Assembly: GCA_944323675.1 (NCBI GenBank)
Contig: CALUTK010000004.1
Location: 1 to 48,762, forward strand
Origin: Candidatus Gastranaerophilales bacterium
GTDB taxonomy: Bacteria > Cyanobacteriota > Vampirovibrionia > Gastranaerophilales > Gastranaerophilaceae
Direction: 5' to 3'
Length of the DNA stretch: 48,762 nt
How positions within the stretch are numbered: position 1 is the first letter of the stretch; the number at the start of each line of letters is the position of its first letter. The position numbers and the translations under genes are program-made. The notes beneath the pieces were generated by a model that was not told the origin of the DNA, did not search any database, and saw nothing but the letters and a program-made list of their open reading frames with translations. Positions 1-48,762 of this stretch are shown here, in pieces.

Positions 1-77
1 TCTTGTGTTACTCCAGTTTTTTATCTTTTATTTAAATGTAATCCTTTATATTCATGGTCATTTTCATATTCCTCTTA

Positions 78-104
78 TGTCATTCTGAACTTGTTTCAGA
101 ATCT
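78..104. repeat. Palindromic interspersed repeat overlapping the rsgA 3' end
   Basis: The 27-bp stretch has arms ATTCTGAA/TTCAGAAT around a CTTG loop. The wording (TGTCATTCTGAAC...TTTCAGAATCT) is that of a short repeat I recognise as widely scattered in several bacterial groups. Here it supplies the last rsgA codons and its stop. That it is mobile is inference. Confidence 0.5.
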
Positions 105-1087
105 ATTATTTCCTTATAAATTTTTTGTTTTAGAGTATTTCTTGAACTTTGTCGTTTTTTTTCGCTTATTTTGGCAAAAGTTCTGTTATGAATAACTTTT
201 TTTGTATGTTCTTCTTTTTTCCCTTCATACTTAATTTTTTCTTTGTACTCACGGGCTTCTTCCACAAAAGCAAGGTAACTTTCATAACGCGTCGGATCTA
301 TTTTATCAAGATTATATAAAACATTACATCCGTCCTCATTTATATGCAGGCAATCAGAATACTTACACCCGTCACGATAAATTGCAATATCGTCAAATAA
401 CAAATCCACATCGGCCGGCAGAATAAAATCAAACTTCACGTTGCTGAACCCCGGTGTATCAACTATTCTTGAATTTTCATTAATATTAATAATCTCGGAA
501 TGGCGGGTCGTATGGGTTCCGCGCTGAGTTTTTTCACTCACGCTTTTTGTTTTTAAATTAAGGTTCGGATTTATCGCATTTATAAGACTCGATTTTCCGA
601 CGCCGGAATTTCCACACAAAACGCTCGTTTTACCCTCCAGAAGCTTTTCAAAATTCTTTATCCCTTTATGTTCGGTTGCCGAGGTGTATGTTATTTTATA
701 CCCTAACTTTTCATATATATTTTTAATTTTATTTTTTAACTGTTTATCCCACTTTAAATCTTCTTTATTAAAACAAAGGACTGCCGGAATATCGTAATAC
801 TTTGCAAGCGACACATACCTGTTTAACTGGTGTAAATCCAAATCCGGTTCTTTAAGTGCAGATACAATAATTATCTGTTCAATATTTGCAACGCTCGGGC
901 GTTTGATAAAATTTTTGCGGGGAAGAATTCTTGTAATATGCCCTTTATCAAATTCCACAAAATCACCAACGAGAATTTTTTCTTTTTGCTTTTTTAAAAC
1001 CTCTCTGATTTTGCACTCAAAAGTAACGTCCTCAGAGACGACGTAATAAAAATCCGAATGAATTTTATAAATTTGACCCTGTGCCAT
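80..1087 (-). CDS. rsgA: Ribosome small-subunit-dependent GTPase RsgA (YjeQ/EngC)
   Basis: Circularly permuted GTPase that acts in late 30S subunit maturation in the cytoplasm. Motifs occur in the permuted order expected of the family: G4 (FNKED) first, then G1 (GNSGVGKSS), a switch region, and G3 (DTPGF), followed by the C-terminal Cys/His zinc knuckle (GCKYSDCLHINEDGC). An N-terminal OB-fold precedes the GTPase. I start at the MAQGQIY methionine because that matches the usual family N-terminus; an upstream in-frame start at 1108 would add seven residues with no clear ribosome binding site. The last residues (IIDSETSSE) and the TGA stop are encoded by a mobile-looking palindrome at 78-104, so the natural C-terminus may have been replaced. 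Confidence 0.93.
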   Translation of the reverse strand: MAQGQIYKIHSDFYYVVSEDVTFECKIREVLKKQKEKILVGDFVEFDKGHITRILPRKNFIKRPSVANIEQIIIVSALKEPDLDLHQLNRYVSLAKYYDIPAVLCFNKEDLKWDKQLKNKIKNIYEKLGYKITYTSATEHKGIKNFEKLLEGKTSVLCGNSGVGKSSLINAINPNLNLKTKSVSEKTQRGTHTTRHSEIININENSRIVDTPGFSNVKFDFILPADVDLLFDDIAIYRDGCKYSDCLHINEDGCNVLYNLDKIDPTRYESYLAFVEEAREYKEKIKYEGKKEEHTKKVIHNRTFAKISEKKRQSSRNTLKQKIYKEIIDSETSSE

Positions 1088-1115
1088 TACGGAAATATTG
1101 TAGCACAAAAAGAAA

Positions 1116-1197
1116 GTGAGTAGTGAAGGGTGAATAGTGAGTGGTTCAATAAAAAATGAATAGTCCCTTCACATCTCACTCTTCACCCATCACTTTT
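1116..1197. repeat. Heptamer repeat hairpin (GTGARNN units facing TTCACNN units)
   Basis: The left half is a run of 7-base units (GTGAGTA, GTGAAGG, GTGAATA, GTGAGTG). The right half is the complementary orientation (CTTCACA, TCTCACT, CTTCACC, CATCACT). The two halves can pair as an imperfect hairpin. The period of seven is visible directly. It resembles the heptameric short tandem repeats (STRR) known from cyanobacteria. Confidence 0.75.
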
Positions 1198-1203
1198 CAA
1201 AAA

Positions 1204-1237
1204 GCCGGATTGCTTCGGCTAACGCCTCGCAATGACA
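1204..1237. repeat. Short interspersed repeat (GCCGGATTGCTTCGGC ... CCTCGCAATGAC)
   Basis: A 16-base hairpin (GCCG..CGGC with an ATTGCTT centre) is followed by a CCTCGCAATGAC tail. This wording is typical of short non-coding repeats scattered in many bacterial genomes. No coding function is seen. Only one copy lies in this window. Confidence 0.4.
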
Positions 1238-1252
1238 AAAATCTAATCCTTT

Positions 1253-1423
1253 CTCCCTTTGAGTCTGTTAACTTTTCATTGCTACCCCTCCTCGAAATCA
1301 AAGATTTCGTTACCTCTCACAAAACGTGACATTTAGTCACCTTTTGTTCGGCAGAGTCTTAAGGGGAGGACAAAAATCTTAAAATTCATTGCAATAGAAA
1401 GTTAACAATGCCCTCAAAGGGAG
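1253..1423. mobile_element. MITE-like palindromic element, 171 bp, no coding capacity
   Basis: The ends are imperfect inverted repeats of about 30 bp: CTCCCTTTGAG...GTTAACTTT..ATTGC on the left and its complement on the right, closing with CTCAAAGGGAG. Nested inside are a CCCCTCC/GGGGAGG pair, a CGAAATC/GATTTCG hairpin and a CAAAA.GTGAC/GTCAC.TTTTG hairpin. No transposase or long open frame is inside. This architecture is that of a miniature inverted-repeat element or a structured non-coding RNA. I see no clear target-site duplication. Confidence 0.5.
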
Positions 1424-1443
1424 GTTATGAACTTTTCAAAACC

Positions 1444-1475
1444 CCTTCAACTCTTCAACCTTTCATCTCTTCAAC
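1444..1475. repeat. Four-copy octamer tandem repeat
   Basis: Four 8-base units run in tandem: CCTTCAAC, TCTTCAAC, CTTTCATC, TCTTCAAC. The period is eight, unlike the neighbouring heptamer repeats, but the units are related in composition. Confidence 0.5.
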
Positions 1476-1485
1476 GAAAATTTCC

Positions 1486-1514
1486 AATCACGCTACACTC
1501 TTCACACATCACTT
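1486..1514. repeat. Heptamer repeat, one orientation
   Basis: Four heptamers ending in CAC run toward the 3' end of the next minus-strand gene: AATCAC(G), CTACAC(T), CTTCAC(A), CATCAC(T). It is the same family as the element at 1116-1197, but no facing half is present. Confidence 0.55.
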
Positions 1515-1518
1515 TAAT

Positions 1519-2106
1519 TTACCCCTGCGGCATTTTGAACTTTTTGTCGTTCTTGATAAAGTCAGGCACCTGATTTTTTGCCATCTGCATTTTTGCATAC
1601 TGTTCTTTTAATTTCGCTTTTTCTTCTTCATCAGCATTCTTAGCTTTATCGTTCATCTGCGTAAGAAGCTCTTTTTCAACCTCGTTGCCTTTTATATAAA
1701 CATCCATATCTTTACTTTTTTTGAACGCATTTACGTTGCCTTCATAATTAATCTTTGGGGCTTTATAAAGAGTGTATAAAAGCGCAATTCCGCCGATTGC
1801 CGCAGCAATAAAGCTCAATGCTGTTCCTATAACAAAGAGATCCTTTTTAGAGCCTTTCAATCCTTTGTGGTTTTTATTAACATACTTATTTGCCGCCTGC
1901 CCCAAATCTTCTATCACAAAACCGTCGTCAAAAAGCTCAAACATAAGCCGTGCTCCGACGCCAAGTCCTCCGACAAAAGTTGCAACCGCAAGATTAGTTT
2001 TTTCACCGCGTTTTGAAATCGGGTTTTTAACCTGACTGCCCGGCTTCTTAGACGAACTTTCTGCAGAGGTAAACGAATATGCGTTATGTACAGCACTTAT
2101 CCGCAT
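1519..2106 (-). CDS. Small membrane protein with ISA...FTS N-terminus (tandem paralogue 2)
   Basis: I do not recognise a named family. The protein (195 aa) opens with MRISAVHNAYSFTSAES, a short polar N-terminus. Two hydrophobic stretches follow, at about residues 40-60 and 88-112, and then a charged Lys/Glu-rich tail. It is a clear paralogue of the gene immediately upstream: both share the N-terminal MRISAV, an NPI..R..EK segment, two hydrophobic segments and a K.MDV motif before the charged tail. Only one base separates the upstream stop from this start, so the pair is translated from one message. The N-terminus does not look like a Sec signal peptide. It resembles the starts of genes at 10628 (minus) and 46389 (plus). 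Confidence 0.75.
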   Translation of the reverse strand: MRISAVHNAYSFTSAESSSKKPGSQVKNPISKRGEKTNLAVATFVGGLGVGARLMFELFDDGFVIEDLGQAANKYVNKNHKGLKGSKKDLFVIGTALSFIAAAIGGIALLYTLYKAPKINYEGNVNAFKKSKDMDVYIKGNEVEKELLTQMNDKAKNADEEEKAKLKEQYAKMQMAKNQVPDFIKNDKKFKMPQG

Positions 2107-2107
2107 T

Positions 2108-2575
2108 TTATACCCCTTTTATCATTACCCCGTTTCCGTTGTTTGCCATCTGGACAGTTGCGTAATGGTTAATTTTCTCATCAAGAGAAACATCCTCGTC
2201 CTTTACTTCTTTATCAACCTCAGAGAGAATGTTTGATTTCAATTCTCTGTCACGGCTGAAAACATCCATTTCTTTTTCTCTTGTAAATGCGCGGACTTTA
2301 GTATTATAAAGGTTTGCAGGAAGAGTCAGAAGTAAGCTTACAGCCCCGAGAACGCCGCCGATAATTCCAGCTTTGCCCATTCGCATTTTAGCTGATTGCG
2401 GGATAAGAAATGAAGCTATACCGAATGCGGTACCGCCGACTAAAACACTTGTTCCTACAGATTGTAAAACAGTTAAACCTTTTTCGGTATTGCGGTTAAT
2501 CGGATTTTCATAATTCCCGTTACCTGATGTGAAACACGGTTTAGGACAACGATTGCTTACTGCTGAAATTCTCAT
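2108..2575 (-). CDS. Small membrane protein with ISA...FTS N-terminus (tandem paralogue 1)
   Basis: An unrecognised 155-aa protein that leads the two-gene unit. The start is set at the MRISAV methionine because AAGGAG lies eight bases upstream; a GTG three codons earlier would overlap that ribosome binding site. The order is a polar N-terminus with a Cys pair (RCPKPCFTSG), two hydrophobic stretches (about residues 33-55 and 68-88), an ENPINR..EK segment, then a charged region with KEMDV. It is a paralogue of the gene ending at 1519. The hydrophobic pair suggests a membrane hairpin with a cytoplasmic charged tail, which is inference. Confidence 0.75.
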   Translation of the reverse strand: MRISAVSNRCPKPCFTSGNGNYENPINRNTEKGLTVLQSVGTSVLVGGTAFGIASFLIPQSAKMRMGKAGIIGGVLGAVSLLLTLPANLYNTKVRAFTREKEMDVFSRDRELKSNILSEVDKEVKDEDVSLDEKINHYATVQMANNGNGVMIKGV

Positions 2576-2669
2576 AATACACACTCCTTATGTTTACATT
2601 TTTATAATACACCGTCAAAAAATTTTTTGCTACTTTGTTAATAATAATAATCCGAATTGTAACAAATAT

Positions 2670-2697
2670 TTGAAGTTTTAATTGTTTATGGTAATAT
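2670..2697 (+). promoter_or_regulatory. Candidate sigma-70 promoter for efp
   Basis: TTGAAG and TAATAT are separated by 16 bases, about 40 bases upstream of the efp start. This is a plausible but not decisive match in AT-rich sequence. Confidence 0.35.
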
Positions 2698-2738
2698 CAA
2701 TATACAAAGTATGATTATTATTTTATAAGGGGAAAAAT

Positions 2739-3296
2739 ATGATTTCAGTAAACGATTTAAAAACAGGCTTAACGCTTCAATTAGACAACGGATTGTGGTC
2801 TGTTGTTGAATTCCTGCACGTTAAACCGGGCAAAGGTGCAGCGTTTGTAAGATCAAAACTTAAAAACGTTGAAACCGGTCAGGTTGTTGAAAAGACCTTC
2901 CGCGCAGGTGAAAAAGTTGCAAAAGCTATGCTCGATAGACGTGAAATGCAATACCTTTACAAAGAAGGCAGCGAATACGTTATGATGGATAACGAAACCT
3001 ATGAACAATTACAAATTCCGGAAGCTAATATCGGCGACGGCATTAAATACTTAAAAGAAAATATGGTTGTTCAAGTTCTTATGCACGATAACAGAATTAT
3101 CGGTGTTGATATTCCGTCCCACGTTGAACTTGAGGTTGTCGATACTCCGCCTGCAGAAAAAGGAAACACTGCACAGGGCGGTACAAAACCTGCTAAACTG
3201 GAAACCGGCGCTGTTGTTAACGTTCCGTTCTTTGTTCAAAACGGTGACGTTATCCGCGTTGATACCAGATCTAATGAATATCTCGACAGAGTATAA
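2739..3296 (+). CDS. efp: Elongation factor P
   Basis: EF-P binds the ribosomal E-site region and relieves stalling at polyproline stretches. The protein is 185 aa, the usual family length, with the three-domain layout and the conserved [10 protein letters not shown] loop. Lys32 at the tip of that loop is the position modified in many bacteria. The start is preceded by AAGGGG. The gene opens the efp-accB-accC run, an order common in many bacteria. A heptamer repeat hairpin separates it from accB. Confidence 0.97.
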
Positions 3297-3300
3297 TTAA

Positions 3301-3350
3301 GTGAAGGGTGAGGAGTGAAGTGTTAATAAGCTCTTTTACCCTTCTCATAA
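3301..3350. repeat. Heptamer repeat between efp and accB
   Basis: Three heptamers (GTGAAGG, GTGAGGA, GTGAAGT) directly follow the efp stop. The GAAGGGT core can pair with ACCCTTC about 30 bases downstream. It is the same family as 1116-1197 and 3816-3880. Confidence 0.6.
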
Positions 3351-3365
3351 AAAGAAAGGCACAAT

Positions 3366-3815
3366 ATGAAATTTGATATAGAATACGTTGAAAAATTAGC
3401 CAAAGTTTTAGCTGAAAATGAATTAACAGAAATTTCATTAGAAGACGGCGAACAGGCTATTACATTAAGAAAAGAAGTTGTAGTGGCACCTGCCGCAATT
3501 GCACCTGCAGCAGTTCCTCAGGCTGCACCGGCTGTACAGGCTCCTGCTCCTGCGCCTTCAGCTTCAGAACCTGCAAAGAAAGGGACTCCTATTACATCAC
3601 CTATGGTAGGAACTTTCTACAGCGCACCTTCTCCTGATGCAAAACCGTTCGTTGAAGTCGGTCAGACAATTGCTCAGGGCGATGTTGTTTGTATTGTGGA
3701 AGCTATGAAATTAATGAACGAAATCGAATCAGAAATTTCAGGCAAAATCGTTGAAATTTGCGTAAAAGACGGTCAGCCTGTAGAATTCGGTCAGGTTTTA
3801 ATGTACGTTGAATAA
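3366..3815 (+). CDS. accB: Biotin carboxyl carrier protein of acetyl-CoA carboxylase
   Basis: This is the carrier subunit of acetyl-CoA carboxylase, which commits acetyl-CoA to fatty-acid synthesis. It is 149 aa: an N-terminal domain, an Ala/Pro-rich flexible linker (about residues 38-68), and the biotinyl domain with the EAMKLMNE motif, in which Lys115 is the biotin attachment site. The start follows AAAGG. It lies upstream of accC, its functional partner, although a 106-bp gap holding a heptamer-repeat hairpin separates the two. Confidence 0.96.
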
Positions 3816-3880
3816 AGTGAGAAGTGAAGGGTGATGAGTGAGTATAGTCGCTTCACACTTCACGCTTCACACTTCACCTT
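3816..3880. repeat. Large heptamer repeat hairpin inside the accB-accC operon
   Basis: Four GTGARNN heptamers (GTGAGAA, GTGAAGG, GTGATGA, GTGAGTA) face four CTTCACN heptamers (CTTCACA, CTTCACG, CTTCACA, CTTCACC). The halves pair into an imperfect hairpin. The element sits between co-transcribed genes, so it would be present in the mRNA and could attenuate or protect it, which is inference. Confidence 0.75.
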
Positions 3881-3921
3881 TTCGTAAGAAGTATGAATTT
3901 TGTTTGAAAAGGGATATAAAA

Positions 3922-5277
3922 ATGTTTAAAAAAGTATTAATAGCAAACCGCGGCGAAATTGCGGTAAGAATTATAAGAGCTTGCAGAGAAATAGGAATCC
4001 CGACAGTTGCGATTTATTCGCAGGCCGATGCGAATTCACTGCACGTAAGACTGGCGACCGAGGCATACTGTATAGGGCCTGCTCAGAGTGCAAAAAGTTA
4101 CCTGAGTATCCCTGCAATAATTTCTGCAGCCCTTGTATCAGGCGCTGACGCCATCCATCCGGGCTACGGGTTTATGTCTGAAAGAGCTGATTTTGCGGAG
4201 ATCTGCGCAAAACACGGAATAAAATTTATCGGCCCGACAGCAGAAGCCATGAGAAAAATGGGGGATAAAGCAACCGCCCGTAAAACAATGATTGAAAATA
4301 ACGTTCCGGTTACCCCGGGAACAGGGATTTTGAAAACTCCGGAAGAAGTAAAAGAATTTGCAAGAAAAGCCGGTTATCCGATTATTTTGAAAGCGACGGC
4401 AGGCGGCGGCGGAAAAGGTATGAGAATAGTTCGCTCCGACGATGAAGTCGAAACAAATATGAATCTTTGTCAGTCAGAAGCTCAAAACTTCTTTGGAAAC
4501 CCTGACGTTTACGCTGAAAAATATCTTGAAAACCCTCGTCACATTGAGGTTCAAATTCTCGGCGACCAGTATGGCAATGTTGTTCACCTAGGCGAAAGAG
4601 ACTGTTCAATTCAAAGACGCCACCAGAAATTGCTGGAAGAAGCTCCGTCCCCAGCGATTGACGAAGCTACCCGTAAAGAAATGGGAGCAGCAGCGGTCAG
4701 AGCGGCAAAAGCCATTAATTATGAAGGCGCCGGAACATGTGAATTCCTCCTTGACCACGACGGAAAATGGTATTTCATGGAAATGAATACGCGTATTCAG
4801 GTTGAACACTGTGTTACAGAAATGATTTCCAATGTCGATCTGGTAAGAGAACAAATTATGGTTGCGGCAGGGGAAAAATTAGACTTCACTCAGGACGAAA
4901 TCGTTTTAAGAGGGCATGCTATAGAATGCCGTATTAATGCAGAAAACCCTGATAAAGACTTTATGCCTAATCCGGGTCAGATTACAGGCTACGTAACACC
5001 TGGCGGTTTCGGCGTGAGAGTGGATTCCCATGTTTATCAGGATTATTCAATCCCGCCGTATTATGATTCAATGATAGGAAAACTCATCTGCTGGGGAAGA
5101 ACGCGTAACGAAGCAAGACGCAGGATGTACCGCGCTTTAAAAGAATATGTTATCACCGGAATTGAAACAACAATTCCTTTCCACCAGTCAATCATTGAAG
5201 ATCCTGTTTTTGTCAGCGGAAACTTCAATACCGGATTTATTGAAGATTTCTACAAACGGACAGGAAAGAATTCATAA
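3922..5277 (+). CDS. accC: Acetyl-CoA carboxylase biotin carboxylase subunit
   Basis: ATP-dependent carboxylation of the biotin on AccB. The protein is 451 aa from the [16 protein letters not shown] start, which is the typical family N-terminus. An extended frame back to 3838 would run through the heptamer repeat and is rejected. Visible motifs are the biotin carboxylase N-domain (NRGEIAVRI), the glycine-rich ATP-grasp loop ([11 protein letters not shown], about residues 158-167), and the [10 protein letters not shown] metal/catalytic signature. A strong terminator follows at 5283. The accA and accD subunits are not in the window. Confidence 0.97.
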
Positions 5278-5282
5278 ACATC

Positions 5283-5310
5283 AAAGCCTGAATAAAGTTC
5301 AGGCTTTTTT
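5283..5310 (+). terminator. Rho-independent terminator after accC
   Basis: A perfect 10-bp stem (AAAGCCTGAA/TTCAGGCTTT) with a five-base loop ends in a run of Ts. It sits six bases after the accC stop. Confidence 0.9.
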
Positions 5311-5434
5311 AATTTTTTAACCATTCGGCTAGTTGCATTTAAGTCATATTACAAATTATAATAAGTACAGAAAATAGTCGATATTGTGACATCTGGCGGT
5401 CGACGTCTACCAACGGTTCGCATATATTTTGGTT

Positions 5435-5647
5435 ATGCCAACTGATTTATTAAGACGATTTTCGCATAAAATACAAAGATTAAGAACACAGAGAGGCCTG
5501 ACCCAGGAAGGTCTTGCTTTAATTTGCAACCTTGATAGAACTTATATAGGACGACTGGAAAGAATGGAGCGCTCTCCGAGTTTAGGCACTCTTAAAAAAT
5601 TAGCCGACGGGCTTGGCATGTCTTTATCTGAACTTTTGGACTTTTAG
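5435..5647 (+). CDS. Small XRE-family helix-turn-helix regulator
   Basis: A single HTH_3 domain fills the whole 70-aa protein. The recognition region reads LTQEGLA...LDRTYIGRLERMERSPSLGTLKKLA, close to the Cro/C1 and restriction-controller type. No ligand or oligomerisation domain is visible. The ATG at 5435 is chosen over a TTG two codons upstream; neither has a strong ribosome binding site. It stands alone between the accC terminator and a MATE exporter gene and may control that neighbour, which is inference. No restriction enzyme or methylase is nearby. Confidence 0.85.
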   Translation: MPTDLLRRFSHKIQRLRTQRGLTQEGLALICNLDRTYIGRLERMERSPSLGTLKKLADGLGMSLSELLDF

Positions 5648-5684
5648 AGAATATTTAAATTTTTTGTAATATAATAAAAGCGGA

Positions 5685-7004
5685 ATGGAAAAAACAATTA
5701 AATATTATGCAAAAGAACTTTTAAACATTGCCCTGCCTATTATTATGGGAAACCTCGGTTTTATCCTCATAGGAGCCGGGGATGTTTTGATTGCAGGCAG
5801 ACATTCCACTGATACTCTTGCCGCCATAAGTATCGCAACTGCTATTACAAATTGTATAATGACATTCGGAATAGGGTTAATTGCAAGCGTTTCCCCTATT
5901 CTTTCAAACATCCGCGGGGAGAAAAAGTCTGCTAAAAAATACTTTTTCCCGACTATAAGATTTTCCATGATTCTGGCTTTGATAACCATGTTTTGCGTTC
6001 TTGCAGCAATTCCCGCAATTGACTATATGCACTTTGAAGCAAAACTTGTGCCTGACATAAAAGAATATATGCTTATTACGGCATTTTCAACATTTGGCGC
6101 ATATCTGCATGCCTCTTTGAAGGAATTTCTGCAGGCTTTTGAGATTGTATTTATTCCGAATTTAGTGACTGTAATATGCGTATTTTTGAACGTAATTTTA
6201 AATATAATACTGGTATTCGGCTGCGGGCCTATACCGTCACTCGGCGCAATAGGACTGGCTATCGCAAGTTTTATTGTAAGATATTTTATGGGCTTTGCGC
6301 TGTTATTTTACTGTCTGGGGTTAATGCGTTTCAGAAATTACCACGACAAACGCTACTACAAAAACCTTATGACAATAGGCTTGCCGATATCTCTTGCTAT
6401 ACTTGTGGAATTTATTGCATTTAACAGTATTGCAATACTTATGGGAAGAGTGTCAGGGGTTTATGCAGCGGCGCAGAACCTTATTTGCACACTTACGACT
6501 ATATCGTTTATGGTGCCGCTTGCGATTTCAAATGCTATTGCGGTTAAGGTTGGATTTGCTAATGGTGCTAAAAATTTCAATGAATTAAAAAATTATGCGT
6601 TTATAGGAATGTTTATGTGCGTCGGATTTATGATATGCAGTGCCGTAATCTTCTGTTCATTCCCGCATTTTCTGGTCAGTCTGTTCAGTAAAGATTTAAC
6701 TCTCATTAAAATCTGCGTGCCTGTATTATATGTAGTTTCCATATTCCAAATTTTTGACGGACTTCAGGTCGCGCTTGCCGGAATTTATAAAGGAATAAAA
6801 AAGACAAAAATAGTTTTAATCGCAAACTTTATAGGCTACTGGGTAATCTCAATACCGCTCGGATATATGTTAGCACTGAAGCAGGGATTTATGCTGAAAG
6901 GCTTCTGGTACGGATTATTATTTGCAGCAATCGTACTTTGCGCTCAGATGCTTTTAATGCTTTTCAGATACTTGAAAAAATTGAGGCTTAAATTTGCCGA
7001 ATAG
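5685..7004 (+). CDS. MATE family multidrug/metabolite exporter
   Basis: An inner-membrane antiporter of the MATE type (439 aa) with about twelve hydrophobic segments. Features of the family include the N-terminal ELLNIALPIIMGNLG segment and the GAGDVLIAGRHSTDTLAA stretch, where MATE proteins carry their conserved first-helix loop. The second half repeats the first in layout (VEFIAF.SIAILMGRVSGVYAAAQN). Such pumps use Na+ or H+ gradients to expel cationic compounds; the substrate cannot be read from sequence. The start follows only a weak AAGCGG. The small XRE regulator lies 37 bases upstream and may be co-transcribed. Confidence 0.88.
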   Translation: MEKTIKYYAKELLNIALPIIMGNLGFILIGAGDVLIAGRHSTDTLAAISIATAITNCIMTFGIGLIASVSPILSNIRGEKKSAKKYFFPTIRFSMILALITMFCVLAAIPAIDYMHFEAKLVPDIKEYMLITAFSTFGAYLHASLKEFLQAFEIVFIPNLVTVICVFLNVILNIILVFGCGPIPSLGAIGLAIASFIVRYFMGFALLFYCLGLMRFRNYHDKRYYKNLMTIGLPISLAILVEFIAFNSIAILMGRVSGVYAAAQNLICTLTTISFMVPLAISNAIAVKVGFANGAKNFNELKNYAFIGMFMCVGFMICSAVIFCSFPHFLVSLFSKDLTLIKICVPVLYVVSIFQIFDGLQVALAGIYKGIKKTKIVLIANFIGYWVISIPLGYMLALKQGFMLKGFWYGLLFAAIVLCAQMLLMLFRYLKKLRLKFAE

Positions 7005-7065
7005 GAAAAGAATAGCTTTTTTGCTTAATTTATGATACACTTGGTGTATATGGAGGAAAAACGAC

Positions 7066-7539
7066 ATGCACTCAGAACAAAGAACATTTATTGCCGTTAA
7101 ACCCGATGGCGTAAGAAGAGGATTAGTTGGTGAAATAATTTCACGCTTTGAGAAAAAAGGGTTTAAATTAATCGCAATAAAAATGCTTGATGTTTCACAG
7201 GAACAAGCAGAAGCGCATTATGCCGAACATAAAGGGAAACCTTTCTTCCCGAGATTAATTGAGTACATCCAGAGCGGGCCTATTGTTGCTATGGTATGGA
7301 AAGGCTATGATGTAATTGCCGGCGCAAGACAGCTTATGGGTTCAACAAACCCGCTTGACGCTCAGGTAGGTACAATCAGAGCAGATCTGGCACTTGTAAA
7401 AGAATACAATGTTGTCCATGGTTCAGACTGCGTTGAAAGCGCAGAAAGAGAAATCAATATCTACTTTAAGCCGGAAGAACTCTGTGACGAGTATGAAAAT
7501 ATGGCTGAAAAAGTTATTGAACAGCTGGATGAAGAATAA
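7066..7539 (+). CDS. ndk: Nucleoside diphosphate kinase
   Basis: Transfers the gamma phosphate from ATP to nucleoside diphosphates through a phosphohistidine. The N-terminus [14 protein letters not shown] is diagnostic. The active-site segment [16 protein letters not shown] places the catalytic His at residue 118. The protein has 157 aa, slightly longer than many family members because of an acidic C-terminal tail ([18 protein letters not shown]). A good GGAGG precedes the ATG. tgt follows after 25 bases and is probably co-transcribed. Confidence 0.97.
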
Positions 7540-7564
7540 AAATTGAAAGCAGGATGTGTGGAAA

Positions 7565-8692
7565 ATGATTAGTGATAACGCAAAAGATTATTTTGATTAT
7601 AAATTAGTCCACACATGTAAGCAGACAGGAGCAAGAGCAGGCGTTTTCAGAACTCCTCACGGAGTTATAAAAACGCCTATCTTCATGCCGGTCGGAACTA
7701 ATTCCGCGGTAAAGACTCTGACAGCCGATCAGATTATGGACACAGGCGCTCAGATTATGCTGTCAAATTCATATCATCTCTATTTACGAGCCGGCACAAA
7801 ATTGATAAAACAATTTGGCGGAATTCACAGCTGGATGAACTGGCACAAACCGGTTCTTACAGATTCCGGCGGGTTTCAGGTGTTTTCGTTAGCGCATTTG
7901 AGAAAAATCACCGAAGACGGCGTTGAATTCCGCGACCCAAAAGATGGGAAAAAACATTTTATATCACCTGAAGTTTCTATGGAAATCCAGCAGGATATCG
8001 GGGCGGATATTATAATGGCGTTTGATGAATGCGCACCTTATCCTTGCGATTATGAAACAGCAAAGGCCGCAATGGAAAGAACTCACCGCTGGCTTGAAAG
8101 ATGTTTTAAAGCTAAAACAAATCCGCGGCAGGCTCTTTTCCCGATAGTTCAGGGCGCATTTTTTGATGATTTAAGGAAAGAAAGCGCAAGGGTAATTTCT
8201 TCCTACGATGCGGTCGGATATGCCATAGGCGGCGTAAGTGTGGGCGAACCTGCTGATATAAAAAACTATTTTACAAAACTCACCGCACCTCTTCTGCCAG
8301 AAAATAAACCTCGATATCTGATGGGAGTCGGGACTCCTGAAGATTTGCTCGACGGAATAAAACACGGTGTTGATATGTTCGACTGTGTTCTCCCGACGCG
8401 TAACGCCCGCCACGGCTCATTTTTCACCTGGGATGGTAAAAAGAATATTAAAAATAAACAATTTTACGATGATGCGGCGCCGCTTGTGGAAGGCTGTGAC
8501 TGCTATGCCTGCCGCAACCATTCACGCGCATATATAAGACACCTCTGGCGCTGTCAGGAAGCAACAGCTTCGACATTATTATCTATCCATAATATAAAAT
8601 TCCTTGTGGATTTCTCGCAAAAATGCCGTCAGGCAATACTTGAAGATAGATTCGGCGATTTTTATAATGACCACTACCACAGACTGTTCTAG
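7565..8692 (+). CDS. tgt: tRNA-guanine transglycosylase (queuosine pathway)
   Basis: Exchanges the wobble guanine of GUN-anticodon tRNAs for preQ1, a step in queuosine formation. The protein is 375 aa. Visible features are VLTDSGGFQVFSL with the catalytic Asp at residue 100, a second catalytic Asp in the DMFDCVLPTRNARHG segment, and the zinc site CDCYACRNH...H near the C-terminus. I start at ATG 7565 with AGGA ten bases upstream; a GTG at 7556 is the alternative and would add three residues. No preQ1 riboswitch is evident ahead of it, and no queA or queC-E genes lie in the window. Confidence 0.96.
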   Translation: MISDNAKDYFDYKLVHTCKQTGARAGVFRTPHGVIKTPIFMPVGTNSAVKTLTADQIMDTGAQIMLSNSYHLYLRAGTKLIKQFGGIHSWMNWHKPVLTDSGGFQVFSLAHLRKITEDGVEFRDPKDGKKHFISPEVSMEIQQDIGADIIMAFDECAPYPCDYETAKAAMERTHRWLERCFKAKTNPRQALFPIVQGAFFDDLRKESARVISSYDAVGYAIGGVSVGEPADIKNYFTKLTAPLLPENKPRYLMGVGTPEDLLDGIKHGVDMFDCVLPTRNARHGSFFTWDGKKNIKNKQFYDDAAPLVEGCDCYACRNHSRAYIRHLWRCQEATASTLLSIHNIKFLVDFSQKCRQAILEDRFGDFYNDHYHRLF

Positions 8693-8973
8693 TTTAAAAT
8701 AAACTAAGTCCTTGTAAAGCATTGATTAAGCAATTCTTAATTTACACAAATATGCCTATCAGGTATTTTAAGTTATTTAATATAAGTATTTGCTATTTTT
8801 GAAAAATCGTAAATAATATAAATATGAAGTTATAGTTTAAGATTTACTACAGAGATAAAACCTTTAAAATTTGAAAATACACATAATAACATTTAATCGA
8901 TGAATGTGAATTTTCTATAAAAACCCGTTAAATTTCTCCGGAACAATACTACTGTTATTATGAAAGGAGACAA

Positions 8974-10002
8974 ATGAAACAACTTTTAAATTTTTTAATC
9001 TTGTTTGCATTACTTATTACAGGAGGAACTCTTATGAGCGAAGCAAAAACAAATAGTTGGGATAAAACATTCCCGAAAAGCGATAAAGTGAATATTGAAA
9101 AAATTCACTTTAAAAACAGATTCGGAATAGAATTAACAGGTGATTTGTACACACCAAAAGAAAAACCGTTTGAAAAAATGGCTGCAATTGCAGTAAGCGG
9201 CCCTTTCGGCGCAGTAAAGGAACAGGTCTCCGGCCGTTATGCACAAACTATGGCAGAACGAGGTTTTGTGGCATTAGCTTTTGACCCGTCGTTCACCGGC
9301 GAAAGCGGCGGCGAACCGCGTGACGTTGCTTCCCCTGATATTAATACGGAAGATTTCAGCGCAGCAGTTGACTTTTTGAGTAACCATAAAGATGTTGACT
9401 CTGACAGAATAGGTATTATCGGTATCTGCGGGTTTGGCGGCTTCGGCCTCAATGCTGCTGCAATTGATACGAGAATTAAAGGCACCGTGACAGTTACAAT
9501 GTACGATATGACACGGGTTACAGCAAAAGGCTACAATGATACAATTGATGAAGATGCCCGTTATAAGATGAAAGAGGAGCTTAACAAACAAAGAACTGAA
9601 GACTTCAAAAACGGCACTTACGCAAAAGCTCAGGGATTGCCTGATAAGTTAACAGGTGATGAACCTCAGTTTGTAAAAGATTACGTAGGCTATTATAAAA
9701 CGGAAAGAGGTTTCCACAAACGTTCAATCGGTTCAAACGGCGGCTGGAATGTAACTTCTTCTCTTTCTCTAATCAATATGCCGATTCTTGCTTACAGCAA
9801 TGAAATCAGAAATGCAGTATTGATGATTCACGGTGAAAAAGCCCACAGCAGATATTTTTCTGAAGACGCTTTCAAAAAACTGAAAGGCAATAATAAAGAA
9901 TTATACATTGTTGAAGGTGCAAATCACGTTGACTTATACGACAATCTTGAAAAAATCCCTTTTGATAAGATTGAAACTTTCTTTAGAGAAAATTTGAAAT
10001 AA
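8974..10002 (+). CDS. Alpha/beta hydrolase with Cys nucleophile (YcjY/dienelactone-hydrolase-like), probably exported
   Basis: The protein is 342 aa with a hydrophobic N-terminus (LLNFLILFALLITGG) resembling a signal peptide, then a hydrolase domain. The nucleophile elbow reads GICGFGG, placing Cys152 where serine hydrolases have Ser. The region ALNAAAIDTRIKGTVTVTMYDM-like wording matches the YcjY group and dienelactone hydrolases. A catalytic His is in GANHVDLYD near the C-terminus. The substrate is unknown. A second start at 9034 (MSEAKTN) has an even better GGAGG seven bases upstream and would give a cytosolic form. The gene stands alone and ends before a strong bidirectional hairpin. Confidence 0.82.
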   Translation: MKQLLNFLILFALLITGGTLMSEAKTNSWDKTFPKSDKVNIEKIHFKNRFGIELTGDLYTPKEKPFEKMAAIAVSGPFGAVKEQVSGRYAQTMAERGFVALAFDPSFTGESGGEPRDVASPDINTEDFSAAVDFLSNHKDVDSDRIGIIGICGFGGFGLNAAAIDTRIKGTVTVTMYDMTRVTAKGYNDTIDEDARYKMKEELNKQRTEDFKNGTYAKAQGLPDKLTGDEPQFVKDYVGYYKTERGFHKRSIGSNGGWNVTSSLSLINMPILAYSNEIRNAVLMIHGEKAHSRYFSEDAFKKLKGNNKELYIVEGANHVDLYDNLEKIPFDKIETFFRENLK

Positions 10003-10028
10003 TTTAATTAATGAATAATGAAGTATAG

Positions 10029-10058
10029 CGGCGGAAATCATAGATATGATTTCCGCCG
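10029..10058. terminator. Perfect hairpin between convergent genes
   Basis: A 13-bp perfect stem (CGGCGGAAATCAT and its complement) encloses a four-base loop. It lies between the plus-strand hydrolase stop and the minus-strand stop at 10065. It has no clean T-run on either side, so termination on both strands is probable but not certain. Confidence 0.6.
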
Positions 10059-10064
10059 ACTCAT

Positions 10065-10628
10065 TTATATAACATCGTCAAGCTTATTGATTTTTACTTT
10101 GTCAAACCCAATTTCTAAAAGTTTCATAGGATTCTTTTCCCCGCTTTTTATAAGACTGTCTATGTCAAAATTTGACACCAGCCACTCGTCTTTTGTCGTG
10201 TGATAACCGATTTCGTGAACGGTATCTCCTCCTTTGAGTTCCGAAAACGGGATTTTATTCTCTTTTAAAAACCTTGCAAAATTGTTATACCCGATTACGC
10301 TTTCCCGACTGTAGCTTTTTGAGCCTACAAGAAGCCCCTGAATATATTCAGATGTCATATCAATACTTTGTTTTATTTTCTCAATAATTTTCCCGAAGTA
10401 AGTTTTATTTGAACTCAAATCAGGAATAATATGCATTAATAATACATTTTCACCGTCAGTTAATCCGAGTGCCGTACAGTCCAATATGCGGTCAGTTTTT
10501 GCAGATAAACCTTTTTTAACACCTTTTATGTTCCACTCACTTACATTATTTATGATGTCGGAAGTTTCTTTTGAAAATGTGCCTAAAGAGACAGGTCTTA
10601 TTGCAGAGGTAAAGGAGATACTTTGCAT
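10065..10628 (-). CDS. Unrecognised protein with FTS N-terminus; possible Cys/His deamidase-like fold
   Basis: A 187-aa soluble-looking protein. The start is MQSISFTSAI, preceded by AAAGGA; a GTG six codons upstream would overlap that site. SFTSA is identical to a segment near the start of the protein ending at 1519. I do not recognise a family with certainty. A Cys (C51, in ILDCTALGL) and a His (H66, in LLMHIIPD) are 15 residues apart on two predicted strands. That is the arrangement of the CNF/CheD-like deamidase fold, and HIIPD resembles the CheD H-V-M-L-P segment. This is a weak, testable suggestion. It lies in a patch of unrecognised genes, convergent with the hydrolase. Confidence 0.7.
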   Translation of the reverse strand: MQSISFTSAIRPVSLGTFSKETSDIINNVSEWNIKGVKKGLSAKTDRILDCTALGLTDGENVLLMHIIPDLSSNKTYFGKIIEKIKQSIDMTSEYIQGLLVGSKSYSRESVIGYNNFARFLKENKIPFSELKGGDTVHEIGYHTTKDEWLVSNFDIDSLIKSGEKNPMKLLEIGFDKVKINKLDDVI

Positions 10629-10677
10629 AAAAAATTTTCCTTTCACGGTTTGTAAGTTTCGTGAAAGGAAAAAATTG

Positions 10678-11019
10678 CTAATACAGTCCTAAAATTTTTA
10701 GTTTGTTCAATTGCGCAAGCTGCTCGGCTCCTGTCATATTCTGAGCCGCGGCTGCTGTCTCTTCTTTTGCAATATCTGTATTTGAAATTGCACCTGCTTT
10801 TTCAGGTTCTTTAACATTATCTACAGCCTGTGTTTGTATTTCACAGTTACTCTGAGATGATTTTTTGGCCTTGGCGGCTTCCAGCATTGCTTTATCAGTC
10901 GCCTTGTCACCGGTCGGTTCCAGCCCGAGCGCCCTCAACTCTCTGATAATCCTCTGGTATTCGCTATCCATAGCGACAATTGTTGCAACCTGACCTAATG
11001 CATTAACATTCATGCCCAT
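10678..11019 (-). CDS. Unrecognised 113-aa protein, Ala/Lys-rich
   Basis: The start at MGMNVNALGQ is supported by GGAG seven bases upstream. The N-terminal half (EYQRIIRELRALGLEPTGDKATDKAMLEAAKAK) is predicted as two amphipathic helices around a Gly-Leu-x-Pro-Thr-Gly turn. The middle is polar and low-complexity, and the end (GAEQLAQLNKLKILGLY) is a hydrophobic amphipathic helix. No signal peptide or membrane segment is visible. It lies 49 bases from the deamidase-like gene downstream on the same strand and may share its transcript. Function is unknown. Confidence 0.65.
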   Translation of the reverse strand: MGMNVNALGQVATIVAMDSEYQRIIRELRALGLEPTGDKATDKAMLEAAKAKKSSQSNCEIQTQAVDNVKEPEKAGAISNTDIAKEETAAAAQNMTGAEQLAQLNKLKILGLY

Positions 11020-11106
11020 TCATAAACTCCAAATTTTTTAGTTACTCCTGTTTTTTATATACGGATATTTTTAAAAATTTCTACAAAAATTTCCCTAAAT
11101 GTTAAG

Positions 11107-11138
11107 AAAAATAAAAAGGCTGACATTACGCCAGCCGT
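11107..11138 (-). terminator. Terminator for the 58-aa gene (minus strand)
   Basis: Read on the minus strand, GGCTG...CAGCC is followed by TTTTTATTTTT. It lies about 60 bases after the stop of the small gene at 11195-11371, and before the 113-aa gene. Confidence 0.65.
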
Positions 11139-11194
11139 CTGTTATATTTTAAATCCTTTATTCCTTTTCTTCCTTTTATATTTTCCAACGACAT

Positions 11195-11371
11195 TTATGC
11201 AATGAAGTTGTTTCCAAACTTATTTGAGCCATGAAAGAAGGATTGCTTCATCAAGTCAACCAGCGTTTTACGAACTATGTATTTATTCGAAAGGTTAACT
11301 TCTTTCAAAGCCTGTGCCGTATTTTTATATGTATCAGTTACTGTATTGGTCAGTGTCAATAACTTAGCCAT
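11195..11371 (-). CDS. Small unrecognised 58-aa protein
   Basis: An open frame of 58 codons starts MAKLLTLTNTVTDTYKNT and ends FGNNFIA. AGAGAGG lies upstream of the ATG at a workable distance, and a terminator follows. The sequence is Thr/Asn/Lys-rich with an amphipathic middle (LSNKYIVRKTLVDLMKQSFF) and no signal peptide. It is divergent from the 404-aa gene that begins at 11550, so the two may share a regulatory region. I do not recognise a family; the ribosome binding site and terminator make it likely real. Confidence 0.6.
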   Translation of the reverse strand: MAKLLTLTNTVTDTYKNTAQALKEVNLSNKYIVRKTLVDLMKQSFFHGSNKFGNNFIA

Positions 11372-11434
11372 TTGATGAACCTCTCTTCTTTATTTATCTC
11401 TCGTACTTATATAAAAAATTCCTTTAAAAAAATA

Positions 11435-11462
11435 TTGACTTTTTATATTCACTTTATATAAA
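11435..11462 (+). promoter_or_regulatory. Candidate promoter for the 404-aa protein gene
   Basis: TTGACT and TATAAA are 16 bases apart, about 90 bases upstream of the start codon at 11550. The long AT-rich leader has no obvious structure. Confidence 0.45.
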
Positions 11463-11549
11463 AATTGTTACAATTCTTAATATCTCTAAAGTTTTAAAGT
11501 ATTAATTCCGTACTAAAGATATGAATATATATACATAAGGAGAACAATT

Positions 11550-12764
11550 ATGATTGAAGCAATCGGATCCGTAACAAACAAACCAATTACAATACATAAG
11601 GATTCCTCAATTAACTGGCAGAGGTGCACGGCTGATGAAATTCAGGAGTATGCAATACAGGGTGAAGATGTTCCGGTTGCAATATTGACATGGGCAAATG
11701 AAATTTCAAAACTTGCAAATGCGCCGGATGATGTTACTTATGAGATGGTAAACGGGAGTACGAATCTTGAAGAGATTAATGAAGTTCTGGCAATCAGCGA
11801 TAGCGCAAATGCAAATGATAAAGATGAAACAGATTCAGCTACTAATATGAATAATGCACAGGCACAGCGGTCAGTATTAGAAGAGGGCGGCACGACATTA
11901 TCAGAGCAGGGTAAAATATTTATGACACAGAGTGCCGCAGCCGCGGGAGAAACTGAAAATATGACAGGTATTCTGCAGGGAATATTAGACACCTCTGAAA
12001 CTATCGCAGCTTCTGCAGAAGAAGTTGCTTCTCAGACTGAATCCGAATCAAATTCTTTACGAAGTGAATATGAAGCCCTGGCGGCAAGGGCAAAAGATAA
12101 AAATTCAGCACCTTTGACTGCCGCAGAACAGGCAAGGCTTGCGGCATTAGGGGCTCAGCTTACACAAATAGGCACAAATGCTCAGGGAACCCTTGCGGGT
12201 TTAAGCGGACAATCTGACGCCTTAAGAACCGTTATCGGAGGACTTGGTGAAATTCCTCAAAACGCATTAGATTTCGGAAACGAAACAACACAGATAGGTA
12301 TGGAGCTTATGGGAGTATCCGAGGCTAAGCAGGATTCTGTTGCAGATAAGGCGACGGCAGCCGCAGGTGTTAAAAACGGGGTACTGAATGTCCTTAAGCA
12401 AAATGCAAGAATAAATCTCGGAAGGTTCTTATTTGATGCGGATTACAGGCTTGGAGTTCTGGCCTCACGACAGGGTGCAGACAATGCTCAGACAGGTGCT
12501 GAGGGTATAACTGAAAGAAATACTGCAGAAGCTGACGTTGAAAATAATGTCGGCAGAGTAAGAACTGCCCAAATGTCAGTTGAAAATAACACCTTTGTCG
12601 GGGCGACGGATACTGCTGATAACAGGACTGAAGATAGAACTCAGCAGCGAGAAGAAGAAGACGAAAGAGCTGCTGCAGAACAAGATGTTACGCTTGCGGA
12701 TGAAAAGATAACTACCGATCCGAATGAAATTCAAAAACGCAAAGAGCGCAAGGGACTAGCGTAA
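11550..12764 (+). CDS. Unrecognised Ala/Gln/Glu-rich 404-aa protein
   Basis: The start is preceded by AAGGAG. There is no signal peptide or membrane helix. An N-terminal globular part of about 80 residues (with INWQRCTADEIQEYAIQGEDVP and ILTWANEISKLAN) is followed by long helical, Ala/Glu/Gln-rich and probably coiled-coil sequence (about residues 85-290). The tail is very polar and charged, ending KRKERKGLA. This pattern, an N-terminal head on an elongated helical body, is common in secreted or scaffold-like proteins, but I cannot assign a family. Its end overlaps the convergent rpe by nine bases. Confidence 0.75.
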   Translation: MIEAIGSVTNKPITIHKDSSINWQRCTADEIQEYAIQGEDVPVAILTWANEISKLANAPDDVTYEMVNGSTNLEEINEVLAISDSANANDKDETDSATNMNNAQAQRSVLEEGGTTLSEQGKIFMTQSAAAAGETENMTGILQGILDTSETIAASAEEVASQTESESNSLRSEYEALAARAKDKNSAPLTAAEQARLAALGAQLTQIGTNAQGTLAGLSGQSDALRTVIGGLGEIPQNALDFGNETTQIGMELMGVSEAKQDSVADKATAAAGVKNGVLNVLKQNARINLGRFLFDADYRLGVLASRQGADNAQTGAEGITERNTAEADVENNVGRVRTAQMSVENNTFVGATDTADNRTEDRTQQREEEDERAAAEQDVTLADEKITTDPNEIQKRKERKGLA

Positions 12765-13397
12765 ACTTAAAATAGCTTTTTCAGTGTTTTCTGATTTATA
12801 TATATAATTTCCGGCAACAAGAGAGTTTGCACCGTATTGAGTGCAGACTTTCGCTGTTTCGGCATTTATTCCGCCGTCGACCTGTATAATTAAATTTTCC
12901 GGTGACTTTTCCCTTATTACAGGAATCTTTTCCGCACATTCCGGCATGAATTTTTGCCCGCCAAACCCGGGTTCTACTGTCATAATCAAAACCATATCCA
13001 ATTCAGGAAGGTATTTTAGAATTTCCTCCGGCCCTGTTTTCGGTTTTATTGACAAGCCGGCTTTTATATTAAAGGAGTGAATGAGTTTTATAATATCTGA
13101 TGTTTTTTCTTTCGCCGCCTCATAGTGAAATGTTATAATGTCAGCGCCCGCTTTTGCAAACGGTTCAATGTATTTTTCCGGATTTTCTATCATTAAGTGG
13201 ACATCCAGCGGAATTGAAGATACTTTTTTTATGGAAGCTGTTACCGGCACTCCTATTGTAATATTCGGGACAAAATGTCCGTCCATTACATCTATATGAA
13301 GCCAATCCGCGCCGGCATTTTCAACTTTTTTTATGTCTCGTTCAAGGTTTACAAAATCCGCAGATAGTATTGAAGGTGAAATTATTACTTTTTGCAT
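12756..13397 (-). CDS. rpe: Ribulose-phosphate 3-epimerase
   Basis: Interconverts ribulose-5-phosphate and xylulose-5-phosphate in the pentose phosphate pathway. The protein is 213 aa with the (beta/alpha)8 family signatures: ISPSILSADF at the N-terminus, WLHIDVMDGHFVPNI, LDVHLMIENPEKY, MTVEPGFGGQKF and VDGGIN. It is the last gene of the pyrH-frr-cdsA-rnc-rpe operon and overlaps the end of rnc by 13 bases. It also overlaps the convergent 404-aa gene by nine bases, so no terminator fits between them. Confidence 0.97.
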   Translation of the reverse strand: MQKVIISPSILSADFVNLERDIKKVENAGADWLHIDVMDGHFVPNITIGVPVTASIKKVSSIPLDVHLMIENPEKYIEPFAKAGADIITFHYEAAKEKTSDIIKLIHSFNIKAGLSIKPKTGPEEILKYLPELDMVLIMTVEPGFGGQKFMPECAEKIPVIREKSPENLIIQVDGGINAETAKVCTQYGANSLVAGNYIYKSENTEKAILSLR

Positions 13398-14077
13398 ATT
13401 GCCCCCAGTTTTATGCAGGCATCGTATGCAGCATTTTGTTCAGCATCCTTTTTGGTTCTGCCTTCGCCTTTTGCAATGACTTCCCCTTGATAGGAGACTT
13501 CTATTTCAAAAATCTTATTATGCTCGGGTCCTTTTGTACCTATGAGATTGTATTCAGGAATTTCCTTTGTCTGACCTTGTGTGAATTCCTGCAAAATTGC
13601 TTTTGCATTGTATTTTGCAAAATTTTTTTCTATTTCTTCTATAAACGGCGTAAACATTTTTTCCGCAAAAACTTTTAATTCCGGAAGTTTCCCGTCAAGA
13701 TAATAAGCGCCGAGAACAGCTTCAAATGCGCAGGCTGTTACTGATTCAAGACGTGTTATACCCTGTTTTGCATCGTGTACTCCTGCTGTTATAAGTTCAT
13801 TCAATCCGGTCTGTATTGCTATTTTTGATAATGTGTTATCCGAAACCGCAATCGAACGGATTTTTGACATATCGCCTTCCGTATAATCCGGATATTTTTT
13901 ATAAAGGAGTTCCGATATCAAAAGCTTTAATACTGAATCCCCCAGAAATTCGAGTCTTTCGTAACATTCAGTGTAATCCAGATTATTGTCTTTTGTGTAT
14001 GAAGGATGCGTCAGGGCGATTCTATAGAGTTTTTCGTTTCCCGTTTCTATTCCGAATATTTCAGCAACCGAATTCAT
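13385..14077 (-). CDS. rnc: Ribonuclease III
   Basis: Cleaves double-stranded RNA in rRNA and mRNA processing. The protein is 230 aa: a catalytic domain with the signature ERLEFLGDSVL (residues 40-50), a second acidic cluster in FEAVLGAYYLDG, and a C-terminal double-stranded-RNA-binding domain (about residues 155-226, with NAKAILQEFTQG and KGEGRTKKDAEQNAA). It begins immediately after the cdsA stop with no spacer, which indicates translational coupling. Confidence 0.97.
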   Translation of the reverse strand: MNSVAEIFGIETGNEKLYRIALTHPSYTKDNNLDYTECYERLEFLGDSVLKLLISELLYKKYPDYTEGDMSKIRSIAVSDNTLSKIAIQTGLNELITAGVHDAKQGITRLESVTACAFEAVLGAYYLDGKLPELKVFAEKMFTPFIEEIEKNFAKYNAKAILQEFTQGQTKEIPEYNLIGTKGPEHNKIFEIEVSYQGEVIAKGEGRTKKDAEQNAAYDACIKLGAICKK

Positions 14078-14959
14078 TTAGAAAAGTCCTTTTAAAAAGT
14101 GGATTAACCCCATAACAATATCATTTGAGAATATAAAATGTTTTGTAAAATAATACATTACAGGGATTGTAAAAATAAAGCTGTCGCATCTATCTAAGAA
14201 CCCGCCGTGTCCAGGGAGGCTGTGTCCGGAATCTTTTACACCTGCATCTCTTTTGATTAAAGATTCACACAGGTCGCCGATTTGTGCGAAAGTGGTGCAG
14301 AGAATTCCTGCAATTGCTGCCATATACCATTCCAGTCCGAAAAAGTATCCGATTACAATCGCGCCGATTATTGCACAAATTGCACCGCCTATTGATCCTT
14401 CAATTGTTTTATTCGGGCTAACAACAGGCGCAAGTTTGTGTTTGCCGAGGTGTCTGCCTGCGTAGTAACAGCCGATGTCAGTTAACAGAACAGAACAGAA
14501 CATTAAAACGACAAACCCTAACCCGTCAGAAAATCTTTCGCAGGAAAGATTTCTCAAAAATATTAAATGCAGCGGGAACCAGCCGCAGTATATCAACCCT
14601 AATACAGTTGTTGCCGCATTAGCAATGTAAGGCTGTCTGCCGCGGAAGAGCACCCACATAAATGTCGCAATTACGCAGAATGTGAGTGCTACCGTAACTA
14701 AATCAAGCCTTTGATAATAAGCTATTACAGCAATCAACAGTTCTGAGGCTACCATAACTTTCAGGCTCGGGAAAAATCCTTTGTTTTCCAATATTTTGAC
14801 ATATTCTTTTGATGCCGAAAATATTACAAACAATACCAACGCCACAAGTGCAAGTTTTCCGTAGATTATACAGAGCATTGCTATTGTACCCATTATAAAT
14901 CCGGTGAGCATTCTTGTCGCGTTTTTATTCAAGCCCTTGGTTATTTCTTCTTCAGCCAT
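14078..14959 (-). CDS. cdsA: Phosphatidate cytidylyltransferase (CDP-diglyceride synthase)
   Basis: Integral membrane enzyme that makes CDP-diacylglycerol from phosphatidic acid and CTP for phospholipid synthesis. The protein is 293 aa with about seven or eight hydrophobic segments. The conserved C-terminal signature is visible as KRDAGVKDSG...GHGGFLDRCDS, preceded by the SPNKTIEGSIGG segment. Its start overlaps the frr stop by one base (TAATG). In many bacteria uppS lies between frr and cdsA; it is absent here. Confidence 0.95.
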   Translation of the reverse strand: MAEEEITKGLNKNATRMLTGFIMGTIAMLCIIYGKLALVALVLFVIFSASKEYVKILENKGFFPSLKVMVASELLIAVIAYYQRLDLVTVALTFCVIATFMWVLFRGRQPYIANAATTVLGLIYCGWFPLHLIFLRNLSCERFSDGLGFVVLMFCSVLLTDIGCYYAGRHLGKHKLAPVVSPNKTIEGSIGGAICAIIGAIVIGYFFGLEWYMAAIAGILCTTFAQIGDLCESLIKRDAGVKDSGHSLPGHGGFLDRCDSFIFTIPVMYYFTKHFIFSNDIVMGLIHFLKGLF

Positions 14960-15537
14960 TATACGGTTAATACCTCTTTTTCCTTTTCAGATACGTTACT
15001 GTCGATGATACCTGTGTATTTGTCTGTTAATTTCTGGATTTTATCCTGATTGTCTTTTACTGTATCTTCAGGAAGTTTCTCTTCTTTTTCTATTTTTTTC
15101 AAAGAATCTGTCATATCGCGGCGTATGTTTCTAACCGCAACTTTTGCTTCTTCCCCGATTTTTTTGACATCTTTAACTATTTCTTTTCTTCTTTCTTCCG
15201 TCAAAGGCGGGAATGCCAGTCTGATACAGATGCCGTCGCTGTTAGGTGTGATTCCTATTTCAGCCTTAATTATTGCCTTTTCTACCTCTTTAAGGATTGA
15301 TTTGTCGTAAGGTGTTATAACAAGGGTTGTACCTTCCTGCACGTTAACCTGTGACAGTTGTCTCAAAGGAGTCGGGGCACCGTAGTAATCGACTACAACT
15401 TTATCCAGAATCATAGGATTAGCTCTGCCCGAACGAATTTGACCGAATTCACGCTTGAGCTGGGTGATTGCTTTTTCCATTTTTTCTTCGCCGAATAAAA
15501 ATAATTCGTCCAAAGAATCATTTGCCATATCTGACAT
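14959..15537 (-). CDS. frr: Ribosome recycling factor
   Basis: Splits post-termination ribosomes together with EF-G. The protein is 192 aa, with the helical-bundle motifs LKREFGQIRSGRANP, MILDKVVVDYYG and NIRRDMTDSLKK. The start at 15537 (MSDMANDS) has AGAGG five bases upstream and is about seven residues longer than typical family members; a start at the second methionine is possible. It follows pyrH after 22 bases, the order pyrH-frr being widely conserved. Confidence 0.97.
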   Translation of the reverse strand: MSDMANDSLDELFLFGEEKMEKAITQLKREFGQIRSGRANPMILDKVVVDYYGAPTPLRQLSQVNVQEGTTLVITPYDKSILKEVEKAIIKAEIGITPNSDGICIRLAFPPLTEERRKEIVKDVKKIGEEAKVAVRNIRRDMTDSLKKIEKEEKLPEDTVKDNQDKIQKLTDKYTGIIDSNVSEKEKEVLTV

Positions 15538-15559
15538 TTCTACCTCTTTCTTTTATTAT

Positions 15560-16282
15560 CTAGCTTATATATGTACCGATTTTTTCACCTTGTAAAATCT
15601 TACTTATCCCATCCTGCGCATCAAAATCAAACACTAATATCGGAATGTTATTTTGTTTGCATAAAGCGCATGCTGATGTATCCATAACCTTAAGTCCGTT
15701 TTTAATTATATCATCATATGTAATCTGTTCTAATTTTTTTGCATTAGGGTTAACCTTAGGATCATCCGTATAAACGCCGTCAACCCCGTTTTTGGCCATT
15801 AGCATGGCTTCCGCATTAATTTCAGACGCCCTTAGAGCTGCTGCCGTATCTGTTGTAAAGAAAGGATTTCCGGTTCCTGCTGCAAATATAACCACTCTGC
15901 CTTTTTGAAGATGTCTAATTGCACGGTGTCTTATATAAGGTTCAGCCACCTGATTAATCGCAAGTGCACTCTGCACCCTGCAAGGAACACCTATCTGATT
16001 AAAAGCACTCTGAAGCGCGATTGCATTCATTACTGTTGCGAGCATTCCGACGTAATCCCCTGATGCCTGATCCATCCCGAGTTTTGCACTGTTTCTCATT
16101 CCGCGGAAAATATTCCCGCCGCCGACTACAATCGCAATCTCAGCACCCAGTTCACGGGCTTTTTTTATTTCATTAGCTATCATTGCAACAGGTTTCTGGT
16201 CAATTCCGAACTGCTGTTCTCCTAATAACGCCTCTCCGCTTATTTTTATAAGTACTCTCTTGTATTTCAATTTGTTCTCCAT
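15560..16282 (-). CDS. pyrH: Uridylate kinase (UMP kinase)
   Basis: Phosphorylates UMP to UDP using ATP in pyrimidine nucleotide synthesis. The protein is 240 aa of the amino-acid-kinase fold, with KISGEALLG at the N-terminus, VVGGGNIFRG, and the family-typical MDTSACALCKQNNIPI. AGAGG precedes the ATG. It heads the five-gene minus-strand operon ending in rpe. tsf and rpsB, which commonly precede it, are not upstream: a small plus-strand regulator lies there instead. Confidence 0.97.
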   Translation of the reverse strand: MENKLKYKRVLIKISGEALLGEQQFGIDQKPVAMIANEIKKARELGAEIAIVVGGGNIFRGMRNSAKLGMDQASGDYVGMLATVMNAIALQSAFNQIGVPCRVQSALAINQVAEPYIRHRAIRHLQKGRVVIFAAGTGNPFFTTDTAAALRASEINAEAMLMAKNGVDGVYTDDPKVNPNAKKLEQITYDDIIKNGLKVMDTSACALCKQNNIPILVFDFDAQDGISKILQGEKIGTYIS

Positions 16283-16525
16283 AAAAAGACCTCTTTTCCA
16301 TTCATATTACATTAAACCAACATCATTGTAAAGAACAAAACCAAAAATATAAATAATAGATAAATGTTAAAAAATGTTAAAATCTCATTGGCTTAAAACC
16401 CGCTTGTACCAATGCTTTTAAAAAATAGTATATAAAAAGAATATAAAAAATAGCACTTTTTTAAAACAAAATGTTTTTTATATAGTATAACGAGAATTTA
16501 TACCAATAGCAGAAAAGGAGAATAT

Positions 16526-16714
16526 ATGGCACGAGTACTTATTTCTATGCCCGAAGAATTTTTGCACAAAATTGACCAGGTTGCAGATGGTGAAAACCGT
16601 TCCCGCAGTGAATTAATCCGCGAAGCTTTGAGAACTTATATTTATAAGCAAAAAGTTCGTGAATCAACTACTGCCGGCAAAAATGCTGCTATCCTTGAAG
16701 AGTTATTGGAATAA
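16526..16714 (+). CDS. Ribbon-helix-helix (CopG/Arc-type) DNA-binding protein
   Basis: A 62-aa protein starting MARVLISMPEEFLHKIDQVA, preceded by a strong AAAAGGAG. The fold is a short beta strand (ARVLISMP) followed by two helices (EEFLHKIDQVA and SRSELIREALRTYIYKQK), with NRSRSELIREAL as the classical second helix of the MetJ/Arc/CopG family. A short C-terminal tail follows. Such proteins dimerise and bind DNA with their strands. No toxin gene is adjacent, so an antitoxin role is not supported. A strong terminator makes it a single-gene unit. Confidence 0.9.
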   Translation: MARVLISMPEEFLHKIDQVADGENRSRSELIREALRTYIYKQKVRESTTAGKNAAILEELLE

Positions 16715-16755
16715 TTCTCAAAAAAAGGATTTGGTTACTAAGATTTGGGTTTGGT

Positions 16756-16785
16756 AAAAGACCGCGGTTTTTCTGCGGTCTTTTT
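16756..16785 (+). terminator. Rho-independent terminator after the RHH gene
   Basis: AAAAGACCGC and GCGGTCTTTTT pair around a short T-rich loop, with a T-run at the end. It lies about 40 bases after the gene stop. Confidence 0.9.
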
Positions 16786-16866
16786 GTTATTTTTCTTCAT
16801 AAACTAACAAAAAATATATTGATGTTTTTTTATAAATAGTGTAAAATTACAAAATGGGTGTTGTGT

Positions 16867-18027
16867 ATGAGTGAAAATAATTTTATATTGCCGCAAAAAG
16901 CAGATTTAATTCAAATAAAAACTTCTGATATAGATTATGAACTTCCTGATTTGAAAAATATATCGGAATCCAAAGCCGTTGTTATTGCCAGATGGCTGAC
17001 CGACTGGATAAAACATGATTTGGAATGCGGAAAAATTGCCGTGAATAATCTGTTGCCGTCAAAAGCAGCTCTTGCTTATTTTCTAGGTGTAAGTGCCGGT
17101 ACAATTCAAAATGCAGTAAGGTATATTGAAGATTCCGGCATTGTATGTTCAAAGCAGTGTATCGGAACACTTATAACAGGAGGAGCAGATTATTCCGTCA
17201 GAAAGCTTACTTCAAAGCGAGAAACTGCCATTGAATCTATAAAGAGATTTATTATTGAAAATAAATTTAAAGCAGGACAAAAACTGCCGTCCTCCAGAAA
17301 TATAGCAGAAACTATTTCATGTTCCGCTAATACCACCCGTCTTGCATTGGAATATCTTTGTTCTGCCGGGATTCTTGAACATAAATCAAAAACAGCCAAA
17401 GAATCCTGCTGGATTTTGAAATCAAACGAATTAAAAAAATCAATCAGCGCTCCTTTTAAGGAACCGAAAACTCTCGTTTCAAAGGTTGAAAAAGATTTGA
17501 AAGATTATATTAAAAATAATTTAAAAATCGGAGATAAACTTCCTGCGCATGCTGAATTAGCCTCAATTTTGAAAGTTAGCATAAAAACAACGCACGATGC
17601 CTTAAAAACTCTGATTGATGAAGGTATTTTGCTTCCGCGGCGCGGAAGATACGGAACAACCGTTATAAAAATGCCATATTCTTCTGAAAAAAGCACAGAG
17701 CGAAAAGAGATGTCTATTTTTGCATCAGCACAAGATACGGCGTTTTATTATTACGAAAAAACGCAAAATCATATCAAAAAGATGATAAGCGAGAATTACG
17801 AAATCGGAGCAAAGCTTCCATCTATCATAGAACTTTCAAAGCAGATGGATTTAAGTCCGAATACAATCAGAAAAGCATTCCAGAATCTTGCAAAAGAAGG
17901 GTATCTGGCATTTTCCCGCGGGCGTTACGGCGGAACTTTTGTCATAGATATTCCTGAAACTGGTGAAGAAACCTTCAAGTGGCTCGCAGTTAACCCGCAG
18001 TATGCTGAAGTTTATAAAAATTACTAA
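16867..18027 (+). CDS. Regulator with four tandem GntR-type winged helices
   Basis: A 386-aa protein made almost entirely of DNA-binding domains. Four GntR-like winged-helix units are visible at about residues 38-103, 119-184, 203-268 and 294-361. Each follows the pattern hydrophobic helix, G.(K)LPS/A, LA..L.VS..T...A...L...GI, then a wing. Units 3 and 4 have the full G-R-Y-G-T wing (RRGRYGTTVI, SRGRYGGTFVI); units 1 and 2 are more diverged. No UTRA, FadR or aminotransferase effector domain follows the last wing. I start at ATG 16867; a GTG three codons upstream is possible. Upstream sequence has only a weak ribosome binding site. Confidence 0.9.
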   Translation: MSENNFILPQKADLIQIKTSDIDYELPDLKNISESKAVVIARWLTDWIKHDLECGKIAVNNLLPSKAALAYFLGVSAGTIQNAVRYIEDSGIVCSKQCIGTLITGGADYSVRKLTSKRETAIESIKRFIIENKFKAGQKLPSSRNIAETISCSANTTRLALEYLCSAGILEHKSKTAKESCWILKSNELKKSISAPFKEPKTLVSKVEKDLKDYIKNNLKIGDKLPAHAELASILKVSIKTTHDALKTLIDEGILLPRRGRYGTTVIKMPYSSEKSTERKEMSIFASAQDTAFYYYEKTQNHIKKMISENYEIGAKLPSIIELSKQMDLSPNTIRKAFQNLAKEGYLAFSRGRYGGTFVIDIPETGEETFKWLAVNPQYAEVYKNY

Positions 18028-18070
18028 CCGATAAAAACTCAAACCTCATTAAACGACTTAAGCCGGCTGT

Positions 18071-18913
18071 TTATTTCACGATAAAAACATCAGCTGCAGT
18101 TATCTCAAGTACTCTTTTGCTCACAGAAGTTCTTATCTTTGCCTTTTTACGAGTTCCGGTAACTATTAAATCAATCTGCTCCTCGCGGGCGAAATCAATT
18201 ATCTTTTCTGCAGGAATTCCAGTAATTACGGCATCTTTGACAACAGGCAGACTGTATTCCTCAAGTTTGCTCCTCACATCTTTTATAATTTTCTCTGCAA
18301 TTTTAAGCTGCTGCTGTTCAATTTCAAAGAGCCAGTGTGAATCAAGAGTCCCTTCCAGAAACAAAAGATTTGGCGCCTCATTCACTACACAGATGTAAAT
18401 TTCTTTTTCGTTAAGATTAAGATACTTTATTGCATAAGAAACAGCCATTTTTGAATTATCCGTTCCGTCAGTTGCAAAAAGGACTTTCTTCCCCTTATTT
18501 TCATATTTAGAAACATAAGCAGAAGTTTCAATATTATTTACAATATCCCTGGAAACAGACCCGAGCCACCGCTGAATTCCTTTTTTGCCGTGAGAGCCCA
18601 TCAAAATAATATCGTAACTCTCCTTATCAATCTGCTCAAGAATACTATCAACAGACTCTCCGCAGCGTTTTATACATTGGCCTAATATTAAATTTGTTTT
18701 AGAGATTTCTTTTTCTGCATGGATTAGAATTGTATCCGCTACATTTGCGCATGAGTTGGAAAATCCGGCATCTTCTATAGTCACCTCATCCGGCAGGAAA
18801 CTCCAATCAATTACGCAGATTACATCAACAACAGCGCCTTTCGTCCATTTTGCGAAATTTCTCAACGCATTGAAACTTATTTTCGATCCGTCAGTACAAA
18901 ATAAAACATGCAT
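18071..18913 (-). CDS. Universal stress protein with two UspA domains
   Basis: A 280-aa cytoplasmic protein built of two UspA units. The first starts MHVLFCTDGSKISFNAL and holds the nucleotide-binding motif GSHGKKGIQRWLGSV (G-x2-G-x9-G-S). The second starts KKVLFATDGTDNSKMAV, but its motif region (GTRKKAKIRTSVS) has lost the glycines, so it is likely not to bind ATP. GAGAGGG precedes the start. It stands alone on the minus strand. Function is stress-related by family; the specific role is unknown. Confidence 0.9.
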   Translation of the reverse strand: MHVLFCTDGSKISFNALRNFAKWTKGAVVDVICVIDWSFLPDEVTIEDAGFSNSCANVADTILIHAEKEISKTNLILGQCIKRCGESVDSILEQIDKESYDIILMGSHGKKGIQRWLGSVSRDIVNNIETSAYVSKYENKGKKVLFATDGTDNSKMAVSYAIKYLNLNEKEIYICVVNEAPNLLFLEGTLDSHWLFEIEQQQLKIAEKIIKDVRSKLEEYSLPVVKDAVITGIPAEKIIDFAREEQIDLIVTGTRKKAKIRTSVSKRVLEITAADVFIVK

Positions 18914-19053
18914 ATATATACCCTCTCAAATACTTGTTATATAAATAAGATAACTTATGTTAAGAGAATGTAAATTGTCTGGTATTCTATATTTTTTTCT
19001 GTTAAGATACTGGTGTTAATTAACATTATTTTATAGGATTAAGTGTTATAGTC

Positions 19054-19665
19054 ATGCCGGCGGAAGAAAAAGTAACCCTCAGGGAATACAAAAATTTAAT
19101 CGAAACAATTGCCAAGGTTGAGTTCCAGAAGTTTTCAGTCTCTCATCTAGTAGACTTAGGCGAACTTATAAATATTGGGAACCACACATTGTATTTGCTG
19201 TTTAAAAACAAATCACCGGAACACTACAACACAACATATCTTTCCACTGCAATCAAATGGGCTATAAGAAATGAAGTGCGACGCAGATATAAATGGTATT
19301 CCTTAAAAAACAGAAAAACTGTTGAATCTGCTGACAATGACGAACAGGAAGTCAGATGCGAAGTTTATAAAACAATTCTTTCAATAGATGAAATGCAGGA
19401 GGCAGAAGTGCCGATGCAGATTAAGGCGGAAGAAAAGACTCCTGAAGAAGCCATTGAATTCAGCGAACTCAAAAACCAGATACTTGAATCAATGAAAAAA
19501 CTTCCAAAACGAGAACGGGAACTTATTGAATATAAATTTTTCAAAGAAAAGAAATTAAGAGAAATTGCGGAAGAATTTGACATCTCTCAATCCAGAATTT
19601 CCAGAATTATACAATCAGGGTTGGATAAAATAAAAAAAGATTTAAAAAGACAGGGGATAATTTAA
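19054..19665 (+). CDS. Sigma-70 family RNA polymerase sigma factor
   Basis: A 203-aa protein with region 2-like sequence ([17 protein letters not shown] through [19 protein letters not shown], about residues 30-85) and a region 4 helix-turn-helix ([28 protein letters not shown]) at the C-terminus. The short, single-linker layout suits an alternative sigma of the SigB/FliA-like group rather than the housekeeping factor. It ends four bases before gcvPB, so the two are co-transcribed. No anti-sigma factor is adjacent. Confidence 0.85.
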
Positions 19666-19669
19666 AAGA

Positions 19670-21094
19670 ATGAAAACAATTTTTGAAAAGAGTAACAATT
19701 CGGGGATATGTTTAACAGACGAAAAAGAGGATTTAAGTTTTCTTGACCCCGCATTCTTACGGGAAAAAGCCTGCGGGCTGCCGCAAGCAGGAGAATTGGA
19801 AGTTTTAAGACACTACAAAGAACTCTCCGACAGAAACTTCTGTATTGAAAAAGGCTTCTACCCGCTCGGCTCCTGTACTATGAAGTATAACCCGAAGGTC
19901 AATGAACTTCTTGCCTCATTAGAAGGGTTTACCTCCCTTCATCCGCTGGCATGTGATGAAGATTCACAGGGGGCTTTAGAATTAATGTATAAGCTGCAGG
20001 AAGCCCTAAAAGAAATTACAGGAATGGATGCTGTGACACTCCAGCCCGCTGCAGGCGCTCACGGAGAACTCACAGGCATGATGGTTATAAAAAAATATTT
20101 TGAGGTTAAGGGAGATAAAAGAACAAAAGTTATTATCCCTGATTCCGCCCACGGGACCAACCCGGCAAGCGCTCATATGTGCGGATTCGAAATTGTATCT
20201 GTAAAATCTAACGAAAAAGGTCAGGTTGATATTGAGGCATTAAAAGAGGTTCTTGATAAAGATGTTGCCGCAATTATGATGACAAACCCTAATACCCTCG
20301 GTATTTTTGAAGAGAATGTTCTTGAGATTTCAAAATTAATGCATGATAACGGCTCCCTTCTTTATTATGACGGGGCTAATTATAATGCAATTATGGGATA
20401 CACAAACCCGAAACTTATGGGATTTGACGTGGTTCATTTGAACCTGCATAAAACCTTCGCGACCCCTCATGGCGGAGGCGGCCCTGGTGCCGGTCCTGTC
20501 GGCGTTGTGGAAGAATTAAAAGAATTTCTTCCTTCTCCTGTGATTGATTTTGACGGGAAAAAATATTACAGAAACTATAATCTGAAACACTCAATCGGCT
20601 CCGTTAAATCTTTCTACGGGAATTTCGGGGTACTGGTAAGAGCTTATGCGTATATCCTTATGATGGGCAAAAACCTCAAAAATGCATCTGAAGATGCAGT
20701 ATTAAACGCAAATTACCTGAAAGAAAAACTCAAAAAATACTACGATTTACCGTACGATGAACCTTGTATGCACGAATTCGTACTTTCAGGCGAAAGACAA
20801 AAGCACAATTACGGAGTGACAACTCTCAATATCGCAAAAAGATTAATGGACGGAAACACTCATCCGCCGACGGTTTACTTCCCGCTCATAGTACACGAAG
20901 CAATTATGATTGAGCCGACAGAATCTGAAACAAAAGCGAAACTGGATGAGTTTGTTGATGTTATGATAAAAATTGCAAAAGAATGCGAAACAGAATCGGA
21001 AAAAGTTCTTTCAGCACCTCACACAACCCCTGTAAAACGGGTCGATGAAACACTGGCGGCAAGACATCCGGATTTGAAATTCGCAGGAGAATAA
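19670..21094 (+). CDS. gcvPB: Glycine dehydrogenase (decarboxylating) subunit 2, PLP-binding
   Basis: The second half of the two-subunit P-protein of the glycine cleavage system. The protein is 474 aa, the normal size for subunit 2. The PLP site is [18 protein letters not shown] with Lys261 as the Schiff-base residue, and [15 protein letters not shown] precedes it. AGGGG lies upstream of the ATG. The partner subunit gcvPA and the T and H proteins are not in the window, so the system would have to be assembled from dispersed genes. It sits downstream of a sigma factor and four bases upstream of an HgdB-like gene. Confidence 0.95.
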
Positions 21095-21098
21095 GAAA

Positions 21099-22244
21099 AT
21101 GACCAAAGAACCTAAAAAGAAAATAAAAGTAGCATTTCCCCATATGGGAACAATATCAATAGCGTGGTCAGCGGCTTTGCGAAAAGTCGGAGTTGAACCT
21201 TTCATTCCTCCGTACACAAGTAAAAAAACGCTTTCTCTCGGAACAAAAAATGCCCCTGAAGCAATCTGCCTTCCTTATAAATTAATCTTAGGAAACTTTA
21301 TAGAAGCCATAGAAGGCGGAGCGGATTACGTTGCAATGATATCTTCTCCGGGGATTTGCAGACTCGGGGAATACGGCTCCTGCATAAAAAATGCACTTTC
21401 AGATATGGGATATAAAGCTAATTATGTGGAATTACAGCTTTACGACGGGATTGAAGGAATATATAGATTCTTAAAAGAAATCACAGGGAAAAATAATCCA
21501 GTCTTATTTATCCGCGCAATAATCCTTGCGATAAGAAAAGTCTTCCTGCTTGATGATTTAGAAACAAAACTTTCCTATTACAGAGCAAGAGAACTTAAAG
21601 CCGGAGAGGCTGACAAACACTATAAAAAAGCTTTAAAAATAGTTGATGAAGCAATGAACACGCGCCAGATGGCAAAAGCAAAAAAACTTGCATTTGCAGA
21701 AATGGATAAAACCGAAATTGACCCGAAACGAGAAGTTTTATACGTGGATATTACAGGCGAGATTTACCTTGTATGCGACCAATTTTCCAATCAGGACATC
21801 ACAAAAGAACTCGGGAGAATGGGGGTTCAGACGAGAAAGAGCCTTACAGTCAGCAGCTTTTTGAAAGATGCGATTATACCGAAAATCTTCAGGAAAGGCG
21901 AAACACACCTTCAAAGGGCAAACAGGCTTGCAAAACCTTATCTTATGAGAGATATCGGCGGTGATGCGCTGGAATGCGTATCTGATGTAAAATATGCAGA
22001 TGAAAGAGGTATCGATGGAATTATCCATATAAGTCCGTTTACCTGTATGCCGGAGATTATGTCACAGAACATTTTCCCGAAAATGAGAGAGGATTGCGAT
22101 GTACCTATTCTGCCGTTAATCATGGATGAACAAACCGGAAAAGCCGGATATATAACAAGATTAGAAGCTTTTGCGGACTTAATGAGAAGAAGAAAAAGAA
22201 AATTAAAAACAGAAGACAAAAAACAGGCTGAACTTACTAAATAA
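21099..22244 (+). CDS. HgdB-like / acyl-CoA dehydratase activase-associated protein (COG3581-type)
   Basis: A 381-aa protein that begins IKVAFPHMGTISIAWSAALR and carries conserved Cys positions in APEAICLPYK, SSPGICRLGEYGSC and SPFTCMPEIM. This wording fits the 2-hydroxyacyl-CoA dehydratase-like domain that is often fused to an HgdC-type activase in large proteins. Here it is separate, and an activase lies about 2 kb away on the opposite strand. The Cys residues probably hold an iron-sulfur cluster. The substrate is not predictable; the true dehydratase of amino-acid fermentation is only one possibility. Confidence 0.75.
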   Translation: MTKEPKKKIKVAFPHMGTISIAWSAALRKVGVEPFIPPYTSKKTLSLGTKNAPEAICLPYKLILGNFIEAIEGGADYVAMISSPGICRLGEYGSCIKNALSDMGYKANYVELQLYDGIEGIYRFLKEITGKNNPVLFIRAIILAIRKVFLLDDLETKLSYYRARELKAGEADKHYKKALKIVDEAMNTRQMAKAKKLAFAEMDKTEIDPKREVLYVDITGEIYLVCDQFSNQDITKELGRMGVQTRKSLTVSSFLKDAIIPKIFRKGETHLQRANRLAKPYLMRDIGGDALECVSDVKYADERGIDGIIHISPFTCMPEIMSQNIFPKMREDCDVPILPLIMDEQTGKAGYITRLEAFADLMRRRKRKLKTEDKKQAELTK

Positions 22245-22286
22245 TTTGCGGGATAAAAAGCTTAATAATTGAGGAATAATAAAATA

Positions 22287-23153
22287 ATGCTTAAACTATT
22301 TAAAAGGGCGTTCAAATTAACGAATGAAGGAATAATATCCGCGATTCCGCTGATATTTTTTATATGGATTATAACATTATACTTATCTTTTGCAAAAGGA
22401 GTTGTGGACACGCTTCCGGAAGCAATATCAGCGATATTGACTTTGTTATGTATGATAGGCGCATTTTGTGCCGGCTGGTTTTATATGGTAAAAGAATCCG
22501 TTGAACTTTCTAAGCAGGAATTTATAATGGAAGAAGACAGGATTAAAGCAAGTTTTAATTTAATAAAAAAATTCCCTGCAGGAATAGGCAAATATTTTAT
22601 TTCCTTTATCGTTATGTCCATAATAATGCTTGTAATTTTTGCGCTGTTTACCCTTGGAATATATAAAATAGGAATGCATTTTATAGGAAGTATAGATTTT
22701 ACTGCAGAACAAATAAAAAATGCCATGGCATCAGCACAGGATATGAAACTATTTTTAGACTCACTCACTATGGAGCAGCTCTATAAACTCGGCAAATGGG
22801 ATTTGCTTTTTCTTGCGGCAAGCACTCTAATGTCATTTTTGCTTATGCTCTGGGTGCCGGAAATTATTTATAATACACAAAATCCGTTTCTGGCATTATT
22901 TAAGTCAATAAAAAAACTCTTTTGCAAATTCTGGAAATCCATAGGACTTTTCATATTTTTAACAATACTGAATATCGTCATCTCGTTTGCAAACACCTTT
23001 GCGCTGATTAATCCTATAATATATATGCTCCTGATGATAATATATTTCTATTTTATTGTCTATGTTGTTGTGCTACTATTTTCTTATTATGACACTGAAT
23101 TCAACAACAAACAGGAAGAAGAAAGTAATAGCGATAGTCGGAGCGACAGCTAG
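22287..23153 (+). CDS. Multi-pass inner membrane protein, unrecognised
   Basis: About 288 aa with six hydrophobic segments (for example IPLIFFIWIITLYLSFA, ILTLLCMIGAFCAGWFYM, IVMSIIMLVIFALFTLGI, LMSFLLMLWVPEIIY). A central soluble loop lies around residues 125-165. The start is ATG 22287 with GAGG 12 bases upstream; an upstream TTG overlaps that site. It resembles integral membrane proteins of the DUF975-like type only in general form, so I give no function. Its 3' end overlaps the miaA start by about 65 bases. Confidence 0.8.
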   Translation: MLKLFKRAFKLTNEGIISAIPLIFFIWIITLYLSFAKGVVDTLPEAISAILTLLCMIGAFCAGWFYMVKESVELSKQEFIMEEDRIKASFNLIKKFPAGIGKYFISFIVMSIIMLVIFALFTLGIYKIGMHFIGSIDFTAEQIKNAMASAQDMKLFLDSLTMEQLYKLGKWDLLFLAASTLMSFLLMLWVPEIIYNTQNPFLALFKSIKKLFCKFWKSIGLFIFLTILNIVISFANTFALINPIIYMLLMIIYFYFIVYVVVLLFSYYDTEFNNKQEEESNSDSRSDS

Positions 23154-23979
23154 CGGAAAAACCGCATATTCAATAGAACTTGCAAAACAGATTGACGGCG
23201 AAATTATATCAGCCGATTCGAGACTTGTTTATAAGGGATTTGATATAGCCTGTGCAAAACCAACTATTGAAGAAAGAGATGGAATTCCGCATCATATGAT
23301 GGATATAATTGAACCTGAGGTTGATTATTCGGCAGGACTTTATGAACTGGACGCCAAAAAGTGTATTGAAGATATTATATCCCGCGGAAAAACTCCTATT
23401 ATCACCGGCGGAACAGGGTTATATTACCGAGTTCTCCTTGAAAATTATGCTCTGCCGAAGGTTGAACCGGACTGTGAATTCAGAAACATTGCTAAATTGG
23501 AAGAAACGCCGGAACTTTATGAAAAACTAAAAAAACTCGACCCTGTATCAGCAGCGAAAATTGATTCCAATGACAAGAAAAAAATTATCCGCGCGCTTGA
23601 AGTTATACACATAACAGGACGTCCGATGAGTGAAGTTCAAGGACAGAAAGAGGCTGAATTTGATGTTGAATGGATAGGAATGAATTTTCCGCGCCCTGAA
23701 CTCTATGAAAGAATAAACAAACGTGTTGATTTAATGTTTGAAAACGGTATTATCGAAGAAACAAAAGAACTTCTCCGCAGGCACGGCCGGATTCCTAATA
23801 TAATTTATACAATAGGCTATCAGGAGGTTATTGGATATCTTGACGGAGAATTAACTCTTGAAGAAGCAAAAGAGAAACTTAAACAAAACACCCGAAATTA
23901 TGCAAAACGCCAGCTAACCTGGTTCCGGAAAAATGAAAAAATCAAGTGGAACCATTACCCTGAAAAAATGAAGAAATAA
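23089..23979 (+). CDS. miaA: tRNA dimethylallyltransferase
   Basis: Adds the isopentenyl group to A37 of tRNAs that read codons beginning with U. About 296 aa, with the P-loop GATASGKT (residues 18-25), the ADSRLVYKGFDIACAKP segment (family norm ADSRQVYRGLDIGTAKP), and ITGGTGLYYRVLL. The start at 23089 lies inside the preceding membrane protein gene, an overlap of 65 bases; no later in-frame start leaves the P-loop strand intact. It ends the five-gene operon begun by the sigma factor. Confidence 0.95.
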   Translation: MTLNSTTNRKKKVIAIVGATASGKTAYSIELAKQIDGEIISADSRLVYKGFDIACAKPTIEERDGIPHHMMDIIEPEVDYSAGLYELDAKKCIEDIISRGKTPIITGGTGLYYRVLLENYALPKVEPDCEFRNIAKLEETPELYEKLKKLDPVSAAKIDSNDKKKIIRALEVIHITGRPMSEVQGQKEAEFDVEWIGMNFPRPELYERINKRVDLMFENGIIEETKELLRRHGRIPNIIYTIGYQEVIGYLDGELTLEEAKEKLKQNTRNYAKRQLTWFRKNEKIKWNHYPEKMKK

Positions 23980-24113
23980 GAAAAAATTTTTATAATAACC
24001 GGTACGCCTGATACCATAATAAAAAGAGAGATGAACTTCCCTCAAGTTTTCATCTGGAAACTGATTTGGGTAAAAAAACATAATTCACGTAATTTAGCGG
24101 TATAAAATTGCCG

Positions 24114-25118
24114 TTATGAGATATCCCAGCGTCCGCAGGTTCCGCCCCAGCGAGCAATTATATTTCCTTTTATATCTTTGATATTGTCATAATGCGGAAT
24201 TTCATCCCCGCCTTCAAGAATAGTAATAACTTCACAGTTATTGGAGCATCCGTTGCATTCACAGGTTACTGAATGGAAGTGCATATCACCGACTTCCCAG
24301 CCCTTGAATTTGGTTTCAGCCTCTGTATATTGGTGATTTTCCATTGCAAGAAGCGCAGCACCAATTGCCCCCATTGTCTGATGGTTTTCCGGAACAACAA
24401 TTTTTTGTCCTAATGCTTCTTCAAAAGCTTTAACCATACCTGAATTTGTAGCAACTCCGCCCTGGAAAGTTATTATCGGAAGCAATTCTTTACCGAGTGC
24501 AAGGTTTGAAAGGTAGTTTCTCACCAGCGCCTGACACAATCCGTATAACAAATCTTCTACAGGATAGCCCAATTGCTGCTTATGGATTAAATCACTTTCC
24601 GCAAAAACGCCGCAGCGGCCGGCTATACGTGCAGGGTTTGTTGATTTCAGGGCAGTTTCTCCGAATATTTCTATCGGAACATTTAATCTGTTTGCCTGCT
24701 GGTCAAGAAAACTTCCTGTACCTGCGGCGCAAACCGTATTCATTGCAAAATCAGTAACAATACCGTCGCGAAGGATAATAATTTTACTGTCCTGACCGCC
24801 GATTTCAAGGATAGTCTGAACCCCAGGGACATTAATACTTGCAGCAACAGCATGCGCCGTAATCTCATTTTTAATAATATCAGCGCCGACTAAAGCTCCC
24901 GCAAGGTTTCTGCCTGAACCTGTCGTTCCGACTCCCATTACGTTATAATCCGTCAGCTTCTTTTTATATAATTCTTTTAACCCGTTCTGAACCGCAACAA
25001 CAGGTTTCCCCGAAGTCCTTAACATATAGCTGTCAACATATTTGCCGTTTTCATCAACAAGCGCTAATTTCGTGGTAACAGAACCAACATCTATCCCTAA
25101 ATATACAGTTAAACTCAT
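24114..25118 (-). CDS. Acyl-CoA dehydratase activase (HgdC/BadF-type ATPase)
   Basis: A 334-aa ATPase of the ASKHA fold that energises radical 2-hydroxyacyl-CoA dehydratases. It begins YLGIDVGSVTTKLALVD (phosphate-binding loop). The two iron-sulfur ligands of the homodimer are visible as Cys130 in NTVCAAGTGSF and Cys169 in AGRCGVFAESD, the same spacing as in classic HgdC. A C-terminal extra cluster (CECNGCSNNC, about residue 285) is a further metal-site candidate. It is separate from its likely partner at 21099. GGAAG precedes the start. Confidence 0.9.
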   Translation of the reverse strand: MSLTVYLGIDVGSVTTKLALVDENGKYVDSYMLRTSGKPVVAVQNGLKELYKKKLTDYNVMGVGTTGSGRNLAGALVGADIIKNEITAHAVAASINVPGVQTILEIGGQDSKIIILRDGIVTDFAMNTVCAAGTGSFLDQQANRLNVPIEIFGETALKSTNPARIAGRCGVFAESDLIHKQQLGYPVEDLLYGLCQALVRNYLSNLALGKELLPIITFQGGVATNSGMVKAFEEALGQKIVVPENHQTMGAIGAALLAMENHQYTEAETKFKGWEVGDMHFHSVTCECNGCSNNCEVITILEGGDEIPHYDNIKDIKGNIIARWGGTCGRWDIS

Positions 25119-25228
25119 GCTTTCACTTCCTTATTACTATTTCTTAACTTTAGTTTAACACAAACACGCGTTCAAATAAAACACCCAATAAAAGGGATTT
25201 ATATCATTTCTAAATAAAATTCACTAAT

Positions 25229-25264
25229 AAAAAGCCGCCCCGATTTTCGGAGCGGCTTCTTTTT
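25229..25264 (-). terminator. Terminator after hppA (minus strand)
   Basis: The stem GCCGC/GCGGC with an inner CCG/CGG closes a T-rich loop, and the minus-strand product runs into TTTTTATT. It sits just after the hppA stop. Confidence 0.85.
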
Positions 25265-25275
25265 AAAAAGGTTTC

Positions 25276-27699
25276 CTATTTGTTAGAAGGAATTCTCATT
25301 GCGTAGAAAGAACGAATTACGAAAATCAACGCAATTACTAAGAATACCCAGCCTGCAATAGGTGCGATATCGCGGAATGCTTCACTAATCGCAATTTCCA
25401 TTGCCAACAAACCGAATAATGTCGTGAATTTAATAATCGGGTTCATAGCAACAGATGAAGTATCTTTGAACGGGTCACCTACAGTGTCGCCGACAACTGT
25501 TGCTTCATGAAGCGGAGTGCCCTTTTCTTTCATATCAACTTCAACGATTTTCTTAGCATTATCCCAGCATCCGCCTGCGTTTGCCATAAATACAGCCTGG
25601 AACAGACCGAATACAGCAATTGCAATCAGGTAGCTTACGAAGAATGCTACAGGTGCTGAAGTTGATAATGTAGGTGCTGATAAACAAGCAAGTGCCAATG
25701 CAAATGTAAACAATGCGATAAAGATATTAATCATACCTTTTTGAGCATATTGTGTACAAATTTTTACAACTTCTTTTGAATTAGAAACATTTGCACTCTT
25801 AGAATCAGCATCACCGAGTTTAATGTTTTCTTTAATGTATTCAACAGCTCTATAAGCACCTGTTGTAACAGCCTGCATAGAAGCGCCGCTGAACCAGTAA
25901 ATTACAGCACCGCCGGTTAATAAACCAAGGAGTGTGTAAGGGTTTAACATATTCAAAATATCTTCCGGTCTGATACCGAGAGTATTTTGGATTACAAGAA
26001 TCAATGAGAAAATCATTGTGGTAGCACCAACAACTGCAGTACCGATAAGTACCGGTTTAGATGTTGCTTTGAATGTGTTACCAGCACCGTCGTTTTCTTC
26101 TAAGTATTGTTTAGCGTTTTCAAAGTCAGGTTTGAAACCGTATTCTTTTTCGATTTCTTCGCCGACATTTGGAATTTCTTCAATCAGAGACAATTCGTAA
26201 ACTGATTGAGCGTTATCGGTAACCGGACCGTAGCTGTCAACAGCAATTGTAACAGGCCCCATACCGAGGAAACCGAAAGCAACAAGACCGAATGCGAATA
26301 CAGACGGATAAATCATTGTGCTTGCCGGAATATGAGTACTTGCAATGTATGCAAGAGCCATCAATAATACGATTACCATGCCAATCCAGAATGCGCTGAA
26401 GTTACCTGCAACGATACCGGAAAGGATTGTAAGAGAAGCGCCGCCTTCTTTAGATGCGGTAACAACTTCTGCTGTGTGTTTAGCTTTAGGTGATGTAAAT
26501 ATTTTAGTAAATTCAGGAATTAAAGCAGCACCCAAAGTACCGCAAGAAATAATTATTGAAAGTACTAACCATAATTTTCCGCCTAAAGGTGATAATAACC
26601 AGTGGCTTACGCCGAAAGTCATTAAGATTGAAAGGATTGAAGTCAGCCATACAAGGTTTGTTAAAGGCTGTTCAAAATCGAATTTTTCAGCTTTTTTAGC
26701 ATAAATTCTGTCAACAATACCGTTAATCCAGTATGCAACAACAGAAGTAACAATCATCAAGAATCTCATAACGAAAATCCAGGTTAACAATTGAACCTGA
26801 TTTTCCTGACCGATAACTGCAAGAAGGATAAATGAAACAAGGGCAACACCGGTTACACCGTAAGTTTCAAAACCGTCAGCAGTAGGACCGACAGAGTCAC
26901 CTGCGTTATCACCTGTACAATCTGCGATTACACCAGGGTTACGAGGGTCGTCTTCTTTGATACCGAACTGAATTTTCATAAGGTCAGATCCGATATCAGC
27001 GATTTTTGTAAAGATACCGCCTGCAACACGGAGTGCAGAAGCACCTAAAGATTCACCGATAGCAAAACCGATGAAACATGCACCTGCCAAATGACCAGGC
27101 ACAAATAAAAGAATTGTTAACATCAAAATCAATTCAACAGATACCAGCAATACGCCGATAGACATACCTGCCTTCAACGGAATATTAAGGATATCCAGCG
27201 GTTTCCCTTTTAAAGAAACAAAAGCAGTTCTTGCGTTAGCAAGAGTGTTCATTCTGATACCGAACCATGCAACTGCATAAGATCCCAAAATACCGATTAC
27301 AGACCATGCAAGGATTGTCAATACACCGGAAATACCCATTTTCTGAAGGTAACCGAAGTAGAACGCAATACACAGACCGATTAATACTTCTAAAACCAAC
27401 AAGAACTTACCCTGTTGTATCAAGTAAGTTTTACAAGTTTCGAAAATAGTGTTGCCGACTTCAGCCATAGCTTTGTGGACATCTAATTTCTTAATTCTTA
27501 AAAATTCAATAAACCCTAAAATCAAACCTAAAACAGAGATAACCATACCGATTAACAGAAGGTTAAAGCTGTCAGGGCTGATATTTTTGATACTAGGGAC
27601 AACTAAATCCGCTTCGCTTGCAAGAGCAGGCGAAATTCCCATAAACAAAGAGGCTAAAAGAACCATCAATGCTTTTGGGGAAGTCAATTTTTTAATCAT
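25276..27699 (-). CDS. hppA: Membrane-bound pyrophosphatase (ion pump)
   Basis: An integral membrane enzyme, 807 aa and about sixteen hydrophobic segments, that couples pyrophosphate hydrolysis to H+ or Na+ export. An N-terminal hydrophobic leader is followed by the substrate-binding loop (DDPRNPGVIAD) and GDNAGDSVGPTADGFETYG (residues 249-281). In many family members the middle of that motif reads GMAADLFETY, so this is a diverged clade. GAGNTFKATSK (residues 538-548) carries Lys544 at the position that distinguishes K+-independent from K+-dependent enzymes, so K+-independence is likely. An insert of about 30 residues precedes that motif. The start follows AGGGAG. Confidence 0.95.
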   Translation of the reverse strand: MIKKLTSPKALMVLLASLFMGISPALASEADLVVPSIKNISPDSFNLLLIGMVISVLGLILGFIEFLRIKKLDVHKAMAEVGNTIFETCKTYLIQQGKFLLVLEVLIGLCIAFYFGYLQKMGISGVLTILAWSVIGILGSYAVAWFGIRMNTLANARTAFVSLKGKPLDILNIPLKAGMSIGVLLVSVELILMLTILLFVPGHLAGACFIGFAIGESLGASALRVAGGIFTKIADIGSDLMKIQFGIKEDDPRNPGVIADCTGDNAGDSVGPTADGFETYGVTGVALVSFILLAVIGQENQVQLLTWIFVMRFLMIVTSVVAYWINGIVDRIYAKKAEKFDFEQPLTNLVWLTSILSILMTFGVSHWLLSPLGGKLWLVLSIIISCGTLGAALIPEFTKIFTSPKAKHTAEVVTASKEGGASLTILSGIVAGNFSAFWIGMVIVLLMALAYIASTHIPASTMIYPSVFAFGLVAFGFLGMGPVTIAVDSYGPVTDNAQSVYELSLIEEIPNVGEEIEKEYGFKPDFENAKQYLEENDGAGNTFKATSKPVLIGTAVVGATTMIFSLILVIQNTLGIRPEDILNMLNPYTLLGLLTGGAVIYWFSGASMQAVTTGAYRAVEYIKENIKLGDADSKSANVSNSKEVVKICTQYAQKGMINIFIALFTFALALACLSAPTLSTSAPVAFFVSYLIAIAVFGLFQAVFMANAGGCWDNAKKIVEVDMKEKGTPLHEATVVGDTVGDPFKDTSSVAMNPIIKFTTLFGLLAMEIAISEAFRDIAPIAGWVFLVIALIFVIRSFYAMRIPSNK

Positions 27700-27815
27700 A
27701 ATATCTCCCTTCTAAAATGTAAAAATTAACGTTATTATTATAATCTAAACTAAAATTTTATACAATATTGTAACAATAAATCAAACAATGAATGTAAAAA
27801 TGCATACCAAAAAGA

Positions 27816-27844
27816 TTGCGCTATAAAAGAAAATAAGTTATAAT
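27816..27844 (+). promoter_or_regulatory. Candidate promoter for the 63-aa gene
   Basis: TTGCGC and TATAAT are separated by 17 bases, ending about 24 bases before the gene start. Confidence 0.5.
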
Positions 27845-27867
27845 TAATATTATTAAAGGAGATTGTT

Positions 27868-28059
27868 ATGGCTTTTAAGATAATATTTCTTGTAGTTTTA
27901 ATTTTCAGTTTTTCGTGGTGTTATAACAATATTAATATAGAAGATTTTACGAAAGAAAACATTACGGAACAGATTAAGAAAGAAAAAACTATCAATACTG
28001 TTCAGAAAACTCGTGAAAAACGTTATCAGGAAGCCCAGAAGGTTTTGGATAATATCTAG
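27868..28059 (+). CDS. Small exported or membrane-anchored protein, 63 aa
   Basis: A strong AAAGGAG and a good promoter precede it. The N-terminal hydrophobic segment (FKIIFLVVLIFSFSW) looks like a signal or anchor, followed by a Cys and a charged, helical tail (TREKRYQEAQKVLDNI). The Cys is not in a convincing lipobox. No family is recognised. Its last four bases overlap the stop end of the opposite-strand gene. Confidence 0.65.
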   Translation: MAFKIIFLVVLIFSFSWCYNNINIEDFTKENITEQIKKEKTINTVQKTREKRYQEAQKVLDNI

Positions 28060-28979
28060 TAAATATATAAATCCTCAAGCAGTTTTATCTGATACAGGGT
28101 TCCGGCAGGGAGTGAGATATGCCCTCCTTTATAGTGTATAGAAAAAAGCGGAGAACCAACGAGATTTACTGCATAGACTACAACTCCGGCAACAGTCGGA
28201 ATAGGGGAAATTATGACACCAACAGGATTATCCGCCAATTTCTTTGAGGCACGGCGGCTTTTCTGGTAAAAGTTTTCACCCTTGTCAATTTGTGCGGCAA
28301 CCCCTTTCCAATACTGGCGCTTTCCTTTTATATTATTAAAGAAAATTTTCTTTCCGCCGGCTTTGGTTATTTTAGCATCAATAGAATGAGTGGAGCCGTT
28401 ATAAATCATCTTATCTGCTTTTATTACAATAAGTCCGCCGTTGCCTGTAGGCTGAGGCCGGTGGGATTCTACGACAACACCTTTGAATACAGTTCCGGCA
28501 GGGATTGTAATATAACGTTTTGTGACAGGTTCCAGAGATACAAAAGTTAATCCTGCGCCGGCACGAGAATAATCCGAAACAGCGGTTTGGGATTTTACCA
28601 TAAATTTTGTACCTTTTTTAACTTTTATTGCTGCAAAATTGTCTTTTGTAGAAGTATTCGGCAAATCTTTTTTAACCCTTCCTGTTGTTTTAGAATAATC
28701 TGTTGTCGGAACAGTTTTTGGCGGAGCTGATGTGGTTGTGGTAACAGGTTTTGTTTCATTCAGGGGTATTGCAGGAGGAGTTGTGACTGTCGCAGATGGT
28801 GCCGTATTTTTTATTTCAGGAAGCGGAGGAAGAGCGTCCAATTCAAGCTTTGACGGATTATAATTCTTCCTTATTTCCTCATCAACTGACATATCAAGTT
28901 CCAGAGAATAAACCGGCATCGCACCTATTAAAAGTGCGAGTGCCGAATTAATAAATATTTTATATAATGAGCTATTCAC
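28056..28979 (-). CDS. Exported Pro/Thr-rich protein, unrecognised
   Basis: A 307-aa protein with a signal peptide (INSALALLIGAMPVYS) and a Pro/Thr-rich linker (about residues 45-105). The C-terminal beta-rich domain contains YITIPAGTVFKGVVVESHRPQ, VIISPIPTVAGVVVYAV and a closing ISLPAGTLYQIKLLEDLYIY. The paired PAGT(V/L) motifs suggest a repeated beta-barrel-like fold with loose resemblance to envelope-spanning proteins of VirB10 type, which is inference. The start is a GTG inside the heptamer repeat at 28973-29000, with no ribosome binding site, only 13 bases past the stop of the upstream gene. Translation may depend on coupling. Confidence 0.75.
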   Translation of the reverse strand: MNSSLYKIFINSALALLIGAMPVYSLELDMSVDEEIRKNYNPSKLELDALPPLPEIKNTAPSATVTTPPAIPLNETKPVTTTTSAPPKTVPTTDYSKTTGRVKKDLPNTSTKDNFAAIKVKKGTKFMVKSQTAVSDYSRAGAGLTFVSLEPVTKRYITIPAGTVFKGVVVESHRPQPTGNGGLIVIKADKMIYNGSTHSIDAKITKAGGKKIFFNNIKGKRQYWKGVAAQIDKGENFYQKSRRASKKLADNPVGVIISPIPTVAGVVVYAVNLVGSPLFSIHYKGGHISLPAGTLYQIKLLEDLYIY

Positions 28980-29000
28980 GATTCACAATTCACTATTTAC
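28973..29000. repeat. Heptamer repeat spanning a stop codon and the next start
   Basis: Four units run TATTCAC, GATTCAC, AATTCAC, TATTTAC. The TAG stop of the GltD-like gene and the GTG start of the exported protein both lie inside the array. Confidence 0.65.
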
Positions 29001-30369
29001 TGCTTAACAATTCATTAATAGCTTTAGCGGCTTTTTTGCCGGCACCCATTGCGTTGATAGCGTTGGATTCACCGACTGGAGCAACGTCGCCGCCTGCATA
29101 TACGGTCGGAATATTAGTACATCTTGTTTCTCCGTCAACCGTGATATAACCGCGTTTATCAGTAATAATTTCCATGCCGTCAGCTTCTGCGGAACGCTGG
29201 ATAATAGGATTAGGGCCTGTTCCAAGGGCTACAATTACCGTGTCTAAATCCATTCTTTCAATTTTACCTGTAGAAACCGGTCTGCGTCTGCCGCTTTCAT
29301 CAGGTTCGCCAAGCTCCATAACTTCAAGCTCTACAGCCTTTACGTAACCGTTTTCACCGATAATTTCTTTCGGCGCATAAAGGAACTTGAATACAACACC
29401 TTCTTCTTTAGCGTGGCGGATTTCCTCCAAACGGGCAGGAAGTTCTTTTTCTGTACGTCTGTAAATTATATAAACTTCTTCAAAACCTACACGTACAGCA
29501 GTTCTTGCCGCATCCATGGCAACGTTTCCGCCGCCGAATACAGCAACTTTTTTACCGACTCTTAACGGGGTCGGGCTGTCCGGCTGACCTGCATGCATTA
29601 AGTTTACTCTGGTCAAAAATTCGTTAGCAGAGAAAACTCCGTTAAGGTTTTCGCCCGGAACGTGAAGCATTTTTGGTAATCCTGCACCCGAACAGATAAA
29701 TATAGCATCAAACCCGTCATCTTTTAACTGTTTCAGAGTAATTGATTTTCCGACAACTACGTTTTTATTGAATTCTACCCCCATAGCTTTAAGGTTGTCG
29801 AGTTCTCTATCAAGAACTGTTCTTGGAAGTCTAAATGGAGGAATTCCGTATCTCAAAACTCCGCCGAGTTCATGGAGCGCTTCAAAAACAACAACTTCAT
29901 GACCTGCTTTTCTTAAATCTGCTGCGGCAGTGATTCCGGCACATCCGGAACCTACAATTGCAACTTTTTTACCGGACGGTTTAATTTCCGGCATATCAGC
30001 TTTTGTGTTGTCTCCGACATATCGTTCAAGAGCGCCGATTGCAACAGGTAAACCTTTAATCCCTAAAATACAGTTGCCTTCGCATTGTCTTTCCTGCGGG
30101 CAGACTCTGCCGCAAACCGACGGAAGCATGCTTGTCTGGCGGATAATTTCGCCTGCTTTTTCAAGATTATCTTCTTTTATAGCCTGAATAAATTCAGGGA
30201 TTTGAATATTAACAGGGCATCCCTGAACGCATTTTGGATTTTTACAATGGAGGCATCTGGAAGCTTCCAGTTTAACCTGTTCAGGTGTTAAATTACTTTC
30301 CACAGGATCAAAATTGTGACGTCTTTCCATTTTATCCTGTTCTATAACTCGTTGTCTTTCAATAGCCAT
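28993..30369 (-). CDS. NADPH-dependent glutamate synthase small-subunit-like flavoprotein
   Basis: A 458-aa soluble oxidoreductase. N-terminal Cys motifs (CLHCKNPKCVQGCPVNI and CGRVCPQERQCEGNC) bind two [4Fe-4S] clusters. The FAD loop is KKVAIVGSGCAGITAA and the NADPH loop is KKVAVFGGGNVAMDAA. This is GltD, or the related NfnB/SudA group used in electron bifurcation or ferredoxin-NADP exchange. No glutamate synthase large subunit or NfnA partner is next to it, so glutamate synthesis is not shown. GGGG precedes the start. A ferredoxin gene lies 1.4 kb away. Confidence 0.93.
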   Translation of the reverse strand: MAIERQRVIEQDKMERRHNFDPVESNLTPEQVKLEASRCLHCKNPKCVQGCPVNIQIPEFIQAIKEDNLEKAGEIIRQTSMLPSVCGRVCPQERQCEGNCILGIKGLPVAIGALERYVGDNTKADMPEIKPSGKKVAIVGSGCAGITAAADLRKAGHEVVVFEALHELGGVLRYGIPPFRLPRTVLDRELDNLKAMGVEFNKNVVVGKSITLKQLKDDGFDAIFICSGAGLPKMLHVPGENLNGVFSANEFLTRVNLMHAGQPDSPTPLRVGKKVAVFGGGNVAMDAARTAVRVGFEEVYIIYRRTEKELPARLEEIRHAKEEGVVFKFLYAPKEIIGENGYVKAVELEVMELGEPDESGRRRPVSTGKIERMDLDTVIVALGTGPNPIIQRSAEADGMEIITDKRGYITVDGETRCTNIPTVYAGGDVAPVGESNAINAMGAGKKAAKAINELLSSK

Positions 30370-30516
30370 CTTATATCCCCTTCTTATTAATTTATCGATA
30401 CCATATATTTTACTTTAAACATTTTCACTGCGCAAGAAATTTAATTTTCACAACATAAAATATCCAGTTTTGTGCTAAAATACAAATACGTATTACAGCT
30501 AACAGGGGGTTAAGGT

Positions 30517-31695
30517 ATGAAAAGAGCTATAATTGTTGTAATTGATTCAATGGGTATCGGCGCAATGGATGATTGCCGTGAGTTTAACGATATTCCTGAA
30601 TGCAACACGCTTAAGCATGTTTGCGAATTTAATAACGGATTAAATGTCCCGAACCTTTCTAAAATGGGACTCGGGAATATTCAGGATTTTCAGGGTATTG
30701 AAAAAACTGATTTCCCGATTGCACAATACGGCACTATGATTGAAAAATCAAAAGGCAAAGATACAACAACAGGACACTGGGAAATTGCGGGGCTTATCTC
30801 CGAAAAACCGTTTTCAACCTATCCGGAGGGGTTTCCGGCTGAACTTATTGAAAATTTTATTAAAGAAACAAATTGCGGCGGAATCTTAGCGAACAAACCT
30901 GCAAGCGGAACCGCTATTATTGAAGAATTAAATGAGGAACATAATTCGACCAAATTCCCGATTGTTTACACCTCCGCAGACAGCGTTTTTCAAATTGCGG
31001 TAGACACTGATGTAATCCCGCTTGAAACACTTTATAAATGGTGTGAAATTGCACGCCGCATACTTGATGAAGGAAATTACAACGTTTCCCGCGTAATCGC
31101 AAGACCTTACAAAATTATTGACGGGAAACCAACCAGAATTTCTAAAGACAGAAGAGATTATTCAATGGTGCCGAAACACACACTTTTAAACGAGATTAAA
31201 GATACGGGCGGACAGGTTATCGGTATCGGAAAAATTGAAGATATATTTTCAAAATCCGGAATTACCCATGCTATCCACACAGGTTCTAATAAAGAAGGCT
31301 TAGAATTGACGTTAAAAGCTATTAAGAATGAATTACCTCTTAATGAAATAGCATACGACAAACACTCTTCACAGATCAACCCTCACGCTTCACTGATATT
31401 TACAAACCTTGTGGATACGGATATGCTCTACGGTCACAGAAATAACGCCAAAGGTTACGGGGAAGCCATTGAAGAAATTGACCGATACCTCTCTGAAATT
31501 CTTCCGGCTCTCACAGATGATGACTTATTCATAATTACGGCAGACCACGGGTGCGATCCGTGCGTTCCAGGAACTGACCATACACGGGAAAAAGTTCCTG
31601 TGCTTATATACAACAAAAAAACAGAAGGCAGCGACCTTGGAACACTTGTAGGATTTGATAATGTTGCAAAATTTATAAAAGACTGGATATTTTAA
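30517..31695 (+). CDS. deoB: Phosphopentomutase
   Basis: Interconverts ribose-1-phosphate and ribose-5-phosphate (and the deoxy forms) in nucleoside salvage. The protein is 392 aa of the alkaline-phosphatase superfamily: DSMGIGAMDD at the N-terminus, GKDTTTGHWEI carrying the phospho-threonine region, and ITADHGCDPCVPGTDHTREKVP as the C-terminal metal site. AGGGGG precedes the start. No other nucleoside-salvage gene is adjacent. Confidence 0.96.
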   Translation: MKRAIIVVIDSMGIGAMDDCREFNDIPECNTLKHVCEFNNGLNVPNLSKMGLGNIQDFQGIEKTDFPIAQYGTMIEKSKGKDTTTGHWEIAGLISEKPFSTYPEGFPAELIENFIKETNCGGILANKPASGTAIIEELNEEHNSTKFPIVYTSADSVFQIAVDTDVIPLETLYKWCEIARRILDEGNYNVSRVIARPYKIIDGKPTRISKDRRDYSMVPKHTLLNEIKDTGGQVIGIGKIEDIFSKSGITHAIHTGSNKEGLELTLKAIKNELPLNEIAYDKHSSQINPHASLIFTNLVDTDMLYGHRNNAKGYGEAIEEIDRYLSEILPALTDDDLFIITADHGCDPCVPGTDHTREKVPVLIYNKKTEGSDLGTLVGFDNVAKFIKDWIF

Positions 31696-31706
31696 TTTGT
31701 TTATTA

Positions 31707-31712
31707 TATAAT
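31707..31712 (+). promoter_or_regulatory. Candidate -10 box for the ferredoxin gene
   Basis: A consensus TATAAT sits 51 bases upstream of the ferredoxin ATG, just after the deoB stop. No convincing -35 is seen. Confidence 0.35.
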
Positions 31713-31762
31713 GTCGTTGTGAAGAAATTCACATAAGTGATAATCAATAAGGAGAATTAAAA

Positions 31763-31939
31763 ATGACAGTTAAAGTTAACGATTCTTGTATCGGTTGCGG
31801 CGCTTGCGAATCAATTTGCGACGCAGTATTTTCAGTAGACGGTGTTGCACAGGTTGATGAAGCAGCTGTTGCTGATAACATGGACAGTGTAAAAGAAGCT
31901 GCAGAAGCTTGCCCTGTTAGCGCAATTGAAGTTGAATAA
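31763..31939 (+). CDS. Small ferredoxin, 58 aa, single 4Fe-4S type
   Basis: The frame encodes MTVKVNDSCIGCGACESICD at the N-terminus and EACPVSAIEVE at the end. Ligands are Cys9, Cys12 and Cys15 plus Cys50 in the CP motif, giving one [4Fe-4S] cluster. Cys19 is an extra residue where some ferredoxins form a disulfide; no obvious partner is present. AAGGAG precedes the ATG. It is a soluble electron carrier that could serve the activases or the GltD-like enzyme nearby, which is inference. The gene ends before an extremely stable terminator hairpin. Confidence 0.92.
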   Translation: MTVKVNDSCIGCGACESICDAVFSVDGVAQVDEAAVADNMDSVKEAAEACPVSAIEVE

Positions 31940-31955
31940 TTAATCAATGATATTA

Positions 31956-31997
31956 AAACGAAGCCGGCAGAGAATAAATTCTCTGCCGGCTTCGTTT
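31956..31997 (+). terminator. Very stable terminator hairpin after the ferredoxin gene
   Basis: A perfect 20-bp stem (AAACGAAGCCGG... and its complement) with a two-base loop ends in TTT. It lies just before the next hairpin, which serves the convergent gene. Confidence 0.85.
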
Positions 31998-32002
31998 ATA
32001 CC

Positions 32003-32044
32003 AGCAAAGGGCGGACTTTTCATTAGAAAAGTCCGCCCTTTGCT
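32003..32044 (-). terminator. Terminator hairpin for the PEPCK-like gene
   Basis: A perfect 19-bp stem (AGCAAAGGGCGGACTTTTC and its complement) encloses a four-base loop. It lies about 20 bases after the stop of the minus-strand gene. Confidence 0.8.
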
Positions 32045-32065
32045 ATATATTTTTTTATAAACAGC

Positions 32066-33727
32066 TTAAACCTTTGCGGTAACTGCAGCTTCTTTAACAA
32101 CAGCCTCAAGAGCATCAAGAGCGTCAGCCGGAAGTTTATCCAGACCTGCTTTTTCAGTTTCTCTTGATTTTACGAAATCAATTCTATCTTTCATACGTGC
32201 TACGAATTGAGAAGCGTATTCTTTATTAGAGAATGATGCGTCGAAGCCTTCAACATCCATAATTTCGATATCAGAGAAGTTTTCCCATTTATGGAATTTA
32301 GCGGAGCCTTCAACGATTGCTTCAATAATACCGAGAGTGTGGGCAGGTTTAACCTTTGTCCCCATAAATTCACCGGTATTGAGGATATAGCAGTCAACGC
32401 CGTCTGCAATCAATTGTTTAAACCTTGTATAATCCACAGATAGAGGGTAAACTCTAAAAGGATTTGCATAAGGTTCAACAACCAGCGCGTTAGGGTCAAC
32501 GCCTGCGGCGAGTCTTTCTGCTGAGGAACGTTTAGTTGCAAGGGTTGCGCCCATTGCAGAACCTAAAGAAGCCCCTGAAAGTTTCAATACCGGCGGAATT
32601 GTCGGATCTTTCATCAGCCAGAAGATAGCATTAATCGGCTGGTCAATTCTGTCGACTCTGTTTGGTGACCAGAGTTTTGATTTAACAGCACGACCGTTGC
32701 CGTTTCTTATATCTTCTGTGATAGAAACGACTTTTCCGTCTGCAAGCGCAATTGCACCTGCGTTTTGCTGGGTTAAGATATATTTGTTATCGTCGCATCC
32801 AATCGGGTAATCTGCTGTTTTATCAAAGTAAGCAGGTTCCAGTGCGATTGAATATTTATCCTGAACATTAATAATAAAAGCATCATCGTGAAGAACGGTA
32901 ATATCGTATTTATTATTATGTTTAGCGTGAGTAATTGTTGATTTTCCGGATCCTGAAAGCCCAAATACTGCGACCTGGAAAGATTTTCCGCCATCCAGGT
33001 TGTAACGTTTCATACCACCGTGGCATGAAGCGTAACCGTTACGGGCAGCACAGCCCCAGGCAAGAGTCAGGGTGCCTTTTTTGTGTTCTCCAAAGTATCT
33101 CATACCTAAGATAGCGGCGCAGTTGTGCTCAGGGTCAAAGAAAGTCAAGCCGTAAGGGAAATCCGGATGAGTCCAGTCAGGGTCTGAGAACACAAAGATA
33201 TCTCCGTCAGGAATTTCTCTGGAATCAGCATACATCTGGGCGTATTGTTCATTAATGTACTGGAAATTGAGCATCCAGGAGTACATTATATTTTCAAAGC
33301 CTTCCGGAATCATCAAATGCGCCTTAACCATAAAGTCTTCTTCCAGACCGACAACGACTTCTGTTTTATACATTAATCTGTCGCGGGTATTGTAGATAGC
33401 TTCACGGATAATCGGAAGCAGGTATTTCAAATCGCAATTTGGTTCGCCGACGATTTTTCTTGCTGCGGCGCAGCGTCCGACAACAGTTCCGTCATTAAAC
33501 AATAACTGATTTGCGCCTTGCGGAAGCCCTATTTTCTCGGGTTTATAAACAGGCATGCCGGTAAGTTCTATAGTTCCCGGACTGTTTTTCGCAAGCTTAT
33601 AAGCTTCGGATACAGATTTAACTTCCTCAACATTGTTTCCGAAAAAAGGCGCCGTGATAGTTGCACGGGCTGCTGAATAAAGCTTTTTCAATTCTTCGGA
33701 ATTTGTAAAAAATTCTTTTGTAGACAT
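32066..33727 (-). CDS. Divergent ATP-type phosphoenolpyruvate carboxykinase-like protein
   Basis: A 553-aa protein. The P-loop is GLSGSGKST (residues 256-264; the family norm is GLSGTGKTT). The metal-binding and catalytic framework is recognisable: YFGEHKKG (residues 211-218), SCHGG with His236, LHDD (279-282) where the family has GDDEHGW, and a conserved Arg in NGRAVKSKLW. Overall it is far from E. coli PckA, so it may be a distinct subfamily or use another substrate. The canonical reaction is oxaloacetate plus ATP to PEP, and in fermenters often the reverse. AGGAG precedes the start. Confidence 0.8.
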   Translation of the reverse strand: MSTKEFFTNSEELKKLYSAARATITAPFFGNNVEEVKSVSEAYKLAKNSPGTIELTGMPVYKPEKIGLPQGANQLLFNDGTVVGRCAAARKIVGEPNCDLKYLLPIIREAIYNTRDRLMYKTEVVVGLEEDFMVKAHLMIPEGFENIMYSWMLNFQYINEQYAQMYADSREIPDGDIFVFSDPDWTHPDFPYGLTFFDPEHNCAAILGMRYFGEHKKGTLTLAWGCAARNGYASCHGGMKRYNLDGGKSFQVAVFGLSGSGKSTITHAKHNNKYDITVLHDDAFIINVQDKYSIALEPAYFDKTADYPIGCDDNKYILTQQNAGAIALADGKVVSITEDIRNGNGRAVKSKLWSPNRVDRIDQPINAIFWLMKDPTIPPVLKLSGASLGSAMGATLATKRSSAERLAAGVDPNALVVEPYANPFRVYPLSVDYTRFKQLIADGVDCYILNTGEFMGTKVKPAHTLGIIEAIVEGSAKFHKWENFSDIEIMDVEGFDASFSNKEYASQFVARMKDRIDFVKSRETEKAGLDKLPADALDALEAVVKEAAVTAKV

Positions 33728-33846
33728 AATATTCTCCTTCTTTTGTATAAAACAACTTTATACAGAATCAAGTCTACCATAAATCAACACACTCTTCAAG
33801 CATAGTGTTATTATTTTTATGAATTGTATTATAATAAACTTGGATT

Positions 33847-36426
33847 ATGAATTTTATTAAAAATTTATTTATATATATTTTTAGTTGTCTGGTTTTACTT
33901 GCGACAGGGATATATCTTTGCTTTTTGTTTGTTCTGCCGCCGTTATTTAACAGTAATGTGACAGGTTTGGGAAATTTCCTCTGCCGGCAGACTGGTATAA
34001 AAATGAGTTTTGAGGGTGTGAAACTGAAAACAACGCCTTTACTACACGTAAAACTGGATGTGCCGGAACTTTCCGCTGCCGGTACAGGCGAAATTATGGA
34101 TTTATACGCGGATATTAATCTCCTTGATTTTTCAAAAAGTATAATTCAGGCAGATTTAATAAAAATCAACGTTGACAAAATATTTGAATTGACCAGCAGA
34201 AACAAGGATAAAAAGACGCTAAAGCCGTTTAATTTCCGAAAACTTCCTGAAATTTCCGCCGGCAGTTTCGTTGTTGAATTTAACAAAAACACGCTTACTG
34301 CAGAAAATGTCAATATAAATGCAGAAAAAGCCTCTTTTAATGCTGAAATAAAAACCCCTTTTCTTGATGATACTCTAATAATTTCCGATAAAGGGCATAT
34401 AAATTTTGACGGAGAAAGTGCTTATGCAAAAGATTTAGAAGTCAAATACGGAACTTCCGCAATCTACCTGAACGGAAAACTAACTGACAACCGCAAAAAT
34501 ATTGATTTACATATAACAGGGGAGAACCTCCCAGTACGAGATATAGAAAATACGCTGCTTTTCTACCAGAAATCTCAGGATCCGGCAAAAAAATTCATTG
34601 AAAATTTTAAAGATTACAAAGGCAGTATTGATATTGATTTAAACCTGAAACACGACGGAATTTACGGCAAATGTACGGCATCAAAACTCAGTGCCAGAGC
34701 CGTCTGGTTTGAGATTCCGCTATATTTTGAAAAAGTTGTTTTCAATTTTGATAAAGATAAAATTACATCAAAAGCCCAAGGGCTTGTCGGCGGACAAAAA
34801 GCCGTACATACCCTGAATATAAATCATCTCGGAGGTGAAGATAAAGAAGTAACGGGAAACCTATCCACAGTTCTCGGTGAAAATTTCAAATATGTGCCGG
34901 AACTCCGGATTTTACATTCAGTGAATGCCGAAATTACGTATAATATTAAGAGAAAGAAAATAACTGTTGACTATAATCTTGAAATACCTGAACAATCCGA
35001 TATCTTATACAAAAACGCCTATCTCGGGTTAAGAGATAGTAAAAGAAGGTTCTCCGCTCAAACCCTGAAGGATAACAATGACCTTAAACTGACAAAGTAT
35101 GATTATTCTATAATTAATAATGGCACCATAAAAAATATTATAACAGGAAACGGGCTATTCAAAAAAATAAACGGGAAATTCAACCCGCAATTTATCACCT
35201 GTAAAACCAACGGCTTTGCCCCTGCCTCAGTAACCGGTTCTTTTGGCAGATATGTCCATGGCGGCGAGTTTAACGGTAATTTGAAATACAATTTTATTAG
35301 TAAAGAAATCTACGGGAATTTTGAACTGATTAACACACGGTTCAAGGATTACTTTGTCAAATCAGCAAAAATTCTTGCGGATAAAAAAATAAATATTAAA
35401 GCGGAAGGCACTTATTTAAAAGAAAAATTTTTCTGTGACCTGAGTGCAAGAAATAAACTAACCGACGAAATATATGTTTATAACCTTTCTCTGTTTCTTG
35501 ATAAATATATAGTAAAAAAACATCATGGAGGAAAACATAAATCCATGAATTTGCAAAAACTGAAAGATCTGGATATCTCATCAAAAGTCAAAGAATCGGA
35601 AGTGACGATTGAGAACTGGAAAATAAATGTAAATACTATAAAAAAGGATAGGCTCGTATTAAACGATATTGAACTTATAGGAAGTTTGAAAAATGACGTA
35701 TTTACTTTCACTATGTCAAAATTATGGTTTGCAAAAGGAACACTATTCGGGAATGGTAAATACGATTTCAGAAATGACAGCTCCAGCCTTGATGTAACTG
35801 CAGAGGGAATAAATTCTAACACGGCGGCAGATGTTCTCTTTAATCTGCCGGGAGAGGTGGAAGGTATCGCAAACGCAAGCCTTCATATAGAAACAAAAAG
35901 AAAGCTTGATGATATACAGGCAAAAGGAGATTTTTCTATTGAGAACGGGTTTCTGCCAAAACTCGGCAGCACGGAATTTATGATTAAAAATAATAAAAAA
36001 ATTAAGGTGGCAGATCTTATAAACGTAGATTTTACAAAGAAAAAAGCTTTTGAATCTGATATAAAAGGCTCATTTTATATGGACAATTCACTGCTGAAAG
36101 ATATCCGCCTGACAAGCCGTCAGAAATACCTTTCCCTCTTTATTACAGGCGAATACGAAATCCACCGCCAGCACGCAAAAATGCGTCTTTTCGGAAAATA
36201 CAATAAAGAAGCCCCGAAGGGTGTAAAAATCCTTTTTGTTCCGCTGAATTTAATTTTAAAAGTAGTTTTCAGACCGGAAAACTCCATGGCTTTATACAGA
36301 AACGAACTGAAACAAATTCCGCCGATAGAAACCGAAAAAGCAAACGAAAAATATTTTAGGGTAAAATTGGAAGGGAACCTGAATAAGGATAACGTAGATG
36401 TCGAAATAAAAGGAATTCACGAGTAA
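33847..36426 (+). CDS. AsmA-like large envelope protein
   Basis: An 859-aa protein with one N-terminal membrane anchor (about residues 5-33), followed by a long beta-rich region. The first 110 residues after the anchor contain the AsmA-type start (NSNVTGLGNFLCRQTGIKMSFEGVKLKTTPLLHVKLDVPEL). Many short beta-strand repeats follow, ending in a region that keeps an FRVKLEGNLNKDNVDVEIKG wording. The family forms periplasmic lipid-transport bridges or outer-membrane assembly aids in diderm bacteria. This supports a Gram-negative-type envelope. The exact substrate is unknown. Confidence 0.82.
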   Translation: MNFIKNLFIYIFSCLVLLATGIYLCFLFVLPPLFNSNVTGLGNFLCRQTGIKMSFEGVKLKTTPLLHVKLDVPELSAAGTGEIMDLYADINLLDFSKSIIQADLIKINVDKIFELTSRNKDKKTLKPFNFRKLPEISAGSFVVEFNKNTLTAENVNINAEKASFNAEIKTPFLDDTLIISDKGHINFDGESAYAKDLEVKYGTSAIYLNGKLTDNRKNIDLHITGENLPVRDIENTLLFYQKSQDPAKKFIENFKDYKGSIDIDLNLKHDGIYGKCTASKLSARAVWFEIPLYFEKVVFNFDKDKITSKAQGLVGGQKAVHTLNINHLGGEDKEVTGNLSTVLGENFKYVPELRILHSVNAEITYNIKRKKITVDYNLEIPEQSDILYKNAYLGLRDSKRRFSAQTLKDNNDLKLTKYDYSIINNGTIKNIITGNGLFKKINGKFNPQFITCKTNGFAPASVTGSFGRYVHGGEFNGNLKYNFISKEIYGNFELINTRFKDYFVKSAKILADKKINIKAEGTYLKEKFFCDLSARNKLTDEIYVYNLSLFLDKYIVKKHHGGKHKSMNLQKLKDLDISSKVKESEVTIENWKINVNTIKKDRLVLNDIELIGSLKNDVFTFTMSKLWFAKGTLFGNGKYDFRNDSSSLDVTAEGINSNTAADVLFNLPGEVEGIANASLHIETKRKLDDIQAKGDFSIENGFLPKLGSTEFMIKNNKKIKVADLINVDFTKKKAFESDIKGSFYMDNSLLKDIRLTSRQKYLSLFITGEYEIHRQHAKMRLFGKYNKEAPKGVKILFVPLNLILKVVFRPENSMALYRNELKQIPPIETEKANEKYFRVKLEGNLNKDNVDVEIKGIHE

Positions 36427-36452
36427 GCCAAATTTATTCTCTTGTAAGGTAG

Positions 36453-36480
36453 TTACAAATTTTTATATGTGTGCTAATAT
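36453..36480 (+). promoter_or_regulatory. Candidate promoter for the exported 174-aa gene
   Basis: TTACAA and TAATAT are 16 bases apart, with TG upstream of the -10 box. The start codon is about 35 bases downstream. Confidence 0.45.
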
Positions 36481-36515
36481 ATTGTTGTTAAGTAATAAGA
36501 AGAGGTCTTTTAAGG

Positions 36516-37040
36516 ATGAATAAATTCAGAACATTATCATTAGCATTAATAATAATCTTAGGCTTGGGTATAAATACATTTTCACACGCAGCACAACAGG
36601 CGCCTGTAAAAATAAAAAGCCCTGTAATTCCGGCGGCAACAAAAGCTATTGCAACAGCACCGGCTAAAACTTATGAGGCTGTTAACCCTGTTATTATGGT
36701 CGACAACCCGAAACCTTACCTGAATAAAGATATTAAATTTAAGGCAAAATTTGATAAATATTCTACTCTGGGGCTTGATTATAAACCGGCTTTCAGAAGT
36801 TCCGAAAAATATATTACTTTCCTTATTCAGCGTAATGATGTCTTAACCCACAATGTTCCGCTTTCGGAATTAAAAATATTCTTAGACAGAAAAGAAGCTG
36901 AAAAACATATAGACCTCAATTCCGGTGATGAAATAGAAGTTGCGGGTCATGTATTCTCTAATGCGCTTGGAGATATCTGGATGGATGCTGAAAAATTTAC
37001 GGTTATCAGCACTCAGGCAAAAACCGAACCTAAAAAATAG
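36516..37040 (+). CDS. Exported protein with OB-like domain, unrecognised
   Basis: A 174-aa protein with a clear signal peptide (LSLALIIILGLGINTFSHA, cleavage near A25). A Pro/Ala/Lys-rich stretch follows, then a small beta-rich domain (about residues 55-165) with VIMVDNPKPYLNKDIKFKA and GDEIEVAGHVFSNALGDIWMD. The last part resembles OB-type nucleic-acid or sugar-binding domains only in pattern. It lies between the AsmA-like gene and the GH57 gene and may be in the same operon as GH57 (29-base gap). AAGG is adjacent to the ATG. Confidence 0.75.
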   Translation: MNKFRTLSLALIIILGLGINTFSHAAQQAPVKIKSPVIPAATKAIATAPAKTYEAVNPVIMVDNPKPYLNKDIKFKAKFDKYSTLGLDYKPAFRSSEKYITFLIQRNDVLTHNVPLSELKIFLDRKEAEKHIDLNSGDEIEVAGHVFSNALGDIWMDAEKFTVISTQAKTEPKK

Positions 37041-37069
37041 TGTTTATTATAAAAATACGGAGTTAAGAT

Positions 37070-39580
37070 ATGGAAACTACTGAAACTAAAAATAAAAAAG
37101 AAGTTTTTTTAACTGTTCACGGACACTTCTATCAGCCTCCCCGTGAAAACCCGTGGCTCGAAGCAATTGAACTTCAAGACAGTGCACTCCCGTTCCACGA
37201 CTGGAATGAGAGAATTAACAAAGAATGCTATAATCCTAATTCCGTATCAAAAATTGTCGACAGCAGAAACAAAATTCTCGACATGACAAATAACTATGCC
37301 CACATGAGCTTCAATTTCGGGCCTACGTTATTATCATGGATGGAAAAATTTGCTCCGCTCACCTATGAGAGAATAATAAAAGCAGATATTGAAAGCCTCG
37401 CAGACCATGACGGGCATGGGAACGCAATGGCGCAGGTTTATAACCATATCATAATGCCTCTTGCAAATGAAAGAGATAAACAGACGCAGGTTAAATGGGG
37501 CATAAGGGATTTTGAATACCGCTTTGGCAGAAAACCTGAAGGAATGTGGCTTGCGGAAACCGCCGTTGATGATGACACATTAAGAGTATTAGAGGAAAAC
37601 GGGATTAAATTTACAGTTCTTTCCCCTTATCAGGCTTTGAAAATCAGAAAAGAAGGCGCAAAAGAATGGCAGGATGTAAGCTGGGGCAATATTGACCCTG
37701 CCCGCTCCTACAGATACTATATAAAATCAGCACCCGGTAAATATATCGACCTTTTCTTCTACGATGGCGCAATCTCACGCTCCGTTGCATTTGATGAACT
37801 TTTAAAAGACGGGAATAAATTTATTAAACGCCTGAAAGAAGGGGTTTCTGATTTAAGAGATTATCCGCAGCTTGTAAACATCGCAACCGACGGTGAAAGC
37901 TACGGGCATCATACAAAATTCGGAGATATGGCGCTTGCCTATGTGCTTCAAATCAGGGCAAAAGACGAAGGATTTAAAATAACAAACTATGCCGAATACC
38001 TTGACAAATACAGAAGCGACTATGAAGCCGATATCAAACAGGCCTCAAGCTGGAGCTGTTTCCACGGAGTCGGCAGATGGAAAGAAGATTGCGGCTGCTC
38101 AACCGGCGGACACCCGGGTTGGAACCAGAAATGGAGAAAACCGCTGCGAGAAGCCTTAGATTACCTGAGAGATGAACTTGCTAAAATCTACGAAACAGAA
38201 GGCGTTAAATACTTCAAAGACCCGTGGGGAGTCAGAAACAACTACATTGCAGTCATCCTCGACCGCGGAAGCCATGCTGTCAACAAATTCCAGCGGGAAA
38301 ACTTCCTGCCTGACTTAACCGATGCTCAAAAAGTCAAGGCTATGGAGCTTCTGGAAATCCAGCGTCAGGCACTTTTAATGTACACAAGCTGCGGCTGGTT
38401 CTTCTCAGAAATATCAGGAATTGAAACCGTTCAGATTATGAAATATGCAGCCCGCGCTATGCAATTGGCAGCATCCTTTACTAAAAAAGATTATGAAAAA
38501 CGCTTCCTTGAAATTTTATCGGAAGCTAAAAGCAATATTCCTGAATATGGCAGCGGCAAAGATATTTTTGAACGCTTTGTAAGACCTTCTGTTGTCACTA
38601 TGAAACAGATTGCAAGCTTGTGGGCTGTCTCTTCACTCTATCAGGATTTTGAAGATGAAGAATACGTTTATTGCTACAAGGTTACAAAACATGATTACCA
38701 GAAAGTCCAAAAAGGCAACTCCTGCTTTGTTGTAGGACATATTGAGGTTCAATCAAAAATCACGCTCCAGAAATCTAATCTGATGTTTGCTCTTATGCAG
38801 TATTCCGCAGGAGATTTCCACTGCGCAATTAAAGAATTTTCAGACGAAAACGAATACAATACAATGAAATCCGAACTTATTAAAACATACCTCTTAAATC
38901 CGTTTACCGAGATAATAAGAGCGCTGGATGAAGTTTTCGGAAAAGAATATTTTACTTTGAAAGACATATTTATTGAAGAAAGAAGAAAAATTCTTCAAAT
39001 ACTTCTCAAAGATAAAATGCAGAAATTTGCAAGAACTTATGAGGAAATGTACGAGGAAAGCAAAGGCTCAATATATCACATGCAGAGTCTCGGACTTTCT
39101 ATTCCTGATGAATTTAAAATCTCCGCAAGTTATGCCCTCAGCCGCAAGTTTAACGATTTAATCATGCATTCAGGCGGTTTTGTTGACCCTGGAATTACCC
39201 AGGAAGCAACCGACATAAATTACGAAGCGAAAAAAATGGGAATTAAGCTGGATAAAACAGTTTCAAATAATATTTTCTCCAAGAAAATTATCCAGAACCT
39301 TAACCGTCTGACTTACGGACTAGAAATTCAGCAGGCGGAAGTTCTGCTTGAACTTTTTGAATATGCAGAAAAACTTGAACTTGAAATAGATATCTCCGAA
39401 GCACAGAATACGTATTTTACGAAAATTTATCACAGGATAAACGATATAATCGAATTGAGCATGAAATCAAAGCGTAATAACGAAAGACGGTTAGTTGAAA
39501 TGTTACTTGATATCGGCGATAAATTAAATATTAATACGGATTTCTACCGCTCGAAACTGGATAAATTAGCAGTCGGGTAA
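37070..39580 (+). CDS. Glycoside hydrolase family 57 (alpha-glucan type, DUF3536-like)
   Basis: An 836-aa cytoplasmic protein without a signal peptide. The GH57 N-terminus is LTVHGHFYQPPRENPW (His17, His19) and the nucleophile motif is GMWLAETAVD (residues 158-167, Glu163). A long C-terminal extension (about residues 430-836) is helix-rich and resembles the DUF3536 region of large GH57 proteins found in cyanobacteria and others. Family members act on alpha-1,4 or alpha-1,6 glucans such as glycogen; the exact activity is not predictable. GGAG precedes the ATG. Confidence 0.88.
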   Translation: METTETKNKKEVFLTVHGHFYQPPRENPWLEAIELQDSALPFHDWNERINKECYNPNSVSKIVDSRNKILDMTNNYAHMSFNFGPTLLSWMEKFAPLTYERIIKADIESLADHDGHGNAMAQVYNHIIMPLANERDKQTQVKWGIRDFEYRFGRKPEGMWLAETAVDDDTLRVLEENGIKFTVLSPYQALKIRKEGAKEWQDVSWGNIDPARSYRYYIKSAPGKYIDLFFYDGAISRSVAFDELLKDGNKFIKRLKEGVSDLRDYPQLVNIATDGESYGHHTKFGDMALAYVLQIRAKDEGFKITNYAEYLDKYRSDYEADIKQASSWSCFHGVGRWKEDCGCSTGGHPGWNQKWRKPLREALDYLRDELAKIYETEGVKYFKDPWGVRNNYIAVILDRGSHAVNKFQRENFLPDLTDAQKVKAMELLEIQRQALLMYTSCGWFFSEISGIETVQIMKYAARAMQLAASFTKKDYEKRFLEILSEAKSNIPEYGSGKDIFERFVRPSVVTMKQIASLWAVSSLYQDFEDEEYVYCYKVTKHDYQKVQKGNSCFVVGHIEVQSKITLQKSNLMFALMQYSAGDFHCAIKEFSDENEYNTMKSELIKTYLLNPFTEIIRALDEVFGKEYFTLKDIFIEERRKILQILLKDKMQKFARTYEEMYEESKGSIYHMQSLGLSIPDEFKISASYALSRKFNDLIMHSGGFVDPGITQEATDINYEAKKMGIKLDKTVSNNIFSKKIIQNLNRLTYGLEIQQAEVLLELFEYAEKLELEIDISEAQNTYFTKIYHRINDIIELSMKSKRNNERRLVEMLLDIGDKLNINTDFYRSKLDKLAVG

Positions 39581-39683
39581 GACAAATATGGAACAGTCCC
39601 AAACCCTGCATTTAAATTTCGGGTATGATCATTTCTTTTCTTTTTTCCGGCTAAAAAAGAAAACGTGAACGTATAACTACATT

Positions 39684-40286
39684 TTACCAGTTCTCGGAGC
39701 CATATTTTTTGTAGATTTCAATAGTGTGCTTTATTTTATTTTCGACCGATTCAATTTTTTTAAGGTTCTCTAAATCTTTTGTTTTGGTTTTGAGAAGCTG
39801 GAGTTCAAGATAATCTTCTTTTGCTTTTCTGACTTTTTGCTTGGTTTCTTCACGCTTTAAGAATAACCATGCCTCAAACCCGCAGCCCGGAGGTACTATA
39901 GCCCAAGGAGTTGATGGACAATGGCGGCAGAGAGCAGGACGTTCTTCATAAATAGGGCAGGTATTATCGTCAAGCAGATACTTACAGCCGTAAAACGTGA
40001 CTTTATTTATATCGAAATCATCTGCCTCAGACATCTTTTCTATCACATTATCTACAAGTTCCCTATCAACCTCGCGGGCAGCTTCAATAGAAGGATAAGG
40101 AACAAAAATCTTCAAAAAATCCTTTGCCCCTTCATCCCCTTCGGCTTCAAGGCGTTTTAATTCCTCATAAGGCTTCGGTGTTGTAACAACACGGCAGCAC
40201 CTTCCGCACATGTGACACAAATATTGAGGACGCTTATTTAAATAATTATCTTCATAACTACCCATATTTTTATTATAGTGCGGCAT
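39684..40286 (-). CDS. YkgJ-type Cys-cluster (zinc/iron-chelating) protein A
   Basis: A 200-aa protein with the CHMCGRCCRV motif (CxxCxxCC) followed by CKYL...CPIYEERPALCRHCPSTPW and a CGFEAW motif. This is the YkgJ/UPF0153 family, which binds a metal cluster; its role is unknown. It is a clear paralogue of the gene at 45598-46281, matching in FLKIFVPYPS..AAREV and the later Cys segment. No ribosome binding site is evident at either candidate ATG (40286, or the next at 40265). Confidence 0.85.
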   Translation of the reverse strand: MPHYNKNMGSYEDNYLNKRPQYLCHMCGRCCRVVTTPKPYEELKRLEAEGDEGAKDFLKIFVPYPSIEAAREVDRELVDNVIEKMSEADDFDINKVTFYGCKYLLDDNTCPIYEERPALCRHCPSTPWAIVPPGCGFEAWLFLKREETKQKVRKAKEDYLELQLLKTKTKDLENLKKIESVENKIKHTIEIYKKYGSENW

Positions 40287-40392
40287 GCTTATAATAAAAA
40301 AAACTTGTTACATTTCTTAAAGAAGATAGAAATTAAGCAATATTTTTTAATTTTAATCCTTTTATATAATAGGTAGTAAAAGGTAGTATTAT

Positions 40393-41226
40393 ATGCAAAG
40401 CACAGTTCAACAGAATCAAACTGTTACAAAGCCTGTAAAACAGCCGCAAGTACAGACACAACTTCAAACGGCACAAGGGCAGACATCTGCTGTCGTTCAG
40501 GCACAGCCGGCACAGCAGCCGCAAATACAACAGGCTTACGTCACGCAGCCGGCAATAAATATTCCGCCTCAAAACCCTAATTATGCGGGCGTAAATATTC
40601 AAATTTTTAATCCGTCGGTCGGAACTCCTGGTTCGGTTGCGCCTGTTTATAACGTAAATGCGCCGACATATTCATCGGCACAACCGGCTTCTGGCTGTTA
40701 CCCTTCAAACTATTATACTCAGCAGTTTAATAATCCACCGCAGCAGCTTGCGGCACAACCTCAGCAAGCACAGACTCCTGCGCAAACCGAAACGAAAAAA
40801 GATGAAACTAAAAAGACAGAAAAACGCAAAATTGTTCAGTTAACGGATGAATATATAAAAACACTCGAAAACTATCTGAATAATCAGGATAAAGAAGTTC
40901 GATTAATGGGCGCAAAAGAGGTAGTTGCAAGATTACAGGAAGATGATACAAGAAAAGAGGATCCTGCACTCACCGCCCTTGTAAACAAAATGCTTCAAGA
41001 TCCTTATCAGCCTGTAAAAATGCTTGCACTAGGTGTTCTTGATTCAAGACAGTGCACCGGCAACGACTACACGGTAGGCGTTTTACAGAAAATGCAGTCA
41101 GGCCAGACCGGATACGGACAGGATGCTAAAGCGGCGACAAATATTCTCCTCAAAATGGCAGGAAAAACAGTAGAAAAAGAATTTGAAGTAAAAGATCAGC
41201 CAAAAAAGACCGAAGAAAAGAAGTAG
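40393..41226 (+). CDS. Gln/Pro-rich disordered protein with C-terminal helical-repeat domain
   Basis: A 277-aa protein. The first about 140 residues are low-complexity, rich in Gln, Pro, Ala and Thr (for example NPNYAGVNIQIFNPS, AQPQQAQTPAQT). The C-terminal part (about residues 150-265) is helical, HEAT/ARM-like (LNNQDKEVRLMGAKEVVARL, MLQDPYQPVKMLALGVL). The very end is Lys/Glu-rich. No signal peptide is seen. It lies eight bases upstream of a membrane protein gene and probably shares its operon. Function is unknown. Confidence 0.8.
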   Translation: MQSTVQQNQTVTKPVKQPQVQTQLQTAQGQTSAVVQAQPAQQPQIQQAYVTQPAINIPPQNPNYAGVNIQIFNPSVGTPGSVAPVYNVNAPTYSSAQPASGCYPSNYYTQQFNNPPQQLAAQPQQAQTPAQTETKKDETKKTEKRKIVQLTDEYIKTLENYLNNQDKEVRLMGAKEVVARLQEDDTRKEDPALTALVNKMLQDPYQPVKMLALGVLDSRQCTGNDYTVGVLQKMQSGQTGYGQDAKAATNILLKMAGKTVEKEFEVKDQPKKTEEKK

Positions 41227-41233
41227 GTAGAAA

Positions 41234-41731
41234 ATGGGATTTTCAATAACAAAAATAGCATCAAATATAAAAAACAACTACGGCAAATACCTTGCAAAAA
41301 CAGCAGGGGCAGCCGCCGTCGGACTTGTTGCTTATGATGCGCATATTATCGGAAAACTAAATGCCGACACCTACTCGCAAAGCCGCGAAGCAGACAGAAC
41401 CGCAACCCTTGCGACAAATACGCTTTACCTCACGGATCCGAGTACAATTCAGCAAAAAGTTAAAAAGAAATTATTCAATTTTGAACTGGAAAACAATTTC
41501 TTCAATTTCTTTAATTCAGCAATCGGCTACTTTAGCGGACTCGGTGAAATGCTTGTCTCAGGAGTGGTTCCGCTTGGTTTAGGGTTAACAGCACTCCTTG
41601 CAAGCCCTAAAAAACACGGAAAAATCTGTAAAGGCGCAGGAATTGGTTTATTAATCTACGGCGGCTTTAAATTCATCCGCGACATCTTAGGCTTCGGCAG
41701 CCCGAACCCGCTCAATTCAAGGTTTAAATAG
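41234..41731 (+). CDS. Membrane protein, unrecognised
   Basis: A 165-aa protein with hydrophobic segments at about residues 22-40 (AKTAGAAAVGLVAYDAHII), 90-120 (AIGYFSGLGEMLVSGVVPLGLGLTALL) and 133-152 (GAGIGLLIYGGFKFIRDILG). Between them is a polar loop containing SQSREADRTATLATNTLYL. It follows the Gln/Pro-rich gene by seven bases. Its stop overlaps the convergent trmD stop region by eight bases, so no terminator separates them. Confidence 0.75.
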   Translation: MGFSITKIASNIKNNYGKYLAKTAGAAAVGLVAYDAHIIGKLNADTYSQSREADRTATLATNTLYLTDPSTIQQKVKKKLFNFELENNFFNFFNSAIGYFSGLGEMLVSGVVPLGLGLTALLASPKKHGKICKGAGIGLLIYGGFKFIRDILGFGSPNPLNSRFK

Positions 41732-42416
41732 ATTTTTCAGAATACTTTGCGTATAAATCAGGGCGTTTTTTCTTTGTCCGCTCTATTGATTGCTGCAGCC
41801 TAAATTCCGCAATTTCTTTATGATTACCGTTCAAGAGGACTTCCGGAACCTTCAATCCTCTGTATTCACGCGGTTTTGTGTAATGCGGGTATTCCAAAAG
41901 TCCGTTAGAAAAACTATCCTCGTCAGCGGATTCAATCTTTCCGAGGGTTCCTTCAACCTTGCGGCTCACTGCGTCAATAAGACAAAGTGCCGGAAGTTCT
42001 CCGCCGGTCAGGACAAAATCCCCGATAGAAATTTCTTTCGGCTTTATAATATCGCGTATTCTCTCATCAAAACCCTCATAATGACCGCACATCAGAACAA
42101 TTTGTTCATAACTCGCAAGTTCATTAACAAGCCCGTCATTTAAAGGTTCACCCTGAGGCGAAAGCATTACTGTAATTGAATTCTCGCTTCTTCCTATACT
42201 TTCATACGCATCAACGTAAGGCTGCGCCATCAACACCATTCCTGCACCGCCGCCATAGGGCGTATCATCAACTTTTTTGTGTTTATCAAGAGTGAAATCC
42301 CGCGGGTTAATTGTATTCACTTTTATCACGCCGGCTTCCGAAGCACGCTTCATTATACTGAAACAGCAGTAACTCTCTATCATTTCAGGAAAAAGCGTCA
42401 TCACATCGAAAATCAT
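41724..42416 (-). CDS. trmD: tRNA (guanine-37-N1)-methyltransferase
   Basis: Methylates G37 of tRNAs for Leu, Pro and Arg, which prevents frameshifting. The protein is 230 aa with the trefoil-knot signatures GGGAGMVLMAQP, MCGHYEGFDERI and IGDFVLTGGELPALCLIDA. The start overlaps the rimM stop by four bases (ATGA). It is last in the operon led by the zinc-ribbon repeat protein. Confidence 0.97.
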   Translation of the reverse strand: MIFDVMTLFPEMIESYCCFSIMKRASEAGVIKVNTINPRDFTLDKHKKVDDTPYGGGAGMVLMAQPYVDAYESIGRSENSITVMLSPQGEPLNDGLVNELASYEQIVLMCGHYEGFDERIRDIIKPKEISIGDFVLTGGELPALCLIDAVSRKVEGTLGKIESADEDSFSNGLLEYPHYTKPREYRGLKVPEVLLNGNHKEIAEFRLQQSIERTKKKRPDLYAKYSEKSI

Positions 42417-42925
42417 TCCAGAAGCCCTTCCAGATTATTAATTACTACTTTTTTATCTTTAATGCTTACACTTACAACAATTGCTTTCACAAAAGGCACA
42501 AGGCATATTTTTTTTGAATTTGTCTTAACAGAAAGCAGGTCGTTCGCGCCGTTATTAGAGACTCCGACGACGAATCCCAGTTTTTTATCATCAGTATCAA
42601 AAACAGAAAGTCCTACAAGTTCATCAATCAAAAATTCGTCTTCTTCAAGCTTTTCGCGAATTGTATCTTCTTCTACAAAAAGAACACATCCTTTATATTC
42701 CATAATTTCGTTTACTGAATCAATTCCCTCAAATTTCATCAAGGCAAAATTTTTATGCAAACGGGCTTGCGTAAGATTCAGCGGCAGGTATTCATTATTT
42801 TTCTGAACAAAGACTTTATCTAAAGACAGAATAAAATCTTCCTGACCTTTAGAGAAACCTACTCTTGCTTCCCCTTTAATTCCGTGGAAGTTCAATATTT
42901 TACCGACTGAAATGAACTTACTCAT
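42413..42925 (-). CDS. rimM: 16S rRNA processing protein RimM
   Basis: Assists 30S head assembly together with S19. The protein is 170 aa, with the N-terminal FISVGKILNFHGIKGEARV barrel and a C-terminal PRC-type barrel (DELVGLSVFDTDDKKLGFVVGVSNNGANDLLSV). It overlaps the upstream gene by eight bases and trmD by four, a tightly coupled unit. The order rimM-trmD is conserved; rpsP and a KH-domain gene, common upstream partners, are replaced here by the repeat protein. Confidence 0.96.
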   Translation of the reverse strand: MSKFISVGKILNFHGIKGEARVGFSKGQEDFILSLDKVFVQKNNEYLPLNLTQARLHKNFALMKFEGIDSVNEIMEYKGCVLFVEEDTIREKLEEDEFLIDELVGLSVFDTDDKKLGFVVGVSNNGANDLLSVKTNSKKICLVPFVKAIVVSVSIKDKKVVINNLEGLLE

Positions 42926-44006
42926 TTTCTTCTGCCGGTTCTTCGACTTTCTTAGGTTTTCTGCCGCGTTTTGGTTTTTCTTCCGCCGGAGTTTCAGCAG
43001 CTGGTGCCGACTCTGACGCAGCTTCTACGGTTTCAGCTTTTGCTTCTTTATTCTGGTTTTTGAATTCTTCAGGACAGTCTTCTCTTTCCTGATTCCATCG
43101 CTGCAGACCCATTTGAGAACGGATTAAGCCGATACCTACGTGAACTCTCCATTCATCCATTTTCAACTGTGCCGCAATAATCTTGTGGCAGCCGATTGGC
43201 GGCAGCGGTAATAATGGCTCATAAAGATTTTTAATTGCAAAAAGCTGATCCGGTGAAATTGCAAGTTTGCGTTTAGGGAACGGCAATTTCGGAAGCATTA
43301 ATTTTTGTCTTACAAGATTAATGCCGAAAAATACTTTTCTTGGTTCAAGACCGATTTTTTCACCGATAACTTCGTGCGCGTCAGGATTTGGGAGCGGAAG
43401 CATCTGTTTATAGAGCATTTCAATCTGTTCTAATTGCTCCTTGCTTATAAGAAGCTGTTTAGGTGCTTTATTTCTTACCGGACGTTTATTCTTAAATCCG
43501 CCTTTATTAAACCCGCCCTGCTGCGGACGTCTGCTGTTATTAAATCCAGAACGATTGTAGCCGCCCTGCTGAGGTCTGTTCTGGTTATAGCCGCCTCTGT
43601 TATAACCCTGATTATCGCGTCTGTAGCCGCCCTGTTGAGGCCTATTCTGGTTATAGCCGCCTCTGTTATAACCTTGATTATCGCGTCTATAGCCGCCCTG
43701 TTGAGGTCTATTCTGATTATAACTGTTTCTGTAGCCTTGATTATCACGCCTATAACCGCCTTGCTGAGGCCTGCCTTCGCCTGCACTGTAGCTGCTATAG
43801 AACTTAGGTTGTTCAGTTTCCGTACTATATGAAGCCTGCGGAGCATCCGTAGAATATGACTGCGGAGCCGGTGTTTCTGACGGCGCATCTGCCGACGGGT
43901 TAATCATCATTTTCTTATCAGGGTACAAGCAATCGGGACAAATAACTCTTTTGGGGTTCTTTGTTTCAAATTCACGACCGCATTTGACGCACTTGTTAAC
44001 ATACAT
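42918..44006 (-). CDS. Zinc-ribbon protein with RPQQGGY tandem repeats and duplicated helical domain
   Basis: A 362-aa protein of unusual architecture. Residues 6-26 form a zinc ribbon (Cys6, Cys9, Cys23, Cys26). A Ser/Pro-rich linker follows (about 35-78), then about five imperfect repeats of 21-22 residues (79-175) of the form RPQQGGYRRDNQGYNRGGYNQN. Residues 185-244 and 248-303 are two similar helical units (each I-S-x-[DE]-Q-L, then L-P-L-P, then a helix ending LIRQ-like). The tail is Ala/Glu-rich with an AT-hook-like KPKRGRKPKK. It heads the rimM-trmD operon, overlapping rimM by eight bases. RNA binding is inference from Arg/Gly/Gln/Tyr content and context; no family is recognised. Confidence 0.88.
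   Translation of the reverse strand: MYVNKCVKCGREFETKNPKRVICPDCLYPDKKMMINPSADAPSETPAPQSYSTDAPQASYSTETEQPKFYSSYSAGEGRPQQGGYRRDNQGYRNSYNQNRPQQGGYRRDNQGYNRGGYNQNRPQQGGYRRDNQGYNRGGYNQNRPQQGGYNRSGFNNSRRPQQGGFNKGGFKNKRPVRNKAPKQLLISKEQLEQIEMLYKQMLPLPNPDAHEVIGEKIGLEPRKVFFGINLVRQKLMLPKLPFPKRKLAISPDQLFAIKNLYEPLLPLPPIGCHKIIAAQLKMDEWRVHVGIGLIRSQMGLQRWNQEREDCPEEFKNQNKEAKAETVEAASESAPAAETPAEEKPKRGRKPKKVEEPAEENE
43482..43772 (-). repeat. 66-base coding tandem repeat (RPQQGGY units)
   Basis: About five imperfect units of 63-66 bases encode the RPQQGGYRRDNQGYNRGGYNQN-type repeat. Units two and three are identical at protein level. The DNA repetition can cause unit-number variation among strains. Confidence 0.85.
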
Positions 44007-44118
44007 AATTTAAAAGCCTCTTAATTAAAAAATCATAAACATTAAAATATCAACTAGTTAAAAATTAATTACTCCTCGGTAATCCAAAAATTCAATCTAC
44101 AATATACTTAATAATCTT

Positions 44119-44147
44119 ATTATAACATAGAATGTAAATATTATCAA
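44119..44147 (-). promoter_or_regulatory. Strong sigma-70-type promoter for the repeat-protein-rimM-trmD operon
   Basis: Read on the minus strand, TTGATA and TATAAT are 17 bases apart, a near-consensus match. The start codon is about 105 bases downstream, leaving a long AU-rich 5' leader. Confidence 0.75.
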
Positions 44148-44162
44148 GTGTCTGCCGAATTA

Positions 44163-44600
44163 TTATTTTTCGACCATAAAAGTGACAGGCCCGTCATTTA
44201 TCAGGGAAACATCCATCATTGCGCGGAATTTGCCTGTTTTTACAACGAAATTCATAGCCTGTAATTTGGTTACAAAATCTTCATATAATTCGGCTGCTCT
44301 CTCCGAAGGCGCTGCGTTATCAAAACTCGGACGGGTTCCTTTTTTGCAGTCTCCGCAAAGCGTAAACTGTGAAACTACAAGGATTTCACCATTGACATCC
44401 TTTATGGAAAGGTTCATTTTTTCATTTTCATCCTCAAAAATCCGGAGCGACGAGATTTTCTGTGAAAGTTTTTCGGAATTTTCTTCTGTATCCGATTTTT
44501 CCACTCCCAGAAATATAAGAATTCCATGCCCGATTTTTGAATACAATTCACCGTCAATTGTGACAGACGCCTCTTTAACTCTTTGTATCAGTGCTTTCAT
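44163..44600 (-). CDS. dtd: D-aminoacyl-tRNA deacylase
   Basis: Hydrolyses D-amino acids (and mischarged glycine or alanine) from tRNA. The protein is 145 aa, the normal length, with the cross-subunit motifs SQFTL and NDGPVT (family norm N-x-GPVT) and the N-terminus MKALIQRVKEASVTIDGE. Its start overlaps rlmN by four bases. Together with rlmN and a YkgJ-type gene it forms a three-gene unit. Confidence 0.96.
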   Translation of the reverse strand: MKALIQRVKEASVTIDGELYSKIGHGILIFLGVEKSDTEENSEKLSQKISSLRIFEDENEKMNLSIKDVNGEILVVSQFTLCGDCKKGTRPSFDNAAPSERAAELYEDFVTKLQAMNFVVKTGKFRAMMDVSLINDGPVTFMVEK

Positions 44601-45619
44601 TGTTTAGCCTTTCCGCTTAATTGTCCGCAGGCAGCGTCAATGTCAGTCCCGCGCTCAAGTCTTACCGTTACCTTCTTCCCTGAATGTTCCAGCAGATATT
44701 TAAACTTCATTATTGAATTGTTTGAAGGTCTTTGATAATCGTTATCCGCTGTCGGGTTATACGGAATTAAATTTACGTTGCATTTTATGTCATGCAGGTA
44801 ATTCGCAAGTTCTTTGGCGCTTTCTGTTGTATCGTTTATATCTTTTATTAGAAGATATTCAATAGTAATCCTTCTACCTGTTTTTTCAACATAGTTTTTC
44901 AATGCTGCATGCAGGCTTTTCATATCGTATTTATCTTCAATTTTCATTAATTTTGAACGAATGGCATGATTTGGGGCGTGAAGCGAGATTGCAAGAGTTG
45001 ACTGCATATCAAGTTCCGCAAGCTTATTAATCTGCGGAATTATGCCGCTTGTGGAAACTGTAAGGCGTCTTGCGCCGATTTGAAAGTTCTCGTTAAATAT
45101 TTCCATAGCTTTTAAGACGTTATCAAGATTTAAAAGCGGCTCGCCCTGTCCCATAAATACGACATTAGTAACTTTCAAACCTGTATCCCTCTGGATTGTC
45201 AAAACCTGTTCTATAATCTCCTTATAAGAAAGATTTCTTATAAAACCGCGCTTTCCGGTCGCACAAAAAGAACAATTCACTGCGCACCCGACCTGCGAAC
45301 TTACGCATGCTGTTAAATTTGCTCGGTTGTCAAAACGCATCAGAACAGTTTCAACACACTCTCCGTCAGGGTATTCCAGAAGATATTTAATAGTCCCGTC
45401 TGAACTTACCTGTTTAACCTTTATTTTTATATCGGAAACTATCGCAATCTTTTTCAGTTCCTCGCGAAATTTTACAGATAAATCCGTCATCTCATCAATT
45501 GTTTTTACTGATTTTAAGTAAATCCAGTTATGAATTTGCCTTGCACGGAACTTTGACGCGTGCAATTCGTCCGTTATTTTTTCTATTTCGGCTAAAGTTA
45601 ATCCTGAAAGTATTTGCAT
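44597..45619 (-). CDS. rlmN: Dual-specificity RNA methyltransferase RlmN (radical SAM)
   Basis: Adds C2-methyl to A2503 of 23S rRNA and A37 of some tRNAs. The protein is 340 aa. The radical-SAM triad is Cys112, Cys116, Cys119 (CAVNCSFC). Cys105 sits seven residues ahead, as in the E. coli enzyme's catalytic Cys, and a C-terminal Cys is in DIDAACGQLSG. The start overlaps the upstream YkgJ-type gene by 22 bases. Confidence 0.96.
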   Translation of the reverse strand: MQILSGLTLAEIEKITDELHASKFRARQIHNWIYLKSVKTIDEMTDLSVKFREELKKIAIVSDIKIKVKQVSSDGTIKYLLEYPDGECVETVLMRFDNRANLTACVSSQVGCAVNCSFCATGKRGFIRNLSYKEIIEQVLTIQRDTGLKVTNVVFMGQGEPLLNLDNVLKAMEIFNENFQIGARRLTVSTSGIIPQINKLAELDMQSTLAISLHAPNHAIRSKLMKIEDKYDMKSLHAALKNYVEKTGRRITIEYLLIKDINDTTESAKELANYLHDIKCNVNLIPYNPTADNDYQRPSNNSIMKFKYLLEHSGKKVTVRLERGTDIDAACGQLSGKAKQ

Positions 45620-46281
45620 ATATTTTCCTTATAGTATTGAATAATTTCCAGCATTGAATGGAGCATTAAGGTAACAGGTTCAATTTCTTCTTTCCACTTT
45701 TTATACCCGCATGAATCCGGCAGTATACTCAACGGATTATCAGGGAAATCCCGGCAGATTTGAGGTCTGTTTTCATAATCCGAACACCTGTTATCCTTTG
45801 TTAATTTCGGACAATGATAAAAATATACATCGTCTTCCTTGTTATCCTCAAGCATCTGAATATATTCAGGGTAAACCCTGCGCGCTTCTTCCTTTGATTC
45901 ATACGGTATAAAAATGCTCATAAACTGTTTTGCAAAATTATCGCCGTTTTCAGCCTTCTGTTTTAATTCTTCAGGAGAAAATTCACTGCAAGCAAGGTTA
46001 CAGCAGGTGGCACAGCCGCTGCATTTGAAAGTTTCCCGATAAGCAAGCACTTCCTGAAATTTCCGGTAAATTTCCTTCGATATATCATTTTCAAACATAT
46101 CCAGAACTGCAAGTTGCCACTTTCTGCCTTCAGACCCTTTTGGAAATTCATCAAATATGTCCCCCTCAACCGTTTGAGGCTTAATTTCATCCACACGGCT
46201 TTGAATTTCTTCCACTGTTTTAGAAAAAATCTCACGGTACTCTTTTCGTAAATTTTCCACTGATGAATGTAGTTTGCTCAT
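45598..46281 (-). CDS. YkgJ-type Cys-cluster protein B
   Basis: A 227-aa protein with a helical N-terminal extension (about residues 1-80), the CSGCATCCNLACSEFS motif, and YHCPKL...CSDYENRPQICRDFPDNP. It is a paralogue of the gene at 39684-40286: the shared segment starts FMSIFIPYES.EEARR and continues into the second Cys group and a CGYKKW motif. It leads the rlmN-dtd operon. Its cluster may be an iron-sulfur or zinc site; the role is unknown. No ribosome binding site is evident. Confidence 0.85.
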   Translation of the reverse strand: MSKLHSSVENLRKEYREIFSKTVEEIQSRVDEIKPQTVEGDIFDEFPKGSEGRKWQLAVLDMFENDISKEIYRKFQEVLAYRETFKCSGCATCCNLACSEFSPEELKQKAENGDNFAKQFMSIFIPYESKEEARRVYPEYIQMLEDNKEDDVYFYHCPKLTKDNRCSDYENRPQICRDFPDNPLSILPDSCGYKKWKEEIEPVTLMLHSMLEIIQYYKENICKYFQD

Positions 46282-46388
46282 AGTTTTATATTACCACGGA
46301 TATTAAGAAGTGTAAAAAAATCTTTCAAATATCAAAAAATTTTATTTTTATAATTTAAAATATAGACGGATATGAAAGGATTTACATT

Positions 46389-48110
46389 ATGAAGATTTCT
46401 GCAATTTCTAATATAAATTTTAAACAGGCAGCAGCACCTGAAAAAGCTGTAAATAAAGAACCAAAAGAAGAGAATAAAAACACGGGGCTTTCAAGAAACG
46501 CAAAAGTTGCAATAGGTTCAGGACTTATTGCTGCAGGATTGCTGACAGTATATTTTGTAAGCCGCAGTCCGAAAGCCGCGAAAGCTGCTGAAGAGGCAGC
46601 CTCTAACGCAAAGGATGCTGTGACAGAACAAGCACAAACGGCTGCTGAAAAAGGCAAAAATGCAGTTACTGAAATAAGCGAAAAAATTAAAACGGCGCTA
46701 AAAGATTTTAAATCTGACATCATAGACATCAAAGTATCTGCTAATGAAAAACTTCAAAACGGAACAACACGTCTTACTTATTCTGGAAAAAATGCAGAAG
46801 GACACGACATTAATGATATTCTTTTCTTTAACAAAAATGGTGAAATTACTGCACGTATGATTGAACAGATTACCCCGAATGAAACAATCAAAATCAGTTA
46901 CAAAGGAAACGACAAGGCTCTCCTTGCAAAACCTGACGAAATGCCTGAAGGCCGCTATAACCCTAAATACTTCCAGCGTCAGATTACTAAATACAATATG
47001 GAAAAACACGGCAATGATAATGTTCAGGACAGCGCATTCTACTCGCAATCTACTGCCGTATTTGATAATAAAGGCAATTATCAGGATTATGTAAGAAGAT
47101 ATAAAACTGATGAAAAGAAAACAAAAATCAAAACAACAATTTCTTCAGGAACAGTAGACTTTAAACAAAATCCTGAAACAAAAATCCACGAATTTGACTG
47201 GAACACCAAAAAAGAATTAAACGGTAAATATATTGACTATGCATTCACAGATGACCATAAATTGAATGCTTATTTCACTCACCACTCAAGAATCAACGGT
47301 GAAGAACAAAAAAATGATAAAGTCATTTTGCGGTACAGAGGCTGGTTTGAAAAAGGTAAAGACAATTTTATAACTTACGAAACGCCGAATGAACTGCGCG
47401 GGCATGAACCTATGTTATACAAAGGTACCCCGGAGTTCAAGCCAAAAACGGAAAGTACAAAAGCTCCGGACGGAAATCCTAAGCCGGAGGTAAATCCAAA
47501 ACCGGAGACAAATCCGGCTCCTGCAGCTAAAGGCGCTGTTTCAAAAGGTTTTGAACTCGGTTCTGATGAAGCCAAAGTGGAATTTGAAAAACTGGATTCC
47601 AAAATTCAGGATTACCTGAACAACTCATTTATTTCTAATTGCGATGATCCGTCGCACCGAAAGATTGAGCAGCTTAAAAAAGGCGTAACAAAAGTAACGT
47701 ATTCAGGTGAATCAGAAGACGGTGAACCTTTTAGCGAAATCGTATTCTTTAACGATAAACATGACTATATCGGACAGATTAGCAAAATTAAAGAAACAAA
47801 TCCTGATGCTAAAGAATTCATCGAAACAGTGACAATTAAAAACACTAAAGAACCGAAAAAAGTACGGGAACTTGTTACAACTTACGACAGTGAAAGCAGT
47901 CTTAAGAAAACACGTGTTATCACTCAGGATAAGGAAGCTATAAAAAATATAACTTACTGCTATGATTCCGAAAATAAACCTGCAGGAATAATTACGCAAG
48001 AAGACGGAAAAGCTGTATTAAAACTTCATGATAAAAAATACGGTGAAGTCTTTGATAATATTGAAGATTTGCTAAATAATACAGACAGATCACAGTTCAA
48101 AATTCTGTAG
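46389..48110 (+). CDS. Membrane-anchored protein with a duplicated domain and ISA...FKQ N-terminus
   Basis: A 573-aa protein. It opens MKISAISNINFKQ, similar to the starts of the two genes at 1519-2575. A short linker and one membrane helix (AKVAIGSGLIAAGLLTVYFV, residues 38-57) lead to an Ala/Lys-rich coiled coil (60-105). A beta-rich domain at about 108-165 (RLTYSGKNAEGHDINDILFFNKNGEI) recurs at about 415-470 (KVTYSGESEDGEPFSEIVFFND). Between them is a larger region and a Pro/Asn/Lys-rich hinge (about 355-378). AAAGGA precedes the start. Function is unknown. Confidence 0.85.
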   Translation: MKISAISNINFKQAAAPEKAVNKEPKEENKNTGLSRNAKVAIGSGLIAAGLLTVYFVSRSPKAAKAAEEAASNAKDAVTEQAQTAAEKGKNAVTEISEKIKTALKDFKSDIIDIKVSANEKLQNGTTRLTYSGKNAEGHDINDILFFNKNGEITARMIEQITPNETIKISYKGNDKALLAKPDEMPEGRYNPKYFQRQITKYNMEKHGNDNVQDSAFYSQSTAVFDNKGNYQDYVRRYKTDEKKTKIKTTISSGTVDFKQNPETKIHEFDWNTKKELNGKYIDYAFTDDHKLNAYFTHHSRINGEEQKNDKVILRYRGWFEKGKDNFITYETPNELRGHEPMLYKGTPEFKPKTESTKAPDGNPKPEVNPKPETNPAPAAKGAVSKGFELGSDEAKVEFEKLDSKIQDYLNNSFISNCDDPSHRKIEQLKKGVTKVTYSGESEDGEPFSEIVFFNDKHDYIGQISKIKETNPDAKEFIETVTIKNTKEPKKVRELVTTYDSESSLKKTRVITQDKEAIKNITYCYDSENKPAGIITQEDGKAVLKLHDKKYGEVFDNIEDLLNNTDRSQFKIL

Positions 48111-48127
48111 AAGATAAGTGATTAAGC

Positions 48128-48153
48128 AATGTGCGTCGATTTTGGCGCACATT
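48128..48153 (+). terminator. Probable hairpin terminator after the 573-aa gene
   Basis: AATGTGCG and CGCACATT pair around a ten-base loop, 18 bases after the stop. There is no T-run, so efficiency is uncertain. Confidence 0.4.
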
Positions 48154-48234
48154 ACCCTGTTAGAGTATTAGATTCTATTTCCAAACCTAACATAAAGAGA
48201 GTCAGGTTTGGGAATTAATTTCCGTCCTTATATC

Positions 48235-48330
48235 GCCCCCATCCCAACCTTCCCCAAGCCGGGGAAGGAGTATTTTATGCTTAATTTTGTTATTTATCCC
48301 CTCCCCTAATCGGGGAGGGTTAGGGTGGGG
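48235..48330. repeat. GC-rich cruciform-type repeat
   Basis: An outer stem of about 19 bp pairs CCCCATCCCAACCTTCCCC with GGGGAGGGTTAGGGTGGGG through several G-T wobbles. Inside are two further hairpins around CCTTCCCC/GGGGAAGG and CCCTCCCC/GGGGAGGG. The CCCCTAATCGGGGAGGG wording is that of a repeat I recognise as widespread in several bacterial groups. A diverged fragment follows at 48357-48389. Confidence 0.6.
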
Positions 48331-48356
48331 AACAATGTGCTTAAATATATTACAAC

Positions 48357-48389
48357 TTCCTATCCCGGCTTTTCAAAAGTCGGGGAAGG
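48357..48389. repeat. Diverged GC-rich hairpin fragment
   Basis: CCCGGCTTTT and AAAAGTCGGG pair with one G-T, flanked by TTCC and GGAAGG. It resembles half of the element at 48235-48330. Confidence 0.4.
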
Positions 48390-48452
48390 CGCATATTATA
48401 TGGGCTTTAGTAAATTATTTCACCCACTGTTCGGGCGGGTGTGTTAACAAAT

Positions 48453-48486
48453 AAAAAAGACGATAACAAATGTCATCGTCTTTTTT
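48453..48486. terminator. Bidirectional terminator next to the tRNA-Leu gene
   Basis: AAAAAAGACGAT and ATCGTCTTTTTT pair around a ten-base loop. It ends both rightward transcription and, on the minus strand, the tRNA transcript, which ends at 48488. Confidence 0.85.
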
Positions 48487-48487
48487 A

Positions 48488-48572
48488 TGGTGTCGAAGAT
48501 GGGACTCGAACCCACAAGGCGCTAACCACATGAACCTGAATCATGCGCGTCTACCAATTCCGCCACTTCGAC
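48488..48572 (-). tRNA. tRNA-Leu (anticodon CAG)
   Basis: The minus strand folds as a class II tRNA: acceptor GTCGAAG/CTTCGAC, D arm with AATTGGTAGA, anticodon stem CATGA/TCATG around loop TTCAGGT (anticodon CAG), a long variable arm (GGT/GCC), and T arm with TTCGAGT. The terminal ACCA is encoded. The 85 nt include the CCA. It reads CUG codons. Confidence 0.95.
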
Positions 48573-48638
48573 ATGTTATATAAATATTCAGTTTTCAAAA
48601 TTTTTGTTTTAGTCTCCGTGGCGGATGTATTCTTTGCA
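48562..48638. repeat. Direct repeat, copy 1 (77 bp, overlaps the tRNA-Leu 5' end)
   Basis: This stretch recurs identically at 48686-48762. It contains the first eleven nucleotides of tRNA-Leu (minus strand) and its upstream flank. The copies are offset by 124 bases. Confidence 0.9.
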
Positions 48639-48641
48639 GAA

Positions 48642-48684
48642 TACCCTCTCGAAAAACGATACTCAATCGTTTTTCTCGGCAGAG
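48642..48684. repeat. Hairpin module CTCT[stem-loop]CGGCAGAG
   Basis: CGAAAAACGAT and ATCGTTTTTCTCG form a stem inside a CTCTC...GGCAGAG frame. The same frame with a different stem occurs inside the MITE-like element at about 1308-1355. Confidence 0.45.
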
Positions 48685-48685
48685 T

Positions 48686-48762
48686 GCCACTTCGACATGT
48701 TATATAAATATTCAGTTTTCAAAATTTTTGTTTTAGTCTCCGTGGCGGATGTATTCTTTGCA
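48686..48762. repeat. Direct repeat, copy 2 (77 bp, ends at the window edge)
   Basis: Identical to 48562-48638. It includes an isolated copy of the first eleven nucleotides of tRNA-Leu but not the rest of the tRNA. The copy ends exactly with the window. Confidence 0.9.

Follow-up and report, generated by a model that had tools for sequence, protein, structure and literature searches.

We describe a 362-aa protein, encoded by an open frame at 42918..44006 on the minus strand of a 48,762-nucleotide stretch of Gastranaerophilales DNA (the window), in which a zinc finger, a disordered repeat region, two HTH units, a helix, and a charged tail follow one another in that order. As far as our searches show, it belongs to an undescribed, clade-defining family that puts a known fold type into an unusual combination. 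The protein probably acts as a conserved organiser that binds DNA (or RNA). Judging from its sequence and the predicted structure, we consider it an evenly balanced question whether it is a single-copy, lineage-specific DNA-binding protein that serves as a nucleoid organiser or global regulator with a condensate-prone linker. DNA is the more likely main ligand, with a chance that we put near even, and RNA is a tentative alternative. An earlier note on this DNA had the coordinates, strand, and length of the gene right, and it took the place of the gene ahead of rimM and trmD as a sign of a role in ribosome maturation. The operon position turned out to be a misleading clue to function.

Distribution and conservation

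We found the gene in 277/286 genomes of the Gastranaerophilales (46/50 genera), nearly always as a single copy and with 75-99% identity within the order in the listed matches. The gene also occurs in three other families of the class (f9, f14, and f15; f1 is the window's own family and f2-f7 are the other families of the order), at 57-69% identity. Neither the other Cyanobacteria sampled nor families f8 and f10-f13 yielded a match, so the suggestion that the protein is lineage-specific is borne out by its distribution. In three f1 genomes without the gene, rimM was either cut at a contig end or missing, which looks like assembly gaps, and we rejected gene loss in this family. A scan of one genome per species across 84,980 species gave 427 loci, and the titles and identities of the best 80 of these fit Gastranaerophilales. 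We also rejected a viral origin, as there was no relative among 2.9 million viral contigs.

All families examined share the same architecture: a finger of the form MYxNxCxKCGxEFETKNPKRVICPxCLYPD, a low-complexity region of either the GGY/RPQ or the GYGPPR type, the pair of HTH units, and a charged tail. Over 80 loci, which were picked by HTH similarity so that the contrast with the neighbours is somewhat flattered, the median identity was 97% for the finger and 94% for the HTH pair, compared with 71% for rimM, 80% for trmD, 73% for dtd (63 loci), and 88% for rlmN (39 loci).

Architecture of the protein

The zinc finger spans residues 1-33 (MYVNKCVKCGREFETKNPKRVICPDCLYPDKKM; 43908..44006, minus strand). 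The four-Cys ribbon that had been recognized by eye is present (C6, C9, C23, and C26; AF2 pLDDT about 92), and in an alignment of 12 sequences all four cysteines are invariant, with the spacing CxxC-x13-CxxC of a zinc ribbon. AF2 folds the segment as a compact hairpin with a short helix, residues 1-31 are also confident in the full-length model (pLDDT about 92), and metal binding is predicted. Pfam zinc-ribbon families matched the finger at sub-threshold scores only, with many unrelated zinc ribbons equally weak.

The region that follows, residues 34-182 (43461..43907, minus strand), is rich in Gly, Arg, Asn, Gln, and Tyr, and the composition of its last 104 residues (79-182) is G20 R18 N18 Q16 Y10. 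The full-length AF2 model is disordered (pLDDT below 50) over residues 34-176 and again over 333-362, so that a condensate-type disordered region, as the earlier note supposed, is what the prediction gives. Within the region lies a tandem repeat of 66 bp (22 residues; 43558..43769, minus strand) in 3.3 copies, with a TRF score of 291 and 86% matches; the previous count of about five repeats includes degenerate copies.

HTH unit 1 covers residues 184-240 (43287..43457, minus strand), with predicted helices at 189-202, 210-218, and 222-235, and HTH unit 2 covers residues 244-303 (43098..43277, minus strand), with a basic arm PKRKLA and predicted helices at 252-265, 273-281, and 285-299. Unit 2 is an internal repeat of unit 1: the two align without gaps along 57 residues (BLOSUM62 score 97, whereas 500 shuffles averaged 24.5 and reached at most 50), which agrees with the view that they are two copies of one helical unit with an LPLP motif. 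On a 30-sequence alignment of the pair, AF2 gave three main helices per unit at a mean pLDDT of 84. In the full-length model an extra helix (313-332) comes after the units. The basic tail KPKRGRKPKK (residues 344-353; 42948..42977, minus strand), previously called AT-hook-like, is indeed present in the window protein. It varies between families, reading RGRK in f1 and RGRPKK in f14 and lacking a GRK/GRP core in f6 and f7, and we rejected an AT-hook proper because the conserved R-G-R-P core occurs in f14 only.

Foldseek placed DNA-bound double homeodomains of DUX4 first for both models (E 0.069 for the pair and 0.017 for the full length); behind them came tandem engrailed homeodomains, POU domains, and 2lvs, a protein that binds CRISPR repeats. 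All of these matches are weak, and since none has an E below 0.001, they are a lead to the fold and no proof of homology. VIA-align scored single homeodomains and winged HTHs alike, with Z of 4.9-5.6 over 46-63 residues, where values below 6 are common among small helical domains. Given that winged-HTH domains (SarX, biotin protein ligase) were level with homeodomains, structure alone leaves the class within HTH folds undecided. SelB RNA-binding winged helices (1wsu, 2pjp) and ribosomal subunits were also among the weak structural matches.

At the sequence level, the Pfam Homeodomain model (PF00046) matched 24/30 members (E up to 1, best E 1.7e-6) and was the only Pfam family matched by most of these 30, and four reversed and four shuffled control sequences had no Pfam match. 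Unit 1 of the window protein matched it with E 1e-3 alone and 1e-4 in the pair, and the protein scored 19.0 bits as a whole and 22.6 bits for the HTH pair alone, with a gathering cut-off of 22.9 bits. A genome-scale search with PF00046 at E 0.01 gave no match, and its controls were likewise without a match, which makes this search uninformative on absence. A sequence profile search of the PDB returned homeobox proteins only, with E of 0.14 and 1.1.

In homeodomains, Arg53 contacts phosphate, Asn51 contacts a base, and Trp48 is part of the core. Under homeodomain numbering, Arg53 is present in 60/60 units, Trp48 and Asn51 are present in 0/60, and position 49 is Ile or Met, so the helix 3 signature (W48, F49, N51, R53) is not found in its homeodomain form. 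The model does show a three-helix HTH with basic N-terminal arms (PKRKLA, PKQLL). Because W48 and N51 never occur, we call the units homeodomain-like HTHs and do not file them as homeodomains. In the literature we found no paper on a homeodomain with Melainabacteria, on a bacterial homeodomain, or on a tandem homeodomain with a zinc ribbon.

The earlier note considered that the helical pair may be a new ribosome- or RNA-binding module. The predicted three-helix HTH fold, with its best (weak) matches to DNA-binding homeodomains, argues against this, and the Pfam scan of the protein gave no match to a KH domain.

Genomic setting and the 5' leader

The gene order in the window is rlmN - dtd - gene - rimM - trmD, with identities assigned by Pfam. 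Upstream lies dtd (44163..44600, minus strand; Tyr_Deacylase), and downstream lie rimM (42413..42925, minus strand; RimM, 2.9e-17) and trmD (41724..42416, minus strand; tRNA_m1G_MT, 5.6e-66). The gene overlaps rimM by eight bases (ATGAGTAA), as previously noted, and the two are likely co-transcribed. We observed two Cys-rich proteins (200 and 227 aa; 39684-40286 and 45598-46281) that flank the rlmN-trmD cluster on the same strand and resemble each other (one cluster, c48).

In the window's own family, rimM and trmD lie 3' of the gene in 41/41 loci. There is no such linkage in the loci of the nine other families (f2-f7, f9, f14, and f15), a few of which end soon after the gene, and no rimM or trmD homologues occur in 20 neighbourhoods of 13-20 kb. 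Outside f1, rimM is found elsewhere in the genome, and in f3 it comes after ylqD (PF11068, E 2e-25); ylqD adjoins rimM in Bacillus subtilis too (PMC10100781). Given that YlqD holds the slot before rimM in f3, the present gene most simply reached this slot only in f1, and the rimM-trmD position is most simply read as a derived rearrangement in that family. It is uninformative about the function of the gene. The earlier note had named two findings that would speak against its reading, and both have in part been made: the helical unit resembles, weakly, DNA-binding domains, and outside f1 the gene is unlinked to rimM.

The gene follows dtd in f7 and in 1/2 f4 loci, and the other neighbourhoods differ. 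No stable partner operon or common chromosomal neighbour was present across the families examined, which fits a free-standing trans-acting protein. In f7 and f4, a large conserved protein of 650-670 aa is encoded ahead of dtd and the gene (L172, L180, and L178; gene position -2). In 8/8 f9/f15 neighbourhoods (L182-L189), the gene and an L-serine dehydratase pair (sdaAB/sdaAA-like) are divergently oriented, and the upstream region that they share could be under bidirectional control.

KhpA and YlqD of Bacillus subtilis are similar to the present protein in their operon slot upstream of rimM-trmD and differ from it in fold, KhpA being a KH domain and YlqD a member of its own family. The earlier note suggested that the protein replaces or adds to KhpA and anticipated that khpA might be absent from the same genome. 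This is the case, as a search with PF13083 found nothing above its cut-off in the window's genome or in the gene-bearing f1, f2, f3, f4, f6, f7, f9, f14, and f15 genomes examined, and KhpA is present in f8, f13, and 3/4 other cyanobacterial genomes. Replacement does not follow, because f10, f11, and f12 are without both KhpA and the gene, and the loss of khpA thus does not track the gain of the gene. Given that the operon link is confined to f1, the ribosome-maturation reading loses its main support. KhpA is undetected over the cut-off in the order and in f9-f12, f14, and f15, possibly a lineage-wide loss.

Upstream of the gene we noted a sigma-70-like promoter site, TTGATA-17-TATAAT with an extended TG before the -10 (44119..44147, minus strand). 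It matches the consensus at 11/12 positions, in line with the near-consensus promoter seen before, and its TATAAT-like box is kept in f1 relatives. The 5' leader is about 110 nt long (44007..44118, minus strand). It contains a GAGGA element at 44073-44077, present in 73/78 distinct f1 leaders, and a conserved 12-mer, AATTAAGAGGCT (44015..44026, minus strand), which overlaps the ribosome-binding site and is present in 76/78, with GAGGA upstream of the 12-mer in f1 leaders (L001-L041, L071-L150). The exact 12-mer occurs in 8/8 f1 genomes and is the sole exact copy in 6/8, and since exact copies are nearly unique per genome we rejected it as a regulon motif. Several f2-f4 leaders have instead a predicted GCAAGG...CCTTGC stem (L049, L050, L051, and L052) and AAGGGGCTAAATT near the start.

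A known RNA leader was rejected after a search of Rfam gave no match over any cut-off for the leader, and RNAalifold found no common fold (energy 0) among f1 leaders. A leader peptide was also rejected, as the short frames between GAGGA and the start are, by eye, not kept in all species. An ungapped comparison of upstream conservation with other genes was uninformative because of variable spacing and because most control regions fall partly in coding sequence. The simplest reading of the conserved leader is gene-specific expression control, and autoregulation through it is possible.

Proposed function, rivals, and comparison with known systems

In the mechanism that we propose, the two homeodomain-like HTH units and the conserved basic linker between them (LPKLxYPKRKLA) would form the nucleic-acid-binding core, with the pair most likely occupying neighbouring sites on double-stranded DNA. 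Further contacts may come from the zinc finger at the N terminus and, in some families, from the AT-hook-like tail, and the disordered Tyr/Arg/Gly/Gln linker would provide weak multivalent self-association, a property more suited to a nucleoid organiser or global regulator than to a local repressor. The conserved element in the leader of its own mRNA suggests that expression is regulated, possibly by the protein itself. A much bolder form of this proposal is a core bacterial chromatin protein that is built like an animal transcription factor, with homeodomain-like tandem units, a FUS-like Tyr/Arg/Gly domain, and a zinc finger, that is universally kept, autoregulated, and possibly essential, and that uses condensation to organise the nucleoid or transcription of gut Melainabacteria; we regard this form as unlikely.

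Several observations weigh against DNA as the ligand: the structural matches are weak, N51 and W48 are absent, RGG/YGG linkers are at least as typical of RNA binders, and translation genes lie nearby (dtd and, in f1, also rlmN, rimM, and trmD). A rival reading is an RNA-binding, condensate-forming factor for translation or ribosome assembly, whose HTH pair and RGG-like linker would bind rRNA or mRNA and which would partly take over the role of KhpA. Such a factor would suit the RGG/YGG-rich disordered linker, the operon with rimM-trmD and the nearness to dtd and rlmN in f1, the pattern of khpA detection, the conserved 5' leader at the ribosome-binding site, and the weak fold matches to SelB, which binds SECIS RNA, and to ribosomal subunits. 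However, linkage to rimM is restricted to f1, f10-f12 have neither khpA nor the gene, and DNA-binding domains give the best matches in both fold and sequence, and we consider an RNA factor somewhat unlikely.

The module order also resembles that of the archaeal and eukaryotic TFIIB, which has a zinc ribbon, a flexible linker, and tandem helical domains. The finger could accordingly dock on RNA polymerase while the tandem HTHs contact promoter DNA, at very many promoters, and the conservation of finger and HTH pair far above neighbouring enzymes and the finger's weak resemblance in NCBIfam to subunit P of RNA polymerase (E 0.005) would agree with this. That similarity is short and sub-threshold, however, and the finger alone is equally weak against many unrelated zinc ribbons; no TFB was among the structural matches listed, and sigma factors matched weakly. 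A transcription-machinery factor of this kind seems improbable to us. The binding core is so extremely conserved that a fixed target is implied, and the tandem HTHs are weakly similar to 2lvs, which might point to a DNA binder for one dedicated chromosomal site (e.g. the origin, the terminus, or a repeat array), as Cbp1 is for CRISPR repeats. No chromosomal neighbour is common to the families examined, and a single-site binder would not need a long condensate-type linker, so we think this very improbable.

The protein is far more conserved than the adjacent enzymes, yet searches of the other cyanobacterial genomes sampled did not find it, and it belongs to a lineage for which, to our knowledge, there is almost no experimental genetics. 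If it is a DNA-binding condensate former, it would be an independent bacterial version of the design of tandem HTHs with a low-complexity region that has mainly been studied in eukaryotic transcription factors. If it is RNA-binding, it would still be an undescribed clade-defining family with a conserved element in its own leader.

Families f8 and f13, which are without the gene, encode another undescribed protein of 320-420 aa (L151-L153, L155, L157, L158, L160, L168, and L192-L198) with an N-terminal MerR-type HTH (PF13411, E 1e-7), an acidic linker, and a similar zinc finger (LTCQTCGKxFEHxNPRLRDCLDCYRxKRKERR); its C-terminal part is helical and conserved. None of the 16 gene-bearing genomes tested had this protein. 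The two proteins come from the same bacterial class and both have an HTH, long charged linkers, and the finger CxxCGxxFExxNPxxxxCxxC, 39-44% identical over about 27 residues. In the f8/f13 protein, however, the HTH is of the MerR type and N-terminal, the finger is in the middle, and there is no double LPLP unit. By sequence it associates a similar finger type with a DNA-binding domain, and it is only a candidate ortholog.

The archaeal CRISPR-repeat binders Cbp1 and Cbp2 are prokaryotic proteins with duplicated tandem HTH domains, and their Foldseek E values were weak (0.10-0.23). Unlike the present protein they are archaeal, there is no sequence match to them and no CRISPR link at the present gene, and we know of no zinc finger or disordered repeat region in either. 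Cbp1 has three HTHs and Cbp2 has two, and Cbp1 forms chromatin-like structures with Cren7 (PMC10883916).

The DUX4-type double homeodomains (7dw5, 5zfy, and 6e8c) were the top structural matches. The present protein differs from them in being bacterial, in having Gly/Ala and Leu/Ile in place of W48 and N51 in all members, in an extra loop 1 residue (LPLPxP), in its added zinc finger and long disordered region, and in a sequence similarity that lies near or under the Pfam cut-off. It shares with them the tandem arrangement of two three-helix units joined by a short basic linker, the Pfam Homeodomain signal seen in most members, and the conserved Arg53.
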